64,000 nucleotides of DNA, taken from positions 394,536-458,535 of the forward strand of contig NZ_MVOI01000003.1 in NCBI RefSeq assembly GCF_002283555.1. The letters run 5' to 3'. The notes beneath the pieces were generated by a model. It was given only the letters and a program-made list of their open reading frames with translations, ran no database searches and was not told the DNA's origin. The position numbers and the translations under genes are program-made. Source of the DNA: Rubrivirga sp. SAORIC476 (lineage in GTDB: Bacteria > Bacteroidota > Rhodothermia > Rhodothermales > Rubricoccaceae). Below, piece by piece: positions 1 through 64,000 of this stretch (positions are counted from its first letter, which is position 1; each line of letters starts with the position of its first letter).

Positions 1-1086
1 GCGCGCGTGTCCCTCCTCACCATGCTGCCCGGCGACGAGGTCTACAGCCTCTTCGGCCACAGCGCCATCCGCATCCGCGACGACGCAGCGGGGATGGACC
101 GGACGTACAACTTCGGGACGTTCTCCTTCGACCAGCCGTTCTTCGTGGTCCGCTTCCTGCGCGGGTCGCTGGATTACATGCTCGACACGGCGCCGTTCGA
201 GTTGGAGTTGGACAAGTACGCCTACCTGCAGCGGCCCATCATCGAGCAGACCCTCGACCTGGACCCCGAGACCGTTCGCACCTTCTACGACCGGCTGGAG
301 CGCAACGCACTCCCCGAGAACCGCGCCTACCGGTACGACTTCTTCTGGGACAACTGCTCGACGCGCCTTCTGGATGGCATCGACTCGGCCCTGGTGGCGT
401 CGGGGCGGCCGGGGCTGGCCCTGCCGCCGGTCGAGGCCCCACGGACGTACCGGCAGTTGCTCGCGCCCTACCTCGTGGGCCAGCGCGCCGTCGAAACGGG
501 GCTCAACCTCGCGCTGGGTGCGCCGGGCGACCGCGACGCCACGGCGCGTGAGGAGGGCTTCCTGCCCATCGAACTGGCGGATCAGTTGGACCGGGCGACG
601 GTCGGCGGGCGCCCGCTGGTGGCGTCGCGCGACACGCTGTTCTGGATCGAGGGCGCCGGGATGCCCGCGCCCGCGCCGAGGTGGCCGCTCTGGGCGACGA
701 TCGCGCTCGCCGTCGTCGGCATCGGGCTGACGGCGCTGCGCCGCCCCCTCACCCGCCTCGGCCGGCTGGCGGACGCTGCGCTGTTCGGGGTCGTCGGCGG
801 GATGGGCGTAATCCTGTTCCTGCTCTGGGTCGCGACGACGCACGACGTGATGGGGCCGAACTGGAACCTAATCTGGGCGTGGCCGACGCATCTCGCGCTG
901 GCCGTCGCCATCGGACGGGACCGCGTCGGGCCGCGGTGGCGGGCGTACCTCTGGGCGACGGCCGGAATCACGGGACTCGCCGTGCTCGCCTGGGCGGTGT
1001 TGCCCCAACGCCTGCCGCTGGAGGTCCTCCCGGTGGCCGTCCTGCTGGCGGTCCGCGCCGCCGCCCGGGCACGGGGGAACCCCTGA
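1..1086 (+). CDS. DUF4105 (Lnb N-terminal-like) membrane protein, 5' partial
   Basis: The reading frame is open to the left edge, so the true start lies outside the window. The first 190 or so visible residues match the DUF4105/Lnb N-terminal periplasmic domain, an NlpC/P60-like fold. A candidate catalytic His sits in SLFGHSAIRIRD and a candidate Cys in FFWDNCSTRLLDGID. The rest is hydrophobic, with about four membrane helices separated by Arg-rich loops, so the enzyme-like domain is probably tethered to the inner membrane facing the periplasm. The family is common in Bacteroidota and Rhodothermota; its substrate is not established. Family call good, function unknown. Confidence 0.85.
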   Translation, partial: ARVSLLTMLPGDEVYSLFGHSAIRIRDDAAGMDRTYNFGTFSFDQPFFVVRFLRGSLDYMLDTAPFELELDKYAYLQRPIIEQTLDLDPETVRTFYDRLERNALPENRAYRYDFFWDNCSTRLLDGIDSALVASGRPGLALPPVEAPRTYRQLLAPYLVGQRAVETGLNLALGAPGDRDATAREEGFLPIELADQLDRATVGGRPLVASRDTLFWIEGAGMPAPAPRWPLWATIALAVVGIGLTALRRPLTRLGRLADAALFGVVGGMGVILFLLWVATTHDVMGPNWNLIWAWPTHLALAVAIGRDRVGPRWRAYLWATAGITGLAVLAWAVLPQRLPLEVLPVAVLLAVRAAARARGNP

Positions 1087-1134
1087 ACCGCACCTGGGGG
1101 CGGACTTCCCCAGCCGTCGTGGCGTTGTCCCTCC

Positions 1135-1557
1135 ATGCACGCACTCCTGTACCGCTCCCGCGCCCGCCCTGGCCTCCTCGCCGGAGACCTCAACGCCATC
1201 ATCGAGACGGCAGAATCCAGGAACCGCGCCCTCGACATCACCGGGATTCTGCTGTACGGCCAGCTGGCCATCGTCGCAGGTGCGCCCGGTGAGTTCGTCC
1301 AGTGGATCGAAGGGCCCGAGGACGCGGTCGAGGCCCTGTACGCAGACATCCGGACCGATGCCCGCCACTTCGACCCCGACGTGATCGCGCGTGGACCGGT
1401 CGCCGACATCGCTGCGGGATCGGGGTGCCGCGTCTCCGGTGGCCGTCTCTTCCCGGCCTGGTCCATGCGGCTCGTCCGGCTCTCCGAACTTCCCGCGACG
1501 CCCCAGGGCTTCCTGTCATTCGTCCGCGACATGGAGCACCGACTGGAGGCGGCGTAG
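1135..1557 (+). CDS. BLUF-domain blue-light sensor, single domain
   Basis: This is a 140-residue stand-alone BLUF protein. BLUF domains bind FAD and change flavin hydrogen bonding under blue light. The expected residues are visible: Tyr6 (LLYRSRA), Asn30 (SRNRALDITGILLY), Gln56 (EFVQWIEG), and Trp109 and Met111 in FPAWSMR, which correspond to the Tyr/Asn/Gln triad and the C-terminal W/M switch. There is no fused output domain, so it should act through a partner protein as short BLUF proteins such as PixD do. No obvious partner is adjacent. It starts 49 bases after the DUF4105 stop. Confidence 0.9.
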   Translation: MHALLYRSRARPGLLAGDLNAIIETAESRNRALDITGILLYGQLAIVAGAPGEFVQWIEGPEDAVEALYADIRTDARHFDPDVIARGPVADIAAGSGCRVSGGRLFPAWSMRLVRLSELPATPQGFLSFVRDMEHRLEAA

Positions 1558-1578
1558 CGCCTCGTCGCCCTGCGTCAG

Positions 1579-1651
1579 TACCGCGTACGGGATTTGAACC
1601 CGTGTGACCACCGTGAAAGGGTGGCATCCTAGACCCCTAGATGAACGCGGC
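1579..1651 (-). tRNA. tRNA-Glu (anticodon UUC)
   Basis: The reverse strand folds as a cloverleaf. The acceptor stem GCCGCGT pairs with ACGCGGT through six Watson-Crick pairs and an end G-U. The anticodon arm is CCACC-CTTTCAC-GGTGG, giving anticodon UUC, and the T arm is ACGGG-TTCAAAT-CCCGT. The 3' CCA is not encoded. It lies just downstream of tRNA-His on the same strand and probably shares its transcript. Confidence 0.93.
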
Positions 1652-1672
1652 AGGGTCCCCTCTAGGGGGAAG

Positions 1673-1747
1673 GGTGGCTGACGGGGTTTGAACCCGCGAC
1701 CTTCCGGACCACAACCGGACGCTCTAACCAACTGAGCTACAGCCACC
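1673..1747 (-). tRNA. tRNA-His (anticodon GUG)
   Basis: The reverse strand folds as a tRNA with anticodon arm TCCGG-TTGTGGT-CCGGA (GUG) and T arm GCGGG-TTCAAAC-CCCGT. The extra 5' G opposite C73, typical of tRNA-His, is present and is included in the coordinates. CCA is not encoded. It is 21 bases upstream of tRNA-Glu on the same strand. Confidence 0.93.
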
Positions 1748-1837
1748 ATGTCTCGTGCGAGGCACGGTCGCCCAATCTACACGTGACGCGGCCGGGCGCT
1801 CCGCGGGGCGCGTTGAAAATCCGAGAAGCGCGGCCGG

Positions 1838-3109
1838 TCAGCTCGCCGTCGCGTCCGTCGGCATCGTCCCGGCGATGGCCTCGTGCAGGTCGTCCGGGCG
1901 GACGTGACGGCGGACGGCCTCGGTGACGGCCTCGGGGGTGAGGGCGTGGATGAGCTCGGGGTAGCGGTCAAGGTAGCCCACGTCGAAGCCGCGCTCGGCG
2001 TTGACGAGCAGGCGGGCCGCGACTCCGGAGGTCGTCGCCATGCCGACGACGTGCGTCCCGGCCAGCGTGGTCCGGACCGCCGCCAGCGTGGCCTCCGAGA
2101 CCCCCTCCTCGACGAAGGCGTCCACCTCGGCGCGCGTGGCAGCGATGCCACGGAGGACGTTCTCCTGGCTCAGCGTCACGCTCACCCGCAGGTGCGCGTC
2201 GTGGCGGACGCTCGCGCTGCCCAGCGACGCGCCGATGCCGTACGTGAGGCCCTGCTCGTCGCGGACGGTCTGCATGAGGCGGCTCGAAAAGTTGCCGCCG
2301 AGGGCGAAGATGCCCGCGTAGGTCGCCAGGAAGTCGGGGTCGTCGCGCCGGAGGGCGACGGCGTGGCCGAGGCGGACGTCGAGGTTGCGGCGGTCGGCCA
2401 TCTCCACGACCGTGCGCCCGGGCGCCTCGGGGCTCGCCTGGGTGTCGAACACGGGCGTCCGGCCGTGGGGCGCCCAGTCGCCGAAGGCGGCCGACACGGC
2501 GCTCTCCACCGCGGACGCGTCCACGTCGCCCGCGAAGGTGATCGTCAGGTCGTCGGAGCCGACGTGGGCGGCGTGGTGATCGCGGACGACATCCGGCGTG
2601 AGGGCTTCCAGGGCCGCGATCTCCTCGGCCGGGACGAGGGCGTAGTTGGGATGGGCCGGCCCGTAGAGGCGCCGCGAGAGCGCCCCCGACGCCTGCCCGC
2701 CGGTCGACTCCAGGGAGCGCCGCACCCCGGCGACGGCGCGCACGAGCGCCTTCTCGACTTCGTCCGGGTCGAAGGCCGGCTCGCGGAGTTGCTCGGCTGC
2801 GAGCGCGATCACGTCGGCGAGGTCGGCGCGGAGGGCGCGGCCCGAGAAGCCCATCCGCAGGCCGTCGGCGTAGAACGAGATCTGGGCGCCGCGGTCGTCG
2901 AGGGCCTCGGCGAGTGCGAAGCGGTCGCGGTGGGCGGTCCCCTTGTCGAGCAGGTTCGCGATGACCGACAGGACGATGTCGTCGTCGGCGCCGAGGTCCG
3001 GGGCGGACTCGAACGACCCGCGGAAGCTGACCACGTCGGGGACGCCGACGGGCAGCATCAGCAACCGGGCCGGGCCGACGGTGGCGTCGTGGATGCGGGA
3101 GGCGAGCAT
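1838..3109 (-). CDS. M16 family peptidase-like protein, non-catalytic partner
   Basis: A 423-residue protein with the two-lobed M16B fold. The position of the HxxEH zinc motif reads NLLDKGT, so zinc ligands are missing. The substrate-binding R/Y signature of the second lobe is kept (RDEQGLTYGIGAS). This is the usual make-up of the inactive subunit in heterodimeric M16B peptidases. The catalytic partner lies immediately upstream on the same strand (3205-4524), so the two probably form a periplasmic or cytosolic dimer that degrades peptides. No signal peptide is seen. Confidence 0.88.
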   Translation of the reverse strand: MLASRIHDATVGPARLLMLPVGVPDVVSFRGSFESAPDLGADDDIVLSVIANLLDKGTAHRDRFALAEALDDRGAQISFYADGLRMGFSGRALRADLADVIALAAEQLREPAFDPDEVEKALVRAVAGVRRSLESTGGQASGALSRRLYGPAHPNYALVPAEEIAALEALTPDVVRDHHAAHVGSDDLTITFAGDVDASAVESAVSAAFGDWAPHGRTPVFDTQASPEAPGRTVVEMADRRNLDVRLGHAVALRRDDPDFLATYAGIFALGGNFSSRLMQTVRDEQGLTYGIGASLGSASVRHDAHLRVSVTLSQENVLRGIAATRAEVDAFVEEGVSEATLAAVRTTLAGTHVVGMATTSGVAARLLVNAERGFDVGYLDRYPELIHALTPEAVTEAVRRHVRPDDLHEAIAGTMPTDATAS

Positions 3110-3204
3110 GGGGAGGGGTCAGGGTCAGGAGTCAGGAATCAATCGTCGCCACACGCGTACCGGAGGCACGCACCCGCAAGGCCAGGTGGGACCGTCGCCG
3201 CAGG

Positions 3205-4524
3205 CTAGCCCTCGTCGGGGACGTACCAGGCGACGGTGAGGCGGTCGTCGTCCAGGATGGCGGTCGCGGCGGCCTGCACGTCGGCGGCGGTGACGGCTTC
3301 GATCCGGTCGCGGTAGTCGGCGAACAGGGTCCAGTCGCCCACCGCGATCGCCTCGTTGAGTTGGGAGACGACAGCATAGGGGCCGTCGCGCCCGAAGGCC
3401 TCGTCGGCGACGACCTGGCGACGGGCGCGGGCGAGCTCGCCGTCCGAGATGCCCTCCGTGGCGATGGCCTGGAGGGCGTCCTTGAGGGCCGCCTCGGCGG
3501 TCTCGTGGGCCACGTCGGGCGCGAGCGTCGCGTAGGCGATAAAGAGGCCGGGGTCGCGGAGGCGCGGGAAATAGGCCGCGGCGCTCGTGGAGAGGCCGGG
3601 GTCGGTGAGGGCGCGATAGAGCCGTGCCGACTTGCCTGCGGCGAGCACCTGCGTGAGCACGTCGAGGGCGTCGGCGGTGTCGTCGAGGCCGGCGGGGGCC
3701 TTGTAGGCGAGCAGGACGGCGCCGAGTTCGCCCGCCTGACGGATGGTGACGCGGCGCTCGCCGCGCTGCTCGGGCTCGCGCGTGACCGGCGCGTCGCGGA
3801 GCGCGAGCGGCTCGGCGTCGGGCGAGGCCTCGGGTCCCGCCGGGATCGGGCCGAAGTGCCGGTCGATGAGCACCAGTGCGTCGTCGCGGTCGAAGGCGCC
3901 GGCGACGGTCACGGTCGCGTTGCGGGGCCAGTAGTAGGTGTCGTAGAAGTGCCGGAGGCCCTCGGCGGAGACCGTCTCCACGTCGCTCCGCCAGCCGATG
4001 ACGGGGTGGCCGTACGGGTGGGCCTGGTAGGCCGTCGCGAAGGTGGCGTGGAGCAGCTTCCGCAGCGGCTCGTTCTCGCCCCGGTCCAGTTCGTTGAGCA
4101 CGACGGTGCGCTCCGAGGCGAGGTCCTCGTCACGGACCCGGGCGCCGCGCATCCGGTCGGCCTCGATCTCGACGGCCTTCTCCAGGTGCTCGCTGGGAAG
4201 CAGCGCGTAGTAGTTGGTCCGGTCGTACCACGTGGTGGCGTTGATCTGGCCTCCGAGCGACTGGAGGGTCTGGAAGACGCTCGTGCCGAGGTCCTTGTTG
4301 AAGCGCTCGGAACCCTTGAACATGAGGTGCTCCAGGAGGTGCGTCGCGCCGGTGAGCCCGGCGCCCTCGTTGCGGCTGCCGACGCGGTAGGTCACCTGGA
4401 AGGCGACGACGGGCACGGCGGCCTCGGGGGCGAGGAGGACCGTGAGGCCGTTCGTGGCGTGGCGGAGTTCCTCGACTCCTCCGGACTCGCGGACGGACTC
4501 GAAGGCGGCAGACGGATCAGGCAT
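3205..4524 (-). CDS. M16 family zinc metallopeptidase, catalytic subunit
   Basis: A 439-residue insulinase-family peptidase. The zinc motif is intact: HLLEH at residues 62-66, with a distal Glu near 145 in SERTVVLNELDRGE. The start at MPDPSAAF was chosen because the alignment to M16 begins soon after it; an open frame continues upstream without family similarity. It is co-directional with the non-catalytic partner 95 bases downstream and is probably co-transcribed. The pair resembles the Sphingomonas/Thermus-type M16B heterodimers. It is divergent from the amidase gene at 4610. Confidence 0.92.
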   Translation of the reverse strand: MPDPSAAFESVRESGGVEELRHATNGLTVLLAPEAAVPVVAFQVTYRVGSRNEGAGLTGATHLLEHLMFKGSERFNKDLGTSVFQTLQSLGGQINATTWYDRTNYYALLPSEHLEKAVEIEADRMRGARVRDEDLASERTVVLNELDRGENEPLRKLLHATFATAYQAHPYGHPVIGWRSDVETVSAEGLRHFYDTYYWPRNATVTVAGAFDRDDALVLIDRHFGPIPAGPEASPDAEPLALRDAPVTREPEQRGERRVTIRQAGELGAVLLAYKAPAGLDDTADALDVLTQVLAAGKSARLYRALTDPGLSTSAAAYFPRLRDPGLFIAYATLAPDVAHETAEAALKDALQAIATEGISDGELARARRQVVADEAFGRDGPYAVVSQLNEAIAVGDWTLFADYRDRIEAVTAADVQAAATAILDDDRLTVAWYVPDEG

Positions 4525-4609
4525 GGGCTTCAGGGGGCGGCGCGGGCTACGTCGCCGCGGGTGTGGGGATCCGGCGGCCGTATTCTGGGGGCTCATCCCG
4601 ACCGTCTGA

Positions 4610-5521
4610 ATGCGCCTCCTCGTCTGTCTCGCCGTGCTCGCCGTCGCGCTTCCCGCGACCGCCCAGGACCGGACGCCGCTGCCGCCCGGCGTGGACGTGA
4701 TGTCGCGTGAGGCGTGGGGCGGGACGCCCCCGACCGGGCCGATGGTGCCGCAGACGCCGGCCGCGCTGACGATCCACCATGCGGGCACGCCGATGCGGCC
4801 GGACCGGTCGCCGGAGGACATCCTCCGGGCGCTCCTCGCCTTCTCGACGAGCCAGGACACGCTGGCCGATGGTTCCGTGAAACGGGCCTGGGCGGACATC
4901 CCCTACCACTTCGCCATCACGGCGGACGGCACCATCCTGGAGGCGCGGGACGTGCAGTTCCAGGGCGCGACCAACACCGTCTACGACCTCAGCGACCAGA
5001 TCCTGGTGGAGTTGGACGGCAACTTCGAGATCGAGTCGCCGACGGAGGCGCAGATGGCGAGCCTGCTGGCGCTCTCGGAGGCGCTGGCCCGGCAGTGGGG
5101 CTTCGGCCCGGCGACGGTGGCGGGGCACCGCGACCGGGCTCCCGGCCAGACGGTCTGCCCCGGCGACTCGCTCGTGGCGCGCTTCCCCGACATCCGCGAC
5201 GCCGTCGCCCGCGGCGCCCGCCAGTCGCTGAGCGGGGCGTGGGTGGCCGACCTCCGCACGTCGCCCGAGGCGGCCCCGGACCTCGTTCCGCTGACGCTGT
5301 CTGTCGACGCCCTGGGAAGGGTGACGGGGACGCTGGGCGACACGGTGATCTCGTCGGGGAGCGTGGATGCGACGTGGGACGCGCTCCGGTTTACGTTCTC
5401 GGTGGAGACGGCCGATGACTCGGTCCAGACACACGGCGCGGTCCGCGGCGGGCGTTTGGAGGCCACGTCGGTCGGTCCGGACGGGACGCTGGTCGTCTGG
5501 TCGGCCGTCCGCTCCGAGTAA
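4610..5521 (+). CDS. secreted N-acetylmuramoyl-L-alanine amidase (Amidase_2/PGRP fold)
   Basis: A 303-residue protein with a signal peptide (MRLLVCLAVLAVALPATAQ). The amidase domain covers roughly residues 28-200. Zinc ligands are His56 or His57 (LTIHHAG), His173 (VAGHRDR) and Cys183 (TVCPGD), as in the type-2 amidase/PGRP family that cleaves the lactyl-peptide bond of peptidoglycan. The last 100 residues form a separate beta-rich tail (YVTN-like phrases such as LSVDALGRVTGTLGD) of unknown role. Likely a periplasmic cell-wall hydrolase. Confidence 0.9.
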   Translation: MRLLVCLAVLAVALPATAQDRTPLPPGVDVMSREAWGGTPPTGPMVPQTPAALTIHHAGTPMRPDRSPEDILRALLAFSTSQDTLADGSVKRAWADIPYHFAITADGTILEARDVQFQGATNTVYDLSDQILVELDGNFEIESPTEAQMASLLALSEALARQWGFGPATVAGHRDRAPGQTVCPGDSLVARFPDIRDAVARGARQSLSGAWVADLRTSPEAAPDLVPLTLSVDALGRVTGTLGDTVISSGSVDATWDALRFTFSVETADDSVQTHGAVRGGRLEATSVGPDGTLVVWSAVRSE

Positions 5522-5569
5522 GTCTTCGTTCGGCCCGTGCGTCCGACATCCTCTTCTTCTGGTTCTGCC

Positions 5570-5968
5570 ATGCGCTTCGCCTTCCTCGCCCTTCTGCTCG
5601 TCGCCGTCACCGGCTGCCGCTTCGAGGCCCGCCCTGCGGCCGAGGATCCGGCGCCGGCCTCCGCTGCCGCTGCTCCGGGAGAGTTCTCGGACTCGCTGGT
5701 CGAGACGACGACGCCGGACGGCAAGCCTGCCGTCGTGCTCTACGTGACGGAGTGGTGCCCGTACTGCGCGCAGGCGCGCGAGTTCATGGACGCGGAGGAC
5801 GTTCCGCACCGGGTCGTGGACATCGAGAAGGACCCGGCGGGGGCGGCGGAGTACGCGGCGCGCGGCGGCACGGGCGGGATCCCGCTGGTGGCGGTCGGGG
5901 AGAACACGATCCAGGGCTGGAGCGAGGAGGTGGCGACCCAGATGCTGACGGAGGCGGGGTACAAGTAG
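5570..5968 (+). CDS. glutaredoxin-like thiol-disulfide lipoprotein
   Basis: A 132-residue protein starting MRFAFLALLLVAVTGC, a clear lipobox with Cys16. This favours the internal start over an upstream in-frame one. After a low-complexity linker, a glutaredoxin/thioredoxin domain follows, with redox motif CPYC (Cys63, Cys66) and a cis-proline loop GGIPLV. A lipid-anchored glutaredoxin suggests periplasmic disulfide chemistry rather than the cytosolic role of classical Grx. A CCGCCTCGG palindrome follows the stop directly. Confidence 0.85.
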   Translation: MRFAFLALLLVAVTGCRFEARPAAEDPAPASAAAAPGEFSDSLVETTTPDGKPAVVLYVTEWCPYCAQAREFMDAEDVPHRVVDIEKDPAGAAEYAARGGTGGIPLVAVGENTIQGWSEEVATQMLTEAGYK

Positions 5969-5970
5969 GC

Positions 5971-5990
5971 CCGCCTCGGGGCCGAGGTGG
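5971..5990. repeat. CCGCCTCGG palindrome, copy 1
   Basis: Arms CCGCCTCGG and CCGAGGTGG separated by GG, two bases after the glutaredoxin stop codon. One pair is G-T in RNA. It may serve as a transcript-end hairpin; no T tract follows. Confidence 0.7.
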
Positions 5991-6057
5991 GGCGTGTGAA
6001 TGGGATGGGCGGCGGTGGATGAGCGACGGATCTTTCGGCGGCCTCCCCTCCCTCTCG

Positions 6058-6522
6058 ATGCGCGCCCTCTGGCTCCTCGCCGTCCTCCTGGGCGGCTGCT
6101 CCCTCGTCAGCTCCGACCCGGCCGAGATCGGCTTCGGGGCAGAGGTCCCCACAGCTCTGGAAGCCGACCTCACCTTCCGTGGGCGTGCGGTGACGCTGTC
6201 CGGCGATCAACCCACGACCGCGGGGCGGCTTCTCTACGCCGAGCCCGGGGAGGTCTCCGCCGGTGCCGCGACGATCGGGTGCACGGTGCGCGCGGCGGGC
6301 GGCGGAGGGGCGTCGACCGTGGCGACCCTGAACCTGGACCTGAAGTCGGGCTGGCGCTACGGGGTGACCTGCCAGACGGCCGAGACCGACCCGGCCGACC
6401 AGTGCTTCGGATGTCGGGGGAGCACGTCGGTCGCGCTCGACCCGGCGCTCGGCCTCCCGGCCAACCAGCGGCTGTGGCTGGTGTGGTTCGGCGACCCGAA
6501 GGACGCCGCGGTGCTCTACTGA
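6058..6522 (+). CDS. hypothetical lipoprotein
   Basis: A 154-residue protein that begins MRALWLLAVLLGGCSLVSS, a type II signal with lipobox LGGC. The mature part has four Cys (GCTV, VTCQ, CFGCRG) that could form disulfides and a beta-rich pattern. I do not recognise a family. It faces the PEGA-like lipoprotein gene, with two hairpins in the gap between them. Confidence 0.7.
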   Translation: MRALWLLAVLLGGCSLVSSDPAEIGFGAEVPTALEADLTFRGRAVTLSGDQPTTAGRLLYAEPGEVSAGAATIGCTVRAAGGGGASTVATLNLDLKSGWRYGVTCQTAETDPADQCFGCRGSTSVALDPALGLPANQRLWLVWFGDPKDAAVLY

Positions 6523-6530
6523 CACCGAAA

Positions 6531-6570
6531 CGGCCCGCAGACCGCCGGAGCATCGGCGACCTGCGGGCCG
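6531..6570. terminator. hairpin between convergent genes
   Basis: Perfect 10-base arms CGGCCCGCAG (6531-6540) and CTGCGGGCCG (6561-6570) with a 20-base loop, nine bases after the stop of the upstream lipoprotein gene. No T run, so a factor-independent role is uncertain; it could work in both directions. Confidence 0.5.
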
Positions 6571-6578
6571 GGAGCGTG

Positions 6579-6600
6579 CCCGCCTCGGTGCCGAGGCGGG
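6579..6600. repeat. CCGCCTCGG palindrome, copy 2
   Basis: Perfect arms CCCGCCTCGG and CCGAGGCGGG with a TG loop, between two convergent genes. This is the best-formed copy of the family. Confidence 0.8.
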
Positions 6601-6613
6601 AGACGTCGGAGGA

Positions 6614-7069
6614 CTACGGCGCGGGCGTGAGCTGGCCCACCTTCTCCCAGTCGGCCTGGGGCTTCAGCACGACCGCGATCATGAGCGTGTCGCCGTCCGA
6701 GTTGGCGGCCATGTCGCCCATGCTCATCTGGACCTGCTCCGGGGTCAGCTTGTACATGCCGCCCGTCGAGAGATCGACGACGAGGCCGACGAGCCCGCCG
6801 AAGACGAGGTTGCCCCAGACCCAGCCGCTGACGGACCGGTTGATGATCATCGACTGGTTCTCGTACCCGTCGAGGGAGAACTCGACCGTGTGCGAGTCCT
6901 TCCGCGAGAGCCCGATGACTGTGGGGGTGGTGCCCATCTGCAGGCCGTCGACCGTGACGCGGGCGCCGGTGGGAGACGAGTTGAAAGCCACGTCCTGGTT
7001 GCTTCCGTTGATGATGGTGCCGCAGCCGGAGGCCATGAACGCGACGAGTACGAGGGTTGCGAATCGCAT
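6614..7069 (-). CDS. PEGA-like domain lipoprotein
   Basis: A 151-residue protein starting MRFATLVLVAFMASGCGTIING, with lipobox ASGC. Residues 26-70 resemble a PEGA domain (SSPTGARVTVDGLQMGTTP, then GLSRKDSHTVEFSLDGYEN). A hydrophobic glycine-rich segment follows (GWVWGNLVFGGLVGLVVDLSTGG), which is typical of the small Bacteroidota lipoproteins of this kind. Its role is unknown; surface or envelope carbohydrate binding is a guess from PEGA domains. Confidence 0.8.
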   Translation of the reverse strand: MRFATLVLVAFMASGCGTIINGSNQDVAFNSSPTGARVTVDGLQMGTTPTVIGLSRKDSHTVEFSLDGYENQSMIINRSVSGWVWGNLVFGGLVGLVVDLSTGGMYKLTPEQVQMSMGDMAANSDGDTLMIAVVLKPQADWEKVGQLTPAP

Positions 7070-7170
7070 GAGACGATGAGGGGTGAGGAACCAGGGTCCG
7101 CCGGATGCGGGCCCGAGGGCGTCCGATGATACGCCCTGCAATCCTGCACCGTCTACCGGTAGCCCTCCAC

Positions 7171-7701
7171 TCACTCACTCACCAGCGGATAGCTCGCGTC
7201 GCGGGGATGAATCACGGCAACCTTGGCGGGCCAGTCGATGCCGAAGGCTGGGTCGTCGTAGCGGACGCCGCGGCCAGCGTCGGGGGCGTAGGGCGCCGAG
7301 ATCATGTAGAACGCCTCGGTGGCATCTTCCAGCGTCAGGAAGCCGTGTGCACAGCCCTCCGGCACGAACAGGGCGACGCCGTTGTCGGCGGTGAGCGCCT
7401 CGCCGTGCCACTGGCGGTAGGTCGGCGAGTCGGGCCGGAGGTCGAGACAGACGTCGAACAGCGCGCCGCGCGTGCAGCGGACCAGCTTGGCCTCCTCATG
7501 GGGCGCGATCTGGAAGTGCATGCCCCGGAGCGTGCCCGCGCGCTCGTTGAACGAGACGGAGCACTGGTCCACCTCGGCGGTGAGGCCGAGACGGGCGAAG
7601 GCGGCGCCGTCCCAGGTGCGTGCGAAGTGGCCGCGGGCGTCGGCATGCCGCTGCGGACGGACGACGACGCAGCCGGGGATCTCGGTGGGTTGGAACGTCA
7701 T
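7171..7701 (-). CDS. dTDP-4-dehydrorhamnose 3,5-epimerase family protein
   Basis: A 176-residue RmlC-like cupin. RmlC-type enzymes epimerise C3 and C5 of dTDP-4-keto-6-deoxyglucose. The family signatures are visible: DARGHFARTWD, QCSVSFNERAGTLRGMHFQ with the catalytic His, KLVRCTRGALFDVCLDLR, and VPEGCAHGFLTLED. The start MTFQPTEIPG fits the family N-terminus. It is the last gene of a three-gene minus-strand run with a C-methyltransferase and an NAD epimerase, so the substrate is probably a 4-keto deoxysugar nucleotide. Confidence 0.9.
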   Translation of the reverse strand: MTFQPTEIPGCVVVRPQRHADARGHFARTWDGAAFARLGLTAEVDQCSVSFNERAGTLRGMHFQIAPHEEAKLVRCTRGALFDVCLDLRPDSPTYRQWHGEALTADNGVALFVPEGCAHGFLTLEDATEAFYMISAPYAPDAGRGVRYDDPAFGIDWPAKVAVIHPRDASYPLVSE

Positions 7702-7764
7702 GACGTGGAAGGGGGAACGTTTGGTTGGGGAATCGGCTGACCGTTCCACCCCGCACCTCTCCCG

Positions 7765-9045
7765 TCAAAACACCTCGACGCGCGGGATGGGCACCACGAA
7801 CTGCCCCCCCCACTCGCGGACGTGGCTCATCTGAGCCGCGATCTCGTCGCGCAGGTTCCAGGGGAGGATGAGGACGTAGTCCGGCCGCGTCTCGCTGATG
7901 ACGGCCGGGTCGTAGACCGGGATGCGAGCTCCGGGCGTGTAGGTGCCCTGCTTGTAGGGATTGCGGTCGACGGTGTAGTCAAGCAGGTCGGTCCGGATGC
8001 CGCAGTAGTTGAGGAGCGTGTTGCCCTTGCCGGGGGCGCCGTAGCCGACGACCGTTTTCCCGTCGCGGCGGGCCTGGATCAGAAAGTCGAGGAGGCCACG
8101 CTTGGTCTCGCGGACCTGCTCGGCGAAGGCGGCGTAGGTGGCGAGGTCGTCGACGCCCCAGGCCTGCTCACGGGCCTTCATCTCGACGGCGCGGGCGGTG
8201 ACGGGCTTCGTGGCGTCGGCGGCGTGCCGGGCGTAGATGCGGAGCGAGCCGCCGTGCGTGGGCAGCGTCTCGACGTCGAACAGCACGAGGCCGTGCCGCG
8301 CGAAGACGCGTTCGACGGCGGTGAACGAGAAGTACGAGAAGTGCTCGTGGTAGATGGTGTCGAACTGGTTGTTGTCGACCAGTTCCAGCAGGTGCGGGAA
8401 TTCGACCGTCGCCACGCCGTCGTCGGCGAGCAGCACGGCCAGCCCGGCGACGAAGCTGTTGAGGTGCGGCGTGTGCGCGAGCACGTTGTTGGCCGCGATC
8501 TGGTCGGCGCGGAGGCCCTCGGCGCGCATGGCGCGGGCCTCGTCCTCCCCGAAGAAGGCCACGCGCGTCGGCACGCCGCGCGCCACGGCCGCCTCGGCGA
8601 CGTTGGCGGCAGGCTCGACGCCCAGGCATGGGATGCCCTTCGCCACCGCGTGCTGGAGCAGGTACCCGTCGTTGGAGGCGATCTCAACCATCAGCGAGTC
8701 CTCCCCAAGGCCGAAGCGGTCGGCCACCTCGTCGACATAGCGGCGGGCGTGATCCACCCACGAGTCCGAGTAGGACGAGAAGTAGGCGTACTCGCCTTCG
8801 AAGATGGCCTCTGGTGGCACGACGGCGTCGATCTGCACCAGCGAGCACGTGTGGCAGACGAAGGCGTGGAGCGGGTAGTAGGTCTCCCCCTCCCCCAGTT
8901 GGTCCGGCCGGACGACGTTCTGGCACGGCGGGCTCGACCCGAGGTCGACCATGGAGTACCGGAGCGGCGTCCCGCACGAGCGGCACGGGAAGCCTTGGTC
9001 GGGGACCTCGGCGGGAAGCGCGGCGGGGGTATCGAGAACTTGCAT
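7765..9045 (-). CDS. sugar-nucleotide C-methyltransferase (NovU/TylC3-like)
   Basis: A 426-residue SAM-dependent methyltransferase. The N-terminal zinc-binding part is seen in CRSCGTPL and CHTCSLVQ. The SAM domain begins near residue 100 (VEIASNDGYLLQ), and IYHEHFSYFS is the family's catalytic His region. The C-terminal domain contains GYGAPGKGNTLLNY. These three parts are those of NDP-4-keto-deoxysugar C-methyltransferases that make branched sugars. Neighbouring epimerase genes supply the matching chemistry. Confidence 0.9.
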   Translation of the reverse strand: MQVLDTPAALPAEVPDQGFPCRSCGTPLRYSMVDLGSSPPCQNVVRPDQLGEGETYYPLHAFVCHTCSLVQIDAVVPPEAIFEGEYAYFSSYSDSWVDHARRYVDEVADRFGLGEDSLMVEIASNDGYLLQHAVAKGIPCLGVEPAANVAEAAVARGVPTRVAFFGEDEARAMRAEGLRADQIAANNVLAHTPHLNSFVAGLAVLLADDGVATVEFPHLLELVDNNQFDTIYHEHFSYFSFTAVERVFARHGLVLFDVETLPTHGGSLRIYARHAADATKPVTARAVEMKAREQAWGVDDLATYAAFAEQVRETKRGLLDFLIQARRDGKTVVGYGAPGKGNTLLNYCGIRTDLLDYTVDRNPYKQGTYTPGARIPVYDPAVISETRPDYVLILPWNLRDEIAAQMSHVREWGGQFVVPIPRVEVF

Positions 9046-9082
9046 GGGCGCGGGGTGCGAAAGGCGGAGTGCGTGAGGCGGG

Positions 9083-10162
9083 CTACCGGGCGACCTGCAG
9101 GAGAGGAAGCTCAGCGTCGATCGCGGTCGCCCCGTCGCCACCGATCCATCGGAGGTCGGTCGAGAGGGCCCCGGACTCCAGGAGCGTCTTGAGGCGGGCG
9201 ATGCGCGAGTAGCGCGGCCCCTCGAACACCTCGGGCTGGAGGTCCAACCCCGAGAGCGCGTCGCGCACCTCCCGGACCCCGTCGCGGACGGTCCAGGTGG
9301 GCTGCCAGCCAGGCAGGCGCTCGGCGATCTTCGCGAAGCTGACGCGGTAGGACCGGGTGTCCGGCGAGGCGCCGTCGGCGAAGGTGACGCGGCAATCGGG
9401 GACCTCCTCGCCGACGATGGTCGCGACGTCGCGGATCTGGTAGTTCTCCCCCTCACGTCCCACGTTGAAGGCCTGGTCGTGGACGGCCTCCCGCGGCGCC
9501 TCCAGCGCGGCCAGCACGGCGCGGCTCACGTCCTGGACGTGGACGAGCGGGCGCCAGGGCGTCCCGTCGGAGAGCATCCGGATGGCGCCGGTCGCGACGG
9601 CCCATGCAGTCAGGTTGTTCACCACGAGGTCAAACCGCAGCTTGGGCGAGGCGCCGTAGACGGTCGCGTTGCGGAGGTAGACCGGCGAGAAGGTGTCGGT
9701 GGCGAGCGCCCGGAGGCCCGCCTCGGCGTCCACCTTGGCCTGGCCATAAGGCGTCTGCGGGTGGAAGGCGGCCTCCTCCGTGACGGCGTCCTGGCCGGCG
9801 GCGCCGTACAGGCTGCACGAGCTGGCGAACACGAACCGCCCCACGGCCGCCTCGCGGGCGAGCGCGCCGAGGCGGACCGAAGCGTCGGCGTTGACCCGGC
9901 CCGTCAGGCCGGGGTCGAGGTTGCCCAGCGGGTCGTTCGACAGGTTCGCGAGGTGGATGACCGCGTCGAAGCCGTCGAGGTCGGCCGCGGTCAGGTCGCG
10001 CACGTCCCGGCGGACCGACGGCGGGGGCGAGGGCTGATCGCCGAACCCGCAGGTCGCGAACCACCCGGTGTCCAGGCCGACGACCTCGTGGCCCGCGGCG
10101 GTGAGGATCGGAGCGAGAACGGTGCCGATGTAGCCGTCGTGGCCGGTGAGCAGGAGGCGCAT
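9083..10162 (-). CDS. NAD-dependent epimerase/dehydratase (extended SDR)
   Basis: A 359-residue extended short-chain dehydrogenase. The NAD motif is GHDGYIG at the N-terminus, followed by a Ser in SSCSLYG and the YGQAK Tyr/Lys pair. HVQDVSRAVLAALE and FNVGREGENYQIRDV are typical of sugar-nucleotide epimerases and reductases. It heads the run 10162 to 7171, ahead of the C-methyltransferase and 3,5-epimerase, and probably acts on the same deoxysugar, perhaps as a 4-ketoreductase. Confidence 0.88.
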   Translation of the reverse strand: MRLLLTGHDGYIGTVLAPILTAAGHEVVGLDTGWFATCGFGDQPSPPPSVRRDVRDLTAADLDGFDAVIHLANLSNDPLGNLDPGLTGRVNADASVRLGALAREAAVGRFVFASSCSLYGAAGQDAVTEEAAFHPQTPYGQAKVDAEAGLRALATDTFSPVYLRNATVYGASPKLRFDLVVNNLTAWAVATGAIRMLSDGTPWRPLVHVQDVSRAVLAALEAPREAVHDQAFNVGREGENYQIRDVATIVGEEVPDCRVTFADGASPDTRSYRVSFAKIAERLPGWQPTWTVRDGVREVRDALSGLDLQPEVFEGPRYSRIARLKTLLESGALSTDLRWIGGDGATAIDAELPLLQVAR

Positions 10163-10254
10163 GGGATCGAGAGGGAGACCTGCAGTCCCGAGGCCAATTC
10201 CATACCACTGCCCCGAGCGGCCGTTTACCCCGCCCGAGCGGTACGCGACAGTAC

Positions 10255-10297
10255 CAAAGGGAACGGGGCCGCCCGGATCGCTCCGAACCGCCCCGTC
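10255..10297 (-). terminator. possible terminator of the 97-residue protein gene
   Basis: On the minus strand, arms ACGGGGC and GCCCCGT are followed by a short pyrimidine run (TCCCTTT) about 30 bases past the stop at 10325. The T tract is weak. Confidence 0.4.
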
Positions 10298-10324
10298 AGG
10301 CTGGGTGGTGCCAGCGGAAAGTCG

Positions 10325-10618
10325 CTACGAGGCGCGCGAGATGTGGACCTCGTACATGTCGCCCTCGGTGCGGCGGCTGTTGACCTGGTGCTCGCCCTCG
10401 AAGTTGCGCCGCATGTAGTTGCGGACGCCCTGGACCTCGTTCTTGCTCGCGGTGAACGCGAGGACGGTCCCTTTGTCGAGGTCCCTGAACTGGTCCCCGA
10501 TGGGAGAATACTTGCTTCGACGCGTGCCTCGGGCGCTGCGGCGCTCGACGGCCTCCGTCTCGGAGAGGGTCTCGAATTCGAACGGGGTGTTCTTGCGAGG
10601 GGTGCGGGCTTTCGCCAT
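10325..10618 (-). CDS. hypothetical small basic protein
   Basis: A 97-residue protein of unknown family. It is basic at the N-terminus (MAKARTPRKNTPFEF), then has a central segment SKYSPIGDQFRDLDKGTVLAF. The C-terminal half (NEVQGVRNYMRRNFEGEHQVNSRR) reads like a helix with an Arg-rich strand, which could bind nucleic acid; that is a guess. It stands alone between the sugar operon and a glycosyltransferase. A stable hairpin lies in its presumed leader at 10642-10664. Confidence 0.65.
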   Translation of the reverse strand: MAKARTPRKNTPFEFETLSETEAVERRSARGTRRSKYSPIGDQFRDLDKGTVLAFTASKNEVQGVRNYMRRNFEGEHQVNSRRTEGDMYEVHISRAS

Positions 10619-10641
10619 GGTCGTAGAAGATGATGGTGAGT

Positions 10642-10664
10642 GCGGGGGTCCGTGTCGCCCCCGC
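10642..10664 (-). promoter_or_regulatory. leader hairpin and possible -10 of the small basic protein
   Basis: Arms GCGGGGG and CCCCCGC surround a 9-base loop, 24 bases upstream of the start codon. Immediately upstream on the minus strand is TATTAT (10671-10676), a good -10-like hexamer, so a transcript would begin near this hairpin. No clear -35 is seen. Confidence 0.4.
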
Positions 10665-10810
10665 TCTCTGATAATACTCACGCACCCTCCGTTCGGTTCA
10701 CCGATCCCTCCTTCGGTAGTATTCCCGCACTATCTCGTGTCCTAAACCAACCCCGGGGCCTCGAAATCGTCTCTCCACATCCATGCACATGTGAGCACGC
10801 TCCGCTCCCA

Positions 10811-11575
10811 TCAACTGACGAATGGGGTCACGGCGGGCGAGCGGCTCCGCTCACGAGCCGTGCCGAGGAGGAAGCGCGGCACGACGCGGCTGTAGCGTTT
10901 CCACAAGCGCCGGGGCTCCATGGCGAGCCGGAACGCCCATTCCAGCCCCGCCTGCTGCAACACCGCTGGCGCCTGCCGGAGCAAGCCTGCGTGGAAATCG
11001 AAGGCGGCCCCCACTGCGAGACACACGGCCCCCACGCGCTCGGCGTGCTCCGCGCACCAGCGCTCCTGCCGCGGGCACCCCAGCCCTACGAACACGATCC
11101 GGGCGCCCGACGCGCGGAGCCGCTGCACGTCCGCCTCGTCCTCCTCGTCCGAGAGCGCGCGGAAGGGCGGCGAGATGGCCTCGACCAGTTGCAGACCCGG
11201 CGCGAGCGCGGGCAGCCGCTCCTGGAGCAAGGCGATGACCTGGGGCGAGGACCCGTAGAGGGCCACCGACACGCCCGCCTCGGCGGCGCGCTGGGCGACT
11301 GCCAGCATCACGTCCGGCCCGTAGGCCCGGTCGGGCTGGTCGACCCCGCGCGCACGCATCTCGCGGACGATGCTCATGCCGTCCGGCACGTTCAGGTCAG
11401 ACCCGTTGAGGACGCGCTCGAAGGACGGGTCGTCCTGCGCTTCGATGACGCCGTGGGCGTTCGAGAAGCACGCGTAGCGCGCCTCCCCCGCCTGGGCCCA
11501 GCGCAGCACATCGTCGGCGGTCTGCGAGGTCGTGCGAGCGTCAAAGCGGACGCCGAGGATGGGGACGGAGGCCAT
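10811..11575 (-). CDS. WecB/TagA/CpsF family glycosyltransferase
   Basis: A 254-residue GT26-type enzyme that transfers N-acetylmannosaminuronic acid, ManNAc or a similar sugar to a polyprenyl-linked acceptor at the inner membrane. Conserved blocks are seen in order: FSNAHGVIEAQDD, NVPDGMSIV, YGPDVMLAV, VGLGCPRQERW and VGAAFDFHAG. MASVPILGV was taken as the start; an ATG 39 bases upstream is possible. Divergent from serine palmitoyltransferase. It probably belongs with the sugar genes at 7.1-10.2 kb in surface polysaccharide assembly. Confidence 0.9.
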   Translation of the reverse strand: MASVPILGVRFDARTTSQTADDVLRWAQAGEARYACFSNAHGVIEAQDDPSFERVLNGSDLNVPDGMSIVREMRARGVDQPDRAYGPDVMLAVAQRAAEAGVSVALYGSSPQVIALLQERLPALAPGLQLVEAISPPFRALSDEEDEADVQRLRASGARIVFVGLGCPRQERWCAEHAERVGAVCLAVGAAFDFHAGLLRQAPAVLQQAGLEWAFRLAMEPRRLWKRYSRVVPRFLLGTARERSRSPAVTPFVS

Positions 11576-11756
11576 GGGTCGGTTGGAGAGGAGGACTCCG
11601 GGATCGGCACACATCGAGCCAGTCCCGGCCGGCCGGGTGGATCCGGGAGACTCGGGGACCACAGCGTTCCACTCGGCCCAGGTTGAAACGCGGTGTGGCG
11701 CTGGCACACCCTCTCCCCCTTCACGGGGTATTGCGGACGCTCCCTCCGCCTGCGGG

Positions 11757-11764
11757 TATCTTTG
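11757..11764 (+). promoter_or_regulatory. TAnnTTTG-type promoter box
   Basis: TATCTTTG matches the Bacteroidota -7 consensus TAnnTTTG exactly and lies 33 bases before the serine palmitoyltransferase ATG. A TTG at 11731-11733 may be the -33 element. Confidence 0.55.
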
Positions 11765-11789
11765 TCGGTCGCCGCACCGGCTCGCGCCC

Positions 11790-13118
11790 ATGACCCTCCC
11801 CGACTTCCAAGGACAGCAGCCGTTCGGCGCCACGCCGGACCCCGGCGCGCGGCCTGCGGCCTCCATCTTCGACAAGGCCACGGCCTTCTTCGGCCCCGAC
11901 GGGGACTACCAGAAGGTCCATGACGCCGATCTGTACCCGTACTTCCGGGCGATCGAGGTCAACGAGGGCACGACGGCCGTCATCAACGGTCGGGAGACCA
12001 TCATGGCGGGGTCGAACAACTACCTCGGCCTGACGAGCGACCCGCGTGTCCGCGAGGCGGCCAAGGCGGCGGTCGACAAGTACGGCACCGGCTGCACGGG
12101 GAGCCGCTTCCTGAACGGCACCCTCGACCTCCATCTCGAACTGGAGGCCCGGCTGGCGACGTTCCTCCGCAAGGAGGCCTGCGTGCTGTTCTCGACCGGC
12201 TACATGACCAACCAGGGCATCCTGCAGAGCCTGGCCGGCCGTGGCGACGTCATCTTCTCGGACAAGGACAACCACGCCTGCATCCTGGCCGGGCAGCAGG
12301 TGTCGGCCGCCGAGACGGTCCGCTACCGCCACAGCGACATGGCGCACCTGCGCACGTTCCTGGAGCGCATCTCCAACGACCGGCCCGAGGCGGGCAAGAT
12401 CATCGCCACGGACGGCGTGTTCTCGATGTCGGGCACGCTGGCCAAGGTGCCCGAGCTGGTGGCCCTGGCCGAGGAGTTCGGCGCGGCGCTCTACCTCGAC
12501 GACGCTCACGCCGTCGGCGTGATCGGCGACGGCGGGCGCGGCTCGGCCTCGGCGTTCGGCTTGGAGTCCCGCGTCGACATCACCACGGGCACGTTCTCGA
12601 AGAGCTTCTCCAGCCTGGGCGGCTTCGCTGTGGGCGACGAGACGGTGATGGAGTACGTCCGCCACACGGCCTCGACGCACATCTTCTCGGCGTCGATGCC
12701 GCCGTCTGCCGTGGCGACCGTCTTGGCGTGCCTCGACATCCTCGAGGCCGAGCCCGAGCGGCTCGACCGCCTGGCGGAGATCTCGAACTACATGCGCGAG
12801 GGGTTCCGCAACCTGGGCTTCGACGTGTGGGCCTCCGAGACGCCCATCATCCCGGTCGTGATCGGGGAGATGTACCGCTGCTTCCGGTTCTGGAAGGACC
12901 TGCTGGAGGAAGGCGTGTTTACGAACGCGGTCATCCCGCCCGCCGTCCCCCCCGGCCAGTCGCTGATGCGGACGAGCTACATGGCCACCCACACCGACGA
13001 GGAACTCGACCGCGTCCTGAGCGCCTTCGAGACGGTCGGGCTGCGGCACGGCATCATCGCGCCCGGCGGCACGCGCGGCCCGGCGATGGACGAGCTCCCG
13101 ACGAACGGCACGCGGTAG
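11790..13118 (+). CDS. serine palmitoyltransferase-like aminotransferase (alpha-oxoamine synthase)
   Basis: A 442-residue PLP enzyme of the alpha-oxoamine synthase family, which condenses an amino acid with an acyl thioester. Visible blocks are AGSNNYLGLTSDPRV, YGTGCTGSRFLNGT, DGVFSMSGTLA, LDDAHAVGV, and the PLP lysine in TGTFSKSFSSLGGF. The long N-terminus with FFGPDGDYQKVHDADLYPYFR is characteristic of bacterial serine palmitoyltransferases rather than KBL or BioF. The product would be 3-ketosphinganine, the first step of sphingolipid synthesis known in Bacteroidota. The start is supported by the promoter box 33 bases upstream. Confidence 0.88.
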   Translation: MTLPDFQGQQPFGATPDPGARPAASIFDKATAFFGPDGDYQKVHDADLYPYFRAIEVNEGTTAVINGRETIMAGSNNYLGLTSDPRVREAAKAAVDKYGTGCTGSRFLNGTLDLHLELEARLATFLRKEACVLFSTGYMTNQGILQSLAGRGDVIFSDKDNHACILAGQQVSAAETVRYRHSDMAHLRTFLERISNDRPEAGKIIATDGVFSMSGTLAKVPELVALAEEFGAALYLDDAHAVGVIGDGGRGSASAFGLESRVDITTGTFSKSFSSLGGFAVGDETVMEYVRHTASTHIFSASMPPSAVATVLACLDILEAEPERLDRLAEISNYMREGFRNLGFDVWASETPIIPVVIGEMYRCFRFWKDLLEEGVFTNAVIPPAVPPGQSLMRTSYMATHTDEELDRVLSAFETVGLRHGIIAPGGTRGPAMDELPTNGTR

Positions 13119-13159
13119 GCCACCTCGGCGGCGTCTCGTGGCAGGCGGGACGGGGGCGG

Positions 13160-13169
13160 TAGCTTCGGG
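13160..13169 (+). promoter_or_regulatory. TAGCTTCGGG promoter-like box
   Basis: TAGCTTCGGG lies 28 bases before the ATG at 13188. The same box recurs at the same distance before other genes in the window. Confidence 0.45.
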
Positions 13170-13187
13170 CCGCTCCTCCCCCGTTCC

Positions 13188-14324
13188 ATGTCCGCGCTCA
13201 CCGTCCGCCCCGTCCGCTCCTCCGCCGACCGGAAGGCGTTTCTCGACTTCCCCTACGGCCACTACGAGGGCAACCGGCACTTCGTCCCGCCGCTGCGGAT
13301 GGACCAGGCGGGCGTGCTCAACGAGAAGAAGAACCCCTTCTTCGAGCACGGCACCGCGGAGCTCTTCCTGGCCGAGCGCGGCAGCACGCTCGTCGGGCGG
13401 ATCGCGGCCATCGAGAACGGCCAGCACCTGGAGAAGTACGCCGACGGCAACGGCTTCTTCGGCTTCTTCGAGACCATCGAGGACTACGCCGTCGCCGAGG
13501 CGCTGCTGGACGCCGCCGCAGACTGGCTCCGCGCCCGCGGCCTGACAGGCGTCCGCGGCCCGACGAACCCGTCCATGAACGACGTGGCCGGGCTGCTGGT
13601 GGACGGCTACGACCGGCCGCCGTCGATCCTGCTGCCGTACAACCACCCGTTCTACGCCGAGTACCTGGAGCGCTGGGGCTTCGAGCGGGCCATGACGATG
13701 TGGGCGTTCTACGTCCACGAGGCGTACATCAACAAGGGCCGGATGGAGCGCGGCGCGCAGATCGTGACGCGACGCAACCCCGGCATCACGGTCCGCTCGC
13801 TGGACCCGAAGCGGTTCGACGCCGACATCGCGGCGGCCATGCGGATCTACAACGAGGCCTGGGCCGAGAACTGGGGCCACGTGCCCTACACCGAGCACGA
13901 GGCGCTCCACCTCGCGAGCGAGATGAAGCCGATCATCGAGAAGGACCTCTTCCTGTTCGCCGAGTTGGACGGCGAGCCGATCGCGTTCGCGGCGTCGCTG
14001 CCGAACCTCAACCAGGCGCTCAAGCACCTGCCGAAGGGCCGACTCGCCTCGCTCGGCCTCCCGAAGGTGCTCGGCACGTGGAAGCTGGGCGGCGTCTACG
14101 AGATCCGGATGGCTCTGATGGGCGTCCTGCCGCAGCACCGCAACCTGGGACTGGACGCGCTCCTCATCCACCAGACCATCGTCAACGGACAGCGGGACGG
14201 CTACCAGGCAGCCGAGCTGTCGTGGGTGCTGGACTCCAACACACCGCTCGTCAACGCGCTGGAGAAGCTGGGCTGCGTCCGGGACAAGGAGTACGCCATG
14301 TTCGAGGCGGCGCTGACGGGATGA
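13188..14324 (+). CDS. GNAT-superfamily acyltransferase, candidate bacterial ceramide synthase
   Basis: A 378-residue protein with a C-terminal GNAT fold; the acyl-CoA loop is near LMGVLPQHRNLGLDALLI. The N-terminal half carries conserved-looking blocks (FPYGHYEGNRHFVPPLRMDQ, GPTNPSMNDVAGLLVDGYD). The family is usually annotated as YghO-like or hypothetical. Bacterial ceramide synthases identified in Caulobacter belong to the GNAT superfamily, and this gene sits 69 bases after serine palmitoyltransferase. N-acylation of the sphingoid base is therefore a reasonable inference. ATGA overlap with the next gene. Confidence 0.75.
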   Translation: MSALTVRPVRSSADRKAFLDFPYGHYEGNRHFVPPLRMDQAGVLNEKKNPFFEHGTAELFLAERGSTLVGRIAAIENGQHLEKYADGNGFFGFFETIEDYAVAEALLDAAADWLRARGLTGVRGPTNPSMNDVAGLLVDGYDRPPSILLPYNHPFYAEYLERWGFERAMTMWAFYVHEAYINKGRMERGAQIVTRRNPGITVRSLDPKRFDADIAAAMRIYNEAWAENWGHVPYTEHEALHLASEMKPIIEKDLFLFAELDGEPIAFAASLPNLNQALKHLPKGRLASLGLPKVLGTWKLGGVYEIRMALMGVLPQHRNLGLDALLIHQTIVNGQRDGYQAAELSWVLDSNTPLVNALEKLGCVRDKEYAMFEAALTG

Positions 14325-15493
14325 GTCCGCTGCGTCTTCTGATCGTCGGCGGCGGGCACGCGAGTCTCCCTCTCCTCGGCCACGCTCGTCGCCTCGCCGA
14401 GGCGGAGGGGGCGACGGTCACCCTGGTCTCGGATCGGTCGGAGTTGTGGTACTCGGGGATGACGCCCGAGTGGCTCGGCGGGGTCTATACCCAGACGGAT
14501 GTGACGATTCCGCTGGCGCCGATCTGCGAGCGCGAGGGCGTCCGCTTCGTGCAGGCCCGCGCGGTCGGGCTCGACCGGGATGCTCGCGAGGTCGTCCTCG
14601 CCGACGGGCGCCGCGAGCCCTACGACGTGGTGGCGTTCGACATCGGCGCCGTCAATCCGGGCCGGGCGGACGCCGAGGCAGCGGTGTGGACGAAGCCGCT
14701 CTGGCGGATCGAGGCGCTGGGCCGGTTCTTGGACGAGGCGGGAGGAGCGCGGCGCCATCTCGTGATCGTCGGGGGCGGCGCGGCGGGTACGGAGACGGCC
14801 CTCAACGTGACCGCTCGGCCCGACCTGCACCGCCTCTCGGTCACCGTCCTCGAACCCGGCCAGCGGCTCTGTCCCGAGTTGCCCACCCGGGTCGGCGCCT
14901 GGGCCGCAGAGACGCTCCGCCGACGCGGCGCGACGGTCCGCCTCGGGACCCGCGCCGAGGGCGCCGATGCCGGGGGCGTCCACCTGCCCGGCGAGGTGCT
15001 CCCCGCCGACGCGGTGCTGTGGGCGACCGGCTCGGTCGGTCCACCGTTGTTTGGCGACGCGGGGCTGTCCGTCACCGAACGGGGCCTCGCCCGCGTCGAT
15101 GTGGGCCTCCGGTCGGTAGACGATGGCCGCGTGTTCGTGGCGGGCGACAGCGCGTCGGTCGCGGGGCGTGAAGCCTTGCCACGCATCGGCGTCCACGCCG
15201 TCAAGCAGGGGCCGGTCTTGCGCGAGAACGTCGCACAGGCGCTCCGCGCACTGGGCGCGGGGCAGGATCCGGCCCGCATCCCCCTCCGTCCGTTCCGGCC
15301 GTACCCGGTCGCACCGCTTCTGCTCTCGACCGGCGAGCCGTCGGCGTGGTGGATCGCAGGCCCGGTTGCGCTGAAGAGTCGCCTCCTGCTCCGCCTCAAG
15401 CATGCCGTCGACCGGCGCTGGATCGAGCGGTATCGGTCGGCCGACACCGCCGGGTCCCGCTGGGACGCGCGGCACGCTGCGGCGCGGGGCTAG
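14321..15493 (+). CDS. FAD-dependent pyridine nucleotide-disulfide oxidoreductase (TIGR03169-like)
   Basis: A 390-residue NDH-2-like flavoprotein. It has an FAD-binding GGGH motif (LLIVGGGHASLPLLG), an NAD(P) motif (LVIVGGGAAGTETA), and a second FAD contact RVFVAGDSASV. The phrase ELWYSGMTPEWLGGVY is typical of the TIGR03169 family, which is also found fused to selenide-water dikinase (SelD). No SelD domain is present here. Its ATG overlaps the preceding stop, so it is translationally coupled to the putative ceramide synthase. The physiological substrate is unknown. Confidence 0.82.
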   Translation: MSPLRLLIVGGGHASLPLLGHARRLAEAEGATVTLVSDRSELWYSGMTPEWLGGVYTQTDVTIPLAPICEREGVRFVQARAVGLDRDAREVVLADGRREPYDVVAFDIGAVNPGRADAEAAVWTKPLWRIEALGRFLDEAGGARRHLVIVGGGAAGTETALNVTARPDLHRLSVTVLEPGQRLCPELPTRVGAWAAETLRRRGATVRLGTRAEGADAGGVHLPGEVLPADAVLWATGSVGPPLFGDAGLSVTERGLARVDVGLRSVDDGRVFVAGDSASVAGREALPRIGVHAVKQGPVLRENVAQALRALGAGQDPARIPLRPFRPYPVAPLLLSTGEPSAWWIAGPVALKSRLLLRLKHAVDRRWIERYRSADTAGSRWDARHAAARG

Positions 15494-15501
15494 ACTCCAG
15501 C

Positions 15502-16053
15502 ATGGCCCGCCGTCTCCTTCTCCTCGCGCTCGTGCTGGGCGCCTGCGAGTCCGCCCCTTCCCGGTCGGACCCGAGGCCGGCGGAGCCGACCGCCCCGTCC
15601 CGACCTGCGGTTCCGGAGCCGGTCGATGCGCCGTACACGCCATTCGACGCGGCCCAAGCCGTCTTCGACACCACCGAACCACCGGAGCAGGTGGTACAGA
15701 TTCCGCCTCGGCCACTGCCGCCGCCTCGACCGCCACGGCCTCGCCCCACGCCGCCACCTTCCCCGCAGCCTCCACGCGGGACCTCCGGCCGCTGCGACGT
15801 GCGTGGGACGGAGAGCTACTGCTTCGCATACACCGGCGAGGGCTGGACCCCGGAGTCGGCGCGGGCGCAGTGCGATGCCGCTCCAGATGCCACGTTCTCG
15901 CCCGGGACCTGCCCGGTCGAGGGCCGCATCGCGACCTGCACCTTCGAGCGCGAGTCGACACCCGGCCGGGAGATCGTCTACACGTACTACGCGCCGTACG
16001 ACCCGGCGCTGGCGGCGCTCGCTTGTCCCGGCACGTTCACTCGGATCGAGTAG
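15502..16053 (+). CDS. proline-rich hypothetical lipoprotein
   Basis: A 183-residue protein with signal MARRLLLLALVLGACES (lipobox LGAC). A Pro/Arg-rich spacer at about residues 72-98 separates the anchor from a 85-residue domain with six cysteines (GRCDVRGTESYCFAY, RAQCDAA, GTCPVEG, ATCTFE, LACPG), probably disulfide-bonded. I do not recognise the family. Its 3' end overlaps the convergent response regulator gene by 67 bases. Confidence 0.75.
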   Translation: MARRLLLLALVLGACESAPSRSDPRPAEPTAPSRPAVPEPVDAPYTPFDAAQAVFDTTEPPEQVVQIPPRPLPPPRPPRPRPTPPPSPQPPRGTSGRCDVRGTESYCFAYTGEGWTPESARAQCDAAPDATFSPGTCPVEGRIATCTFERESTPGREIVYTYYAPYDPALAALACPGTFTRIE

Positions 16054-16688
16054 ACCGAGCGCGGGTCCTGCGGCTCCTCTACACGCCCCGACCCGATGAG
16101 GCCGAGCCCCCACCCACGCGCGACGGCCTCGTACCAGGAGCTGGCGTCCATCGTGGTGTAGAGGCGCGAAAGCACGTCGAGGGCGGCCTCTGTCGTCCCT
16201 CCGAGGGCCTCCGCGAGGGTGTCCGGACGACCGCCTTCGGCGAGGTGGCGGAGCGCGACCAGTTCGTCGGGCGCGAGGACGACGGGACCGAATGGGTCGG
16301 CCTCGAACCAGCGGCTCTCGCCTGCCGCCACCGCCCGAACTGCCGCTCCGACTCGGTGGGTGGGCGCCTCTTTCGAGAGATATCCTGAGGCGCCCGCCTG
16401 CAGCAGGTGGGCCACATGGACCGGGTCGCCGTGCGCCGAGTACGCCAGGACGCGGGACGCACTGCCCTTCAGACGCTGGGCGACCTGGATCCCGTCGAGG
16501 TCGCCTGCTAGCTGGATGTCCAGCACGAGCACGTCTGGCTGAACCGCTCGCACGAGGCGGAGCGCTTCTCCGCCGGTCGCGGCCTCGCCGACAATCTCGA
16601 TGTCGGGCATCGCAGCGAGCGCCTTCCGAAGCAGGGCGCGGAGCAGGGCATGGTCCTCGGCGAGAACCACGCGGATGAGTCGTGTCAT
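15987..16688 (-). CDS. NarL-type response regulator with degenerate DNA-binding domain
   Basis: A 233-residue protein. The receiver domain is complete: acidic pair in LAEDHALLR, phospho-Asp in VLVLDIQLAG, Ser in LAYSAHG and Lys in LSKEAP. The C-terminal part aligns block for block with the LuxR-type HTH of the regulator at 18061 (APDELVALRHLAEGG..TTEAALDVLSRLYTTMDASSWYEAVARGWGLGLI), but the recognition-helix residues TVRNHV are replaced. An odd 30-residue tail reads through the convergent gene. It is divergent from the histidine kinase at 16861. Likely a phosphate sink or modulator of the pair; inference. Confidence 0.8.
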   Translation of the reverse strand: MTRLIRVVLAEDHALLRALLRKALAAMPDIEIVGEAATGGEALRLVRAVQPDVLVLDIQLAGDLDGIQVAQRLKGSASRVLAYSAHGDPVHVAHLLQAGASGYLSKEAPTHRVGAAVRAVAAGESRWFEADPFGPVVLAPDELVALRHLAEGGRPDTLAEALGGTTEAALDVLSRLYTTMDASSWYEAVARGWGLGLIGSGRVEEPQDPRSVYSIRVNVPGQASAASAGSYGA

Positions 16689-16831
16689 AGGTGCTGGTGA
16701 GCCGGTCCGTGTCGCGAGACAGGGTAGCCCACCCGCTGCAACGGATGATGGCCCTGGCCTGCGATCCTGACTGGCCGTTCTGCACTAGCGCGCCCTGCCG
16801 CGCGGACGATATCCGGTGAAGCGGGACCGAC

Positions 16832-16839
16832 TACCTTGG
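16832..16839 (+). promoter_or_regulatory. TACCTTGG promoter-like box
   Basis: TACCTTGG lies 29 bases before the GTG at 16861, the same spacing as other boxes of this type. It supports that start over the GTG at 16816. Confidence 0.4.
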
Positions 16840-16860
16840 TCGTCCTTCCTCTCTCCTTTT

Positions 16861-18048
16861 GTGACCCTGGCTCCCTCTGTGCTCGCTCGCGCGGTCCTGA
16901 TCCTCGGGCTGCTCGCGACCGTCATGCCGACGAGCGCCCAGGAGCCAGACTCTGTGCTGGCTGACGGGTTCGCGACAGACGCAGAGGGTCTCCGAGCATA
17001 TCGATACGTCCTCTACAGTCAGGGCAAGGTGCTTCTCAGCGACCTGGGGCCGTCCGCTGGCTCGACTCCAGAAGACTTGGCCGCCATCGACTCAACCGTC
17101 AGTGACATAGTTGTTTCCCGAGATGTCATCTACCACCTGAATGGACTGGCAGAAAACTTCTACACCGATGACAATCCTGTCCGTCGTTTTGGATTCCATA
17201 TAGAGAGCGACCGGCTACGGATTCTATTCGACCAGGGGCTACCAATTTGGGTTGCTGTTTGCACGGCCCTACTCCTCCTCATGACCGGGGGTGGGGCCGT
17301 CGGCGTTACCCTCACCAGACGCGAGAGGAGCCGTCGGGAACGCGAGGCTGCCGCACGTCAACGCGCGCTTCACGCCCGGGAGGCCGAGCGGTCTCGACTC
17401 GCCCGAGAGATTCACGATGGCCCGCTCCAAGATGTGCACGCGCTGCGACTGCTCTCGGGAGGTCAGATCCCCGAGCACCTGAGCGAAGAGGCGAGCCGGA
17501 TCGCTCGGGAGTTGCGCGCGATAGCAGAAGGGCTCCGTCCTCCCGCACTCGGCCGGTTCGGCCTCGCAGCGGCACTCTCCGCCCACGCAAACCGTGTCAA
17601 AGAACGCCACCCCGGCGTTACCGTCGGGCTGGACCTGGAGGAGGACGGAACAGGTCCCGATGCCCTTCCCGACGTGGTTCGCTCTGCACTCTTCCGAATC
17701 GCTCAGGAAGCCATCACCAACGCAATCGAACACGGCCACGCGTCACGGGTCGACGTGCGGTTGGCCCTGGCGACCGACGAGCGTCCCATCGAGTTGGAGA
17801 TCCGAGACAACGGATCCGGGCTCCCCTGGGACAGCCGCCAGCCCGACTTCTCGACCCTGGCCGACGAGGGCCACTTTGGGCTCGTCGGCATGTATGAACG
17901 CGTGGCGGCCATCGGCGGCACGTTGACGCTCGCGCAAGGAGGCATCGGCGACGCAGGAGCCCGCGTCCACGTATCCATGCCCGACGACCGCCGTGCCCCC
18001 CTCCCCTCCCGTCGTACGCTCTCGCTCCGACGTTCCCACACTGCCTAG
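16861..18048 (+). CDS. NarX-type sensor histidine kinase
   Basis: A 395-residue kinase of the HisKA_3 class. It has a signal peptide (LARAVLILGLLATVMPTSAQ), a short periplasmic sensor, and one membrane helix around residues 125-145 (WVAVCTALLLLMTGGGAVGV). The dimerisation/phosphoacceptor helix is ERSRLAREIHDGPLQDVH, and the ATPase domain carries AQEAITNAIEHG and DNGSGLPW with GLVGMYERV. I chose GTG 16861 because a promoter-like box sits 29 bases upstream; an in-frame GTG at 16816 would add 15 residues. The NarL-type partner follows 12 bases later. Confidence 0.9.
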   Translation: MTLAPSVLARAVLILGLLATVMPTSAQEPDSVLADGFATDAEGLRAYRYVLYSQGKVLLSDLGPSAGSTPEDLAAIDSTVSDIVVSRDVIYHLNGLAENFYTDDNPVRRFGFHIESDRLRILFDQGLPIWVAVCTALLLLMTGGGAVGVTLTRRERSRREREAAARQRALHAREAERSRLAREIHDGPLQDVHALRLLSGGQIPEHLSEEASRIARELRAIAEGLRPPALGRFGLAAALSAHANRVKERHPGVTVGLDLEEDGTGPDALPDVVRSALFRIAQEAITNAIEHGHASRVDVRLALATDERPIELEIRDNGSGLPWDSRQPDFSTLADEGHFGLVGMYERVAAIGGTLTLAQGGIGDAGARVHVSMPDDRRAPLPSRRTLSLRRSHTA

Positions 18049-18060
18049 CCCCCCCTCCAC

Positions 18061-18675
18061 ATGAGCGCGCTGCCCCCTGTCCGCACCGTCTTGATCGACG
18101 ACCACCCCGCCCTTCGCGCGGGTGTCCGCGGGGTGTTGGAGCAGTCGGGCCGGATCGATGTCGTCGGCGAGGCCTCAGACGGTGAAGAGGGCGTCGAGCT
18201 CTGCGTGCGCCTGGAGCCCAACGTGGTGCTGCTGGACATGGAGATGCCGGGCATGGATGGCATCGCGGTCGCCGAGCGGCTCCGAGAACTGTCGGTCCCG
18301 ACGCGGGTCCTGGCGTACTCGGCCTACGACGATGCCGCCTACGTGACGGCCATGCTCCAGGCCGGGGCTGCGGGGTACGTCACGAAGGACAAGCCGATGG
18401 CGCTGGTGGCCGAAGCCGTCGAGGCCGTCGCCCGAGGCGAAGGCCGGTGGTTCGTCAGCATCACCCCGCCGAATCCGGTCGAGATCCCCATCTCAGAGCG
18501 CGAACTCGACGTGGTCCGTCTGATGGCGCGCGGCCATGACAACAACGAGATCGCCGACGAGCTGGGTATCTCGCCCAACACGGTCCGCAACCACGTCTCG
18601 GCCGCCTACGAGAAGCTCGGTGTGTCCTCATGGCGCCAGGCGGTTGCGTGGGCCTGGGAGCAAGGCCTCGTATGA
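18061..18675 (+). CDS. NarL/FixJ-family response regulator
   Basis: A 204-residue transcription factor. The receiver residues are seen in LIDDHPALR, VLLDMEMPGMDG, LAYSAYDD and VTKDKP. The LuxR-type helix-turn-helix is intact: ISERELDVVRLMARGHDNNEIADELGIS followed by PNTVRNHVSAAYEKLGVSS. The gene is immediately downstream of the sensor kinase and should be its cognate regulator. It is the normal paralogue of the degenerate regulator at 15987-16688, so the kinase is flanked by two regulators. Confidence 0.93.
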   Translation: MSALPPVRTVLIDDHPALRAGVRGVLEQSGRIDVVGEASDGEEGVELCVRLEPNVVLLDMEMPGMDGIAVAERLRELSVPTRVLAYSAYDDAAYVTAMLQAGAAGYVTKDKPMALVAEAVEAVARGEGRWFVSITPPNPVEIPISERELDVVRLMARGHDNNEIADELGISPNTVRNHVSAAYEKLGVSSWRQAVAWAWEQGLV

Positions 18676-18770
18676 GTCAGATCGCCAAATAGGCGTTCGA
18701 ATCCGCATTTGGTGAGCGGGTACTAACCGAAACACGACTGGTGCTCCATGGCAAAGGATCTCCAGGCGGG

Positions 18771-18780
18771 TAGCCTGTAG
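18771..18780 (+). promoter_or_regulatory. TAGCCTGTAG promoter-like box
   Basis: TAGCCTGTAG lies 32 bases before the ATG at 18803; a looser match to the recurrent box. Confidence 0.35.
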
Positions 18781-18802
18781 TCCCTCACGCCTAGCCCCTC
18801 GA

Positions 18803-19417
18803 ATGCTCACACGCGCTCACCTTCGCCCCGCCCTCGTCTTCGCCCTCGGCCTCACCCTGGTCGCCTGCGACACGACGGACATGACGCAGTCCTCGGCCGC
18901 CCCGGCCGCCTCGCTCTCCACCCAGGCCGAGTCCACGGGTGACGTTCTCTACAACCTCGCTCCGCTGGCCATCGGGGAGACCTTCTCGATCGCTGCCGAT
19001 GTCACCGGCGGAACCATTCAGCTCCAGTCGACCCGGACGCCGAATGGGTACGCACTCTCCTTCGACGCGGGAGTTCTCGCCCCGAAGTCAGTCGAGATCC
19101 GCTACCTCGCAGACGGGCGCGAGGTCGCCCCGCGACGCACCATCGCGGCTGGCGAGCCGGTCCTCGCCGGGTACGGCGAAGGGGGGCCGGACTCGTGGCA
19201 CTACGACTGCACCGGCTCCGTATGTGGATGGACGAAGGACTACAAGCAGAACCTGACCGGCGCGGGCGGCGGCACCCGCTTCCGCACACCGGACGGGGAG
19301 GTCCTCTGGGTCACCCACGTCGCCTTCTACCCGGCCGGGCTTGATGCCGCGCCGCCGACCCAGGTCCGCTTCGAGTCGCCGAGCGATTTCCGGCTTACGT
19401 CCGCTTCGTTCCAGTAG
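18803..19417 (+). CDS. hypothetical lipoprotein
   Basis: A 204-residue protein with signal MLTRAHLRPALVFALGLTLVACDTTD (lipobox LVAC), then a Ser/Ala/Thr-rich linker and a beta-rich domain. A central Cys pair (HYDCTGSVCGW) may form a disulfide. I do not recognise the family. It lies after the two-component system and could be one of its targets, but nothing in the sequence proves that. It overlaps the convergent DoxX gene by 23 bases. Confidence 0.75.
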   Translation: MLTRAHLRPALVFALGLTLVACDTTDMTQSSAAPAASLSTQAESTGDVLYNLAPLAIGETFSIAADVTGGTIQLQSTRTPNGYALSFDAGVLAPKSVEIRYLADGREVAPRRTIAAGEPVLAGYGEGGPDSWHYDCTGSVCGWTKDYKQNLTGAGGGTRFRTPDGEVLWVTHVAFYPAGLDAAPPTQVRFESPSDFRLTSASFQ

Positions 19418-19763
19418 TCACGAGGACGGCTGCGATGAGGGCGCCCTGGAGCGGGAGCCGTCCCCAGAGCAGCCACGCCGGCCCGCCGATTTCCGCCATC
19501 GCCATCCAGACATTGGCCGGATAGACGGCGACCAGCAACGCCACGAGCCCCCATCCTGCCCAGCGGCGGAGGTGGGGGCTCCGCTGCATCAGCCCCACCC
19601 CCCCGGCGACCTCGGCGACCCCGCTGATCAGGATCATCACGCGCGGGAGCGGCACCCACGGCGGCATCGCCGGATCGTACACGGATGGTGCAATGACGTG
19701 AAGCGCCCCCGCAGCGACGAAGCCCAGCGCCAACACCCATCGGCCGAGGTGCACCGGCCTCAC
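19395..19763 (-). CDS. DoxX-like membrane protein
   Basis: A 122-residue protein with four predicted membrane helices (WVLALGFVAAGALHVI, VMILISGVAEVAGGVGLM, WAGWGLVALLVAVYPAN, LPLQGALIAAVLV). The pattern GxLHxxxP and AGVGLL-like helix match the DoxX/DUF4281-type small membrane proteins. The GTG start overlaps the TGA of the upstream gene (GTGA), so the two are translationally coupled. Function in quinone or thiol redox chemistry is suggested for the family only. Confidence 0.82.
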   Translation of the reverse strand: MRPVHLGRWVLALGFVAAGALHVIAPSVYDPAMPPWVPLPRVMILISGVAEVAGGVGLMQRSPHLRRWAGWGLVALLVAVYPANVWMAMAEIGGPAWLLWGRLPLQGALIAAVLVTTGTKRT

Positions 19764-20386
19764 AGCGGGACCAGCAGGGTCAAGCCGGATGCCGAGGCCG
19801 ACAGGGTCGCCTGGGCGGCCACCTCGGTGAGAGCCTCGAAGCGACCACGCGAGGCGAGGTAGGCCATACCATCGAGCACCAACAGCCCGGCCCCCTGCAG
19901 GATCAGGGCGGCCCCGTGACCGCGCCACGCATCGGGGTTCGGGACGCCGCGTCCGGCGACAGCGAGTAGCGTCCCCCCGACCGCCACGTAGCCGACGTTG
20001 AGCCCGAGGTTCACCAGCAACACATCGGCGTAGCCATTCTCTGCGGCGAGCGCCGTCGCCCAGTCACTCGTCACCTCGCCCGGCCCGGTCGCCAGCCCGA
20101 CGGCAGCGATGCCGATGTTAACGGCGCCCCACGCACCCGACTGGAGGCCGAACGCCCAGCGCCCTGGTTGCGCGTCTCGGTCGGACGCGAGCACGAGCGC
20201 AGTACCGCCGAGCGCATTGGCCAGCCCCCACGCCCCGACGCGCATCAGGTGGGCGCGCTGATCGGCCCGGAGCGCTTCCGACAGCGCCTCCACCTCTGGG
20301 CCAGAGAGTGCCGTCTGCGCAGAGACGGAGGTGGCGAGGCCGAGGATCGCGACGGCGAGGACGAGGGGGACCCGGGACGAGGACAC
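19760..20386 (-). CDS. hypothetical membrane protein with signal peptide
   Basis: A 208-residue protein starting MSSSRVPLVLAVAILGLATSVSAQ (cleavable signal). Four or five hydrophobic segments follow, with small residues and a repeated (G)AWG(L/A)(A/V)N pattern (VGAWGLANALGG and SGAWGAVNIGIA) that hints at an internal duplication. Such proteins occur in Bacteroidota under DUF numbers such as DUF6992, but I cannot confirm that family. Coupled by GTGA overlap to the DoxX-like gene; divergent from fxsA. Confidence 0.7.
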   Translation of the reverse strand: MSSSRVPLVLAVAILGLATSVSAQTALSGPEVEALSEALRADQRAHLMRVGAWGLANALGGTALVLASDRDAQPGRWAFGLQSGAWGAVNIGIAAVGLATGPGEVTSDWATALAAENGYADVLLVNLGLNVGYVAVGGTLLAVAGRGVPNPDAWRGHGAALILQGAGLLVLDGMAYLASRGRFEALTEVAAQATLSASASGLTLLVPL

Positions 20387-20433
20387 GGAGGTTCAGGGAG
20401 AGCGCGTTGGCCTCTACCCCCACCTCCCCGCCC

Positions 20434-20976
20434 GTGTTCGGTCGCCTCTTCCTGCTGTTCCTGATCGTCCCGATGCTGGACCTCGCGCTGCTCGTCAGCG
20501 TCGGGTCGCGGATCGGGCTCGGGCCGACGCTCGCCATCGTCGTGCTGACGGCGGCCGTCGGGTCGTGGCTCGCGCGCCGTGAGGGCTCGGCCGCGTGGCG
20601 ACGCGTCCAGGCCAAGCTCTCGACCGGCGGCGTACCGGGACCGGAACTGGTCGATGGGCTCGTGATCCTGGTCGCGGGCACGCTCCTCCTCACGCCTGGC
20701 TTCCTCACCGACGCCGCGGGGCTTCTGGGCCTCTTCCCGCCGACACGGGCGCTGGCTCGTCGCGCACTCCGCTCCCGCTTCGAGCAATCCGCGGCACGCG
20801 GCAACATCCACATCGTCTCGGGCGGATCGCCGTTCGGCGCGGGGCCGACCGTCGGCAGCAGGCCCGGGTTCGGACCGTTCGGGGCTCCGGCGCCGACCAT
20901 CGAGGACGCCGAGGTGATCGACGACGGGTCCGGCGAGTCCGCCCCCCACACGCCCGAGGCGGGCCGCCTCGGCTGA
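20434..20976 (+). CDS. fxsA: FxsA family membrane protein
   Basis: A 180-residue inner membrane protein. It starts FGRLFLLFLIVPMLDLALLVSVG, the family signature, followed by GLGPTLAIVVLTAAVGSWLARREG and LVDGLVILVAGTLLLTPGFLTDAAGLL. GTG 20434 was chosen because it matches where FxsA proteins begin. In E. coli FxsA is linked to phage F exclusion; its normal role is unclear. The C-terminus ends in a palindrome of the CCGCCTCGG family that overlaps the stop region. Confidence 0.9.
   Translation: MFGRLFLLFLIVPMLDLALLVSVGSRIGLGPTLAIVVLTAAVGSWLARREGSAAWRRVQAKLSTGGVPGPELVDGLVILVAGTLLLTPGFLTDAAGLLGLFPPTRALARRALRSRFEQSAARGNIHIVSGGSPFGAGPTVGSRPGFGPFGAPAPTIEDAEVIDDGSGESAPHTPEAGRLG
20954..20972. repeat. 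CCGCCTCGG palindrome, copy 3 (inverted order, coding)
   Basis: Arms CCGAGGCG and CGCCTCGG around GGC, within the last codons of fxsA. Here the two halves are in the opposite order to the intergenic copies. Confidence 0.6.
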
Positions 20977-21076
20977 CCGACCGCCGGACTCGCGGAGGCG
21001 GCGTGACGCTCGGATGAGGGTCGCATGGATCGAGGGTGCCGGGAGAACGGAGCGACGGACGGGTCGTTGCGGCGGC

Positions 21077-21997
21077 ATGGCCCCCCTCCCCCTCGCCGCC
21101 GACTCGCCGACCGCCACCGCCGCGGACCTCCGCCGTGACGCGTTTCACGGGGTGCTCTACATGCTCGGCGCCGCGCTCGGCTTCAGCCTCATGAGCCTGC
21201 TCGTGAAGGTGGCCTCGGCGACGTTCCCGACCATGCAGATCGTCTTCCTGCGGTCGGCCTTCATGGCAGCGCTGACCTACGCCGTCCTGCGTCACGACGG
21301 CGTGCCTGCCACAGGAAACGATCGGCGGACGCTGGCGCTGCGCGGGGCCGTCGGCGCGACGGCGCTGAGCCTGTTCTACCTCGGCATCGGGCGGCTTCCC
21401 CTGGGCGACGCCGTCACCATCCAGTACACGGCGCCCGTGTGGACGGCGCTGACCGCTGCGCTGCTCATCGGCGAGCGCCTCCGCGGCCGCGTCCTGGCCG
21501 GCGCCGCGCTGTCGATGCTCGGCGTGATGCTCGTGGCCCGACCGAGCTTCCTGTTCGGTGCGGGCGTCGCGCTGGACGGCTGGGGCGCCGCGGCTGTCGC
21601 GACGGCCGCCGTGCTGTCCGGGCTGGCCTACACGTTCGTCCGCAAGCTGCGGGCGACGGACCGGCCCATGACCATCATCTTCTACCTCTCGTGGATCGGC
21701 GCGGTCGGGTCGCTGCCGTTCGCGCTCACCGGCGCGTGGGTCTGGCCGACCGGCTGGGAGTGGCCGCTGCTGCTGGCCATCGGGTTGGCGACGCACGCCG
21801 GGCAGGTGGGCCTCACGAAGGGCATGGCGCGGCTGGAGGCCGGGACGGCGGCGTCGATCGGCTACCTACAGGTCGTGCTGGCGTTCGCCTGGGGCGCGCT
21901 GTTCCTCGGCGACGCCGTCGACGGGTGGAGCCTCGCCGGAGCGGCGCTGGTCGTGTCGAGCGTGCTGCTGGTCGTCCGCCGCGCGAAAGCCCGCTGA
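21077..21997 (+). CDS. EamA/DMT-family transporter
   Basis: A 306-residue drug/metabolite transporter with ten membrane helices in two EamA repeats: roughly residues 25-150 (YMLGAALGFSLMSLLVKVA to MLGVMLVARP) and 165-300 (AAAVATAAVLSGLAYTFVRKL to SVLLVVRRAKAR). The phrase LGIGRLPLGDAVTIQYTAPVW is typical of the RhaT/S-adenosylmethionine-type branch. ATG 21077 was chosen since the upstream in-frame stretch is Arg-rich and unlike the family. Substrate unknown. Confidence 0.88.
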   Translation: MAPLPLAADSPTATAADLRRDAFHGVLYMLGAALGFSLMSLLVKVASATFPTMQIVFLRSAFMAALTYAVLRHDGVPATGNDRRTLALRGAVGATALSLFYLGIGRLPLGDAVTIQYTAPVWTALTAALLIGERLRGRVLAGAALSMLGVMLVARPSFLFGAGVALDGWGAAAVATAAVLSGLAYTFVRKLRATDRPMTIIFYLSWIGAVGSLPFALTGAWVWPTGWEWPLLLAIGLATHAGQVGLTKGMARLEAGTAASIGYLQVVLAFAWGALFLGDAVDGWSLAGAALVVSSVLLVVRRAKAR

Positions 21998-22073
21998 GAG
22001 GTCGACGCCCGGAGGCGCAGCGCCTCCCTCTGGCGGTCTTCTGGTCGGCCCGCTCCTCCTCCGTCCGTCCCCG

Positions 22074-22685
22074 TCACCCCACCTCGGGAGTTGGGTCGGC
22101 CGGGTCCGCAACGGGGACCGACTCGGGGGCGGTAGCAGGCGCCTCCCGGGCCAGGACCGCCTCGTGGAAGCGGCCCTGTGTGATCAGGATCAGCACCACC
22201 CCCGCGATGATCGCCACGTCCGCGATGTTGCCGATGGGGAACAGCGCGATGGGTTTGCCGAAAACCGTGCCCTGGTACACGTCGAGGTGGAGGAAATCCA
22301 CCACACAACCGTAGAACAGGCGGTACGAGTCCGGCGGCGACGGATAGCACTCGCTGAAGGCGACGCCGTAGAACACGCGGTCGATGACGTTGCCCAGCGC
22401 CCCGCCCAGCACGAGCGCCAGCGCGAGCCGGTACCCCCTCGGCGCCCAGCGCACGCGGTACAGGTATACCAGGATCAGGATCGTCGCCGCGATCGAGAAC
22501 AGCGTCAGGAACAGCTTGCTGCCGACCGTCAGCCCGAACGCCATGCCGGGGTTCTCGGTGAACGTGAACCGGAACAGCCGCCCGACCACCGGGATCGACT
22601 CGCCGAGGGCCATGTTGTACTTGACCACCAGCTTGGTGGCCTGGTCGGCGACGACGAGGAAGAACGTGACCCAGAGGACGCGCAT
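22074..22685 (-). CDS. lspA: lipoprotein signal peptidase (signal peptidase II)
   Basis: A 203-residue inner membrane aspartic peptidase that removes signal peptides of diacylated prolipoproteins. Four helices and the family blocks are visible: DQATKLVVKYNM, FTFTENPGMAFGL, GGALGNVIDRVFYG with the first catalytic Asp, and FPIGNIADVAIIAG with the second. It suits the many lipobox proteins in this window. The neighbour on the same strand is ileS, a common pairing in bacteria, here 125 bases away. Confidence 0.96.
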   Translation of the reverse strand: MRVLWVTFFLVVADQATKLVVKYNMALGESIPVVGRLFRFTFTENPGMAFGLTVGSKLFLTLFSIAATILILVYLYRVRWAPRGYRLALALVLGGALGNVIDRVFYGVAFSECYPSPPDSYRLFYGCVVDFLHLDVYQGTVFGKPIALFPIGNIADVAIIAGVVLILITQGRFHEAVLAREAPATAPESVPVADPADPTPEVG

Positions 22686-22687
22686 AG

Positions 22688-22803
22688 AGTTCGGAGTTGG
22701 CTTCGCCGGCCTACCGGCTCAGGGTTCGGGGTTCAGGGTCGGGGGTTCCAGGCTGGGCGTTCGGTGCTGCCGTTGCTCGGAGTCCAACCCTGAACTCCGA
22801 ACT
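22688..22803. repeat. spacer with inverted repeat and GTTCAGGG-like tandem units
   Basis: AGTTCGGAGTT (22688-22698) and AACTCCGAACT (22793-22803) form perfect 11-base arms. Between them are imperfect tandem units such as CAGGGTTCGGGGTTCAGGGTC. It fills most of the gap between ileS and lspA. Confidence 0.7.
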
Positions 22804-22810
22804 GGGATCG

Positions 22811-25800
22811 CTACAGGCGACGGACGCCGATGATCAGGGTTTCGTCGCCGATCACGATGTCGTCCCGGGTGAAGTCGCCCGTGGGTGCCTCCGCCACGAC
22901 CAACGTGTCGGCCAGCGTCTCCGTCCGAACGGGCGTCGCGAAGGCGGGCGTGAGGACGGCGCCGTCGAGGAGACGCGCGAGCAACGCCGGGGACCCGGCG
23001 AACTCGACCGCGATCCGGTCGGAGACCTCGAAGCCCGCCTCCTTGCGGAGCGCCTGGACCCGGTTGACGAACTCGCGCACGAAGCCCTCCGCGCGGAGGG
23101 CCTCGTCGAGTGTAGTGTCGAGCGCCACCGTGACCGTCTGCGTCGACCCGTCGGCGGCGACGAGCGACTCCTGGCGGACGACGCGGCCTGCGACACCTTC
23201 GGAGACCACGTCCAGGTCGCCGGCTTCGAGGACGACCGAGCCGCTCGGCATGAGCAGTTCGAGCGTGCCCTCGGCCTCGTAGCGCGCCACCGACGCCGAG
23301 TCGAGCAGCCGGATGGCCGCGTTGGCCTCCTTCATCTGCTTGCCCAGCTTGCGACCGAGCGCCTTGAAGTTGGGCTTGGCGGACTTCACGACCGCGCCCG
23401 AGTCGCCCGACGCCGTCTCCAGCGCCTTGACGTTGACCTCGTCCAGGATCACGTCCTCGACCGACCGCAGCACGGCCTCGTCGACGCCGCCGACGCCCGT
23501 CACCACGAGGAGCGACCCGAGCGGCTGGCGGACGTTGATGGACGCCTCGTTGCGGAGCGCGAGCGTGGCCGTGGTGACGGCGCGGGCGAGCGCCATGCGG
23601 CCCTCCAGGTCCACGTCGAGGCGGAGCGGGTCGGCCTCGGGGTAGCTCTGGAGGTGTACCGAGGCGGTGTGGCCGAGCAGCCCGTACAGCCACTCGCCGA
23701 CGAACGGCGCGATGGGCGCCATCAGCCGCGAGATCGCCTCCAGGCTCTCCCACAGCGTGTCGTAGGCCGCGCGCTTGTCGGTGTCGTCGGCGCCCTTCCA
23801 GAAGCGGCGGCGGGACCGGCGGAGCCACCAGTTCGAGAGGTCGTCCGTGAACGCCTCGACGGCGCGGGCGGCACGCGTCGGGTGGTAGCCGTCGAGCGCG
23901 TCGGTCGCCTCGGCGATGGTCGACTGGAGGCGCGACAGGATCCAGCGGTCCAGCTCGGTCCGCCCGCCCAGCGGCACCGCCTCAGCGTCGGTGCGGACGT
24001 ACCCGTCGAGCGCCGCGTAGGTCGCGAAGAAGCGGTACGTGTTGACAAGCGTGCCGAAGAACTTGCGCGTCGTCTCCTCGACCGCCGCGTCCGAGTAGCG
24101 GAGGTCCTCCCAGGGCGGGCTGGCCGCCATCATCGACCAGCGGATCGGGTCGGCCCCGTGGCGCGCGATGGCCGCGAACGGCTCGACCGCGTTGCCCTTC
24201 GACTTGGACATCTTGTTGCCCTCGGCGTCCAGCACGAGGCCGTTCACGACCACGTTCTTGTACGCCACCCGGTCGTCGACGAGCGCCGCGATGGCGTGGA
24301 GCGTGTAGAACCACCCGCGCGTCTGGTCGACGCCCTCCGCGATGAAGTCGGCCGGGGCGTTGGCCTGGAAGCGCTCGACGTTCTCGAACGGGTAGTGCCA
24401 CTGCGCGAACGGCATGGCGCCCGAGTCGAACCACACGTCGATCAGGTCCTCCACGCGGCGCATGGTGCCGCCGTTGGGGCCGGGCCACGTCAGCGCGTCC
24501 ACGTAGGGGCGGTGGAGGTCCACCGTCCCCAGGTCCGGGTTGATGGCGGCCTCCGGGAAGACCCCGCCGACCTTCGCCTCCAGCTCGGCGATCGAGCCAA
24601 TGCACTCGCGGTGCGGCTCCTCCACCTCGCGGCCGTCGTCGAACGTCTCGACCCAGATGGGCAGCGGCGTGCCCCAGAAGCGGGAGCGCGACAGCGCCCA
24701 GTCGACGTTGTTCTCCAGCCACTGCCCGAACCGGCCCGTCCCGATGCCCTCGGGCTGCCAGTTGATGGTGCGGTTCAGGTCGACCATCCGGTCCTTGACC
24801 TCGGTCGTCCGGATGAACCAGCTCTCGACCGGGTACTGCATCAGCGGCGTGCCCTTGCGCCAGTCGTGCGGGTAGTTGTGGACGTAGCTGTCCTCGCGGT
24901 ACAGCAGCCCGCGCGCGGTCAGGTCGCGGATGATCGGCCGGTCGGCATCCTTGAACCAGAGGCCGCTCAGGTCGCCGAAGTCGTCGATAAAGCGTCCCTC
25001 AGCGGTGACCGGGTTGAGCACGGGCAGGTCGTACTTCTGGCCCGTCGCGAAGTCGTCCATGCCGAAGGCGGGCGCCGTGTGTACGATGCCCGTGCCGTCC
25101 TCCGTCGTCACGTAGTCGGCCGAGACGACGCGCCACGCGTCGGCCCCGTCGGCGTGATCGACGGCGTCGGGCCACATCGGCTCGTAGCGGAGGCCGACGA
25201 GGTCGGCGCCGGTCATCTCCTGCACCACCTCGTAGTCACCCTTGAGGATGGCCCCGGCCTGGCTCTTGGCGACGATCAGGAACTCCTCCTCGCCGTCCAC
25301 CTCCTGGCGGGCCTTGACGTAGTGGATCTTCGACCCGACGACCATCGCCACGTTGGACGGGACGGTCCACGGCGTCGTCGTCCAGGCGAGCAGCGACGTG
25401 CGCGGCTCCTGCACCAGCCGGGCGCGGACGACGACCGACACGTCCTGAACCTCTTTGTAGCCCAGCGAGACCTCGTGCGACGAGAGCACCGTCCCGTTGG
25501 CCGGGCTGTACCACTGGATCTTGTGGCCCTTCGAGAGCAACCCCTTCTCCCAGATTCGCTGGAGCAGGTTCCAGACCGACTCGATGTAGTTCGTCTCGAA
25601 CGTGATGTAGGGCTCGCCGAGGTCCACCCAGTAGCCCATGCGGACCGTCAGGTCGTCCCAGAGGTCCTTGTACTTGAGGACGGACGCGCGGCAGGCGGCG
25701 TTGTACTTCGCGATGCCGTACGCCTCGACCTGGTGGCGGCCCTCCAGCCCGAGCTCCTTCTCGACCTCGATCTCGACCGGCAGCCCGTGCGTGTCCCAGC

Positions 25801-26050
25801 CCGCCTTGCGGTCGACGCGGAAGCCCCGCATCGTCTTGTAGCGGCAGAAGAGGTCCTTGATGGTCCGCGCCATCACGTGGTGGATGCCCGGCTTGCCGTT
25901 GGCCGTCGGTGGGCCCTCGTAGAACACGAAGTGCGGCGCGCCCTCGCGAATGTCGAGCGACTGCTGGAACGTGTCCTCGGCCTCCCAGCGGGCGAGCACG
26001 GCCTCTTCGACGGCGACAGGGTCGAAGCGATCGACCTCGGGATACGACAT
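22811..26050 (-). CDS. ileS: isoleucyl-tRNA synthetase (Bacteroidota/eukaryote-like type)
   Basis: A 1,079-residue class I synthetase that charges tRNA-Ile. The HIGH region reads NGKPGIHHVMARTIKD, the form usual in Bacteroidota, and the KMSKS loop is present as NKMSKSKGN. The CP1 editing domain lies between them (for example TTPWTVPSNVAM, DGTGIVHTAPAFG). The long C-terminal domain lacks the zinc-binding end of the E. coli enzyme and matches the type-2 form often associated with natural mupirocin resistance. Start MSYPEVDRFDP was chosen by similarity and by a promoter-like box 32 bases upstream. Confidence 0.96.
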   Translation of the reverse strand: MSYPEVDRFDPVAVEEAVLARWEAEDTFQQSLDIREGAPHFVFYEGPPTANGKPGIHHVMARTIKDLFCRYKTMRGFRVDRKAGWDTHGLPVEIEVEKELGLEGRHQVEAYGIAKYNAACRASVLKYKDLWDDLTVRMGYWVDLGEPYITFETNYIESVWNLLQRIWEKGLLSKGHKIQWYSPANGTVLSSHEVSLGYKEVQDVSVVVRARLVQEPRTSLLAWTTTPWTVPSNVAMVVGSKIHYVKARQEVDGEEEFLIVAKSQAGAILKGDYEVVQEMTGADLVGLRYEPMWPDAVDHADGADAWRVVSADYVTTEDGTGIVHTAPAFGMDDFATGQKYDLPVLNPVTAEGRFIDDFGDLSGLWFKDADRPIIRDLTARGLLYREDSYVHNYPHDWRKGTPLMQYPVESWFIRTTEVKDRMVDLNRTINWQPEGIGTGRFGQWLENNVDWALSRSRFWGTPLPIWVETFDDGREVEEPHRECIGSIAELEAKVGGVFPEAAINPDLGTVDLHRPYVDALTWPGPNGGTMRRVEDLIDVWFDSGAMPFAQWHYPFENVERFQANAPADFIAEGVDQTRGWFYTLHAIAALVDDRVAYKNVVVNGLVLDAEGNKMSKSKGNAVEPFAAIARHGADPIRWSMMAASPPWEDLRYSDAAVEETTRKFFGTLVNTYRFFATYAALDGYVRTDAEAVPLGGRTELDRWILSRLQSTIAEATDALDGYHPTRAARAVEAFTDDLSNWWLRRSRRRFWKGADDTDKRAAYDTLWESLEAISRLMAPIAPFVGEWLYGLLGHTASVHLQSYPEADPLRLDVDLEGRMALARAVTTATLALRNEASINVRQPLGSLLVVTGVGGVDEAVLRSVEDVILDEVNVKALETASGDSGAVVKSAKPNFKALGRKLGKQMKEANAAIRLLDSASVARYEAEGTLELLMPSGSVVLEAGDLDVVSEGVAGRVVRQESLVAADGSTQTVTVALDTTLDEALRAEGFVREFVNRVQALRKEAGFEVSDRIAVEFAGSPALLARLLDGAVLTPAFATPVRTETLADTLVVAEAPTGDFTRDDIVIGDETLIIGVRRL

Positions 26051-26071
26051 GGTGACGGGCGGATTCAGGAG

Positions 26072-26082
26072 CCGTGAAGCTA
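26072..26082 (-). promoter_or_regulatory. TAGCTTCACGG promoter-like box (ileS)
   Basis: On the minus strand TAGCTTCACGG begins 32 bases before the ileS ATG, the usual spacing for this motif here. Confidence 0.45.
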
Positions 26083-26167
26083 CCGTCCGCCGTCCCGGCC
26101 CGACGTGAAGCCGAGGGCGATTCCGGGGCCGCGGCCCGACCCCGGCGCCGAGCACACGCCCCCGACG

Positions 26168-27472
26168 CTATCCGGCCGGCTTCGCCGCGACGTCGCCCGG
26201 CAGCGTCACCCGGACCGCGGCGCCGCCGAGCGAGCCAGGGCCGAGTTCGATCCGCCCGCCGTGGCTGACGGCGATCGCCCTGGCCAGCGACAGCCCAAGC
26301 CCGACGCGCCGGCCGGAGGCCCACCCGGAAGTAAACGGCTCGAACGCCGTCGCCAGCGTCGCCGGGTCGATTCCCGGACCGTCGTCGGCGACCGTCAACA
26401 CGACGTCGCCGCCGCCCGCTTCGGCGGTCACGGCCACGTGCCCGCCCCCCGACCGCGCCGCGAGCACGGCGTTGCCGATGAGGTTGCTCAGCATCCGGGC
26501 CAGCGCCGAGCCGACGCCCACGACCTCGACGCCCGGGACGACATCGACCGACACCTCGACGTCGCCGGCCGACGCCTGCGCGACCGCCGAGCGGACGACC
26601 TCGGCCAGGGCGACCGGCCGGAGCACGCCATCGACGCCGCGGGCGTGCTCGTACATCGAGCGCACGACCTCGTCGGCGCGTCGGCCCTGGCGGGCCGCCC
26701 CGTCGGCAGCCTCCGAGAGGGCGCGGAGGTGGGCTGCCGCCTCGCCCGTCAGTTCAGCCGTTTCGGCAAGCGCGGCGGCTTCGACCACGGCGGCCTCGGC
26801 GAACCCGACCGCGAGCCCGAGCGGGTTGCGGAGTTCGTGGGCCACGCCTGCCAGCAGTCGCCCGAGCCCGGCCAGCTTCTCCTGCTCGACGATCTGGGCC
26901 TGCATCTGGCGGACGTGCCGGAGGGTCTGGCGGAGCGCCTCGTTCGAGTCACGGAGCGCGCGGTCCCGCCGTGCGCGCTCGACAGCGTAGCGCAGCGTCC
27001 GGCGAAGCACCTCGGGCGTTAGCTCGGCCTTGACGAGATAGTCCGACGCCCCGGAGCGGACTGCGTCGAGCGCCACCTCGAGGTCGCCCAGCGACGTCAG
27101 CGCGACGACGGGCACGGCGTCGGCGACGGCCACGACGCGTGCCACGGTCTCCCAGTACTGAGAGTCCGGGAGTTGCTGGTCGGCCAGGACGACGTGGAAG
27201 GGGTCAGCGTCCGCGCCGGCGGCGTCCAGTGCGGCTGTCCCCGCCTCGACCGTCGTGACATGGTCGAGCCGAATCACCGGGTCGTGGACATCGGCGAGGT
27301 AGGCCTCGACGAGGGCCGCGTGGTCCGGGTTGTCCTCAATCAAGAGCACCCGAAGCGGGTCCGGCGTCTGCTCGACGACCTCCACGACGACGCCGTCGGC
27401 GCCCTCAGGATCGGTCAGGCCGTCCTGGGTCGTGGGCGTCGGCAGGGAACCGGGCGAGGGGGGCAGGGACAT
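26168..27472 (-). CDS. receiver-histidine kinase hybrid
   Basis: A 434-residue soluble protein. A response-regulator receiver covers residues about 40-160 (VLLIEDNPDHAAL; phospho-Asp in VVLADQQLPDS; Lys in YLVKAEL). A coiled coil follows, then a HisKA helix with phospho-His in GVAHELRNPLGLAV and an ATPase domain (SNLIGNAVLAA, DDGPGID, GLGLSLARAI). There is no membrane segment. A receiver placed N-terminal to the kinase suggests it is controlled by phosphorelay from its neighbours. It is the last gene of the run starting at 29859, only 4 bases after the Rcp1-like regulator. Confidence 0.9.
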   Translation of the reverse strand: MSLPPSPGSLPTPTTQDGLTDPEGADGVVVEVVEQTPDPLRVLLIEDNPDHAALVEAYLADVHDPVIRLDHVTTVEAGTAALDAAGADADPFHVVLADQQLPDSQYWETVARVVAVADAVPVVALTSLGDLEVALDAVRSGASDYLVKAELTPEVLRRTLRYAVERARRDRALRDSNEALRQTLRHVRQMQAQIVEQEKLAGLGRLLAGVAHELRNPLGLAVGFAEAAVVEAAALAETAELTGEAAAHLRALSEAADGAARQGRRADEVVRSMYEHARGVDGVLRPVALAEVVRSAVAQASAGDVEVSVDVVPGVEVVGVGSALARMLSNLIGNAVLAARSGGGHVAVTAEAGGGDVVLTVADDGPGIDPATLATAFEPFTSGWASGRRVGLGLSLARAIAVSHGGRIELGPGSLGGAAVRVTLPGDVAAKPAG

Positions 27473-27476
27473 ACGG

Positions 27477-27917
27477 TTAGGGGAGTCGATTCCAGCGGGC
27501 CCAGTAGTCGCCGAGCTCGTGGATCATGGCCTCGAACTTGGCGAAGTCGACGGGTTTGACGAGGTAGCTGTTGGCGTGCGTCCGGTAGGCGCGGGCTCGG
27601 TCGGACTCGGCGTCGCTCGTGGTGAGCACCACGACCGGGATCTCGCGCAACCCCTCGTCGCCCTTGACCTCCGCGAGCACGTCGAGGCCGCCCACGCGGG
27701 GCAGGTTGAGGTCGAGCAGGATGAGATCGGGGCGAGGCGCCTCGCCGTGGCTCTCGCGTCGGTACAGGATGTCCAGCGCCTCGGCGCCGTCCCGAGCCCG
27801 GATCGTCTGGTGGCGGGGATCATGGCTCTCGAGCGCGACCGCCGTGAGTTCAGCATGGTCGTCGTCGTCCTCAACCAGGAGGATGCAGAGGGGTCGAATA
27901 GGAAGATCGGAAGCCAT
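27477..27917 (-). CDS. single-domain response regulator (Rcp1-like)
   Basis: A 146-residue receiver without output domain. Visible residues are CILLVEDDDDHAEL, phospho-Asp in LILLDLNLPRVGG, Thr in VVLTTSDAE and Lys in YLVKPVDF. The long loop before the phospho-Asp is typical of the regulators that partner bacteriophytochromes and other PAS kinases. ATG 27917 gives a 19-base gap to the upstream kinase; an ATG at 27956 would overlap it. It probably shuttles phosphate from the PAS kinase to the receiver-kinase hybrid. Confidence 0.9.
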   Translation of the reverse strand: MASDLPIRPLCILLVEDDDDHAELTAVALESHDPRHQTIRARDGAEALDILYRRESHGEAPRPDLILLDLNLPRVGGLDVLAEVKGDEGLREIPVVVLTTSDAESDRARAYRTHANSYLVKPVDFAKFEAMIHELGDYWARWNRLP

Positions 27918-27936
27918 CGCGGAATGAGTGTGCAAA

Positions 27937-29859
27937 CTATGTACCAGAGGCCCCATTGTGCCGAGGCGGGGCGGAGAGAACGGCGTGGGGCGGAACTTCC
28001 AAAACGAACCGGGCGCCCTCCTGGCCCGGCGGCCCGTCGGCCCCCTCGACCCGCGCCTCACCTCCCAGCACCTCCATCACCCGGGAGACGACCGCGAGCC
28101 CGACGCCGGTCCCGTCGCCCCCGGTGTCGAGCCGCTGGAAGAGGTCGAAGACGCGGTCGCGGTACGCCTCGGGCACGCCGGGCCCGTCGTCCTCCACGAT
28201 CACGCGGAGGCCGCCACTGGGAGCCGGCTCGGACCGCACGACGACGCGTGAGCCCCCGCCCCCCAGCCCGTAGTGGACCGCATTCGCGAGCAGGTTCTCG
28301 AGCGCCTCCTCGATGCGCTGGGGGTCGGCCAGGAGGGCGCCCAGCGCGTCGCGCACCTCAAGGGTCCCGCCCACCGCCCGCGCGCGGACCGCGAGCTCGT
28401 TTACCAGACGGTTGGCAATCGCGTCGAGGTCGACCGGCCGGGGGTCCCCGGATGTCCGTCCCGACCGGCTCAGGACCAGCAGGTCCTCGATGAGCCGTCC
28501 CATCCGGTCGGCTGCGTTCAGGACCCGGTCGAGGGCCTGGTCGGCCTTCTCGGTCCGCCCGGCGGCGATGTACCCCTTGAGGAGGCCCAGGAACCCGGTG
28601 ATGGTGACGAGCGGCGACTTGAGGTCGTGCGAGACGGTGTAGGCGAACCGCTCCATCTCGGCGTTTTTCTGCCGGAGCACCTCCTCCTGCTGCCGCCGCT
28701 CGGTGACGTCGAAGTTGAACCCGTAGAGGCGCCCGCCGCCCCGGCCGTCGGCGATCACTCGCCCACGGGCAGCGAGCCAGCGGACCCGGCCGCCTGGGAG
28801 GAAGATCCGGAACTCGGCGTCGTACCGGTCCCCTCCTTCGATCGCCTCTACGATCGATTCCTTGAGTCCCGGGAGGTCGTCCGGGTGGACGATTTCGAAG
28901 AACGCCTCGGCGGAGGGCATTCCCTCGGCTCCCACGCCCCAGAGGTGAGCCGCCAGGTCATCGTGGACGAGCATGTCAGAGCCCACGTCCCACTCCCACG
29001 ACCCGATGCCGCCCCCTTCGAGCGCGAGTTGAAGCCGGACCTCGCTCTGGCGCAGCGCGAGCTCGGCGCGCTTCTGGTCGTCGATGTCCGTGCACGTCCC
29101 GAACCAGCGCAGGAGTTGGCCGTCAGGCGCGCGGAGCGGGTCGGCCCGGCCGATGAACCAGCGATGGGCGCCGTCGGTCTTCCGACGGATCCGATACTCG
29201 ACCTCGTACGGCTCGCCGGTCGCCAGCGAGTGGGCCCACCGCGCCGCCGCCGCGTCGAGGTCGTCGGGGTGGATGTAGTCGGCCCAGCGGAAGCCCTGAC
29301 TGCCGCCCCGGTTCTCGCCGCCGGGTTCATCGGGTCGGGGCATCCCGGTGTAGGCGTACCATCGCTCGTTGAAGTAATCGTGGTACCCCTCGGGCGTCGT
29401 CGTCCAGACGAGTTGAGGGAGCGACTCGGTGAGCTGACGGAGCTGGCGCTCACTCTCACGGAGCGCGGCCTCGGTCTGGCGAGCCTCACTGACGTCGGTG
29501 AAGTAGACCGTGAGGCCACCGTCGAACGGGAACGCGCGGACGGAGAAGTACCGGCCGAGCGGGTCGTAGGGCGCGTCGAACTGGACGGCCTCCCGGGTCT
29601 CGACGGCTCGGTGGTAGGCGTCCCAGAAAGGGCTCCCGACGGCCTCGGGGAACTCGTGCCATACGACCTTGCCCAGCAGGTCGGCCCGCGCACGATCCAG
29701 CAGGGACACCGCCTGGTCGTTGACGTAGGTGAACCGCCACTCGACGTCGAGCGCGAAGAAGGCGTCCGAGATCGACGCCAGCACGTCGGCCGCGTCGATC
29801 TCGGGGCCGGCGTCCGACACGGGGGCGTCCTCGGCGGACGGCGGGGGGACGGGAGGCAC
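27937..29859 (-). CDS. triple-PAS sensor histidine kinase
   Basis: A 640-residue soluble kinase with GTG start. Three PAS domains lie at about residues 25-130, 140-262 and 270-390 (for example DAFFALDVEWRFTYVND, ESLPQLVWTTTPEGYHDYFN, RWLAARGRVIADG). The HisKA helix has YTVSHDLKSPLVTI and the ATPase domain has ENLLANAVHYG, DDGPGVP and GVGLAVVSRVME. The architecture resembles the cyanobacterial Cph1-like kinases without a GAF/PHY module. No chromophore site is evident; the signal is unknown. It heads a three-gene phosphorelay operon and is divergent from the lipid-like operon at 30096. Confidence 0.92.
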   Translation of the reverse strand: MPPVPPPSAEDAPVSDAGPEIDAADVLASISDAFFALDVEWRFTYVNDQAVSLLDRARADLLGKVVWHEFPEAVGSPFWDAYHRAVETREAVQFDAPYDPLGRYFSVRAFPFDGGLTVYFTDVSEARQTEAALRESERQLRQLTESLPQLVWTTTPEGYHDYFNERWYAYTGMPRPDEPGGENRGGSQGFRWADYIHPDDLDAAAARWAHSLATGEPYEVEYRIRRKTDGAHRWFIGRADPLRAPDGQLLRWFGTCTDIDDQKRAELALRQSEVRLQLALEGGGIGSWEWDVGSDMLVHDDLAAHLWGVGAEGMPSAEAFFEIVHPDDLPGLKESIVEAIEGGDRYDAEFRIFLPGGRVRWLAARGRVIADGRGGGRLYGFNFDVTERRQQEEVLRQKNAEMERFAYTVSHDLKSPLVTITGFLGLLKGYIAAGRTEKADQALDRVLNAADRMGRLIEDLLVLSRSGRTSGDPRPVDLDAIANRLVNELAVRARAVGGTLEVRDALGALLADPQRIEEALENLLANAVHYGLGGGGSRVVVRSEPAPSGGLRVIVEDDGPGVPEAYRDRVFDLFQRLDTGGDGTGVGLAVVSRVMEVLGGEARVEGADGPPGQEGARFVLEVPPHAVLSAPPRHNGASGT

Positions 29860-30067
29860 GAGCGGTTGAGGGGCGGTCGCGGAAGGCAGAGCCGTACGAC
29901 CCAGACTCGCTCTCGTTTCCGGTCGGCCGGCGCCGCGGGCCGGTTGGCTCGATCTCTTGACGCGAGGCGACTCTCCGAGAGACGGCGACCCCGAGTCGCT
30001 CGACGTTTCTCCCAGGTGGCGCCCGCGCGTAGTGCAATCGGACTGGGTGCGTGCAGAGCCGCCCCTC

Positions 30068-30077
30068 TACCTTCGCG
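30068..30077 (+). promoter_or_regulatory. TACCTTCGCG promoter-like box of the radical SAM operon
   Basis: TACCTTCGCG lies 28 bases before the ATG at 30096, which is the first gene of the eight-gene operon. Confidence 0.45.
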
Positions 30078-30095
30078 ACATCTCCACACGTCGCC

Positions 30096-31460
30096 ATGGC
30101 CGCCCCGCTCCGCATCGCGCTCGTCTCGCCGCGAGGCCCCCTGTACCGCCACCGAGGCGGGGCGTGGCGGCGGCAGATGCGCTACGCGCCCCTCACGCTG
30201 ACGACCCTCGCGGCGCTCGTCCCGGACGACGTGCCCGCCGAGGTCGCGCTCTACGACGAGGGCCTGGGCGACGTGCCGGACGACCTCGACGCCGACCTGG
30301 TCGGCATCAGCGCGATCACGGGGACCGCGCCGCGCTCGTACGAGATCGCCGACGCGCTCCGGGCGCGCGGCGTGCCGGTCGTGCTCGGCGGCGTCCACCC
30401 GACGCTGGTGCCCGACGAGGCCCAGCGGCACGCGGACGCCGTCGTGACGGGCTACGCCGAGGACGCGTGGCCGGAGTTGCTGCGCGACGTCCGCGCCGGC
30501 CGGATGCGCGAGCGCTACGCCCAGGCGCCGGGCCTGAGTCTGGCCGGGCGTCCGCACCCGCGCCGCGACCTCTTGCCGACCGGGCGCGTGGCGCAGTCGT
30601 TCACCCTAGAGGCCACGCGCGGCTGCCAGCACCGCTGCGACTTCTGCGTCGTCCCGACGGCCTGGGGCGGGCCGATGCAGCGGCCCGTCGGCGAGGTGGT
30701 GGACGACATCGTGCGAGGCGGGGCGAAGCGGCTCCTGTTCCTCGACCTCAACCTGATCGGCGACGTGGGGTACGCGAAGGCGTTGTTCGAGGCGCTCGTC
30801 CCGCTCGGCGTCACCTGGGGGGGGCTGGCGACGACCCGCATCGCCGACGACCCGGAGTTGCTGGCGCTCGCCGCGCGGAGCGGCTGCCGGGCGCTACTCA
30901 TCGGCTTCGAGTCGCTGTCGGACGACACCCTGGCCGAGAGCCACAAGCGGTTCAACGCCGTCCGCGAGACGCCCGAGGCGAGCTACCGGCACGTGCTCGG
31001 GGCCCTCCACGACCACGGCATCGCGGTGATGGGCTGCTTCGTGTTCGGCTTCGACACCGACGCGCCCGACGTGTTCGACCGCACCGCCGCCTTCGTCCAC
31101 GACGCGAACGTCGACCTCCCCCGCTATGCGGTCCTGACGCCGTTCCCCGGCACGCCGCTCTACCGCAAGCTGTCCGCCGAGGGCCGCATCCTCACCGACG
31201 ACTGGGGCCTCTACGACGGCCAGCACGTCGTCTTCGAGCCCGCCCAGATGTCGGCCGACCAGCTGTTGCGCGGGACCGAGCGCGCGTGGCTCCGGACCTA
31301 CCGCTGGACTTCCATCGTGAAGCGGCTGGCGAGTTCGCGGACGCAGACGGCGCTCGCGCTGGCGACGAACGTCGGCTACCGCTACTACGCGCACCGGCTG
31401 AACGAGTACTATACCTGCGACTGGCAGCTCGGGCTGACGCCGGAGCGGAGGGCGGCCTGA
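30096..31460 (+). CDS. B12-binding radical SAM protein 1
   Basis: A 454-residue protein with an N-terminal cobalamin-binding-like Rossmann domain (about residues 1-140; LVGISAITGTAPRSYEIADALRARG, VVLGGVHPT) and a radical SAM domain. The cluster motif is CQHRCDFC with Cys177, Cys181 and Cys184. The C-terminal part has MGCFVFGFDTD and TPFPGTPLYRKL, as in the B12/radical SAM superfamily that includes methyltransferases and cyclases. The canonical DxHxxG cobalamin motif is not seen, as is common in this subgroup. First gene of the operon; its stop overlaps the Rieske gene start. Confidence 0.88.
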   Translation: MAAPLRIALVSPRGPLYRHRGGAWRRQMRYAPLTLTTLAALVPDDVPAEVALYDEGLGDVPDDLDADLVGISAITGTAPRSYEIADALRARGVPVVLGGVHPTLVPDEAQRHADAVVTGYAEDAWPELLRDVRAGRMRERYAQAPGLSLAGRPHPRRDLLPTGRVAQSFTLEATRGCQHRCDFCVVPTAWGGPMQRPVGEVVDDIVRGGAKRLLFLDLNLIGDVGYAKALFEALVPLGVTWGGLATTRIADDPELLALAARSGCRALLIGFESLSDDTLAESHKRFNAVRETPEASYRHVLGALHDHGIAVMGCFVFGFDTDAPDVFDRTAAFVHDANVDLPRYAVLTPFPGTPLYRKLSAEGRILTDDWGLYDGQHVVFEPAQMSADQLLRGTERAWLRTYRWTSIVKRLASSRTQTALALATNVGYRYYAHRLNEYYTCDWQLGLTPERRAA

Positions 31461-32392
31461 TGCAGGTCGACGCCCCCGCCGTCGCCCGAGGCCGTGCCTT
31501 CGCTCAACCAGGCGTGGCGACGAGCGCCTGGCTGCCGGTCGCCCGGAGCCGCGCGATCCGCTCGGGCCGCGTGCTCGGGGTCGACGCGCCCGGCGGGCCG
31601 GTCGCGCTGTGGCGGGACGCGCGCGGCACGCTCCACGCCGTCGACGCCCGGTGCCCCCACCTCGGCGCCGACCTGGGCCAGGGCAGCGTCGAAGCGGACG
31701 CGCTCGTGTGCCCGTTCCACGGCTGGGCCTTCGGCGGCGACGGGACCTGCCTCGGGGCGCCGGGCTGGAACGAGGCACCGACGCGACGCACCCGCTCGGT
31801 CCCGGTGCAGGAACGCTGGGGGCTGGTGTGGATCGCGACCGGGCCCGACCCGGTCGACCTCCCCGACCCGTCGCCGGGCGACTGGCGGATCGTCCGCCCG
31901 CCGTCGCAGACGATCGCCGCTCACCCGCACCTCGTCATCGGCAACGGACTCGACGCGGCGCACTTCGACACGCTGCACGGCCTGGAGCCGACGGCCGAGC
32001 CGGTCCTGAGCGTCGACCCGCCGCGCGTGACGCTGGAGATGCGGGGCAGAGCGAAGAGCCGGGCGCTGCGTCGGCTGCTGGGCGGCGACGTCTGGCTCCG
32101 GTTCACGACGCACGGCGGCCACATCGCCACGGCGGACGTCGAGGCGCCGGTCCGCTTCCGAGCGCTGTTTACGGCGACGCCCGTGCCCGAGGGCAGCCGG
32201 ACCCAGGTGGTCCTCTTCCTCCCGCGCGGGCCTGTCCGGACGCTCCGCGCCGCCGTCGGCCTCTACGCGCTCTTGCACGACGACGCCCGCATCCTGGAAC
32301 GCGTGCGCTTCCGGCGCGCCTTCACCCCCGCCGACGGGCCGCTCCAGGCCTTCGCCGAGGTGGTGGACGGCTTGCCCAGAGGTCGGTCATGA
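31460..32392 (+). CDS. Rieske-type oxygenase
   Basis: A 310-residue protein. The Rieske [2Fe-2S] motif is CPH at 65-67 and CPFH at 84-87 (ARCPHLGADLG..LVCPFHGWAFGGDG). The C-terminal half holds a mononuclear-iron motif N162, D165, H168 and H173 in GNGLDAAHFDTLHG, so it is a catalytic oxygenase and not only an electron carrier. No reductase gene is in the cluster, so a housekeeping ferredoxin system must supply electrons. TGATG overlap with the upstream radical SAM gene and ATGA overlap with the next one imply coupled translation and shared pathway. Confidence 0.9.
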   Translation: MQVDAPAVARGRAFAQPGVATSAWLPVARSRAIRSGRVLGVDAPGGPVALWRDARGTLHAVDARCPHLGADLGQGSVEADALVCPFHGWAFGGDGTCLGAPGWNEAPTRRTRSVPVQERWGLVWIATGPDPVDLPDPSPGDWRIVRPPSQTIAAHPHLVIGNGLDAAHFDTLHGLEPTAEPVLSVDPPRVTLEMRGRAKSRALRRLLGGDVWLRFTTHGGHIATADVEAPVRFRALFTATPVPEGSRTQVVLFLPRGPVRTLRAAVGLYALLHDDARILERVRFRRAFTPADGPLQAFAEVVDGLPRGRS

Positions 32393-33750
32393 GGGTCGCC
32401 TTCCTCCGTCCCAGCCTCGACGGCGGCCGCGCGCACGACGCGATGGAGCCGCTGGCCTTCGCCGCGCTCGCCGCGGTGTCGCCCGAGGGGACCACGCACA
32501 CGCTCCACGACGAGCGGCTGGCGCCGATTCCTACCCGCCTGAACACGGACCTCGCCGCGATTACGGTCGAGACCTACACCGCCCGCCGCGCCTACCAGAT
32601 CGCCGACAGCCTCCGCGCACAGGGCGTGCCCGTCGTGATGGGCGGCTACCACCCGACGTTCCTGCCCGACGAGGCGGCGCAGCACGCCGACGCGGTCGTT
32701 CTGGGCGATGGCGAGCCCGTCTGGCCCCAGGTCGTGGCCGATGCCGCCGCCGGTCGCCTCCGACCCCGCTACGAAGCGGACGGCTTCCCCGACCTCGCGA
32801 CGCTCCGGTTCGACCGGTCGCTCTTCCACGGGATGGACTACCAGAAGGTGATGCCGGTGCAGGTCGGGCGCGGCTGCCGGTTCGCGTGCGACTTCTGCTC
32901 GATCCACGCCTTCTACGGCCGGTCCCTGCGCCAGCGTCCGCCCCAGGCCGTCGCCGACGAGATCCGCCGGTCCGGCGCGCGCCACGTGCTGCTGGTGGAC
33001 GACAACCTGCTGGTCGACCGCGAGCAGGCCGCCGCGCTGTTCGAGGCGCTGATCCCGATCGGCATCACGTGGGGCTGTCAGGTGACGCTCGACGTGACGC
33101 ACGACCTGGAACTCCTCGACCTGATGGCGCGGAGCGGCTGCATCGCCGCGCTCGTCGGCTTCGAGTCGCTGGACGACGGCAACCTGGGCCAGATGCGCAA
33201 GCGGTTCAACACGGTCGGCGGGCCCTATGCCGAGGCCATCGGCCGCTTCCACGACCGCGGCATCATGGTCTACGGCTCGTTCGTGTTCGGCTACGACCAC
33301 GATGGCCCCGACTGCTTCGAGCGAACGGTCCAGTTCGCGCTCGACCATCGCCTCTTCCTCGTCAACTTCAGCGCCCTCCAGCCGACGCCCGCGACGCGCC
33401 TCTACGCCCGCCTGGAGAGCGAGGGCCGTCTCCTCCACGACGCGTGGTGGACCGACCCGACGTACCGCTACGGCGACGCCGCCTTCCAGCCCGCCCGCCT
33501 CAGCCCAGACGAGCTCACCGAGGGCTGCCGCCGCGCCCGCCAGCAGTTCTTTCGGCCTCGGTCGATCTGGCGACGCACCTGGACCCGCCCGCACGCCCGC
33601 TCACCGCGACGCCTGGCCATCTACCTCGGCGCCAACGTCATGGCGAGGCGGGCGCTGAAAGCCAAGCTGGGCAAGCCCCTCGGGAAGAGGGAAATGGGAA
33701 ATGGGAACGGGGAAATGGCAGACTCCCGACTCATCACCGTGCCGGCCTGA
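32389..33750 (+). CDS. B12-binding radical SAM protein 2
   Basis: A 453-residue paralogue of the next gene but one. The cobalamin-like domain shows VETYTARRAYQIADSLRAQGVPVVMGGYHPT. The radical SAM motif is GRGCRFACDFCSIHAFYG with Cys163, Cys167 and Cys170. Then come FVFGYDHDG and QPTPATRLYARLES. It shares long near-identical stretches with protein 3, which points to a tandem duplication. The last 20 or so residues (from about GKREMGNGNGEM) are encoded by low-complexity GGGAAATGG repeats and look like an addition to the true C-terminus. Confidence 0.88.
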   Translation: MRVAFLRPSLDGGRAHDAMEPLAFAALAAVSPEGTTHTLHDERLAPIPTRLNTDLAAITVETYTARRAYQIADSLRAQGVPVVMGGYHPTFLPDEAAQHADAVVLGDGEPVWPQVVADAAAGRLRPRYEADGFPDLATLRFDRSLFHGMDYQKVMPVQVGRGCRFACDFCSIHAFYGRSLRQRPPQAVADEIRRSGARHVLLVDDNLLVDREQAAALFEALIPIGITWGCQVTLDVTHDLELLDLMARSGCIAALVGFESLDDGNLGQMRKRFNTVGGPYAEAIGRFHDRGIMVYGSFVFGYDHDGPDCFERTVQFALDHRLFLVNFSALQPTPATRLYARLESEGRLLHDAWWTDPTYRYGDAAFQPARLSPDELTEGCRRARQQFFRPRSIWRRTWTRPHARSPRRLAIYLGANVMARRALKAKLGKPLGKREMGNGNGEMADSRLITVPA

Positions 33751-33780
33751 CCGCCCCACGTTTCACGTTCCACGCCGCAC
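33679..33780. repeat. low-complexity insert: GGGAAATGG units and a CCCCACGTTTCA unit
   Basis: Imperfect tandem GGGAAATGGGAAATGGGAAC-like units encode the tail of radical SAM protein 2. Immediately after the stop follow CCCCACGTTTCACGTTCCACG-like pyrimidine units. The 14-mer CGCCCCACGTTTCA also occurs inverted at about 40490, in another gap. Confidence 0.65.
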
Positions 33781-33794
33781 CTTCCACCCCTCCC

Positions 33795-35213
33795 ATGCGC
33801 CTGACCCTCGTCCACCCCTGCATCGGCCGTCGGCCTGGGGAGCCGTACATCAAGGCGTGGCAGATGGAGCCGCTGCCGCCCGCCACGCTCGCCGGGCTCA
33901 CGCCTCCCGACTGGGAGGTCCGCTTCCACGACGACCGGATGGAGGCCATCCCGTTCGACGAGCCGACCGACTTGGTGGCGATCTCGGTCGAGACGTACAC
34001 CGCGCGACGGGCGTACCAGATCGCGTCCGAGTACCGGCGGCGCGGCGTGCCGGTCGTGATGGGCGGCTTCCACGCGACGCTCGTCCCGGAGGAGGTGTCG
34101 CGCTACTGCGAGGCGTTGGTCATCGGCGAGGTGGAGGGCGTCTGGGCGACGGTGCTGGCGGACGCGGCGGCCGGGCGGCTCCAGCGCGTCTACCGCGGCG
34201 AGGGCCGGCCCGGGCTGGCGGGGCTCCGCCCCGACCGCTCCATCTTCGCGGGCAAGCAGTACCTCCCCATCGGACTGGTGGAGGCCGGGCGCGGGTGCCA
34301 CTTCAAGTGCGAGTTCTGCGCCGTCACGTCGTACTTCGGCGCGACGCAGACCCGGCGGCCGGTGGAGGACGTGCTCCGGGAGGTCCGCGAGGTGACCGAG
34401 GCGGGCCGGAAGCTGCTCTTCTTCGTGGACGACAACATCACGTCCAACATGGACGAGGCCAAGGAGCTGTTCCGCGCGCTCAAGCACGAGAAGATCCGCT
34501 GGGTGAGCCAGGCGAGCATCAACGCGGCGCACGACGAGGAATACCTGACGCTGCTGGGCGAGAGCGGCTGCCAGGGCGTGCTGATCGGCTTCGAGACGCT
34601 CAACGAGGCCAACCTGAGGCAGATGCGCAAGCGCTTCAATACGATGCGCGGCGGCTACGCAAAGGCGCTCGAGAACCTGCGGCGCCACGGCGTGCGGCTG
34701 TACGCGACGTTCGTGGTCGGCTACGACGAGGACACCGAGGCGAGCGTGGATCAAGCGCTGCGGTTCGCGCTCGACCACAAGTTCTACATCGCCGCCTTCA
34801 ACCACCTGACGCCGTTCCCCGGGACGGCCCTCTACGACCGGCTCAAGGACGAGGGGCGGCTCCGCTACGACGCGTGGTGGCTGGACCCGGCCTACCGCTA
34901 CAACGAGGTCCCGTTCTGGCCCGCCAAGATGACGCCCGAGCAGGTCCGCGCGTCGTGCGTCGAGGCGCGCGCCCGGTTCTACCGCTGGCGCTCGATCGCG
35001 CGACGGAGCGTCGACCGGGTGAATGCGGGCAACGCGATGATGTGGTCGGCCTTCTGGACCATCAACGCGATGCTGCGGGCGGAGGTCGACCAGCGCGACG
35101 GCTACCCGCTGGGCGACCTCGGCTACACCGGCGAGATCATCGAGGCGAGCCATTCCGAGCCGTTCTCGATGACGACCCGGCCACGCGGCGCGCTGGAGGC
35201 GTGGGCGGCGTGA
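33795..35213 (+). CDS. B12-binding radical SAM protein 3
   Basis: A 472-residue enzyme closely similar to protein 2. Cobalamin-like domain at about residues 1-140 (ISVETYTARRAYQIASEYRRRGVPVVMGGFHATL), radical SAM motif GRGCHFKCEFCAVTSYFG with Cys168, Cys172 and Cys175, and TPFPGTALYDRLKDEG in the C-terminal part. It may catalyse a methylation or ring-forming step; which one cannot be told. ATG 33795 follows a repeat-filled 44-base gap, the widest gap in the operon. Its TGA overlaps the next gene start (GTGA). Confidence 0.9.
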   Translation: MRLTLVHPCIGRRPGEPYIKAWQMEPLPPATLAGLTPPDWEVRFHDDRMEAIPFDEPTDLVAISVETYTARRAYQIASEYRRRGVPVVMGGFHATLVPEEVSRYCEALVIGEVEGVWATVLADAAAGRLQRVYRGEGRPGLAGLRPDRSIFAGKQYLPIGLVEAGRGCHFKCEFCAVTSYFGATQTRRPVEDVLREVREVTEAGRKLLFFVDDNITSNMDEAKELFRALKHEKIRWVSQASINAAHDEEYLTLLGESGCQGVLIGFETLNEANLRQMRKRFNTMRGGYAKALENLRRHGVRLYATFVVGYDEDTEASVDQALRFALDHKFYIAAFNHLTPFPGTALYDRLKDEGRLRYDAWWLDPAYRYNEVPFWPAKMTPEQVRASCVEARARFYRWRSIARRSVDRVNAGNAMMWSAFWTINAMLRAEVDQRDGYPLGDLGYTGEIIEASHSEPFSMTTRPRGALEAWAA

Positions 35214-36298
35214 CCCGCTTGGCTCCCCCGATCTCCCGCCAGAGGAGCGATCCGTCGGGTCGCCCCGCACGTACCGTGGCGACGGGCCTCGTCGAGCGCG
35301 CCACCGAGGCGGACGAACCGGGCCTCCGGGCGCTCTTGCGCGAGGTCACCGTGCCCGGCGCGGTCCGCCTGAGCTACCAACGCGAACCTGCTTTCCACGC
35401 CGCCGACGCCTGCCTCGGGGACCGCGTGGACACCCTGGCCGGGCGGCTCGCCCCGGACGGCCCGCCCGTCGCCGTCGTCCAGCGCGCGAGCCGGACCGTG
35501 TTCGTGGACGGCCGACCGACCCGCGTCGGCTACATCGGCGGCCTCCGGGCGCGACCCGACCGGACGGTGCGGACGCTCGTCGGCCAGGGGTGGACGCAGC
35601 TCCGCGCCGTGCACGACGCCGACCCGGTGCCAGTCACGTTCCTCGCCGTCACCGCCGAGAACGACCGCATCCGCCGCCTGCTTGCCGTCCAGCGCGGCGA
35701 CGCGCCCACGGTCACGCCCGTCGCCGACGTGGTGACGCTGGCCCTCGTCGTCCACCGTCGCCACCGCACCCATGCTCCGGTTGATCCCGCCGACGCCGAT
35801 ACGCTGCGAGCCGCCCTCGGCCCGGCCCGCGACCTCTTCCCCGCCGGTCCCCTCCCTCGCCTCGGCGAGACGACCGAGGTGGCTGTGGATGGTGCCGCGC
35901 TGACGCTGTGGGACGCCTCGCCCGTCCGCCAGACGGTCGTGCGCGGGTACGACGGCGTGCTGGGCCGCGTCCGCCCGCTCGCGAACGGTGCGTTGCGGAT
36001 GTTGGGCGCGTCGCCGCTGCCCGCCATCGGCCGACCGCTTCGGTCGGCCTTCGCAGTGCGGCCGGTCTGGCGCGACGCCGAGGCGCTGGACGCGGTCGTC
36101 GGCGCGGCGCTGGGCGAGGCGCGGGCGCAGGGGCTGGCCTTTCTTCTCCTGGGGCTCGACGCCCGCGATCCGGCGCTGCCGCTTCTCCAGCGTCGCCTCC
36201 ACGTCGCGTACCGGAGCACGCTGCTCGCGGCGACGTGGCCCGGCGACGCCCCTCCCTCCTTTCGCTCCCCGGTCCATGTCGAGATCGCCAGCTACTAG
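35210..36298 (+). CDS. GNAT-like acyltransferase (operon, first)
   Basis: A 362-residue protein with two GNAT-like halves. The N-terminal one has VERATEADEPGLRALLREV at the start of the fold and GYIGGLRARPDRTVRTLVGQGW near the acyl-CoA loop. The GTG start overlaps the stop of radical SAM protein 3. The second half (FAVRPVWRDAEALDAVVGAALGEAR) is more diverged. Such proteins occur beside radical SAM genes in several phyla. Acyl or aminoacyl transfer is the inferred role; the family is not firmly identified. Confidence 0.6.
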   Translation: MTRLAPPISRQRSDPSGRPARTVATGLVERATEADEPGLRALLREVTVPGAVRLSYQREPAFHAADACLGDRVDTLAGRLAPDGPPVAVVQRASRTVFVDGRPTRVGYIGGLRARPDRTVRTLVGQGWTQLRAVHDADPVPVTFLAVTAENDRIRRLLAVQRGDAPTVTPVADVVTLALVVHRRHRTHAPVDPADADTLRAALGPARDLFPAGPLPRLGETTEVAVDGAALTLWDASPVRQTVVRGYDGVLGRVRPLANGALRMLGASPLPAIGRPLRSAFAVRPVWRDAEALDAVVGAALGEARAQGLAFLLLGLDARDPALPLLQRRLHVAYRSTLLAATWPGDAPPSFRSPVHVEIASY

Positions 36299-37016
36299 CG
36301 CGCCTGCGCCGACCGCCCCCACCAGCACGGGCGAGGTCCGCCCGGTCCGCGACCTCACCGAGGCGGAGCGGGACGCGATGCGGGCCCTCCTCGACGGCCC
36401 CTTCGCGGACGTCACGCCCGAGGCCTTCGGGGCCGACCTCGACGAGAAGGACGCGGCGGTCCTGCTCTACGACCCCACGGGCCGGCTCGCGGGCTTCTCG
36501 ACGCTCCTGCGCATCGACGCCACGCACGGCGGTCGGCCGGTGACGGCGTTCTTCAGCGGCGACACCGTCGTGCGCACCGACGCACGCGGCGCGGCGCTGC
36601 TGCCCCGGCTGTGGAGCCAGCACGTGTTCGCGGAGGCGGCCCGCCAGCCCGAGCGCGACACGGTCTGGTTCCTCCTCTCGTCCGGCTTCCGGACGTACCG
36701 TTTCCTGCCGACGTTCTTCGCCCGGTTCACGCCCTCGCACGACGACCGCTCGCCCGAGTCCGACCGCGCCCTCCTGGCCGCGCTCGCCCGCGCCCGCTAC
36801 GCCGACCGCTACGACGCCGACGCCGGGGTCGTCCGCCTCGCGCACCCGACGCCGCTCCGCGACGACCCCACGCTGAGCCGCCGCCTCTCCGACCCGCACG
36901 TCGCCTTCTTCGCCCATTCCAACCCCGGCTGGACGCAGGGCGACGAGCTGGCCTGCCTCACCCGCATCCACCCCGACAACCTCACCGAGGCGGGACGGCG
37001 GATGGTATACGGCTGA
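36276..37016 (+). CDS. GNAT-like protein (operon, second)
   Basis: A 246-residue protein of unknown family. The pattern VRDLTEAERDAMRALLDG, then LYDPTGRLAGFSTLLRID and TAFFSGDTVVRTDARGAALLPRLW, resembles a GNAT fold with the acyl-CoA loop near the last block. It starts inside the preceding gene (22-base overlap in another frame), which shows tight coupling. The C-terminal block HVAFFAHSNPGWTQGDELACLTRI is unusual. Function inferred only from the neighbourhood. Confidence 0.6.
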   Translation: MSRSPATSAPAPTAPTSTGEVRPVRDLTEAERDAMRALLDGPFADVTPEAFGADLDEKDAAVLLYDPTGRLAGFSTLLRIDATHGGRPVTAFFSGDTVVRTDARGAALLPRLWSQHVFAEAARQPERDTVWFLLSSGFRTYRFLPTFFARFTPSHDDRSPESDRALLAALARARYADRYDADAGVVRLAHPTPLRDDPTLSRRLSDPHVAFFAHSNPGWTQGDELACLTRIHPDNLTEAGRRMVYG

Positions 37017-37042
37017 CCTGCTTACCCACACCCCTCCCTGCC

Positions 37043-38041
37043 ATGCTTCCGTCCGAGCCCCTCACGACGCGCCAAGCCCGCGCGGCCCTGACCGAGATCC
37101 TGGGCGACGCCCTGCCACCCCTCCGCGAGCTCCGCCTGGGGCGGCGGCTGGAGGAGATCGCCGTGTTCGGCGGGTTGTGGGGCGTCGGGCTGGCGCTGGC
37201 CTGGGGGAGCGGGCAGGCCGAGGGCGCGGCGCAGTGGGCGCTGCGCGGCGGGGCCGTCCTCGCGTCGGCGCTGGCGCTGAACGCGTTCGTGCTGCTGCTG
37301 CACGAGGGAATGCACGGCGTCCTGTTCCGGTCGCCCGTCCTCAACCGCTGGGTGTCCGTCGCGCTCGGGGCGACGGTCGGCATGTCGTTCTCGGCGTACC
37401 GGGTGCTCCACACGATGCACCACGACCACCTCGGGAGCGACGACGATCCGGACGACTACGCGGCCTACACCGACCGGCCGGTCGTCTTCTGGCTGATGCA
37501 GGGCCTGCGCCTGAGCGTCGGCGCGTTCATCTACCTCGTCGCGATCCCCATCGTCGCGTCGCGGCGCGGGACGGCGACCGACCGCGTGCGGATCGCGCAG
37601 GAGTACGTGGTCCTGGCGCTCCTCTGGACGGCCGCCGCGCTGCTCGTGCCCTCTTCCATCCTGATCTGGGGCTGGCTCGCCGCGCTGCCCGTCGTCGCGC
37701 TGATGGTTCAGATCCGCGGGCTCACCCAGCACGGGCTGACGGAGCGCCACGACGCGTTGCTGTCGAGCCGGACGGTCCGCCCGCACCCGGTGGTCGCCTT
37801 CTTCCTGCTCAACGAGAACTACCACCTGGAGCACCACCTGTACCCGGAGGTGCCGAGCTACCACCTGCCGGCGCTCCACCGGGCGGCCTGGGATCACCTG
37901 CCGCGGACGTGCGAGGACACGTCGTACCTGGGCTTCCTCGGGCGCTTCGTGCAGCAGTCGTGGGCGCTCGACGAGACGCCGGTCGGGGTGGTCCACCGCG
38001 ACGTGCCTGCGTCCCGCCTCGGCGCGGCCGAGCCAGCGTGA
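37043..38041 (+). CDS. membrane fatty-acid desaturase
   Basis: A 332-residue integral membrane di-iron desaturase/hydroxylase. All three histidine boxes are present: HEGMH (87-91), HTMHHDH (123-129) and HLEHH (261-265, in NENYHLEHHLYPEVP). The last form is close to that of carotenoid ketolases and front-end desaturases, so a hydroxylase function is possible. It acts at the cytoplasmic face of the inner membrane on acyl chains. It follows the second GNAT-like gene by 26 bases and its stop overlaps the GH3 start (GTGA). Confidence 0.9.
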   Translation: MLPSEPLTTRQARAALTEILGDALPPLRELRLGRRLEEIAVFGGLWGVGLALAWGSGQAEGAAQWALRGGAVLASALALNAFVLLLHEGMHGVLFRSPVLNRWVSVALGATVGMSFSAYRVLHTMHHDHLGSDDDPDDYAAYTDRPVVFWLMQGLRLSVGAFIYLVAIPIVASRRGTATDRVRIAQEYVVLALLWTAAALLVPSSILIWGWLAALPVVALMVQIRGLTQHGLTERHDALLSSRTVRPHPVVAFFLLNENYHLEHHLYPEVPSYHLPALHRAAWDHLPRTCEDTSYLGFLGRFVQQSWALDETPVGVVHRDVPASRLGAAEPA

Positions 38042-39645
38042 GGGCACGGCTCGCGAACGCGGCCTGGGCGCTCGCGTCCCGCCCCGCCGCCACCGCGTTC
38101 CACCGCGCCCTGGCCGACCCCGAACGCGCGCAGACGGCGCTCTTGCTGGCGACGCTCCGAGCGAACGCGAACACGGCCTACGGACGGGCGTACGGGTTCG
38201 GCCGCGTCCAGTCGCTCCGCCAGTTCCAGGACGCCGTGCCGGTCGTCGGCTGGGACGAGGTCGCGCCGTACGTCGACCGCATCGCGTCGGGCGAGGCGAA
38301 CGTGCTGACCGCCGAGCCGGTCCGCCTGCTGGAGCCGACCGGCGGCTCGTCGGGCGGGACGAAGTGGATTCCCTACACCCGGACGCTCCAAACCCAGATC
38401 CGCGCCGCCGTCGCCCCGTGGATCGCCGACCTGTTCCGGAGCGTGCCCGCCTCGGCGCACGGGCCAGCCTATTGGTCGGTCTCCCCCGCCGTCGCTCAGG
38501 AGCGGACGGCGGGCGGCCTCCCCGTCGGTTTCGAGGACGACGGCGCGTACCTGTCGCCTCTGCATCGGACGCTGGCCCGCGCCACCCTGGCCGTCCCCGG
38601 CGCCCTGCGCCACGTGGCCGATCCCGAGGCGTTCCGCTACGCGACGCTCCGCCATCTCGTCGCCCGGCGCGACCTCGCGGTCGTGTCGGTCTGGAACCCG
38701 ACGTTTCTCACGCTCCTCCTGCGCCCGCTCCGCGCCTGGGCCGACCGACTCGCGCGCGACCTCGACCGGGGTACGCTCTCGGCCGACGTGCCCGACGCCG
38801 TCGCTGCGGGCCTCCGCCCCGACCCGACCCGCGCCGCCGAGGTGCGCCGTCTCATCGCCCAGACGACCACCGAGGCGGACCTCGTCGCCGCGCTCTGGCC
38901 GCGCCTCGCCCTGGTCAGCGCGTGGGCCGACGGGCATGCCGCGGGGCCAGCTCGCTCGCTTCAGGCGCTCGTGCCTCAGGCGGCCTTTCAACCGAAGGGA
39001 CTGATCGCCACTGAGGGCATCGTCACGATTCCATTGTGGGGCCACGGCGGCGGCGCGCCCGCGCTGACGAGTCATGTCCTCGAGTTCGTGCCCGAGGGCG
39101 GTGGGCGGCCGCGGTTCGCCCACGAGGTCGAGACCGGCGCGCGCTACGGCGTCCTCCTCACGACCGGGGGCGGGCTGACGCGCTACCGCCTGGGCGACAC
39201 CGTCGAGGCGGTCGGCCAGGTCGCCGCGTCACCGCTGCTGCGGTTCGTCGGGCGCGAGCGGGCCGTGTCGGACCGCGTCGGCGAGAAGCTGCACGAGGGC
39301 CATGTCGCCCAGGCACTCGCCGCGCTCGACCTCGACGGGTTCTCGATGGTGGCCCCAGACGACACCTCGGCCCCCATCCGCTACGTCCTGTTCTCCGACG
39401 CCTCGGGCCTACCCACGGCAGCGCGGCGGCTGGACGAGGCGCTCCAGACCAACGTCCACTACGCGCTCGCCCGGCGCCTCGGCCAACTCGGCCCCGTCGC
39501 GGCGTTCCGGGTCCGCGGCGACGCCGAGGCGGGCTACCTCGCCGGGTGCGTCGCCCTCGGTCAGCGGCTGGGCGACGTCAAGCCGACCGCCCTCCACCGC
39601 GACGGCGGGTGGGCGGACCGGTTCGAGGGTGACTGGGTCGCGTGA
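38038..39645 (+). CDS. GH3-family acyl-adenylating amide ligase
   Basis: A 535-residue GH3 auxin-responsive promoter-family protein, an ANL-type enzyme that adenylates a carboxylate and joins it to an amine, usually an amino acid. The ATP loop is GSSGGTKWIPYT (about 103-114). Further blocks are WSVSPAV, GIVTIPLW, HVLEFVPEG, and the Tyr-Arg-Leu-Gly-Asp loop RYRLGDTVEAVG. The GTG start overlaps the desaturase stop. As the last gene of the operon it probably couples the acyl product made by the preceding enzymes to an amine. Confidence 0.88.
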   Translation: MRARLANAAWALASRPAATAFHRALADPERAQTALLLATLRANANTAYGRAYGFGRVQSLRQFQDAVPVVGWDEVAPYVDRIASGEANVLTAEPVRLLEPTGGSSGGTKWIPYTRTLQTQIRAAVAPWIADLFRSVPASAHGPAYWSVSPAVAQERTAGGLPVGFEDDGAYLSPLHRTLARATLAVPGALRHVADPEAFRYATLRHLVARRDLAVVSVWNPTFLTLLLRPLRAWADRLARDLDRGTLSADVPDAVAAGLRPDPTRAAEVRRLIAQTTTEADLVAALWPRLALVSAWADGHAAGPARSLQALVPQAAFQPKGLIATEGIVTIPLWGHGGGAPALTSHVLEFVPEGGGRPRFAHEVETGARYGVLLTTGGGLTRYRLGDTVEAVGQVAASPLLRFVGRERAVSDRVGEKLHEGHVAQALAALDLDGFSMVAPDDTSAPIRYVLFSDASGLPTAARRLDEALQTNVHYALARRLGQLGPVAAFRVRGDAEAGYLAGCVALGQRLGDVKPTALHRDGGWADRFEGDWVA

Positions 39646-39649
39646 GGCT

Positions 39650-40486
39650 CTACGCCAGCGTCTCCACCACGTCGCCCATGAGGGTCGCGAGGCTGGGCTC
39701 GGCCTCTGCAGCGGCCGCGATGACGTCCTCGATGGAGACCGGCTCCAGGGCGTCTGGAAAGCACTCGTCCGTGACCACCGAGATGGCCATGCACCGCATC
39801 CCCTGGTGCCGGGCGACGATGACCTCGGGGACCGTGCTCATGCCCACCACGTCGGCGCCGATGGCGCGCAGGAAGCGGTACTCGGCGCGCGTCTCCAGGT
39901 TGGGCCCGACGACGGCGACGTAGACGCCCTGCTGAAGACGTATGCCCCGCTCCAGCGCGGCCGCCTCGGCGGCATCGCGCAAGGCCCGGTCGTAGGGCTC
40001 CGACATGTCGGGGAAGCGCGGGCCCCAGTCGGCCACGTTCGGACCGGTGAGCGGGTTGACGCCCTGCAGGTTGATGTGGTCAGTCGTCAGCATCAGGTCG
40101 CCGCGCCGGTAGAGCGGGTTCATGCCGCCCGCCGCGTTCGAGATCAGCAACGTCTCGACGCCCAGCGCCGCCATCACGCGGACGGGCAGCGTGGCCTGCC
40201 ACGCCGAGTAGCCCTCGTAGATGTGGAAGCGGCCCTGCATGGCCAGCACCTCGACGCCGCGCAACGTCCCGGCGATCAGGCGCCCCTCGTGGCTCTCGAC
40301 GGTCGAGAGCGGGAAGTGGGGGATCTCGCTGTACGGGACTGCCTCACGGATCTCGACCTCGTCGGCCAGCTTGCCCAGGCCGGTACCCAGGATGATGCCG
40401 ACACGGGCGGCGTCGCCGATGCGGTCACGGAGGGCGTCGGCGGCCTCCTGGACCTGGGCGCGGGCGGTGTCGATGTCGGGGGTCAT
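39650..40486 (-). CDS. punA: purine-nucleoside phosphorylase
   Basis: A 278-residue phosphorylase of the trimeric PNP family. Signatures are VGIILGTGLGKLADEV, FHIYEGYSAWQ, LLISNAAGGMNPLYRRGDLMLTTDHINL, and GVYVAVVGPNLETRAEYRFLRAIGADVVGMSTVPEV with the purine-site residues. Trimeric PNPs phosphorolyse inosine and guanosine. It is convergent with the GH3 gene, only 4 bases apart, and co-directional with divIVA upstream. Confidence 0.94.
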   Translation of the reverse strand: MTPDIDTARAQVQEAADALRDRIGDAARVGIILGTGLGKLADEVEIREAVPYSEIPHFPLSTVESHEGRLIAGTLRGVEVLAMQGRFHIYEGYSAWQATLPVRVMAALGVETLLISNAAGGMNPLYRRGDLMLTTDHINLQGVNPLTGPNVADWGPRFPDMSEPYDRALRDAAEAAALERGIRLQQGVYVAVVGPNLETRAEYRFLRAIGADVVGMSTVPEVIVARHQGMRCMAISVVTDECFPDALEPVSIEDVIAAAAEAEPSLATLMGDVVETLA

Positions 40487-40536
40487 GAAACGTGGGGCGT
40501 GGATCGGGGGGCGTGGATGTCGATGGAAGATGCCAC
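40484..40536. repeat. GGGGCGTGGAT repeat in the punA leader
   Basis: Two GGGGCGTGGAT-like units, plus the inverse of the CGCCCCACGTTTCA 14-mer that occurs at about 33760. Within the 67-base gap upstream of punA. Confidence 0.55.
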
Positions 40537-40553
40537 GCGCGACGCCCTACGCA

Positions 40554-41513
40554 CTAGTCGAGGTCGTCGAGGATCCGGCGGATCCGGTCGCGCTCCTCGT
40601 CGGAGGCGACGACGCTGCGTTCCTCGCCGGTCACGAGCGAGCGGAGGTCCCAGCCGCCCGTTACGGCCGGGGGCGTGGGGGGCCCGTCCTCGGAGGACTC
40701 CGGCGCGGGGGACTCGGGAGCGGACGCATACGCACCGGTCAGGGGCGACTCGGTCGCGGACGGCTCTTGGGCGTCGGCCAGTCCGTCGGACGGGGGCGGG
40801 TCGGCGGGCGCGAAGGGCATCCGCGCGGGTGTGTAGGGCTCGGGATCGCTGGACGCTGCCGGGTCCGACCATGCATCCCCCGAGGGCTCCGACGTACCCG
40901 CCCACGAGTCAGGCGCGGACGGCTCCGGCGGTGCGCTCTCGGTGTCCGTCTCCCCCGGTGCCGCCCACGGCTTGGGATCCTCGGACATGGGGGCTTCGAG
41001 ACGCGCCGGCTGCGATGGGAAGGAGCCGGGGTTGGCGGGCTGGAGGCGAATGAAGCCGACCGGGTCGTCGCCCTGGAACTGGGCCAGCACCTCCAACTCC
41101 GACATGAGGAAGCCACGCAGGCGGGCGGCCGCCTCCGCCTGCCGCGACGACAACCGGACGATGTCCTGTCGGAGGCCGTGGCGCTCGCGCTCGGCGTCAC
41201 GCAGAATCGTCTCGGCCCGAAGCTCAGCCTCTTGAATGATCAGGCGGGCCTTCTCCTCGGCCGACGCCGCTGTGCTCCGGGCGGTCTCCCGCGCCGACTC
41301 CAGTGCCTCCTGGAGTGCCAGTTCCACGCGCTCGTAGTGGACCAGCTTCGCCTCGATCTCGCGCGTGCGTGCCTCGGCCCGATCCTTCTCCTCGTTCGCC
41401 TCCGCGAGACGGTCGGCGGCTTGCTTCAGAAACAGGTCGACCTCGGTCGGGTCGTAGCCACGGAAGCCCTTGTCGAACTGCTTCCGTCGGATGTCGTTGG
41501 GAGAGAGGTTCAT
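40554..41513 (-). CDS. DivIVA-domain protein
   Basis: A 319-residue protein. The N-terminus MNLSPNDIRRKQFDKGFRGYDPTEVDLFLKQAADRL is a classical DivIVA membrane-curvature-sensing domain. A coiled coil spans about residues 30-150, and a Pro/Ser/Glu-rich disordered stretch (about 170-285) leads to a short conserved end (DEERDRIRRILDDLD). DivIVA proteins are best known from Gram-positive septum and pole placement. Upstream lie a small membrane protein (ATGA overlap) and yggS, echoing the Gram-positive ylmE-divIVA gene order. Confidence 0.92.
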   Translation of the reverse strand: MNLSPNDIRRKQFDKGFRGYDPTEVDLFLKQAADRLAEANEEKDRAEARTREIEAKLVHYERVELALQEALESARETARSTAASAEEKARLIIQEAELRAETILRDAERERHGLRQDIVRLSSRQAEAAARLRGFLMSELEVLAQFQGDDPVGFIRLQPANPGSFPSQPARLEAPMSEDPKPWAAPGETDTESAPPEPSAPDSWAGTSEPSGDAWSDPAASSDPEPYTPARMPFAPADPPPSDGLADAQEPSATESPLTGAYASAPESPAPESSEDGPPTPPAVTGGWDLRSLVTGEERSVVASDEERDRIRRILDDLD

Positions 41514-41788
41514 GGCCGGTCGGGGGTGGCGGGCGGGCCGACGCGGCGGACGCGGCGGCGGGGTCGACGGTCGGCGGGAACGTCCGTCCGAGCCTCCGCC
41601 GTGCCCACCTCCTCGGCGGCCTCACTCGGCCGACGGAGAAGGGCGATCACGCGCTCCGTGCGCGCTTCGGCCTCCCGGAGGCGCTCCGGCAGGCGCTCGG
41701 CCTCGGCCCGCAACCGACCCCGCCGCACCAGCAGCACGATCAGCGCCGCGGCCAGCAGGCCGTCGAGGACGAGGAGGGGGACGAACAT
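41510..41788 (-). CDS. small single-helix membrane protein
   Basis: A 92-residue protein. One membrane helix (FVPLLVLDGLLAAALIVLLV) is followed by a Glu/Arg-rich coiled coil (RLRAEAERLPERLREAEARTERVIALL) and a basic, proline-rich tail. No family is recognised. Its stop overlaps the divIVA start (ATGA), so the two are likely made together and may form an envelope-division assembly. A perfect TATCTTTG box sits 13 bases before the ATG, which would give a near-leaderless mRNA. Confidence 0.7.
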   Translation of the reverse strand: MFVPLLVLDGLLAAALIVLLVRRGRLRAEAERLPERLREAEARTERVIALLRRPSEAAEEVGTAEARTDVPADRRPRRRVRRVGPPATPDRP

Positions 41789-41793
41789 AGGTG

Positions 41794-41801
41794 CAAAGAT
41801 A
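41794..41801 (-). promoter_or_regulatory. TAnnTTTG promoter box
   Basis: Minus-strand TATCTTTG matches the Bacteroidota -7 consensus exactly; only 13 bases to the ATG at 41788, so the leader would be very short. Confidence 0.45.
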
Positions 41802-41831
41802 CGAAATCGGAGCCGTGGCCCCAGGAGGCGC

Positions 41832-42560
41832 TCAGCGAGGCCCGAAGAGCGCCGTCCCCACGCGGACGTGGGTCGCGCCCTCTTCCACCGCCACGCCGAA
41901 GTCGCCACTCATGCCCATCGACAGGATGGACAGAGGGGCCGGTGCGTCGTCGTAGAGACGCCGCAACCGCTGGAACGCGGGGCGGACGACGCGGTCGAGG
42001 TCGCCTTCGTCCTCCGCGATGGCGGCCATGCCCATCAGGCCCACGAGGCGGAGGTTGGGGCGCTCACCGACGGCGGCCAGCAGATCCGGCGCGGCGTCGG
42101 GCGCGAGGCCGTGCTTGGCGTCCTCATCGGAGATGTTGACCTGCACGAGCACGGGCAGCACACGCCCCGCCTCGGCCGCCCACTTGTCGAGCGCGTTGGC
42201 CAGCCGGAGCGAGTCGAGGGCGTGGAACAGGTCGGCGCGGGCCGCGGCGTCTCGCGCCTTGTTGCGTTGCAACGAGCCGATGAGGTGCCACCGCACCGCA
42301 CCGCCTGCGCTCTCGCCCGGCATCGCGTCCGACTTCTCGACGAGCTCCTGGACGCGGTTCTCGCCGAGGTCGCGGAGCCCGGCCGCCACCGCCGCGCGAA
42401 CGGTCTCCAGCGGACGCGTCTTCGTGACCGCGACGAGCGTGACCGCGCCGGGGTCGCGTCCCCCGCGATGGGCCGCCTCGGCGATCCGGTCGCGGACACG
42501 GGCCGCACGGTCGGCGATGGTCGAGGTCAGAGCAGGGTCGGGTGTCGGCGATGTGGACAT
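41832..42560 (-). CDS. YggS/YlmE-type pyridoxal phosphate homeostasis protein
   Basis: A 242-residue PLP-binding protein of the alanine-racemase-like barrel. Signatures are VTLVAVTKTRP with the PLP lysine, GENRVQELVEK, WHLIGSLQRNKA, VLVQVNISDEDAKHGL, LMGMAAI, and SMGMSGDFGVAVEEGATHVRVGTALFG. Start MSTSPTPD chosen over an upstream in-frame ATG because of family length. It precedes the small membrane protein and divIVA on the same strand, as ylmE precedes divIVA in many Gram-positive bacteria. Confidence 0.93.
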   Translation of the reverse strand: MSTSPTPDPALTSTIADRAARVRDRIAEAAHRGGRDPGAVTLVAVTKTRPLETVRAAVAAGLRDLGENRVQELVEKSDAMPGESAGGAVRWHLIGSLQRNKARDAAARADLFHALDSLRLANALDKWAAEAGRVLPVLVQVNISDEDAKHGLAPDAAPDLLAAVGERPNLRLVGLMGMAAIAEDEGDLDRVVRPAFQRLRRLYDDAPAPLSILSMGMSGDFGVAVEEGATHVRVGTALFGPR

Positions 42561-43043
42561 GGGATGCGTACCCACCGTCGACCGACGGGATCCGACTGCG
42601 CACGGCGACCGCGGGGCGCATTGAGGCTTCACATTCCGTTTTTACCGGACCTAAGTCGTGGCCCTGCGAGGTCTCCCGGTCCTGTACTCCATTCCCGCTT
42701 CGGCCACCGCTTCGGCGGCACATGCAGGCACATCGATGCCATATGAGACACGAAGTCCGAACAGGCGAGCGTGCCCTGATGACTCTCCGGATCGCGGCCC
42801 CTGAACATAACGGTCCGCCCACAAGCCGGGGAATCCCCTATCCCGCGAAGACGCGACTGTGCACCTCGACTCGTATTGCGTACAGAAACAGATCCCGACC
42901 TCATCACCATATCCCGGACAGAGAGACGCGTCGGCCGCGCGCGCCGAGGCCGGCCAGGAACGGCCGAAGGGCGGAAGGAGCCAGCACGAGAGCCGCGTTG
43001 GCAACATTCTTGGATCCGGGTCGGCATCCCCACCACGGATGAA
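42561..43043. other. 483-base gap without a recognisable gene
   Basis: This is the longest non-coding stretch in the window. Its G+C is lower than the surroundings and stop codons are more even in all frames. I see no RNA gene, repeat array or convincing conserved reading frame. It could be a decayed gene, a long regulatory region for the genes on both sides, or an unknown small RNA. Confidence 0.6.
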
Positions 43044-43595
43044 ATGAACCCGACTCTGCTGTCCCGCCTCGGTTGCGCCCGAGCCGACTGGCTCCACGGC
43101 GCCCCCGACGCCTGGAACCGCTACCTCGCCTGCCTCCACCTCGTCACGGCGGTCGCCTCAGAGGCGGGCGACGGCATGGCGACGGCGGAAGCCCCGGAGG
43201 TAGTGCTCGCGGGCGCGACGGCCCAGGGGAGCGGCGGGTGCGTACTCGCCGGAGACGACGACGGCCTGCCTCCCTTGCCCACCCTGGAAGGAGTCGAAGC
43301 GGCGCTGGTCGACGCGGGTCTTGCCCCGACCCTCGTAGCCCCCCCCGAAGTCGCCTGGGTCGCCAGGACGCGTCCTCGTTCCCAGGCTCCGGCTGTGCCC
43401 CCCTCCCCCCCGGCTCTGATCGAGTGGCATCCGCACCCGGACCGTGTGCTGGGTCTGACTCCCATGCCGAGTCCGGCGGCGATCCCTCACGCGGCTCCCG
43501 CGCCCGCGAGGACACGGCGCAAGACCTCCTCCAGTCGCTCGCCCCTCGCTGACTGGATGAAGCTGGCCGGGCGACGCTCCCTGCACGCCGCCTGA
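43044..43595 (+). CDS. hypothetical protein
   Basis: A 183-residue protein starting MNPTLLSRLGCARADWLHGAPDAWNRY. The N-terminal 50 residues look helical and Cys-containing, the middle has a beta pattern (ATAQGSGGCVLAGDDDG), and the C-terminal part is Pro/Ala-rich, then basic. Third-base G+C is high, as in real genes here. Unknown function; it follows the 483-base gap and precedes the TIGR00266 gene. Confidence 0.55.
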   Translation: MNPTLLSRLGCARADWLHGAPDAWNRYLACLHLVTAVASEAGDGMATAEAPEVVLAGATAQGSGGCVLAGDDDGLPPLPTLEGVEAALVDAGLAPTLVAPPEVAWVARTRPRSQAPAVPPSPPALIEWHPHPDRVLGLTPMPSPAAIPHAAPAPARTRRKTSSSRSPLADWMKLAGRRSLHAA

Positions 43596-43628
43596 GCAGG
43601 TGCTGACCGCTCGGATGCCTGTTTCCCG

Positions 43629-43638
43629 TAGCATGGAG
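43629..43638 (+). promoter_or_regulatory. TAGCATGGAG promoter-like box
   Basis: TAGCATGGAG lies 32 bases before the ATG at 43661; looser match to the recurrent box. Confidence 0.3.
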
Positions 43639-43660
43639 AGTCTCTCCACCTCCGACCCCC

Positions 43661-44461
43661 ATGCCCGTTCACGACATCGACTACCGCCTCATCGGTGACG
43701 ACCTCCAGATCGTCGAAGTAGAGCTCGACCCCGGCGAGGCCGTCCGTGCGGAGGCCGGCGCCATGCTCTACATGGATGCGGGCATCCGCATGGACACGGG
43801 GACCGGCGGCGGCTTCATGCGCGGCCTCAAACGACGGATCGCGGGCGAGAGCTTCTTCATCACGTCGTTCATGAACGAGGGCCGAGGCAAGGCGCGGGCG
43901 GCCTTCAGCGCGCCCTACCCCGGCAAGGTGATCCCGCTCGACCTCGGCGCCCACGGTGGACGCTTCCTGTGCCAGAAGGACACGTTCCTGTGCGCCGCCG
44001 ACGGCATCGAGATCGAAGTCGCCTTCACCAAGAAGATGGGCGCGGGTCTGTTCGGCGGCGAGGGCTTCATCCTCCAGAAGCTGACCGGCGACGGGCTGGC
44101 GTTCTGCCACGCGGGCGGCACCATCATCGAGCGCGACCTCGCCGCGGGCGAGGTGCTGCGCGTCGACACCGGCTGCCTCGTGGCCTTCTCGGAGTCGGTC
44201 GACTACGACATCCAGTTCCAGGGAGGCTTCAAGAACGCGCTCTTCGGTGGTGAGGGGCTGTTCCTGGCGAAGGTCGAAGGACCGGGCAAGGTGTTTCTCC
44301 AGAGCCTCCCCTTCTCGCGCCTCGCGGATCGCATCGTGGCGGCCAGCCGGGGCTACGCGCGGCAGGGCGAGACCAACCGCGGGGGCTCCGGCGCGCTCGG
44401 CGCCATCGGTGGGCTGGCCGCGGGCGGCCTCCTCGGTGGGCTGCTGGGCGAAGACAACTGA
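43661..44461 (+). CDS. TIGR00266/AIM24-family protein
   Basis: A 266-residue protein. The family pattern is clear: YRLIGDDLQIVEVELDPGEAVRAEAGAMLYMD, GRGKARAAFSAPYPGKVIPLDLG, KDTFLCAADG, KKMGAGLFGGEGFILQKLTG, and VDTGCLVAFSESVDYDIQF. It ends in a Gly/Leu-rich tail GLAAGGLLGGLLGED. The beta-prism-like family is widespread, related to mitochondrial AIM24, and lacks a firm function in bacteria. Confidence 0.92.
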   Translation: MPVHDIDYRLIGDDLQIVEVELDPGEAVRAEAGAMLYMDAGIRMDTGTGGGFMRGLKRRIAGESFFITSFMNEGRGKARAAFSAPYPGKVIPLDLGAHGGRFLCQKDTFLCAADGIEIEVAFTKKMGAGLFGGEGFILQKLTGDGLAFCHAGGTIIERDLAAGEVLRVDTGCLVAFSESVDYDIQFQGGFKNALFGGEGLFLAKVEGPGKVFLQSLPFSRLADRIVAASRGYARQGETNRGGSGALGAIGGLAAGGLLGGLLGEDN

Positions 44462-44507
44462 TGGCGAATGGCGGGCGCGTCCGTCCTGCTTTGCCCCTGG
44501 CCGCTCG

Positions 44508-45668
44508 CTACCGACCCGCCTCCTCCACCTCCTCGAAGAGCGCGTCGAACCTGGACGCCTTGATGGGCCAGGCGAGGTCGGCGGGGACCTCGCGGAGGAC
44601 GTCGACCGGGAGTGGGTGTGCGTCACCGCGGAGGATGGCCCGGAGCGTCTCGAAGAGCTGGTCCTCGGAGTCGTAGAGCACCGGTGCGTGAAGCAACGGA
44701 TGGTGGAGCCGCTCCGGAATCAGCTCCGGGTACGTCAGCCGGTCGGGCAGCAGCGGGTGGCAGCCGCAGTGGATGGCCTCCAGCATCGAGATGCCGAAAA
44801 ACTCGTGGATGGAGGTCGAGACCACGAGGTCGGAGCGCCACAGGAGCGCCGCGTAGTCGGCGAACGACTCGGCGTAGCCGTAGTGGAGGACGCGCTCGGC
44901 GTAGCGCCGGAAGCCCGCCTCGAAGGCGGGCGGCTGCTCGGCGAACGTCTTGCCCGCGAGGATGAGGCGGAAGCGCTCGCCCGCGTCGTCCAGCCGGTTC
45001 ATGACCCGGAAGAAAGCCTCGGGGTCCTTGTCGTACTCCCAGCGGTGGTTCCAGAGGATGACCGGCGGCCCCGGCTCCCGGGCCTTGCGCGCCTCGGCGG
45101 CCGGGCGGGCGGCGTCGAGCCCGGCGAGGTCGAGCCCGAGGCCGAGCACCTGGCTCTTGGCGCGGAGGCCGGGCAGCTCGCCGACATGCGTGTAGTCGGG
45201 GAAGCGCCGCAGCAGGTCGGGCAGCGCGCCGAAGAACTCGTCGAGGTGGAACTGGCTGTTGAACACCACCCGGTCGGCGGTCAGCGCGGAGAGGTAGTTG
45301 ACCGTCGCGTAGGTGTAGTCCCGCTCCAGAGCCGCCTCGCCGGACGGCGCGGGGCGCAGCGGGTACGTGAGCTGGTTCTCGTGGAGGTAGAGCACCACCG
45401 GCACGTCGGCCAGCCAGTCGCGGCTGAGCGCCAGCATGGCGGGCAGGTTGACCATGTCGGACGCCAGCACGAGGTCGGGCCGCCAGCCGTCGGCGCACGC
45501 CTCACGGGCCTTCTCGGCGAGCGTCACCGCGCCGCCCTGCATTCTCCACTTCCAGTACCGCGCGGCCATCGACACCACGCGGACGTCGTGCATGCTGTGC
45601 GCCGCCAGCCCGTCCAGAAAGACGCGGTGCGACCCGCCGAACCAGGGCTCCAGGGCGAGGACGTTCAT
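44508..45668 (-). CDS. tRNA-queuosine alpha-mannosyltransferase-like glycosyltransferase (DUF3524)
   Basis: A 386-residue two-domain enzyme. The N-terminal DUF3524 domain covers about residues 1-170 (LALEPWFGGSHRVFLDGLA, MAARYWKWRMQGGA, LHENQLTYPL, ATVNYLSALTADRVVFNSQFHLDEF). The C-terminal GT-B domain has LWNHRWEYDKDPEAFF and VSTSIHEFFGISMLEAIHCGC, the donor-site block. This arrangement matches the GTDC1/QTMAN family that mannosylates queuosine in animal tRNA-Asp. The bacterial acceptor is not known to me. It is a stand-alone gene. Confidence 0.85.
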   Translation of the reverse strand: MNVLALEPWFGGSHRVFLDGLAAHSMHDVRVVSMAARYWKWRMQGGAVTLAEKAREACADGWRPDLVLASDMVNLPAMLALSRDWLADVPVVLYLHENQLTYPLRPAPSGEAALERDYTYATVNYLSALTADRVVFNSQFHLDEFFGALPDLLRRFPDYTHVGELPGLRAKSQVLGLGLDLAGLDAARPAAEARKAREPGPPVILWNHRWEYDKDPEAFFRVMNRLDDAGERFRLILAGKTFAEQPPAFEAGFRRYAERVLHYGYAESFADYAALLWRSDLVVSTSIHEFFGISMLEAIHCGCHPLLPDRLTYPELIPERLHHPLLHAPVLYDSEDQLFETLRAILRGDAHPLPVDVLREVPADLAWPIKASRFDALFEEVEEAGR

Positions 45669-45721
45669 AAAGCGAGGGAACTGAGCCGTGGAGGACGGGG
45701 ACGCCCCTCTCTCCTCGCCCG

Positions 45722-45952
45722 TTACTCGTTGCTCAATTCCTCCGCCAGCGCCTCCGATTCCTCCGGCGTGGTCGGGCGGACGATGGCGATGGAGCGCACC
45801 TGGAGGGCCTGCCGGAGGCGCGTGTCCTTGACCTCCACGGGCGACACCGGGCGCTCCTCGCCCGCTTCGAGGTGGAGCGTCCGCGTGTCGAGGCGGAGGT
45901 CGAGCGGGCGCTCGGACACGTTCTTGATGATCATCCCACGGCGTTCGGGCAT
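45722..45952 (-). CDS. hypothetical small protein
   Basis: A 76-residue acidic protein: MPERRGMIIKNVSERPLDLRLDTRTLHLEAG, then EERPVSPVEVKDTRLRQALQVRSIAIVRP and a Glu-rich end. It reads as a compact beta domain. No family recognised. MIIKNVSERP (45934) is an alternative start. A TATCTTGG box lies 36 bases upstream of the chosen start. Divergent from comF-like gene; 54 bases after the glycosyltransferase start. Confidence 0.65.
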   Translation of the reverse strand: MPERRGMIIKNVSERPLDLRLDTRTLHLEAGEERPVSPVEVKDTRLRQALQVRSIAIVRPTTPEESEALAEELSNE

Positions 45953-45980
45953 CGGGCGGAGTTGGAGGAGAAGGGAAGGA

Positions 45981-45988
45981 CCAAGATA
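45981..45988 (-). promoter_or_regulatory. TATCTTGG promoter-like box
   Basis: Minus-strand TATCTTGG, 36 bases before the start at 45952. Confidence 0.35.
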
Positions 45989-45994
45989 TTGCTT

Positions 45995-46726
45995 GTGGCT
46001 TCCCCCGCCCGCGTGTCCGGTTCGTCCGCTGTTCGCTCCACGATCGCCCGCCTCGGCGGCTGGGCAGGGGGCCTGCTGAGCGGCCTCGCCGGGCTGGCCT
46101 ACCCCACGCTCTGCCTCGGCTGCGAGGCCCGTCTGCCGACGCCCCACGAGGCCCTCTGCCCGTCCTGCCTCCGCGGCCTCCCGCGCGCCGACGCCCAGGC
46201 CGCCGCCGCGATGCTCGCCCACACCCGCATCGACCACGCCGTGGTGCTGTGGGCCTTCGACCCCGGCGGGACGGTCCGCCGCGTGCAGCACGCGCTGAAG
46301 TATGGCGGACGCCCGACCCTGGGCGCTGGGATCGGGCGGATCCTCGGCGAGGCCGTCCGTGAGGCCGGGGCGTCCCCCGACCTCGTCAGCGCCATCCCGC
46401 TCTCGCGCCTCCGCATGCTGGAGCGCGGCTACAACCAGTCGGCCGCGCTGGCCGAGGGGGCGGCCGAGGTCCTGGCCGCCCCCGTCGCCGACCTGCTCGT
46501 CCGCACCAGGCCGACGCTGGCGCAGGCGCGGCTCTCGGCGGCCGAACGCATCCGCAACGTCGCCGGAGCCTTCGCCCTCGCTCCCGGCGCCGACGTGGCC
46601 GGACGCCGCGTCCTCCTCGTGGACGACGTGCTGACGACCGGCGCGACCCTCGCCGCCGCGGCCCTCCCACTCCTCGACGCCGGGGCGCGGGTCGACGTGG
46701 GCGCCCTCGCGCTGGCGGGGGCGTAA
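45995..46726 (+). CDS. ComF-family phosphoribosyltransferase-like protein
   Basis: A 243-residue protein with an N-terminal four-Cys zinc site (PTLCLGCEARL and LCPSCLRGL) and a C-terminal PRTase domain. The PRPP loop is VLLVDDVLTTGAT, and RLRMLERGYNQSAALAEG and RTRPTLAQARLSAAERIRNV are ComF family blocks. ComF proteins are needed for DNA uptake in naturally competent bacteria. No ATG fits. GTG 45995 was chosen; a TTG at 45989, eight bases after AAGGA, is an alternative. Confidence 0.88.
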   Translation: MASPARVSGSSAVRSTIARLGGWAGGLLSGLAGLAYPTLCLGCEARLPTPHEALCPSCLRGLPRADAQAAAAMLAHTRIDHAVVLWAFDPGGTVRRVQHALKYGGRPTLGAGIGRILGEAVREAGASPDLVSAIPLSRLRMLERGYNQSAALAEGAAEVLAAPVADLLVRTRPTLAQARLSAAERIRNVAGAFALAPGADVAGRRVLLVDDVLTTGATLAAAALPLLDAGARVDVGALALAGA

Positions 46727-46810
46727 CAGCGAGCGGGCGGGAGGACGGCGTGTCGCTCGTGCTGCCGACGTTCCTTCGCCTCTCCGGCCTCCCGCAACCG
46801 TGTCCCCTGT

Positions 46811-47449
46811 TTACGCGAGCGGAGCGAGTGCCACCCGCCTCGGACAGAGGCTCGCCTCGGCCGGGTCGTTGGTCGCCAGCACCACGACCCGCGCCTCGTC
46901 GGCGACGAGGGAAGCCGTGAGGTCGCGTCCGGCGGCGTCGAGCGTGGCGCCGGGCTCATCGAGCAGCAGCACCGCGGGGTCGTGGACGAGCGCCGTCGCG
47001 ATCCGGAGCCGCTGGCGCATGCCGGTCGAGAACGCCGACACCGGGTCGTCCATCCGCTCCCCGAGGCCGACGCGGTCCAGCGTGGACTCCACGCGTGCGG
47101 CAGCGCCGGGCAAGGACCGGGCGCGCGCGAGGAAGGCCAGCGTCTCACGCGCCGTCAGCATGTCGTAGAGGTCGAGCGCGGGCGCCACGTAGCCGATCCG
47201 CATCGGCACGTCGCGGGGGGGCACCGTCGCGCCGTCGACCTCCAGCCGAGTCTCGCCGCCCGTGGGGGCCAGCAGGCCCGCGAACAGCAGCAGCAGCGTG
47301 GACTTGCCGGAGCCGTTCGCACCGACCACCGCCAGCGGTGCGCCCGGCTCGACCGTCACCGAAAGCCCGTCGAACAGACGGCGGCGGCCGTACCGCATCG
47401 AGAGATGATCGGCGATGAGGCGAGCGGGCACGGATGTTGACTGAGACAC
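46811..47449 (-). CDS. ABC transporter ATP-binding protein (CcmA-like)
   Basis: A 212-residue single ABC ATPase. Walker A is GANGSGKST, the signature is FSTGMRQRLRIA, and Walker B is AVLLLDEP followed by GATLDAAGRD. The switch position where ABC ATPases have His reads ATNDPAEA, so the H-loop His appears to be Asn. Length and the phrase MRYGRRRLFDGLSVTVEPG recall heme exporter ATPase CcmA. No permease gene is beside it. GTG 47449 taken as start; GTG 47431 possible. Divergent from the SodC-like lipoprotein. Confidence 0.85.
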   Translation of the reverse strand: MSQSTSVPARLIADHLSMRYGRRRLFDGLSVTVEPGAPLAVVGANGSGKSTLLLLFAGLLAPTGGETRLEVDGATVPPRDVPMRIGYVAPALDLYDMLTARETLAFLARARSLPGAAARVESTLDRVGLGERMDDPVSAFSTGMRQRLRIATALVHDPAVLLLDEPGATLDAAGRDLTASLVADEARVVVLATNDPAEASLCPRRVALAPLA

Positions 47450-47504
47450 CTGTGAAGCTAGCCCCGGGCAGAACACACCTCCCGCCCGCCCGTTGCACCG
47501 GCCC

Positions 47505-48119
47505 ATGCGCTCCGCCCGTCCCCTGCTCCTGATCGCTCCCCTCGCCCTCGCGCTGGCGGCCTGCGAGGGCACCGCGCCGGCGCCGACCGAGGGCGACGCG
47601 GCCGAGGCGGACACCCTCCGCGCGGACGCTCTCGCCGAGTCGGCGGTCCCCCTGGACACGGTCGACGTGCAGGGCGTCTCGGTGGCACGAGCGCGGGTGC
47701 AGGCTGCCGCCGAGGGCACGGCGACAGGCGTGGTGACGCTGTCGCGCGTGTCGGGTGGCGTCCGTGTGCTGGCCGAGGTGCAGGGCCTCACCCCGGAGGC
47801 GTTCCACGCGCTCCAGATCTTGAGCGGGCGCGACTGCCAGGCCGACCCCGCCGAGCACCTCCGCGCGGCGGCCGACACCTCGCACGGCGGCCCCTACTCC
47901 CTGCCCGGCCTGCGCCACGCGGGCGACCTCGGCAGCATCCGCGGCGAAGGCGATGGTGCGGGCCGCTACGACCGCATCGACGCGGTCCTGTCGCTCGACG
48001 GCACGACCTCACCCGTGGGCCGTGCGCTCGTGATCCGGGCCCTCCGCGACGACGCGGCCAGCCCCGACGGCGCGGCGGGCGAGGTGATCGGATGTGGCGT
48101 GATCGAGAGGGTCCGATGA
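47505..48119 (+). CDS. SodC-like lipoprotein lacking copper ligands
   Basis: A 204-residue lipoprotein (LALAAC, Cys20) with a Cu/Zn superoxide dismutase fold. FHALQILSGRDC, SHGGPYSLPGLRHAGDLGSI, GRALVIRALRDDA and AGEVIGCGVIE follow the SodC order. The zinc site appears kept (His118, His127, His138, Asp141) and the Cys pair 111/197 could form the usual disulfide. Of the copper ligands only His101 remains: the second His is Leu103 and the last is Arg178. It is therefore probably not a dismutase and may have become a structural or zinc-binding protein. Confidence 0.8.
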   Translation: MRSARPLLLIAPLALALAACEGTAPAPTEGDAAEADTLRADALAESAVPLDTVDVQGVSVARARVQAAAEGTATGVVTLSRVSGGVRVLAEVQGLTPEAFHALQILSGRDCQADPAEHLRAAADTSHGGPYSLPGLRHAGDLGSIRGEGDGAGRYDRIDAVLSLDGTTSPVGRALVIRALRDDAASPDGAAGEVIGCGVIERVR

Positions 48120-48946
48120 AGCAGGCCGCCTTTACACTCGCCGCCCTCGTGCTGGGCCTGGGCCTCGGGTGGTCGCTGCACCGGCAGTTGCAGCCGCCTC
48201 CTCCCCCGCCGCCGCCCTCGGCCGGCATGACGCCCGCCGTCGACTCGCTGGCGTCGTACGTGACCCGGCTGCGCAGTCGGTTCGAGCAGCTCCGCGAGCC
48301 GACCTCCGGCGAGGAGAACCGGCTCCGCCGTCCCGCCACGCCGTCCTACACCGAGCACCTCGACCGCGCCGACTCGCTCGGCGTGCCTCCGCTCGACACC
48401 GAGGCCGAACTGGCGACTCACCTGCGGACGGGCCGCCTCGTGCCGCTGGTCGACAACGAGTTCTACGTCGTCCGCATCCTCGAACATTCGAAGCCGTTCG
48501 TACGGCCGGTCCTCCGGGAGCGCCTCGACGAGGTCGGCCGCCGCTTCCAGACGGCCCTCGCCGACGCCGGGTTGCCGCCGTTCCGCGTCACGGTCTCCTC
48601 GGCCCTGCGCACGGCCGACCTGCAGCGCGACCTCGCGCGCACCAACCGCAACGCCACCTCGGGCCGCTCCAGCCACGAGTACGGCGCCTCCGTAGACCTC
48701 GTCTACACCCGCTACGCGCTCTGGCCCACGGCATCCGATACGCTCCAGGTGCCTTTCACCGACCCGGCCATCCCCAAGGCGCAGCGCCTCGCCTCCCGGT
48801 GGGCGGACGACCTCGCGGGGACCTACGACGACCGCCTCTTCGGTGCCCTCGCGCGCGTCCTCGGTGAGATGCAGGACGAGGGCCTGCTGCTGGTCCTGCT
48901 GGAGGACGAGCAGCCTGTCTTCCACCTCACCCTCGACGGCGAGTGA
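48116..48946 (+). CDS. DUF5715 family protein, first copy
   Basis: A 276-residue protein with an N-terminal membrane anchor (AAFTLAALVLGLGLGWSL) and a Pro-rich spacer. The C-terminal domain carries FRVTVSSALRTADLQRDLARTNRNATSGRSSHEYGASVDLVY, the DUF5715 pattern that resembles M15 peptidases; Ser-Ser-His and Asp are candidate active-site residues. ATGA overlap with the SodC-like gene and GTGA overlap with the second copy. Possible cell-wall peptidase. Confidence 0.82.
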   Translation: MKQAAFTLAALVLGLGLGWSLHRQLQPPPPPPPPSAGMTPAVDSLASYVTRLRSRFEQLREPTSGEENRLRRPATPSYTEHLDRADSLGVPPLDTEAELATHLRTGRLVPLVDNEFYVVRILEHSKPFVRPVLRERLDEVGRRFQTALADAGLPPFRVTVSSALRTADLQRDLARTNRNATSGRSSHEYGASVDLVYTRYALWPTASDTLQVPFTDPAIPKAQRLASRWADDLAGTYDDRLFGALARVLGEMQDEGLLLVLLEDEQPVFHLTLDGE

Positions 48947-49917
48947 GCCCTGGCGACCCATCCCACGAGGGCCTCACGCCCGCCGACGCCGTCTTCGAGG
49001 ATGCGCCCTCGATCGCATCGGCTCCGCTGATCGTGCCGACCCCGGAGCCCCCGGAGCCCCCGGCCGCCCGGCCGAGGCGAGGCCGAGCCCGGTGGGCGGC
49101 CTTCCTCGCACTGGCCATCGTGATCGGGCTCGCGGTGGTGGGCATGCGGACCAACGCGGGCGTTCGCGCCACCATGGACGCTCAGGACCGCTGGCTCGCC
49201 GAGGCGGAGGCGGCGTTCGAGGCCATCCCGCTGCTGACAGACGACGAGATCGCACTCTTGAAGCGCTCGCGCAACGCGCGCCACGTCGCCCTGGCGGAGT
49301 CGCTCGGCGTCGGCCCGCCCGACACGCGCGCCGAGGCGGAGAGCCTCGCGGTCCGCTACGACTTCGTGCGCGTCGCCACGGACTCGCTCTACACCGTCCT
49401 CCCGACCACCTCGTCGCTGCCCCTGCTGACGCCCAGCGCGGCGGCGGCGCTGGACTCCATCGCGGTCCGCTTCCGGAGCTACCTCGCTCAACGTGGACTC
49501 CCGCCGTTCCGCTTCGCCGTGTCGTCGCTCTGGCGGACGGGCGCCGACCAGGCCGCGCTCCGGGGGACCAACGTCAACGCCGCCGCGGGGCGCTCCAGCC
49601 ACGAGTACGGCACGACCTACGACCTGACCTACAACCCGACGCGCTACTCGCCCGCGCCGGACGCGCTCCCGCCGCCGCCGCGCCTCGACCCGCGCGTGCC
49701 CGGCCCCATCGAGCCGATGCTCCGCGAGCGCCTCGATCAGCGGCAGAGACGCGCGCTCGACCGCCTCGCCGAGACCTACCCGTCGCGCCTGACGGCGGCC
49801 CTCGGCCGCGCGCTGATCGACCTGGAGGACGCGGGCGTGATCGCGGTCGTCCGCGAGGAGCGGCAGCCGGTGTACCACGTCACAGTCGCCCGACGGACGG
49901 CCGCCGTCGCGCAGTAG
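48943..49917 (+). CDS. DUF5715 family protein, second copy
   Basis: A 324-residue paralogue of the preceding gene. GTG start overlaps its stop. It has one membrane helix (WAAFLALAIVIGLAVVGM, about residues 51-68), a Glu-rich helical part and the DUF5715 block FRFAVSSLWRTGADQAALRGTNVNAAAGRSSHEYGTTYDLTY. The tandem copies share the family core and differ mainly at the N-terminus. Probably an inner-membrane protein facing the periplasm; function unknown. Confidence 0.82.
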   Translation: MSPGDPSHEGLTPADAVFEDAPSIASAPLIVPTPEPPEPPAARPRRGRARWAAFLALAIVIGLAVVGMRTNAGVRATMDAQDRWLAEAEAAFEAIPLLTDDEIALLKRSRNARHVALAESLGVGPPDTRAEAESLAVRYDFVRVATDSLYTVLPTTSSLPLLTPSAAAALDSIAVRFRSYLAQRGLPPFRFAVSSLWRTGADQAALRGTNVNAAAGRSSHEYGTTYDLTYNPTRYSPAPDALPPPPRLDPRVPGPIEPMLRERLDQRQRRALDRLAETYPSRLTAALGRALIDLEDAGVIAVVREERQPVYHVTVARRTAAVAQ

Positions 49918-49928
49918 CCCGCCCCGGT

Positions 49929-49949
49929 CCGCCTCGGCGCCGAGGCCGG
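49929..49949. repeat. CCGCCTCGG palindrome, copy 4
   Basis: Contains the perfect 16-base palindrome GCCTCGGCGCCGAGGC (49931-49946), 14 bases after the DUF5715 stop. Confidence 0.7.
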
Positions 49950-49998
49950 CAACGTCGGCGGGGCGAGCGTGTCTGGGGAGGGTCCTACTGCTGTACCG

Positions 49999-50385
49999 AT
50001 GCGTCCCGTTCTACTGGCCCTGCTCTTCGTCCCCATCGTCGCTGCCCAGACGCCTTCTGATCCGCCGCCTCAAGCGGATGTCGAAGACGATTTCTGGTGC
50101 TACCACGAAGTCCAACCCGATCTCGTCGGCGGGCTGGCCGCACTCCAGGCAGCCGTCGCCTACCCCGAGGACGCGCGGGCCGAAGGCGTCGAGGGGCAGG
50201 TCATCGTCCAGTTTCTCGTCGAGCCCGACGGCTCCATCACGGAGGCCAGCGTCCTGCGCTCGCCCGACGAGCGGCTCTCGGCCGCTGCCCTGCACGCCGT
50301 CCGCCAGATGACGTTCACGCCGGGCGAGCAGCGGGGTCGCCCCGTCGTGGTCCGCTTCGCCGTTCCGGTGACGTTTCGGCTCTGA
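49999..50385 (+). CDS. secreted TonB C-terminal-domain protein
   Basis: A 128-residue protein with a signal peptide (MRPVLLALLFVPIVAAQ). The rest is a TonB C-terminal fold: LQAAVAYPEDARAEGVEGQVIVQFLVEPDGSITEASVLRSPDE, then LSAAALHAVRQMTFTPGEQRGRPVVVRFAVPVTFRL. There is no membrane anchor or Pro-rich stalk, so it is a free periplasmic TonB_C protein and not a normal energy transducer. Such proteins are common in Bacteroidota and Rhodothermota. Confidence 0.88.
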   Translation: MRPVLLALLFVPIVAAQTPSDPPPQADVEDDFWCYHEVQPDLVGGLAALQAAVAYPEDARAEGVEGQVIVQFLVEPDGSITEASVLRSPDERLSAAALHAVRQMTFTPGEQRGRPVVVRFAVPVTFRL

Positions 50386-50457
50386 CTCGGCTCGGGGCTC
50401 GCCCGAGGTAGGTGGGGTGACGGAGCGTTGGCGCGGCTGGCGGGTAGACTGGCCGAG

Positions 50458-52833
50458 ATGTCTGCTCCCGAGACCCCCGACCCGCTCGCCGACGGCGAGG
50501 ACACCGCGCTGCTCTACGGCCACGACCCGGCCGAGCGCATTGTCGCGCTCCACCCCGTCGGCCCGAGCCGGATGCGGCTCTACCGCCGCCGCTCGCCGAC
50601 CGAGGTGACGACGGAGGACGTGCCCGTCCACCCGTTTTTTTTCCTGTCCGACATCGATCTCCTGCGCGGCGTCTCGCGTGACCGGTTCCAGTTCCAGGAG
50701 CTCGCCGGGCCTGGCTTCTACCGACACCTCGTCGCCTTCCCCGATCGCGGGAGCTACTTCGACGCCCTCCGCAGCGTCCAGCGCGCGGCTGAGACCGTCA
50801 AGACGCGGCCCGACGAGGTCTACCTGCCCGGCGGCCCTGAGCAGCAGTACCTGATGCAGACCGGGCGGACGCTCTTCAAGGGCATGGCCTTCGACGAGAT
50901 CGTCCGCCTCCAACTCGATCTGGAGGTCTACTCGCCGTCCGGCTTCCCCCAGGCGGCCGAGCCCGAGCACCGGATCATCCTGGTCGCCCTCTCCGACTCG
51001 ACCGGCTGGTCCCGCCTCGTGGGCGCCCCGGGCATGGACGAGGCCGACGTGATCCGCGAGACGCTGGATCTGGTGCGCGAACGCGACCCGGACGTGATCG
51101 AAGGGCACAACATCCTGGGCTTCGACTGGCCCTACCTCACCGAGCGGTGCCGACGCCACGGCATTCCGCTCACGCTCGGCCGCGACGGCAGCACGCCACG
51201 CAGCTTTCCGTCCACGATGCGGTTCGCCGAGCGGGCGCTGGAGTTCGACGCGGTCGAGATCGCCGGGCGGCACGTCATCGACACGCTCCATCAGGTGATG
51301 GCCTTCGACGTGGTCCGCAGGGACCTGCCCAACTACACGCTCAAGGGCGCCGCCAGGTACTTCGGCTTCGCGCCCGAGGGACGGACGTACGTGCCGGGCG
51401 ACGAGATCGCGCACGTCTGGGACACCGACCCGGAGCGTCTGATGGCTTACGCCCTCGACGACGCCACCGAGACCGAGCGGCTGGCCCGGCACCTCTCCGG
51501 CAGCACCTTCTACCTGACCCAGATGGTGCCGATGCCCTACGGCCAAGCGGCGCGAACCGGGCCGGCGGCCAAGATCGAGAGCCTCTTCGTGCGCGGCTAC
51601 CTCCACGCCCGCCACGCCCTCCCCCGCCCCGAGGTAGGGAGCCAGATGGTCGGCGGCTACACGGACGTGTTCGTCACCGGCGTCGTCGGGCCTGTCGTCT
51701 ACGCGGACGTGGAGAGCCTCTACCCGTCGGTCATGCTGAACTACGGCGTCCAGCCGAAGGGCGACGTGCTGGGCCTCTTCCCGACGCTCCTCCGGCGGCT
51801 GACAGACCTTCGCTTCGAGACGAAGCACGCCATGCGCGACGCGGAGCCGGGCGAGCGGGACGAACTCGACGCCCGGCAGAGTGCCTACAAGATCGTCATC
51901 AACAGCTTCTACGGAAACATGGGCTTCGGCTTCGCCCTGTTCAACGACTTCGCCGAGGCGGACCGGGTCGCGGCGACGGGACAGGAGTTGCTGCGCCAGA
52001 TCATGCGGCTGGCGCGCGAGGCGGGGGCGCAGGTGGTCGAGGTCGACACCGACGGCGTGCTGTTCGTGCCACCGGAGGGGGTCGAGGGCGAGGAGGCCGA
52101 GCGCGCGTTCGTGCGGGCCCTCAGCGAGCAGATGCCCGACGGCATTCGCATCGGATTCGACGGGCGCTTCCGCCGGATGCTGTCCTACAAGAAGAAGAAC
52201 TACGCCCTGCTGGGCTACGACGGCCACCTGAAGTTCAAGGGGTCGAGCCTCGTGTCGCGGTCGTCGGAGCGGTTCGGCCGCGCGTTCGTGCGCGAGGGCA
52301 TCCGCCGGCTGCTGGAGGAGGACGTGCAGGGCCTCCACGACCTCTACCTCGCTCACCGACGCCAGATCGAGGCCCACGACTGGGCGGGCGTCGAGAGCTT
52401 CCAGCGCGTCGAGACGCTGAAAACGTCGCTGGCGGCCTACGACCGCGCCGTCGAGGCGGGCGAGCGGACGCGAGCGGCGGCCTACGAGGTCGCCCGGGCG
52501 AACACCGCGCGGACGGGCCGCGCTCCGGGCATCGGGGACCGCGTCGCGTACTACATCGCCGAGGGGAACCGGACCGCGAGCGGTCCGGGGCGGGTGTTCG
52601 AGACTGCGGCCCCGGCGAGCGCGTGGGACCCCGACGCGCCGGACGAGAGCACCGCGTTCTACCTCGACCGCCTCGACCAGCTCGCGACCCGCTTCGAGCC
52701 GTTCTTCGAGACGCCCGCCCAGTTCCGGCTCGTGTTCTCCGAAGAGGACCTGTTCGGCTTCGACGCCGAGGCGGTCCGCCTCGTGGTGCGCGAGCGCGAC
52801 CCCTCCGAGGTGGAAGACGACGTGCCGTTTTGA
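50458..52833 (+). CDS. family-B DNA polymerase with exonuclease domain
   Basis: A 791-residue polymerase. The 3'-5' exonuclease motifs are present: LQLDLEVYS (Asp and Glu), EGHNILGFDWPYL, and YALDDATETERLA. The polymerase motifs are VYADVESLYPSVML (A), KIVINSFYGNMGF (B) and VVEVDTDGVLFV (C, Asp near residues 529 and 531). All catalytic residues look intact, so it should be active with proofreading. It resembles archaeal PolB and E. coli Pol II; such enzymes are uncommon in bacteria outside a few groups. ATG 50458 chosen over a TTG at 50428. Possible role in damage bypass; inference. Confidence 0.93.
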   Translation: MSAPETPDPLADGEDTALLYGHDPAERIVALHPVGPSRMRLYRRRSPTEVTTEDVPVHPFFFLSDIDLLRGVSRDRFQFQELAGPGFYRHLVAFPDRGSYFDALRSVQRAAETVKTRPDEVYLPGGPEQQYLMQTGRTLFKGMAFDEIVRLQLDLEVYSPSGFPQAAEPEHRIILVALSDSTGWSRLVGAPGMDEADVIRETLDLVRERDPDVIEGHNILGFDWPYLTERCRRHGIPLTLGRDGSTPRSFPSTMRFAERALEFDAVEIAGRHVIDTLHQVMAFDVVRRDLPNYTLKGAARYFGFAPEGRTYVPGDEIAHVWDTDPERLMAYALDDATETERLARHLSGSTFYLTQMVPMPYGQAARTGPAAKIESLFVRGYLHARHALPRPEVGSQMVGGYTDVFVTGVVGPVVYADVESLYPSVMLNYGVQPKGDVLGLFPTLLRRLTDLRFETKHAMRDAEPGERDELDARQSAYKIVINSFYGNMGFGFALFNDFAEADRVAATGQELLRQIMRLAREAGAQVVEVDTDGVLFVPPEGVEGEEAERAFVRALSEQMPDGIRIGFDGRFRRMLSYKKKNYALLGYDGHLKFKGSSLVSRSSERFGRAFVREGIRRLLEEDVQGLHDLYLAHRRQIEAHDWAGVESFQRVETLKTSLAAYDRAVEAGERTRAAAYEVARANTARTGRAPGIGDRVAYYIAEGNRTASGPGRVFETAAPASAWDPDAPDESTAFYLDRLDQLATRFEPFFETPAQFRLVFSEEDLFGFDAEAVRLVVRERDPSEVEDDVPF

Positions 52834-52997
52834 GGCCGTCCCCGCGTCAGCCGTGAGGGGCCGGTGAAGTCGGCGGGGCGCTGTAGGCGGAACGACGACG
52901 CAGGCGTCGGTCCGGGCCGCACGGGCGAGGTACAGGCGAACCCCTACCGGGGGAGGGGGAGTGTGACGCGCTCCTTATCTCATTCCCCTCCCCCCCG

Positions 52998-53555
52998 ATG
53001 TCCCGTCTTCTCCTTTCCGCGCTCGCCCTCGCCTTCATCGCGACTGGCTGCATGTCCTCCGCCTCGATGAACGGCAACGCTGGTACGTCCGGCGCCTCCG
53101 CGGGCGTGATGGTCGGTGGCTCGATGATGCTGCCCACGCAGACGCTCGTCGAGAACGCCTCCGGTGCCTCCACCCTGACCACGCTCGTCTCCGCCGTCCA
53201 GGCCGCCGAGCTCGTCGAGACGCTGAGCGGCCCCGGCCCGTTCACGGTCTTCGCGCCCACGAACGCCGCCTTCTCGGCCGTCCCCGAGGCCACCCTCAAC
53301 TCGCTCATGATGCCCGCCAACCAGGCGCAGCTCCAGGGCGTGCTGACGTTCCACGTCGTCCCCGGTCGCCTCTCGGCCGCTGACCTCCGCGACGGCCAGA
53401 CCCTCACGACCGTCAACGGCGAGACGCTGATGGTGACCAAGGCCAACGGCCAGGTGATGGTCGGCAACGCCAACGGCATGGCGACGGTCACGCAGGCCAA
53501 CGTGTACGCCTCCAACGGCGTTGCCCACGTCATTGACGCGGTCCTGCTCCCGTAG
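52998..53555 (+). CDS. fasciclin-domain lipoprotein
   Basis: A 185-residue lipoprotein (MSRLLLSALALAFIATGC, Cys18). After a Ser/Gly/Met-rich linker it holds one FAS1 domain, about residues 50-185: VENASGASTLTTLVSAVQAAELVETLSG, PFTVFAPTNAAFSAV, and LTFHVVPGRLSAADL to NGVAHVIDAVLLP. FAS1 domains mediate adhesion or small-molecule binding. The mature protein is unusually Thr/Asn-rich. A strong terminator follows at 53611. Confidence 0.93.
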   Translation: MSRLLLSALALAFIATGCMSSASMNGNAGTSGASAGVMVGGSMMLPTQTLVENASGASTLTTLVSAVQAAELVETLSGPGPFTVFAPTNAAFSAVPEATLNSLMMPANQAQLQGVLTFHVVPGRLSAADLRDGQTLTTVNGETLMVTKANGQVMVGNANGMATVTQANVYASNGVAHVIDAVLLP

Positions 53556-53557
53556 AC

Positions 53558-53582
53558 CCGCTCGGCCGAATCGGTCGAGCGG
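53558..53582. repeat. near-perfect 25-base palindrome after the fasciclin gene
   Basis: CCGCTCG (53558-53564) and CGAGCGG (53576-53582) flank a centre that is itself nearly symmetric. It may strengthen the terminator that follows, or be a DNA-binding site. Confidence 0.5.
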
Positions 53583-53610
53583 CACCTCCTGACCGTCCCG
53601 ACGTTTCGGA

Positions 53611-53645
53611 GCGGGGGCGGCCTCCGGGTCGCCCCCGCTTTTTCG
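53611..53645 (+). terminator. intrinsic terminator of the fasciclin gene
   Basis: Perfect GC-rich stem GCGGGGGCG / CGCCCCCGC with a 10-base loop, followed by TTTTTCGTTT. This is the clearest intrinsic terminator in the window. Confidence 0.92.
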
Positions 53646-53666
53646 TTTCCGTCTTCCCGCTCTCTC

Positions 53667-54332
53667 ATGGCTGACCGCACCGCCCTCCTGCTCGGCGCCT
53701 CGGGCCTCGTCGGGCGTCACGTGCTCCGGCGCCTCGTCTCCGACGCTCGCTGGCGCCGCGTCGTCACGCTCGGTCGCCGACCGATGCCGACTGCGTTCGA
53801 CACGCACGAGCACCACATCGTCCACTTCGACGAGTTGGCGACCTACGCCGCTCACTTCGCTTGCGATGACCTCTTCTGCGCGCTCGGCACGACGATGAAG
53901 CAGGCCGGCTCCAAGGAGGCGTTCCGGCGGGTCGACCTGGAGATCCCGTTCGAGGCGGCCCAGCTGGCGCACTCGGCGGGCGCGAGCCAGATGCTGCTCG
54001 TGAGCGCCCTCGGCGCCGACCCGGACTCCCGTCTCTTCTACAACCGGACCAAGGGCGAGGCCGAGCGCGCGATCTCCGAGGTCGGGTTCGAAGCCGTCCA
54101 GATCGTCCGGCCGTCTCTGCTGGCGGGCGACCGCCGGGAGTCCCGCCTCGGCGAGCGGATCGGCCTGGCCGTGCTGAAACCGCTCTCCCCTCTGTTGCAA
54201 GGCCCCCTCTCCGCCCTCCGCCCCACCGAGGCCGAGGACGTCGCGGCAGCGATGGTCGCCCTCGCCGCGGCGCGGCCGACGGGGGTTCACACCTACGAGC
54301 CGGACGCGATCCGCACGTGGGCAACCCGCTGA
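53667..54332 (+). CDS. NAD(P)-binding atypical SDR (TIP30/HTATIP2-like)
   Basis: A 221-residue atypical short-chain dehydrogenase. The dinucleotide loop is LLGASGLVGRHV. Further blocks are DDLFCALGTTMKQAGSKEAFRRVD, LLVSALGADPDSRLFYNRTKGEAE with the YNRTK motif, and QIVRPSLLAGDR, all as in the HTATIP2-like oxidoreductases found in many bacteria. The substrate is unknown. It stands alone, just after the fasciclin terminator. Confidence 0.88.
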   Translation: MADRTALLLGASGLVGRHVLRRLVSDARWRRVVTLGRRPMPTAFDTHEHHIVHFDELATYAAHFACDDLFCALGTTMKQAGSKEAFRRVDLEIPFEAAQLAHSAGASQMLLVSALGADPDSRLFYNRTKGEAERAISEVGFEAVQIVRPSLLAGDRRESRLGERIGLAVLKPLSPLLQGPLSALRPTEAEDVAAAMVALAAARPTGVHTYEPDAIRTWATR

Positions 54333-54378
54333 CACGCGAGGTGGGGCACCGGAGCGTGCCCTGTCTCGACAGAGGGTC

Positions 54379-54399
54379 GCGGCCGTATCATTCGGCCGC
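54379..54399. other. stem-loop upstream of the sugar phosphotransferase
   Basis: GCGGCCG, loop TATCATT, CGGCCGC: a perfect 7-base stem with an AT-rich loop. It lies between the SDR stop and the polyprenyl phosphotransferase start. No T run, so it may be a protein-binding dyad or an mRNA hairpin. Confidence 0.45.
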
Positions 54400-54467
54400 A
54401 CACACCCCGTCGCATCTGATCGTTTGAGACGCTCTCTCGCTCTCCTGCCCCGGTTCTCACGGGTCCG

Positions 54468-55895
54468 ATGCTTCGCGAACGCAGCCTGTTTCTCCAGCGC
54501 CTCCTCTTCGGCGCCGACCTGACGTTGATCGCGCTGGCCTGGGTGCTGGCGTGGATCGTGCGGTTCGAGGTGCTCTCGCCGCCCGGCTGGATCCCGATCG
54601 AGACGTATCTCGGCTTCCTGCCGTTCGTGCTGGCCGTGTGGGGCGGCGTGCTGCTGGTGTCGGGCCTCTACCGGACGCGCCGCGCGCAGCGCCTGACGCT
54701 GGTCGTCTACGCCGTTGCCCGGGCGGTGGTGCTGGGCCTCGTGGTGTCGCTGGGGGCGCTGTTCTTCTACCGCGAGTTCTCGTTTTCGCGGCTGCACGTG
54801 CTCCTGTTCGCCGGGTTCGCGTCCGTCTTCCTGGTCGGGTTGCGGCTGGCCATCTACACGGTGTTGCGGCGGGGCCGCGAGAGCGGGCGAAACGTCCGCC
54901 GGGTGCTGATCGTGGGTGCGGGCAAGGCCGGGCAGCGGCTGGCGCGGGCGTTCCGCCACTACCCGTGGATGGGCTTCGAAGTGATCGGCTTCCTAGACGA
55001 CCGCGAGGGGGCCGTCGAGGCCGAGCCGCCGGACCCGCTCTACCCGGAGTCCGTCGAGCGGCCGACCGTGCTCGGCCCGGTGGACGCCATCGAGGAGGTC
55101 CTGGAGGCGCGCGGCAGCGTGGACCTCGTATACGCGGCCCTGCCGCTGGCCGCGGCCAACAAGATCCAGATCGTGGCAGAGGCCTGCGCGCGCCACACGG
55201 CGCACCTCTGCCTCGTGCCCGACCTGTTCGGCCTCGACCTGCTGATGAACAGCCGCGTCTCCGACGTGGATGGCCTCCCGGTGATCCACCTCCTCGACGA
55301 GGCGCCGTTCGACTTCCGGCAGGTCATCAAGCGCGCGGCCGACGTGGCGTTCTCCATCGCCGTCCTGATCCTGCTCTCACCGCTGCTGGCCGCCATCGCG
55401 CTCGCCGTCAAGGGGTCGTCGCCGGGGCCGGTGCTGTACCGACAGGAGCGGATGAGCCTCAACGGCCAGACGTTCGACATCCTCAAGTTCCGCTCCATGC
55501 CCGTCGACGCCGAGGCGGGCACGGGCGCGGTCTGGTCCACGAAGGGCGAGAGCCGCGCCACGCCCGTCGGCGCCTTCCTGCGGCGGACCTCGCTGGACGA
55601 ACTGCCGCAGTTCTGGAACGTCCTCCGCGGCGACATGTCGGTCGTCGGGCCGCGCCCGGAGCGGCCGACGTTGATCGAGGGCTTCCGCCAGCAGATCCCC
55701 GGCTACATGCTGCGCCACAAGACGAAGGCGGGCATCACGGGCTGGGCGCAGGTCAACGGCTGGCGCGGCGACACGAGCCTGACCAAGCGCATCGAGTACG
55801 ACCTGTTCTACATCCAGAACTGGTCGCTCTGGCTCGACTTCAAGATCGTCCTGCTGACGGTCTGGAAGGGGTTCGTCCACGAGAACGCGCACTGA
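54468..55895 (+). CDS. polyprenyl-phosphate hexose-1-phosphate transferase (WcaJ/WbaP-type)
   Basis: A 475-residue membrane enzyme that starts exopolysaccharide repeat-unit assembly by putting hexose-1-phosphate onto undecaprenyl phosphate. Four helices lie in the first 150 residues, then a Rossmann-like domain (VLIVGAGKAGQRLARAF, VIGFLDDREG). The catalytic domain follows a membrane-entrant helix (KRAADVAFSIAVLILLSPLLAAI): LYRQERMSLNGQTFDILKFRSM, LRRTSLDELPQFWNVLRGDMSVVGPRPERP. Complete length for the family. It fits the surface sugar genes at 7-11.6 kb, though it is far away. Confidence 0.94.
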   Translation: MLRERSLFLQRLLFGADLTLIALAWVLAWIVRFEVLSPPGWIPIETYLGFLPFVLAVWGGVLLVSGLYRTRRAQRLTLVVYAVARAVVLGLVVSLGALFFYREFSFSRLHVLLFAGFASVFLVGLRLAIYTVLRRGRESGRNVRRVLIVGAGKAGQRLARAFRHYPWMGFEVIGFLDDREGAVEAEPPDPLYPESVERPTVLGPVDAIEEVLEARGSVDLVYAALPLAAANKIQIVAEACARHTAHLCLVPDLFGLDLLMNSRVSDVDGLPVIHLLDEAPFDFRQVIKRAADVAFSIAVLILLSPLLAAIALAVKGSSPGPVLYRQERMSLNGQTFDILKFRSMPVDAEAGTGAVWSTKGESRATPVGAFLRRTSLDELPQFWNVLRGDMSVVGPRPERPTLIEGFRQQIPGYMLRHKTKAGITGWAQVNGWRGDTSLTKRIEYDLFYIQNWSLWLDFKIVLLTVWKGFVHENAH

Positions 55896-55900
55896 CCCCA

Positions 55901-55922
55901 CCCGCCTCGGCGCCGAAGCGGG
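55901..55922. repeat. CCGCCTCGG palindrome, copy 5
   Basis: Arms CCCGCCTCGG and CCGAAGCGGG with CG between them; one mismatch. Six bases after the stop of the phosphotransferase gene, between convergent genes. Confidence 0.7.
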
Positions 55923-55937
55923 CAGACGGCATGGCGC

Positions 55938-56324
55938 CTACTCCTGGCGCGTGAGCACCTCGTCGCCGGAGGCCCCCGTCTGGTTCTCCCAGCGCGCGGT
56001 GATCTCGTCCTGGCGGATGCTCGTCGTCACGTAGGTGACCGTGTAGCCGGTGCTCGGCACGTCGTAGGTCCACGTGAGGGTGCTGTCCGCGTAGATCACC
56101 GACACCACGTCGAACACCTCGCCGTCGGAGTCGACGACGCCGACCGCGTAGCCCTCATCGGCGAGCGAGATCGTGTGGGTCGCCCCGTCGAGGTCGGCCC
56201 AGACGCCGAGGAGACGCGGGTCGAGATCCGGCGCGGCTGGCCCGGAGGACGCGCACGCGGGCAGCACAGCGACGGCCAGCAGGAAAAAGACGACCCGGAC
56301 CGGAGTGGAAGCGGCGAGAGACAT
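55938..56324 (-). CDS. hypothetical lipoprotein
   Basis: A 128-residue lipoprotein: signal MSLAASTPVRVVFFLLAVAVLPACASS (lipobox LPAC). The mature part is beta-rich with LLGVWADLDGATHTISLADEG and TYDVPSTGYTVTYVTTSIRQDEITARWEN, a pattern like the small lipocalin-like domains of Bacteroidota, but the family is not certain. Convergent with the sugar phosphotransferase. Confidence 0.75.
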   Translation of the reverse strand: MSLAASTPVRVVFFLLAVAVLPACASSGPAAPDLDPRLLGVWADLDGATHTISLADEGYAVGVVDSDGEVFDVVSVIYADSTLTWTYDVPSTGYTVTYVTTSIRQDEITARWENQTGASGDEVLTRQE

Positions 56325-56535
56325 GGTGGGAGGAGGAGAGGAACAGGATGCTGAGTCTACCGACTCCCCCGGCCGCATCGGTATCCCCGACACGCGGGAG
56401 GTGGCGTCCGTCCGGCATGCTGAGGAGAGCGGCCCTCGCGCGGATGAGCCTCCGCGCCTGCGACGGGCCCCATCCCCGAGCGATGCACCTGGCCGCTTCC
56501 CCCCGTTCTTCGCCCGTCTGGCGGTAGCAGCGGGC

Positions 56536-56546
56536 TAGCTTTCGGG
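56536..56546 (+). promoter_or_regulatory. TAGCTTTCGGG promoter-like box (ABC-F gene)
   Basis: TAGCTTTCGGG, 28 bases before the ATG at 56564; same form and spacing as at 13160. Confidence 0.45.
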
Positions 56547-56563
56547 CCGATCCCCCCCGGCCC

Positions 56564-58624
<2,061 letters not shown>

Positions 58625-58707
58625 GCGTCAGCCAGGGGAAGCGGTGCCGCCCCCCGCATCGCGAGCGCCACGCCTGACCGTCCTCTCTCGTCCTTCCCGA
58701 CTCTCTC

Positions 58708-59058
58708 GTGCCCGACCTCCCTGCCTGCCCCGTCTGCGCCTCCGCATTCATCTACGAGTACTCGAACATGCTCGTCTGCCCAGAGTGCGCGCATGAGTGG
58801 TCGGCGGACCTGACCGAGGCGGAGGTGGCCGAAGCCGCAGGCCAGCGCGTCGTGACCGACGCCAACGGGGCGCCCCTCGCCGATGGGGACTCCGTCACGG
58901 TCATCAAGGACCTCAAGGTGCGCGGCTCGTCGTCGGTGGTGAAAGTCGGCACCCGCGTCAAGAACATCCGCCTCGTAGACGGAGACCACGACATCGACTG
59001 CCGAATCCCCGGCATCGGGTCGATGGGACTCAAGTCGGAGTTCGTCCGCAAGGCCTGA
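58708..59058 (+). CDS. PhnA/YjdM family zinc-ribbon protein
   Basis: A 116-residue protein with GTG start. N-terminal zinc ribbon: CPVC and CPEC ([24 protein letters not shown]). The C-terminal SH3-like domain reads [55 protein letters not shown], the exact PhnA family ending. Despite its name it is not shown to act on phosphonates, and no phn genes lie nearby. Confidence 0.94.
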
Positions 59059-59066
59059 GTCTGTCC

Positions 59067-59080
59067 GCCTCGGCCGAGGC
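59067..59080. repeat. CCGCCTCGG palindrome, copy 6
   Basis: Perfect 14-base palindrome GCCTCGGCCGAGGC, eight bases after the PhnA/YjdM stop. Confidence 0.65.
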
Positions 59081-59244
59081 GCGAGGCAGTCCACCGAATC
59101 CCCGAGGCGCGGCTATCGGCCGGTAAACAGTGCGGTCAGGTCCGCCGTCGATGTCGGTCACGGCTACGATCTCCCGGCCGGGGGCGGCGATCTGCGATCT
59201 GGCAGGAGGTATCCTCCCGACTTCCTCCCCCTCAATTCGTCGTC

Positions 59245-59754
59245 ATGCGCGCCGCCGTTCTCGTCCTCGCCTTCGTCCTCACCCCGACCGCCTTCGCCCA
59301 GACCGACGCGGCCCCGGCCGACTCCGCAGCTACGCCGACAGTCGCACCGCCCGCTCCGGCCGAGAGCCGGGCGCCGATGCGCGACAGCGATGCCGAGACG
59401 CGGGCGCTGATCCTGAACGTGTTCGTGCCTGGCCTGGGGCATCTCCAGGCGGGCGACACCGGGCCGGGCGTGGCGCTGCTGGGCCTCGGCGTGGCGCTGC
59501 CCGTCGGGACGGCGCTCGCGACCGGCGTCAGCTCGTTCCAGTGCAGCTCGGGCGCGGGCTGCGACGACCTCGACAGCAACACGGCGCTATTTCTCACCGC
59601 GGCGACGGTCGGGCTCGGCGCCTGGATCTACGGCATGGTCGACGCCGACAACGCGGTCCGGCGCGTGCAGGACCGGCGGCTCGCCGCGGCGCCGACCGTC
59701 GTCTCGAGCGGGGCAGGCGTCGCTCCGGGCCTCGCGCTCCGCGTCGAGTTGTAG
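59245..59754 (+). CDS. hypothetical membrane protein with signal peptide
   Basis: A 169-residue protein with signal MRAAVLVLAFVLTPTAFAQ and an Ala/Pro-rich linker. Two or three hydrophobic segments follow, with ALILNVFVPGLGHLQAGDTGPGVALLGLGVALPVG; the phrase (V)PGLGxxxxGxxxxG is the hallmark of small DUF5683-like Bacteroidota proteins. A Cys pair (FQCSSGAGCDD) may form a disulfide. TATCCTCCCG lies 35 bases upstream and may be its promoter box. Confidence 0.75.
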   Translation: MRAAVLVLAFVLTPTAFAQTDAAPADSAATPTVAPPAPAESRAPMRDSDAETRALILNVFVPGLGHLQAGDTGPGVALLGLGVALPVGTALATGVSSFQCSSGAGCDDLDSNTALFLTAATVGLGAWIYGMVDADNAVRRVQDRRLAAAPTVVSSGAGVAPGLALRVEL

Positions 59755-59781
59755 CCTGCCTGGACGGCTCGGTGGGCCGAC

Positions 59782-60840
59782 TCAGAGCCGCAGTCGAACG
59801 ATGCGACCCGCGGGGCCGGTCAGCCAGATCGCGTCCTGCCCGGCCGCGGCGACGCCCCAGAACGTCTCGCTGGCGACCAGACGCCACGTGAGCCCGTCGT
59901 CCTCGGACACGCCGACGCCGCCCGGCCCGACGACCACCAGCGCGTCGGTGCCGGGCACGTAGGCGGCGCCGTAGGCCGCGCCGGGGAACGGCAGTTGCCC
60001 GCCCTTGCGCCACGTCCGACCACCGTCGGCCGTGATGGCGACGGCGTCGGTGTATGCGTCCGCGTCGGCGATGTCGCCGCCGACCGCGACGCCATGGCGG
60101 TCGCCCCGGAACGCCACCGAGGCGGCCCCGGCCGCCTCGCCCGCCACGAGCGGCAGGTCGGCGGCCTCCCACGTGGCCCCGCCGTCCGAGGTGCGGAGGA
60201 CGCGCGCGGGGTCGGCGTTGCCGGTCGCGATCCAGGCGAGGCTGTCGCTGCGCGTGGCGACGCAGGTGCCGGACGCCGCGAAGCCGCCCTCGCCCTCGCC
60301 CGCCGCAGGGAGGGACGCCGACGGAACGCGCGGCCATGTCGCCCCGCCGTCGGTCGTCCGCCGCACGCGCAGTTCGCCGTCGACCGAGTCGCCGTAGAGC
60401 ACGCCGCGGCGGGCGTCCCACATCGAGAGGCAGTCGTAGAAGCCGTCCGGCTCGTCGTTGACGAACACCGTCCGCCAGGAGGCCCCGCCGTCGGTCGTCT
60501 TGGCGATGGTGGAGGAGGCGCCGGTGCCGATGGAGAGCGCCCACGCCGTCCGCGCGTCGAGCGCGACCACCTCGCGGAACTGGAGCGTGTCGGCCCCCGC
60601 CACGGTCACCGGGACGGCGGTCCACGTCGCCCCGCCGTCGGTCGTCCGGACCACCGTGCCGCCCGCGCCGGACGCCCACACGACGGCGTCGTCGACGGCG
60701 TGCGCCGCGATCAGGAGTTGGTCGGAGCCGGACGCCTGCTCCGTTAGACGCGGCGGAAGGACGGACGAACTGGTCCCGGCTGCTCCGCCACAGGCGGAGA
60801 GGGCGACGGCCAGGGCAGAGACGAGAAGGGTGAGACGCAT
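59782..60840 (-). CDS. Ycf48-like beta-propeller lipoprotein
   Basis: A 352-residue lipoprotein (LVSALAVALSAC, Cys18). Five or more BNR/Ycf48-type repeats are visible, each with TxDGGxTW: RTTDGGATWTAV, KTTDGGASWRTV, RTTDGGATWPRV, RTSDGGATWEAA, ITADGGRTWRKG and SEDDGLTWRLV. Ycf48 helps photosystem II assembly in cyanobacteria, but homologues are widespread in heterotrophs with unknown roles. ATG 60840 chosen as it gives the lipobox. Confidence 0.9.
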   Translation of the reverse strand: MRLTLLVSALAVALSACGGAAGTSSSVLPPRLTEQASGSDQLLIAAHAVDDAVVWASGAGGTVVRTTDGGATWTAVPVTVAGADTLQFREVVALDARTAWALSIGTGASSTIAKTTDGGASWRTVFVNDEPDGFYDCLSMWDARRGVLYGDSVDGELRVRRTTDGGATWPRVPSASLPAAGEGEGGFAASGTCVATRSDSLAWIATGNADPARVLRTSDGGATWEAADLPLVAGEAAGAASVAFRGDRHGVAVGGDIADADAYTDAVAITADGGRTWRKGGQLPFPGAAYGAAYVPGTDALVVVGPGGVGVSEDDGLTWRLVASETFWGVAAAGQDAIWLTGPAGRIVRLRL

Positions 60841-60926
60841 CAAGGGTCGGGGGTGCAGGGTATGGGCAAGATGCCACCAGATCGCATCCGTTGGGGCACG
60901 GCGTGCCGTGCCCTCCCCCGGCGCCC

Positions 60927-60946
60927 CCGCCTCGGCACCGAGGCGG
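60927..60946. repeat. CCGCCTCGG palindrome, copy 7
   Basis: Perfect arms CCGCCTCGG and CCGAGGCGG with CA between them, nine bases beyond the end of the SDR gene at 60955, in the 114-base gap with the Ycf48-like gene. Confidence 0.75.
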
Positions 60947-60954
60947 ACAGGCAC

Positions 60955-61686
<732 letters not shown>

Positions 61687-61805
61687 GGAGGGGTCAGGGG
61701 AAGGGCCGGTGGGACGCGACCCCGGCGAGCGGGATCCGCCCGTCCCGTTCTCCTGGCTCCGCCTTCGCCTGCCGGACCGGGTCGCCTCCCTCCCGTCGGG
61801 CGGCC

Positions 61806-62654
61806 TTACTCCGTTCCCCCTCCCACACTCACCGACTCGACCTCCAGCGTCATCTCCGAGATGCCCTCCGCGACGAGCCGCTGCTGCGCTTCGAGCTCTG
61901 CGATCTGCGCGTCGCGCGCCGGCGAGGGCGGCTCCATCTTCAAGCGCTCGATCTGGATGCCGACCTGCCCGCCCATGAGCATCCGGTCGGTGTCGTCCAT
62001 GAGCTGGTTGACGCCCGTCTCGATGCGCGAGACGGTGTGCGCCAGCGTCACGCCGTTGGTCTCCTGGAAGTCGCTGTAGATGGTGCGGCTGGTGATGGGC
62101 CGCGCGAGCGAATCCGCCGTGACGACCTGCGAAATCTCGATCACGTCGAAGGCGTCGGCGTCGACGTAGACGCTGAACTCGATGGACGTCGTGGAGTCCT
62201 GGTTGGTGGCGAGGCCGGGCTCGCCGAACAGGGAGCCAGGGTCGGAGGTCGTGAAGACGTAGGCGCGGCGTCCGTCGCGCGAGATCGGGCCGCGGAAGGC
62301 TGCCGCGCGAAGGCCCCGCGCCAGGCGCGGCACGTTCGGGACCTGGTCGAACAGTAGCTGGGCGGCGGTGCGCGGCGTCACCCCGTCCTCGGCGGCAGCC
62401 AGTTCGGGCGTGGCGAAGCGGTCGAGGCCAGTGGTGTCGCCGGAGGTCCGATACGTGGCCGTCGCGCCTGCGCCGGTGACCGTGAAGGTCTCCACCCCGC
62501 CGAGGTTATTCTGGTAGCGGAGCAGCATCGCGTCGGCCACGTCGCTGCCGGAGGTGAGGTCGCCGGTGGGCAGGGCTGCCTCGCCGCCGCCGTCGCCACA
62601 GGCGGCGACGAAGAGGAAGGCAGGGAGGAACGCGAGAAGAGCGAGGCGAGGCAT
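61806..62654 (-). CDS. lipoprotein, LolA/LppX-like fold
   Basis: A 282-residue lipoprotein (LLAFLPAFLFVAAC, Cys19). The pattern MLLRYQNNLGGVETFTVTG, and DADAFDVIEISQVV..TIYSDFQETNGVTLAHTVSRIE suggests an outer-membrane lipoprotein-sorting-like fold. The C-terminal 70 residues are helical with AQIAELEAQQRLVAEG. Function uncertain; the fold often binds acyl chains. Confidence 0.75.
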   Translation of the reverse strand: MPRLALLAFLPAFLFVAACGDGGGEAALPTGDLTSGSDVADAMLLRYQNNLGGVETFTVTGAGATATYRTSGDTTGLDRFATPELAAAEDGVTPRTAAQLLFDQVPNVPRLARGLRAAAFRGPISRDGRRAYVFTTSDPGSLFGEPGLATNQDSTTSIEFSVYVDADAFDVIEISQVVTADSLARPITSRTIYSDFQETNGVTLAHTVSRIETGVNQLMDDTDRMLMGGQVGIQIERLKMEPPSPARDAQIAELEAQQRLVAEGISEMTLEVESVSVGGGTE

Positions 62655-62673
62655 AGCGGGGGGTGAAGCGCGG

Positions 62674-62684
62674 CCCGGAAGCTA
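62674..62684 (-). promoter_or_regulatory. TAGCTTCCGGG promoter-like box
   Basis: Minus-strand TAGCTTCCGGG, 30 bases before the ATG at 62654. It lies next to the plus-strand box at 62700, so the two divergent genes have paired boxes. Confidence 0.45.
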
Positions 62685-62699
62685 CGGCCGCCTCCGGGC

Positions 62700-62711
62700 T
62701 AGCTTCCCTGG
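62700..62711 (+). promoter_or_regulatory. TAGCTTCCCTGG promoter-like box
   Basis: TAGCTTCCCTGG, 25 bases before the ATG at 62725. Confidence 0.4.
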
Positions 62712-62724
62712 TCCCCCACCTGCC

Positions 62725-63504
62725 ATGCTGCCTGTTCCTCCGTTCTTCGACCTTCCCGACACCGTGCGTGTCGGCGACGCCGTCTACCCCCCCGAGACGG
62801 TCCTCTCCCTCCTCGATCCCTACCTGACCGACGAGCGGCGCCAGCGGCTCTCGGCCGTCGTCGCGCGGCGTGCCTTCGGCGTGGTGCCCGTGCTGGAGGG
62901 GCTGGTGGACCCCGGCAACGTGAACGCGGTCCTGCGGAGCGCCGAGGGGCTCGGCTTCGGCGCTGCCCACGTGGTCGGGCTGGAGGCCGAGGCGGCCGAG
63001 ATGGTGGCCCAGGTCCTCGACGGCGACGAGGAGCCGACCCTCTCGGATCGCCGCGCCACGCGCCGGGCCAGCCAGGGCGCCCACAAGTGGGTCGAGCTTC
63101 GCGCCTGGACCGACCCGGCCGACTACGTCCGCCACGTCCACGCGTGTGGGGGCAAGGTGGCCGTCACCGCCCTTCGCGACGACGCGCTGCCCATCGCCGA
63201 GTGGGACTTCTCGCAGCCGACCGCGCTGGTCGTCGGCAACGAGCACGCGGGCGCCAGCGACGCCATGCTGGAGGCCGCCGACGCGGCGCTGCTGCTCCCG
63301 CTCGACGGCTTCGTGCAGAGCTACAACGTGTCGGTCGCCGCCGCGCTGTCGCTCTACCACGCCCGCGAGGACCGCCTCCGCCGGACCGGCCAGCACGCCG
63401 ACCTCGACGCCGACCGCCAGCGCCTCCTGCTGGCGCACTACACCGCCCGCGCCGTTCCGCTGGCCGCGGCGCTCCTGGCCGAACATTCCCGCCGCGCCGG
63501 GTGA
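62725..63504 (+). CDS. TrmH-like RNA 2'-O-methyltransferase (SpoU family)
   Basis: A 259-residue SPOUT methyltransferase. The family motifs are seen in order: GLVDPGNVNAVLRSAEGLGF (motif 1), TALVVGNEHAGAS (motif 2), LLPLDGFVQSYNVSVAAAL (motif 3). The N-terminal helix RRQRLSAVVARRAFGVVPVLEGL is like that of TrmH, which methylates G18 of tRNA. An rRNA or other tRNA site cannot be excluded. A promoter-like box is 25 bases upstream. Confidence 0.9.
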   Translation: MLPVPPFFDLPDTVRVGDAVYPPETVLSLLDPYLTDERRQRLSAVVARRAFGVVPVLEGLVDPGNVNAVLRSAEGLGFGAAHVVGLEAEAAEMVAQVLDGDEEPTLSDRRATRRASQGAHKWVELRAWTDPADYVRHVHACGGKVAVTALRDDALPIAEWDFSQPTALVVGNEHAGASDAMLEAADAALLLPLDGFVQSYNVSVAAALSLYHAREDRLRRTGQHADLDADRQRLLLAHYTARAVPLAAALLAEHSRRAG

Positions 63505-63571
63505 GACCCCGAGCCGGCATGCTGCGGCTTGACGGATGAACGGTCACCCGTCCCTCCTTCCCCCCGGACCG

Positions 63572-64000
63572 ATGCTCCTTCGCGCCTCCCTCCTCGCCCT
63601 GATCGCCGCCGTCGCCTGGGGCTGCGCGTCCGCACGCGACGCGTACGTCGATGGCATGGACCTCGAGACCGCCGGCGACTACGCCGGGGCCGCCAACGCC
63701 TACATCGTCGCCCTCGAACGCGACCGCTCACTGCCGAACGTCGCCGGACGGCTCCAGGTGGCCGGGCGGCAGGCCGTCCGGCAGTCCATCGAGAGGGCGA
63801 CCGCGCTCGGCCCCGAGGACGCCGCCCTCCAGTACCGCAGCGCCGACGCGCTTGTCCGACGCGCCGCCTCTGTGGGCGTCGATCTGGAGCGGCCGGCGTC
63901 GTTCGAGTCCACGCGCGACGCGCTCTACGCCCGTGCCGTGGAGGCCCTCTACGACCGCGCCGAGGCCGACTACCAGACGGGCCGCTTTTCCGACGCGCTC
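63572..64000 (+). CDS. lipoprotein with TPR-like repeats, 3' partial
   Basis: The frame is open to the window edge, so only the first 143 residues are visible. Signal MLLRASLLALIAAVAWGCASA has a lipobox (AWGC, Cys18). YVDGMDLETAGDYAGAANAYIVALERDRSLPN and ALYDRAEADYQTGRFSDAL have the TPR-type A-x-x-Y-x-x-A-L spacing. Probably a periplasmic protein-protein interaction lipoprotein. Confidence 0.75.
   Translation, partial: MLLRASLLALIAAVAWGCASARDAYVDGMDLETAGDYAGAANAYIVALERDRSLPNVAGRLQVAGRQAVRQSIERATALGPEDAALQYRSADALVRRAASVGVDLERPASFESTRDALYARAVEALYDRAEADYQTGRFSDAL

Follow-up and report, generated by a model that had tools for sequence, protein, structure and literature searches.

The eight genes at positions 30096–39645 of the window, that is, of the whole 64,000-nucleotide stretch of Rubrivirga sp. 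SAORIC476 DNA that was analysed, probably represent one instance of a biosynthetic cluster that is widespread and moves horizontally, and whose product would be an N-acylated lipid or lipoamino acid (an amide). All eight reading frames (g1–g8) are intact and lie on the + strand, as the first-pass annotation had described. Five of the seven junctions overlap, by 1, 4, 4, 23 and 4 bp, and the other two leave gaps of 26 bp and 44 bp, which agrees with the earlier count of six junctions overlapping or within 30 bases. GC3 is 0.90–0.97 in each of the eight genes. Neither a PKS, an NRPS nor a carrier protein gene was found within the operon, which likewise matches the earlier reading.

Apart from the host's own phylum, at least 11 phyla yielded relatives in a search with g4. 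The conserved core, consisting of two B12/radical-SAM enzymes (g1 and g4), two GNAT-like proteins (g5 and g6) and a GH3 ligase (g8), is present in 23 of the 26 loci whose flanks each extend for 6 kb or more, and in 39 of 65 loci overall. Homologues of g6 were aligned from 49 other loci and those of g8 from 42. An independent search with g5 only, conducted in 288 Verrucomicrobiota genomes, yielded loci again accompanied by g4/g6/g8 homologues. The recurrence of the gene set across phyla supports the earlier proposal of a single biosynthetic unit. In the stretches read of three further loci (L136–L138), g5, g6 and g8 occur together without radical-SAM genes, and these three therefore look like the amide-making heart of the cluster.

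The tailoring genes recurring across the loci are those for the Rieske enzyme (g2), the desaturase (g7) and the radical-SAM enzyme g3, the homologues of the latter usually being paired with a fourth radical SAM enzyme, D. Relatives of the g2 product occur in about 10 other clusters and also in L138, while g7 homologues (35–39%) are located directly upstream of radical SAM genes in four loci (L056, L057, L089 and L096). The accessory genes across loci are of the lipid type (desaturases, PAP2, Rieske), and some loci contain an AurF-type oxygenase. PAP2 phosphatases recur among the loci, and in three of about 66 the PAP2 domain is fused to a squalene/phytoene-synthase-like domain, an arrangement awkward for a plain fatty acyl substrate.

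The operon belongs to a segment (26141–39643, no strand assigned) that is flanked by ileS and the gene for purine nucleoside phosphorylase (PNP) and has no counterpart in three genomes of the same genus (L105, L106 and L107). Their alignment with the window breaks off at about 26140 and resumes at about 39644–39650, with little in between. Since ileS directly adjoins the PNP gene in all three, and the window has about 13.5 kb extra at this point, this species has probably acquired the operon. Sampling of the host's genus, family and order turned up no further copy of the cluster; the conservation check across Rhodothermota proposed earlier would thus mislead, the relatives being in other phyla. 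A GH3 match in a genome of the same family (G401), which might have marked a second copy of the cluster, proved on checking to be another kind of GH3 located at the edge of a contig. A complete cluster is carried by an IncF plasmid of Citrobacter portucalensis 64A:C (NZ_CP134684.1), and megablast of 5,426 E. coli genomes found no near-identical cluster. Perhaps 1–8% of species in several phyla carry it, and its spread is patchy, plasmid-borne and horizontal. No description of such a cluster was found in the literature searched, which takes in a minority of subscription papers, and no paper joining GH3 with radical SAM plus a Rieske/desaturase or acyltransferase/lipid gene cluster was found in mostly open literature.

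Pfam matches and motifs confirmed the families assigned by the first-pass annotation to the three B12/radical SAM enzymes, the Rieske enzyme, the desaturase and the GH3 protein. Enzyme A (g1, core, 30096–31460, +) matches PF02310 and PF04055, and its orthologues (46–70%) adjoin g4 in most loci. Enzyme B (g3, accessory, 32389–33750, +) combines a B12-binding domain with a Radical_SAM domain. Enzyme C (g4, core, 33795–35213, +), assigned by Pfam and a tree, has a B12-binding domain barely above the Pfam cut-off and is found at 50–68% identity in 65 of 66 loci from many phyla. The three genes encode CxxxCxxC 4Fe-4S motifs (CQHRCDFC in g1, CRFACDFC in g3 and CHFKCEFC in g4), and the classic DxHxxG motif is absent from all members of the g1 and g4 families. 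None of the three comes near the cut-off of any named NCBIfam model, and these scores therefore do not distinguish between methylation, cyclisation and dehydrogenation. The ladderane-type B12/radical SAM lipid proteins (TIGR04072) have the same architecture, with scores of 52.4, 80.3 and 70.7 bits for g1, g3 and g4 against a cut-off of 360; unlike ladderane-type systems, the operon has no ketoacyl synthase or carrier-protein genes. The best-scoring named relatives are HpnJ, BchE and PhpK, at 70–104 bits against cut-offs of 480–600, and the hopanoid or bacteriochlorophyll genes of HpnJ/BchE contexts are missing from the operon.

The Rieske [2Fe-2S] oxygenase (g2, accessory, 31460–32392, +; PF00355) has an intact CxH...CxxH motif and a D-x2-H-x4-H iron site. 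The same arrangement of Rieske and mononuclear iron sites is found in SxtT, KshA and SdmA, but g2 falls below their equivalog cut-offs and its gene context differs. The membrane di-iron enzyme of the fatty-acid-desaturase type (g7, accessory, 37043–38041, +) matches PF00487 with E = 1e-37 and features three His boxes (HEGMH, HTMHH and HLEHH). Judged by their families, the radical-SAM and oxygenase genes could plausibly serve to modify unactivated carbons of an acyl chain.

The chain might instead be an isoprenoid (a terpenoid, carotenoid or hopanoid-like acid), oxidised by the cluster and joined to an amine, and we regard this as unlikely. Its appeal lies in the nearest named relatives, namely the 4beta-methylsterol monooxygenase SdmA for g2, HpnJ/BchE for the radical-SAM enzymes and partly CrtW/CrtR for g7, as well as in the recurring PAP2 phosphatases and the three fusion loci. 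However, these likenesses are weak and far below the family cut-offs, the loci have no conserved cyclase or prenyltransferase, the squalene-synthase-like domain is confined to the three loci, and the acyltransferase resembling N-myristoyltransferase (NMT) points to acyl chains.

A small secreted specialised metabolite, such as a signal or an antibiotic-like N-acyl amino acid, is an improbable product in place of a membrane lipid. The patchy, plasmid-borne and horizontally spread clusters are typical of such metabolism, GH3 and GNAT enzymes make soluble conjugates too, and AurF-type oxygenases accompany some loci; the conserved gene set, however, includes no exporter or resistance gene, and the desaturase and PAP2 partners are membrane-lipid-like.

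An amide lipid or lipoamino acid accords with the nature of the remaining core genes. The g8 product (core, 38038–39645, +, GTG start) is a GH3-family acyl acid amido synthetase matching PF03321, PF23571 and PF23572 above cut-off, with all three GH3 domains covered. Its motif III (GLTRYRLGD) resembles that of plant GH3, T325-E326 is invariant in the family, and the family consensus of motif I, PTSGSTGGxK, lacks one residue relative to its plant counterpart. A bacterial GH3 enzyme, OlsH, makes N-acyl ornithine (PMC12493201); g8 scores 47.1 bits against the OlsH NCBIfam equivalog, below its cut-off of 620. The OlsH/OlsI ornithine-lipid pathway of the planctomycete Singulisphaera acidiphila (PMC12493201) shares with the present cluster a bacterial GH3 ligase forming an N-acyl amide and amino-lipid chemistry. 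Its neighbouring genes are for an N-methyltransferase and an alpha/beta hydrolase, in contrast to the radical-SAM, GNAT, Rieske and desaturase genes found here, and the paper mentions neither "radical" nor "desaturase".

The two GNAT-like proteins of the first-pass annotation were weak by sequence, and structure models settled their GNAT folds. For g6 (core, 36276–37016, +) the best sequence match, Acetyltransf_9 with E = 0.001, is below cut-off; the model (pLDDT 95) shows a single-domain GNAT fold with matches to GNAT structures. For g5 (core, 35210–36298, +, GTG start) there is no Pfam match, and the sequence alone assigns it to no family. The AlphaFold2 model built from 55 sequences (pLDDT 90) has a tandem GNAT fold, the best Foldseek match of which is eukaryotic NMT. 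Whole-length VIA-align superposition gave Z of about 20 over approximately 292 residues with an rmsd of 3.5–3.9 Å, with one alignment of 294 residues at Z 20.6 and an rmsd of 3.6 Å; all 50 matches listed for the model were NMTs, and its last residue meets the last NMT residue.

Of the 55 sequences aligned for the g5 family, 54 share the same final column and 51 have Leu there, and the homologue on the Citrobacter plasmid ends in EIALL. The corresponding values for the other core families, used as controls, are 8/50, 7/43, 10/51 and 30/63. An origin of the fixed end as a by-product of overlap with the next gene was ruled out, the end being kept in all 18 loci without overlap. NMT employs its C-terminal carboxylate as the catalytic base (PMC7048800), and this type of catalysis was described as "unique to NMT" among GNATs (PMC4964394). 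The constraint on the g5 C-terminus is as expected if its carboxylate served as the predicted catalytic base. Comparison with the NMT Pfam families gave no significant match (best NMT_C, E = 0.0065, in 1 of 58 members), and the sequence profile found only generic GNATs and chance matches among PDB sequences and no NMT, so the link to NMT comes from the fold and the C-terminus. T145, near-invariant in the family (50/55), is plausibly placed as a candidate counterpart of the NMT active-site Thr282. The window g5 differs at 6 of 29 near-invariant columns, including T145L and the C-terminal Leu, which is replaced by Tyr, and its activity may therefore differ from that of the family. Two Chloroflexota genomes (L134 and L135) encode tandem GNATs more distantly resembling g5, with neither the cluster nor the C-terminal motif.

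Thus, g5 resembles eukaryotic NMT in its tandem GNAT architecture, whole-length match, coinciding C-termini and fixed C-terminal residue, but differs in being bacterial, in having no significant sequence similarity and in being encoded in a biosynthetic operon; because of this context its acceptor is probably a small amine. No bacterial NMT was found in the literature searched, mostly open. The earlier claim of amide formation gains strength from g5 as a second, NMT-like N-acyltransferase next to the GH3 ligase.

The fold and fixed C-terminus would also suit a true peptide or protein N-acyltransferase, the acceptor of NMT being a peptide N-terminus, and the cluster would then lipidate a peptide. 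This is very improbable: no conserved gene for a small peptide was seen between the core genes (the systematic search covered ORFs above 90–100 aa), and the known GH3 enzymes use free amino acids. The notion of eight unrelated genes that happen to be neighbours in a GC-rich genome has as its only argument their membership in different enzyme families; it is refuted by the core recurring in many phyla, and the genes are no chance assembly, because the same genes sit together in dozens of unrelated genomes.

In the proposed pathway to an N-acylated lipid or lipoamino acid, g8 would use ATP to activate a free acid, which it would join to an amine or an amino acid. An amine would also receive a long acyl group from g5, which would draw it from a CoA or ACP thioester and use its own C-terminal carboxylate as the base; g6 may add another N-acyl transfer. 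Methylation, dehydrogenation or ring closure at unactivated chain carbons is predicted for the radical-SAM enzymes, of which g1 and g4 are nearly always present and g3 and the fourth one often, and g2 and g7 would add hydroxyls or double bonds.

We tentatively suggest that the class as a whole, across phyla, makes a hitherto unseen radical-SAM-tailored N-acyl lipid, and that its hallmark may be a bacterial NMT relative using C-terminal-carboxylate catalysis, which would bear on the origin of protein N-myristoylation. Three themes not previously seen in combination meet in the cluster: B12/radical-SAM carbon chemistry, GH3 amide ligases, whose part in bacterial lipid synthesis has only lately been shown, and a bacterial NMT-like acyltransferase. 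The g5 protein opens a cheap and concrete test of C-terminal-carboxylate catalysis outside NMT, and the cluster is within laboratory reach through the plasmid of Citrobacter and through Chthoniobacter flavus Ellin428, which is in culture. If the proposed reading is true, these bacteria would make a class of lipid or lipoamide that is able to move on a plasmid and whose structure is unreported in the literature searched.

The first-pass annotation had described eight co-directional genes (30096–39645), and this layout was borne out: all eight (g1–g8, on the forward strand) are intact and arranged as described. Six of them are clear at superfamily level with Pfam and NCBIfam, comprising three B12-binding/radical SAM proteins (g1, g3 and g4), a Rieske oxygenase (g2), a membrane desaturase (g7) and a GH3 ligase (g8). 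None of g1, g3 and g4 scored near the cut-off of any named NCBIfam family; g3 reached 104 bits against BchE (cut-off 481), and the radical SAM proteins 52–80 against the ladderane-type TIGR04072 (cut-off 360). The GH3 ligase differs likewise from OlsH of the bacterial ornithine-lipid pathway, scoring 47 against a cut-off of 620. Each product can thus be assigned to a superfamily and none to a known function. In the 33685–33795 region, g3 ends in a low-complexity tail, GKREMGNGNGEMADSR, and the g3–g4 gap contains ACGTTTCACGTTCCACG, which matches weakly at 40477 and 7704 and is perhaps a dispersed repeat.

A genome scan with g4 returned 66 loci, mostly in metagenome bins and with 50–68% identity in nearly all, from Pseudomonadota, Verrucomicrobiota, Planctomycetota, Chloroflexota, Acidobacteriota, Myxococcota, Gemmatimonadota, Campylobacterota and other phyla. 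The gene maps feature a recurring order, g1-g4-g5-g6-g8 or g6-g8-g1-g4-g5. All five of these core genes are present in 23 of the 26 loci whose flanks extend 6 kb or more in both directions; the loci were chosen by g4, so that its presence is built in and that of the other four is not. An independent search of 288 Verrucomicrobiota genomes with g5 as the sole query gave 13 matches, and g4-, g6- and g8-like genes adjoin g5 in nearly all the stretches fetched. With the same probe, and with the centre genome included in each count, matches were found in 20 of 246 Planctomycetota genomes (some of them distant), 5 of 398 Pseudomonadota and 3 of 201 Chloroflexota, two of the latter three being distant proteins outside the cluster. 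The Chloroflexota loci L134 and L135 encode distant g5-like tandem GNATs that lack both the surrounding cluster and the fixed C-terminal motif.

The three accessory members of the operon (g2, g3 and g7) each have relatives in other copies of the cluster. Recurring accessories include g3 paired with a fourth radical SAM gene, desaturases of two kinds, a Rieske protein, a DUF4440 protein, PAP2 phosphatases, an AurF-type oxygenase, a hexapeptide protein and a membrane protein. At three loci (L085:7171–8649, L088 (ORF L088_2) and L080:14537–16861), a gene beside the core genes encodes a fusion of PAP2 phosphatase and a squalene/phytoene-synthase-like domain. A variant (L136–L138) keeps g6-g8-g5, the radical SAM genes being absent from the stretch read; its L138 copy also carries Rieske, desaturase, AurF-type, hexapeptide, PAP2 and DUF4440 genes.

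The search of a plasmid collection yielded one strong match, in Citrobacter portucalensis from a gull cloaca. This IncF plasmid, mobilizable and 159 kb long, harbors a complete relative of the cluster (NZ_CP134684.1, 51417–63512; L145:10361–22456) with five radical-SAM genes in all. A single run contains g6, GH3, two radical SAM genes, g5, two further radical SAM genes, PAP2 and DUF4440, and opposite it lie the fifth radical SAM gene and a desaturase gene. Near-identical copies were found neither in the E. coli genomes searched nor in other plasmids.

The g5 product has no Pfam match, and the sequences of its family are only dimly GNAT-like. A model built on 55 sequences has high confidence (pLDDT 90), and its top Foldseek match is a eukaryotic N-myristoyltransferase (NMT). 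In VIA-align, the first 50 entries are all NMTs (Z 19.6–20.6, about 292 residues), and the final residue of the model meets or adjoins the final NMT residue. The predicted fold thus marks the family as NMT-like, short of NMT membership because no sequence link between the two was found; the likeness may reflect kinship or convergence. The window copy is among the more deviant, departing at 6 of 29 near-invariant columns.

The catalytic base of NMT is its C-terminal carboxylate (PMC7048800), a mechanism described in a review as unique to NMT among the GNAT superfamily (PMC4964394). In the g5 family, 54 of 55 rows terminate at a single alignment column, the last residue being Leu in 51, Met in 2, Gly in 1 and Tyr in 1 (the window copy); the corresponding figures for the other core families are 8/50, 7/43, 10/51 and 30/63. 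The fixed ending is kept in each of the 18 loci that lack an overlap between g5 and the following core gene, in further Verrucomicrobiota sequences outside the alignment and in the Citrobacter copy. In distant planctomycete relatives (L125–L130), whose neighbourhoods are mostly rearranged or divergent, it is relaxed to Val or Ala (PGFEMALV, PGFEIAFA). This ending at one column across the test sets is good evidence that the carboxylate is under constraint, and indirect evidence for NMT-like catalysis.

The g6 model, a single GNAT domain predicted with confidence (pLDDT 95), is as similar to the N-acyl amino acid synthase FeeM as it is to many acetyltransferases. In the GH3 family of g8, motif III is conserved in its plant-like form and the ATP-binding stretches contain invariant residues; ATP-dependent amide formation is therefore likely. 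Another bacterial GH3, OlsH, makes N-acyl ornithine (PMC12493201).

In three congeneric genomes, the isoleucyl-tRNA synthetase gene directly adjoins the purine nucleoside phosphorylase gene. In the window these are separated by an extra segment of about 13.5 kb (26141–39643) containing the operon and, on the reverse strand (26168–29859), three signalling genes for a receiver plus histidine kinase, a single receiver and a PAS histidine kinase. Among 60 relatives searched, the g5 probe matched the window's own genome only. Among 395 same-phylum genomes, the single g4 match above 50% identity apart from the own genome was the short contig of a distant bin, with g4 followed by g5 as in the window. 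In the g4 tree, the window groups with Chloroflexota and not with its own phylum, at a support of 90 that falls short of the starred level. The three congeners yielded no GH3 gene at all. The simplest reading is a gain in the Rubrivirga sp. SAORIC476 lineage; loss by the congeners is the less simple alternative. Many other families of the order have a GH3 gene, not adjoining a copy of the cluster and matching the GH3 profile in two pieces; g5 was not found in the genomes carrying them.

What is directly observed here amounts to folds, motifs, gene conservation and linkage, and the extra segment, from which we infer the mechanism. The GH3 ligase would activate an acid and form an amide bond; g5, and perhaps g6 too, would move a long-chain acyl group onto nitrogen. 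The radical SAM enzymes would perform carbon-centred chemistry, and the Rieske and di-iron enzymes oxidation, with redox partners encoded at other sites in the genome. The host plausibly uses B12, given that its genome encodes other B12-binding proteins. The main doubt concerns the identity of the chain, with an isoprenoid kept as an unlikely rival.

The cluster would belong with lipid/amide biosynthetic clusters. Its enzymes come from known superfamilies, and no description of the gene combination or of a bacterial NMT-like member was found in the literature searched. The NMT-like component could well turn out to be something larger.
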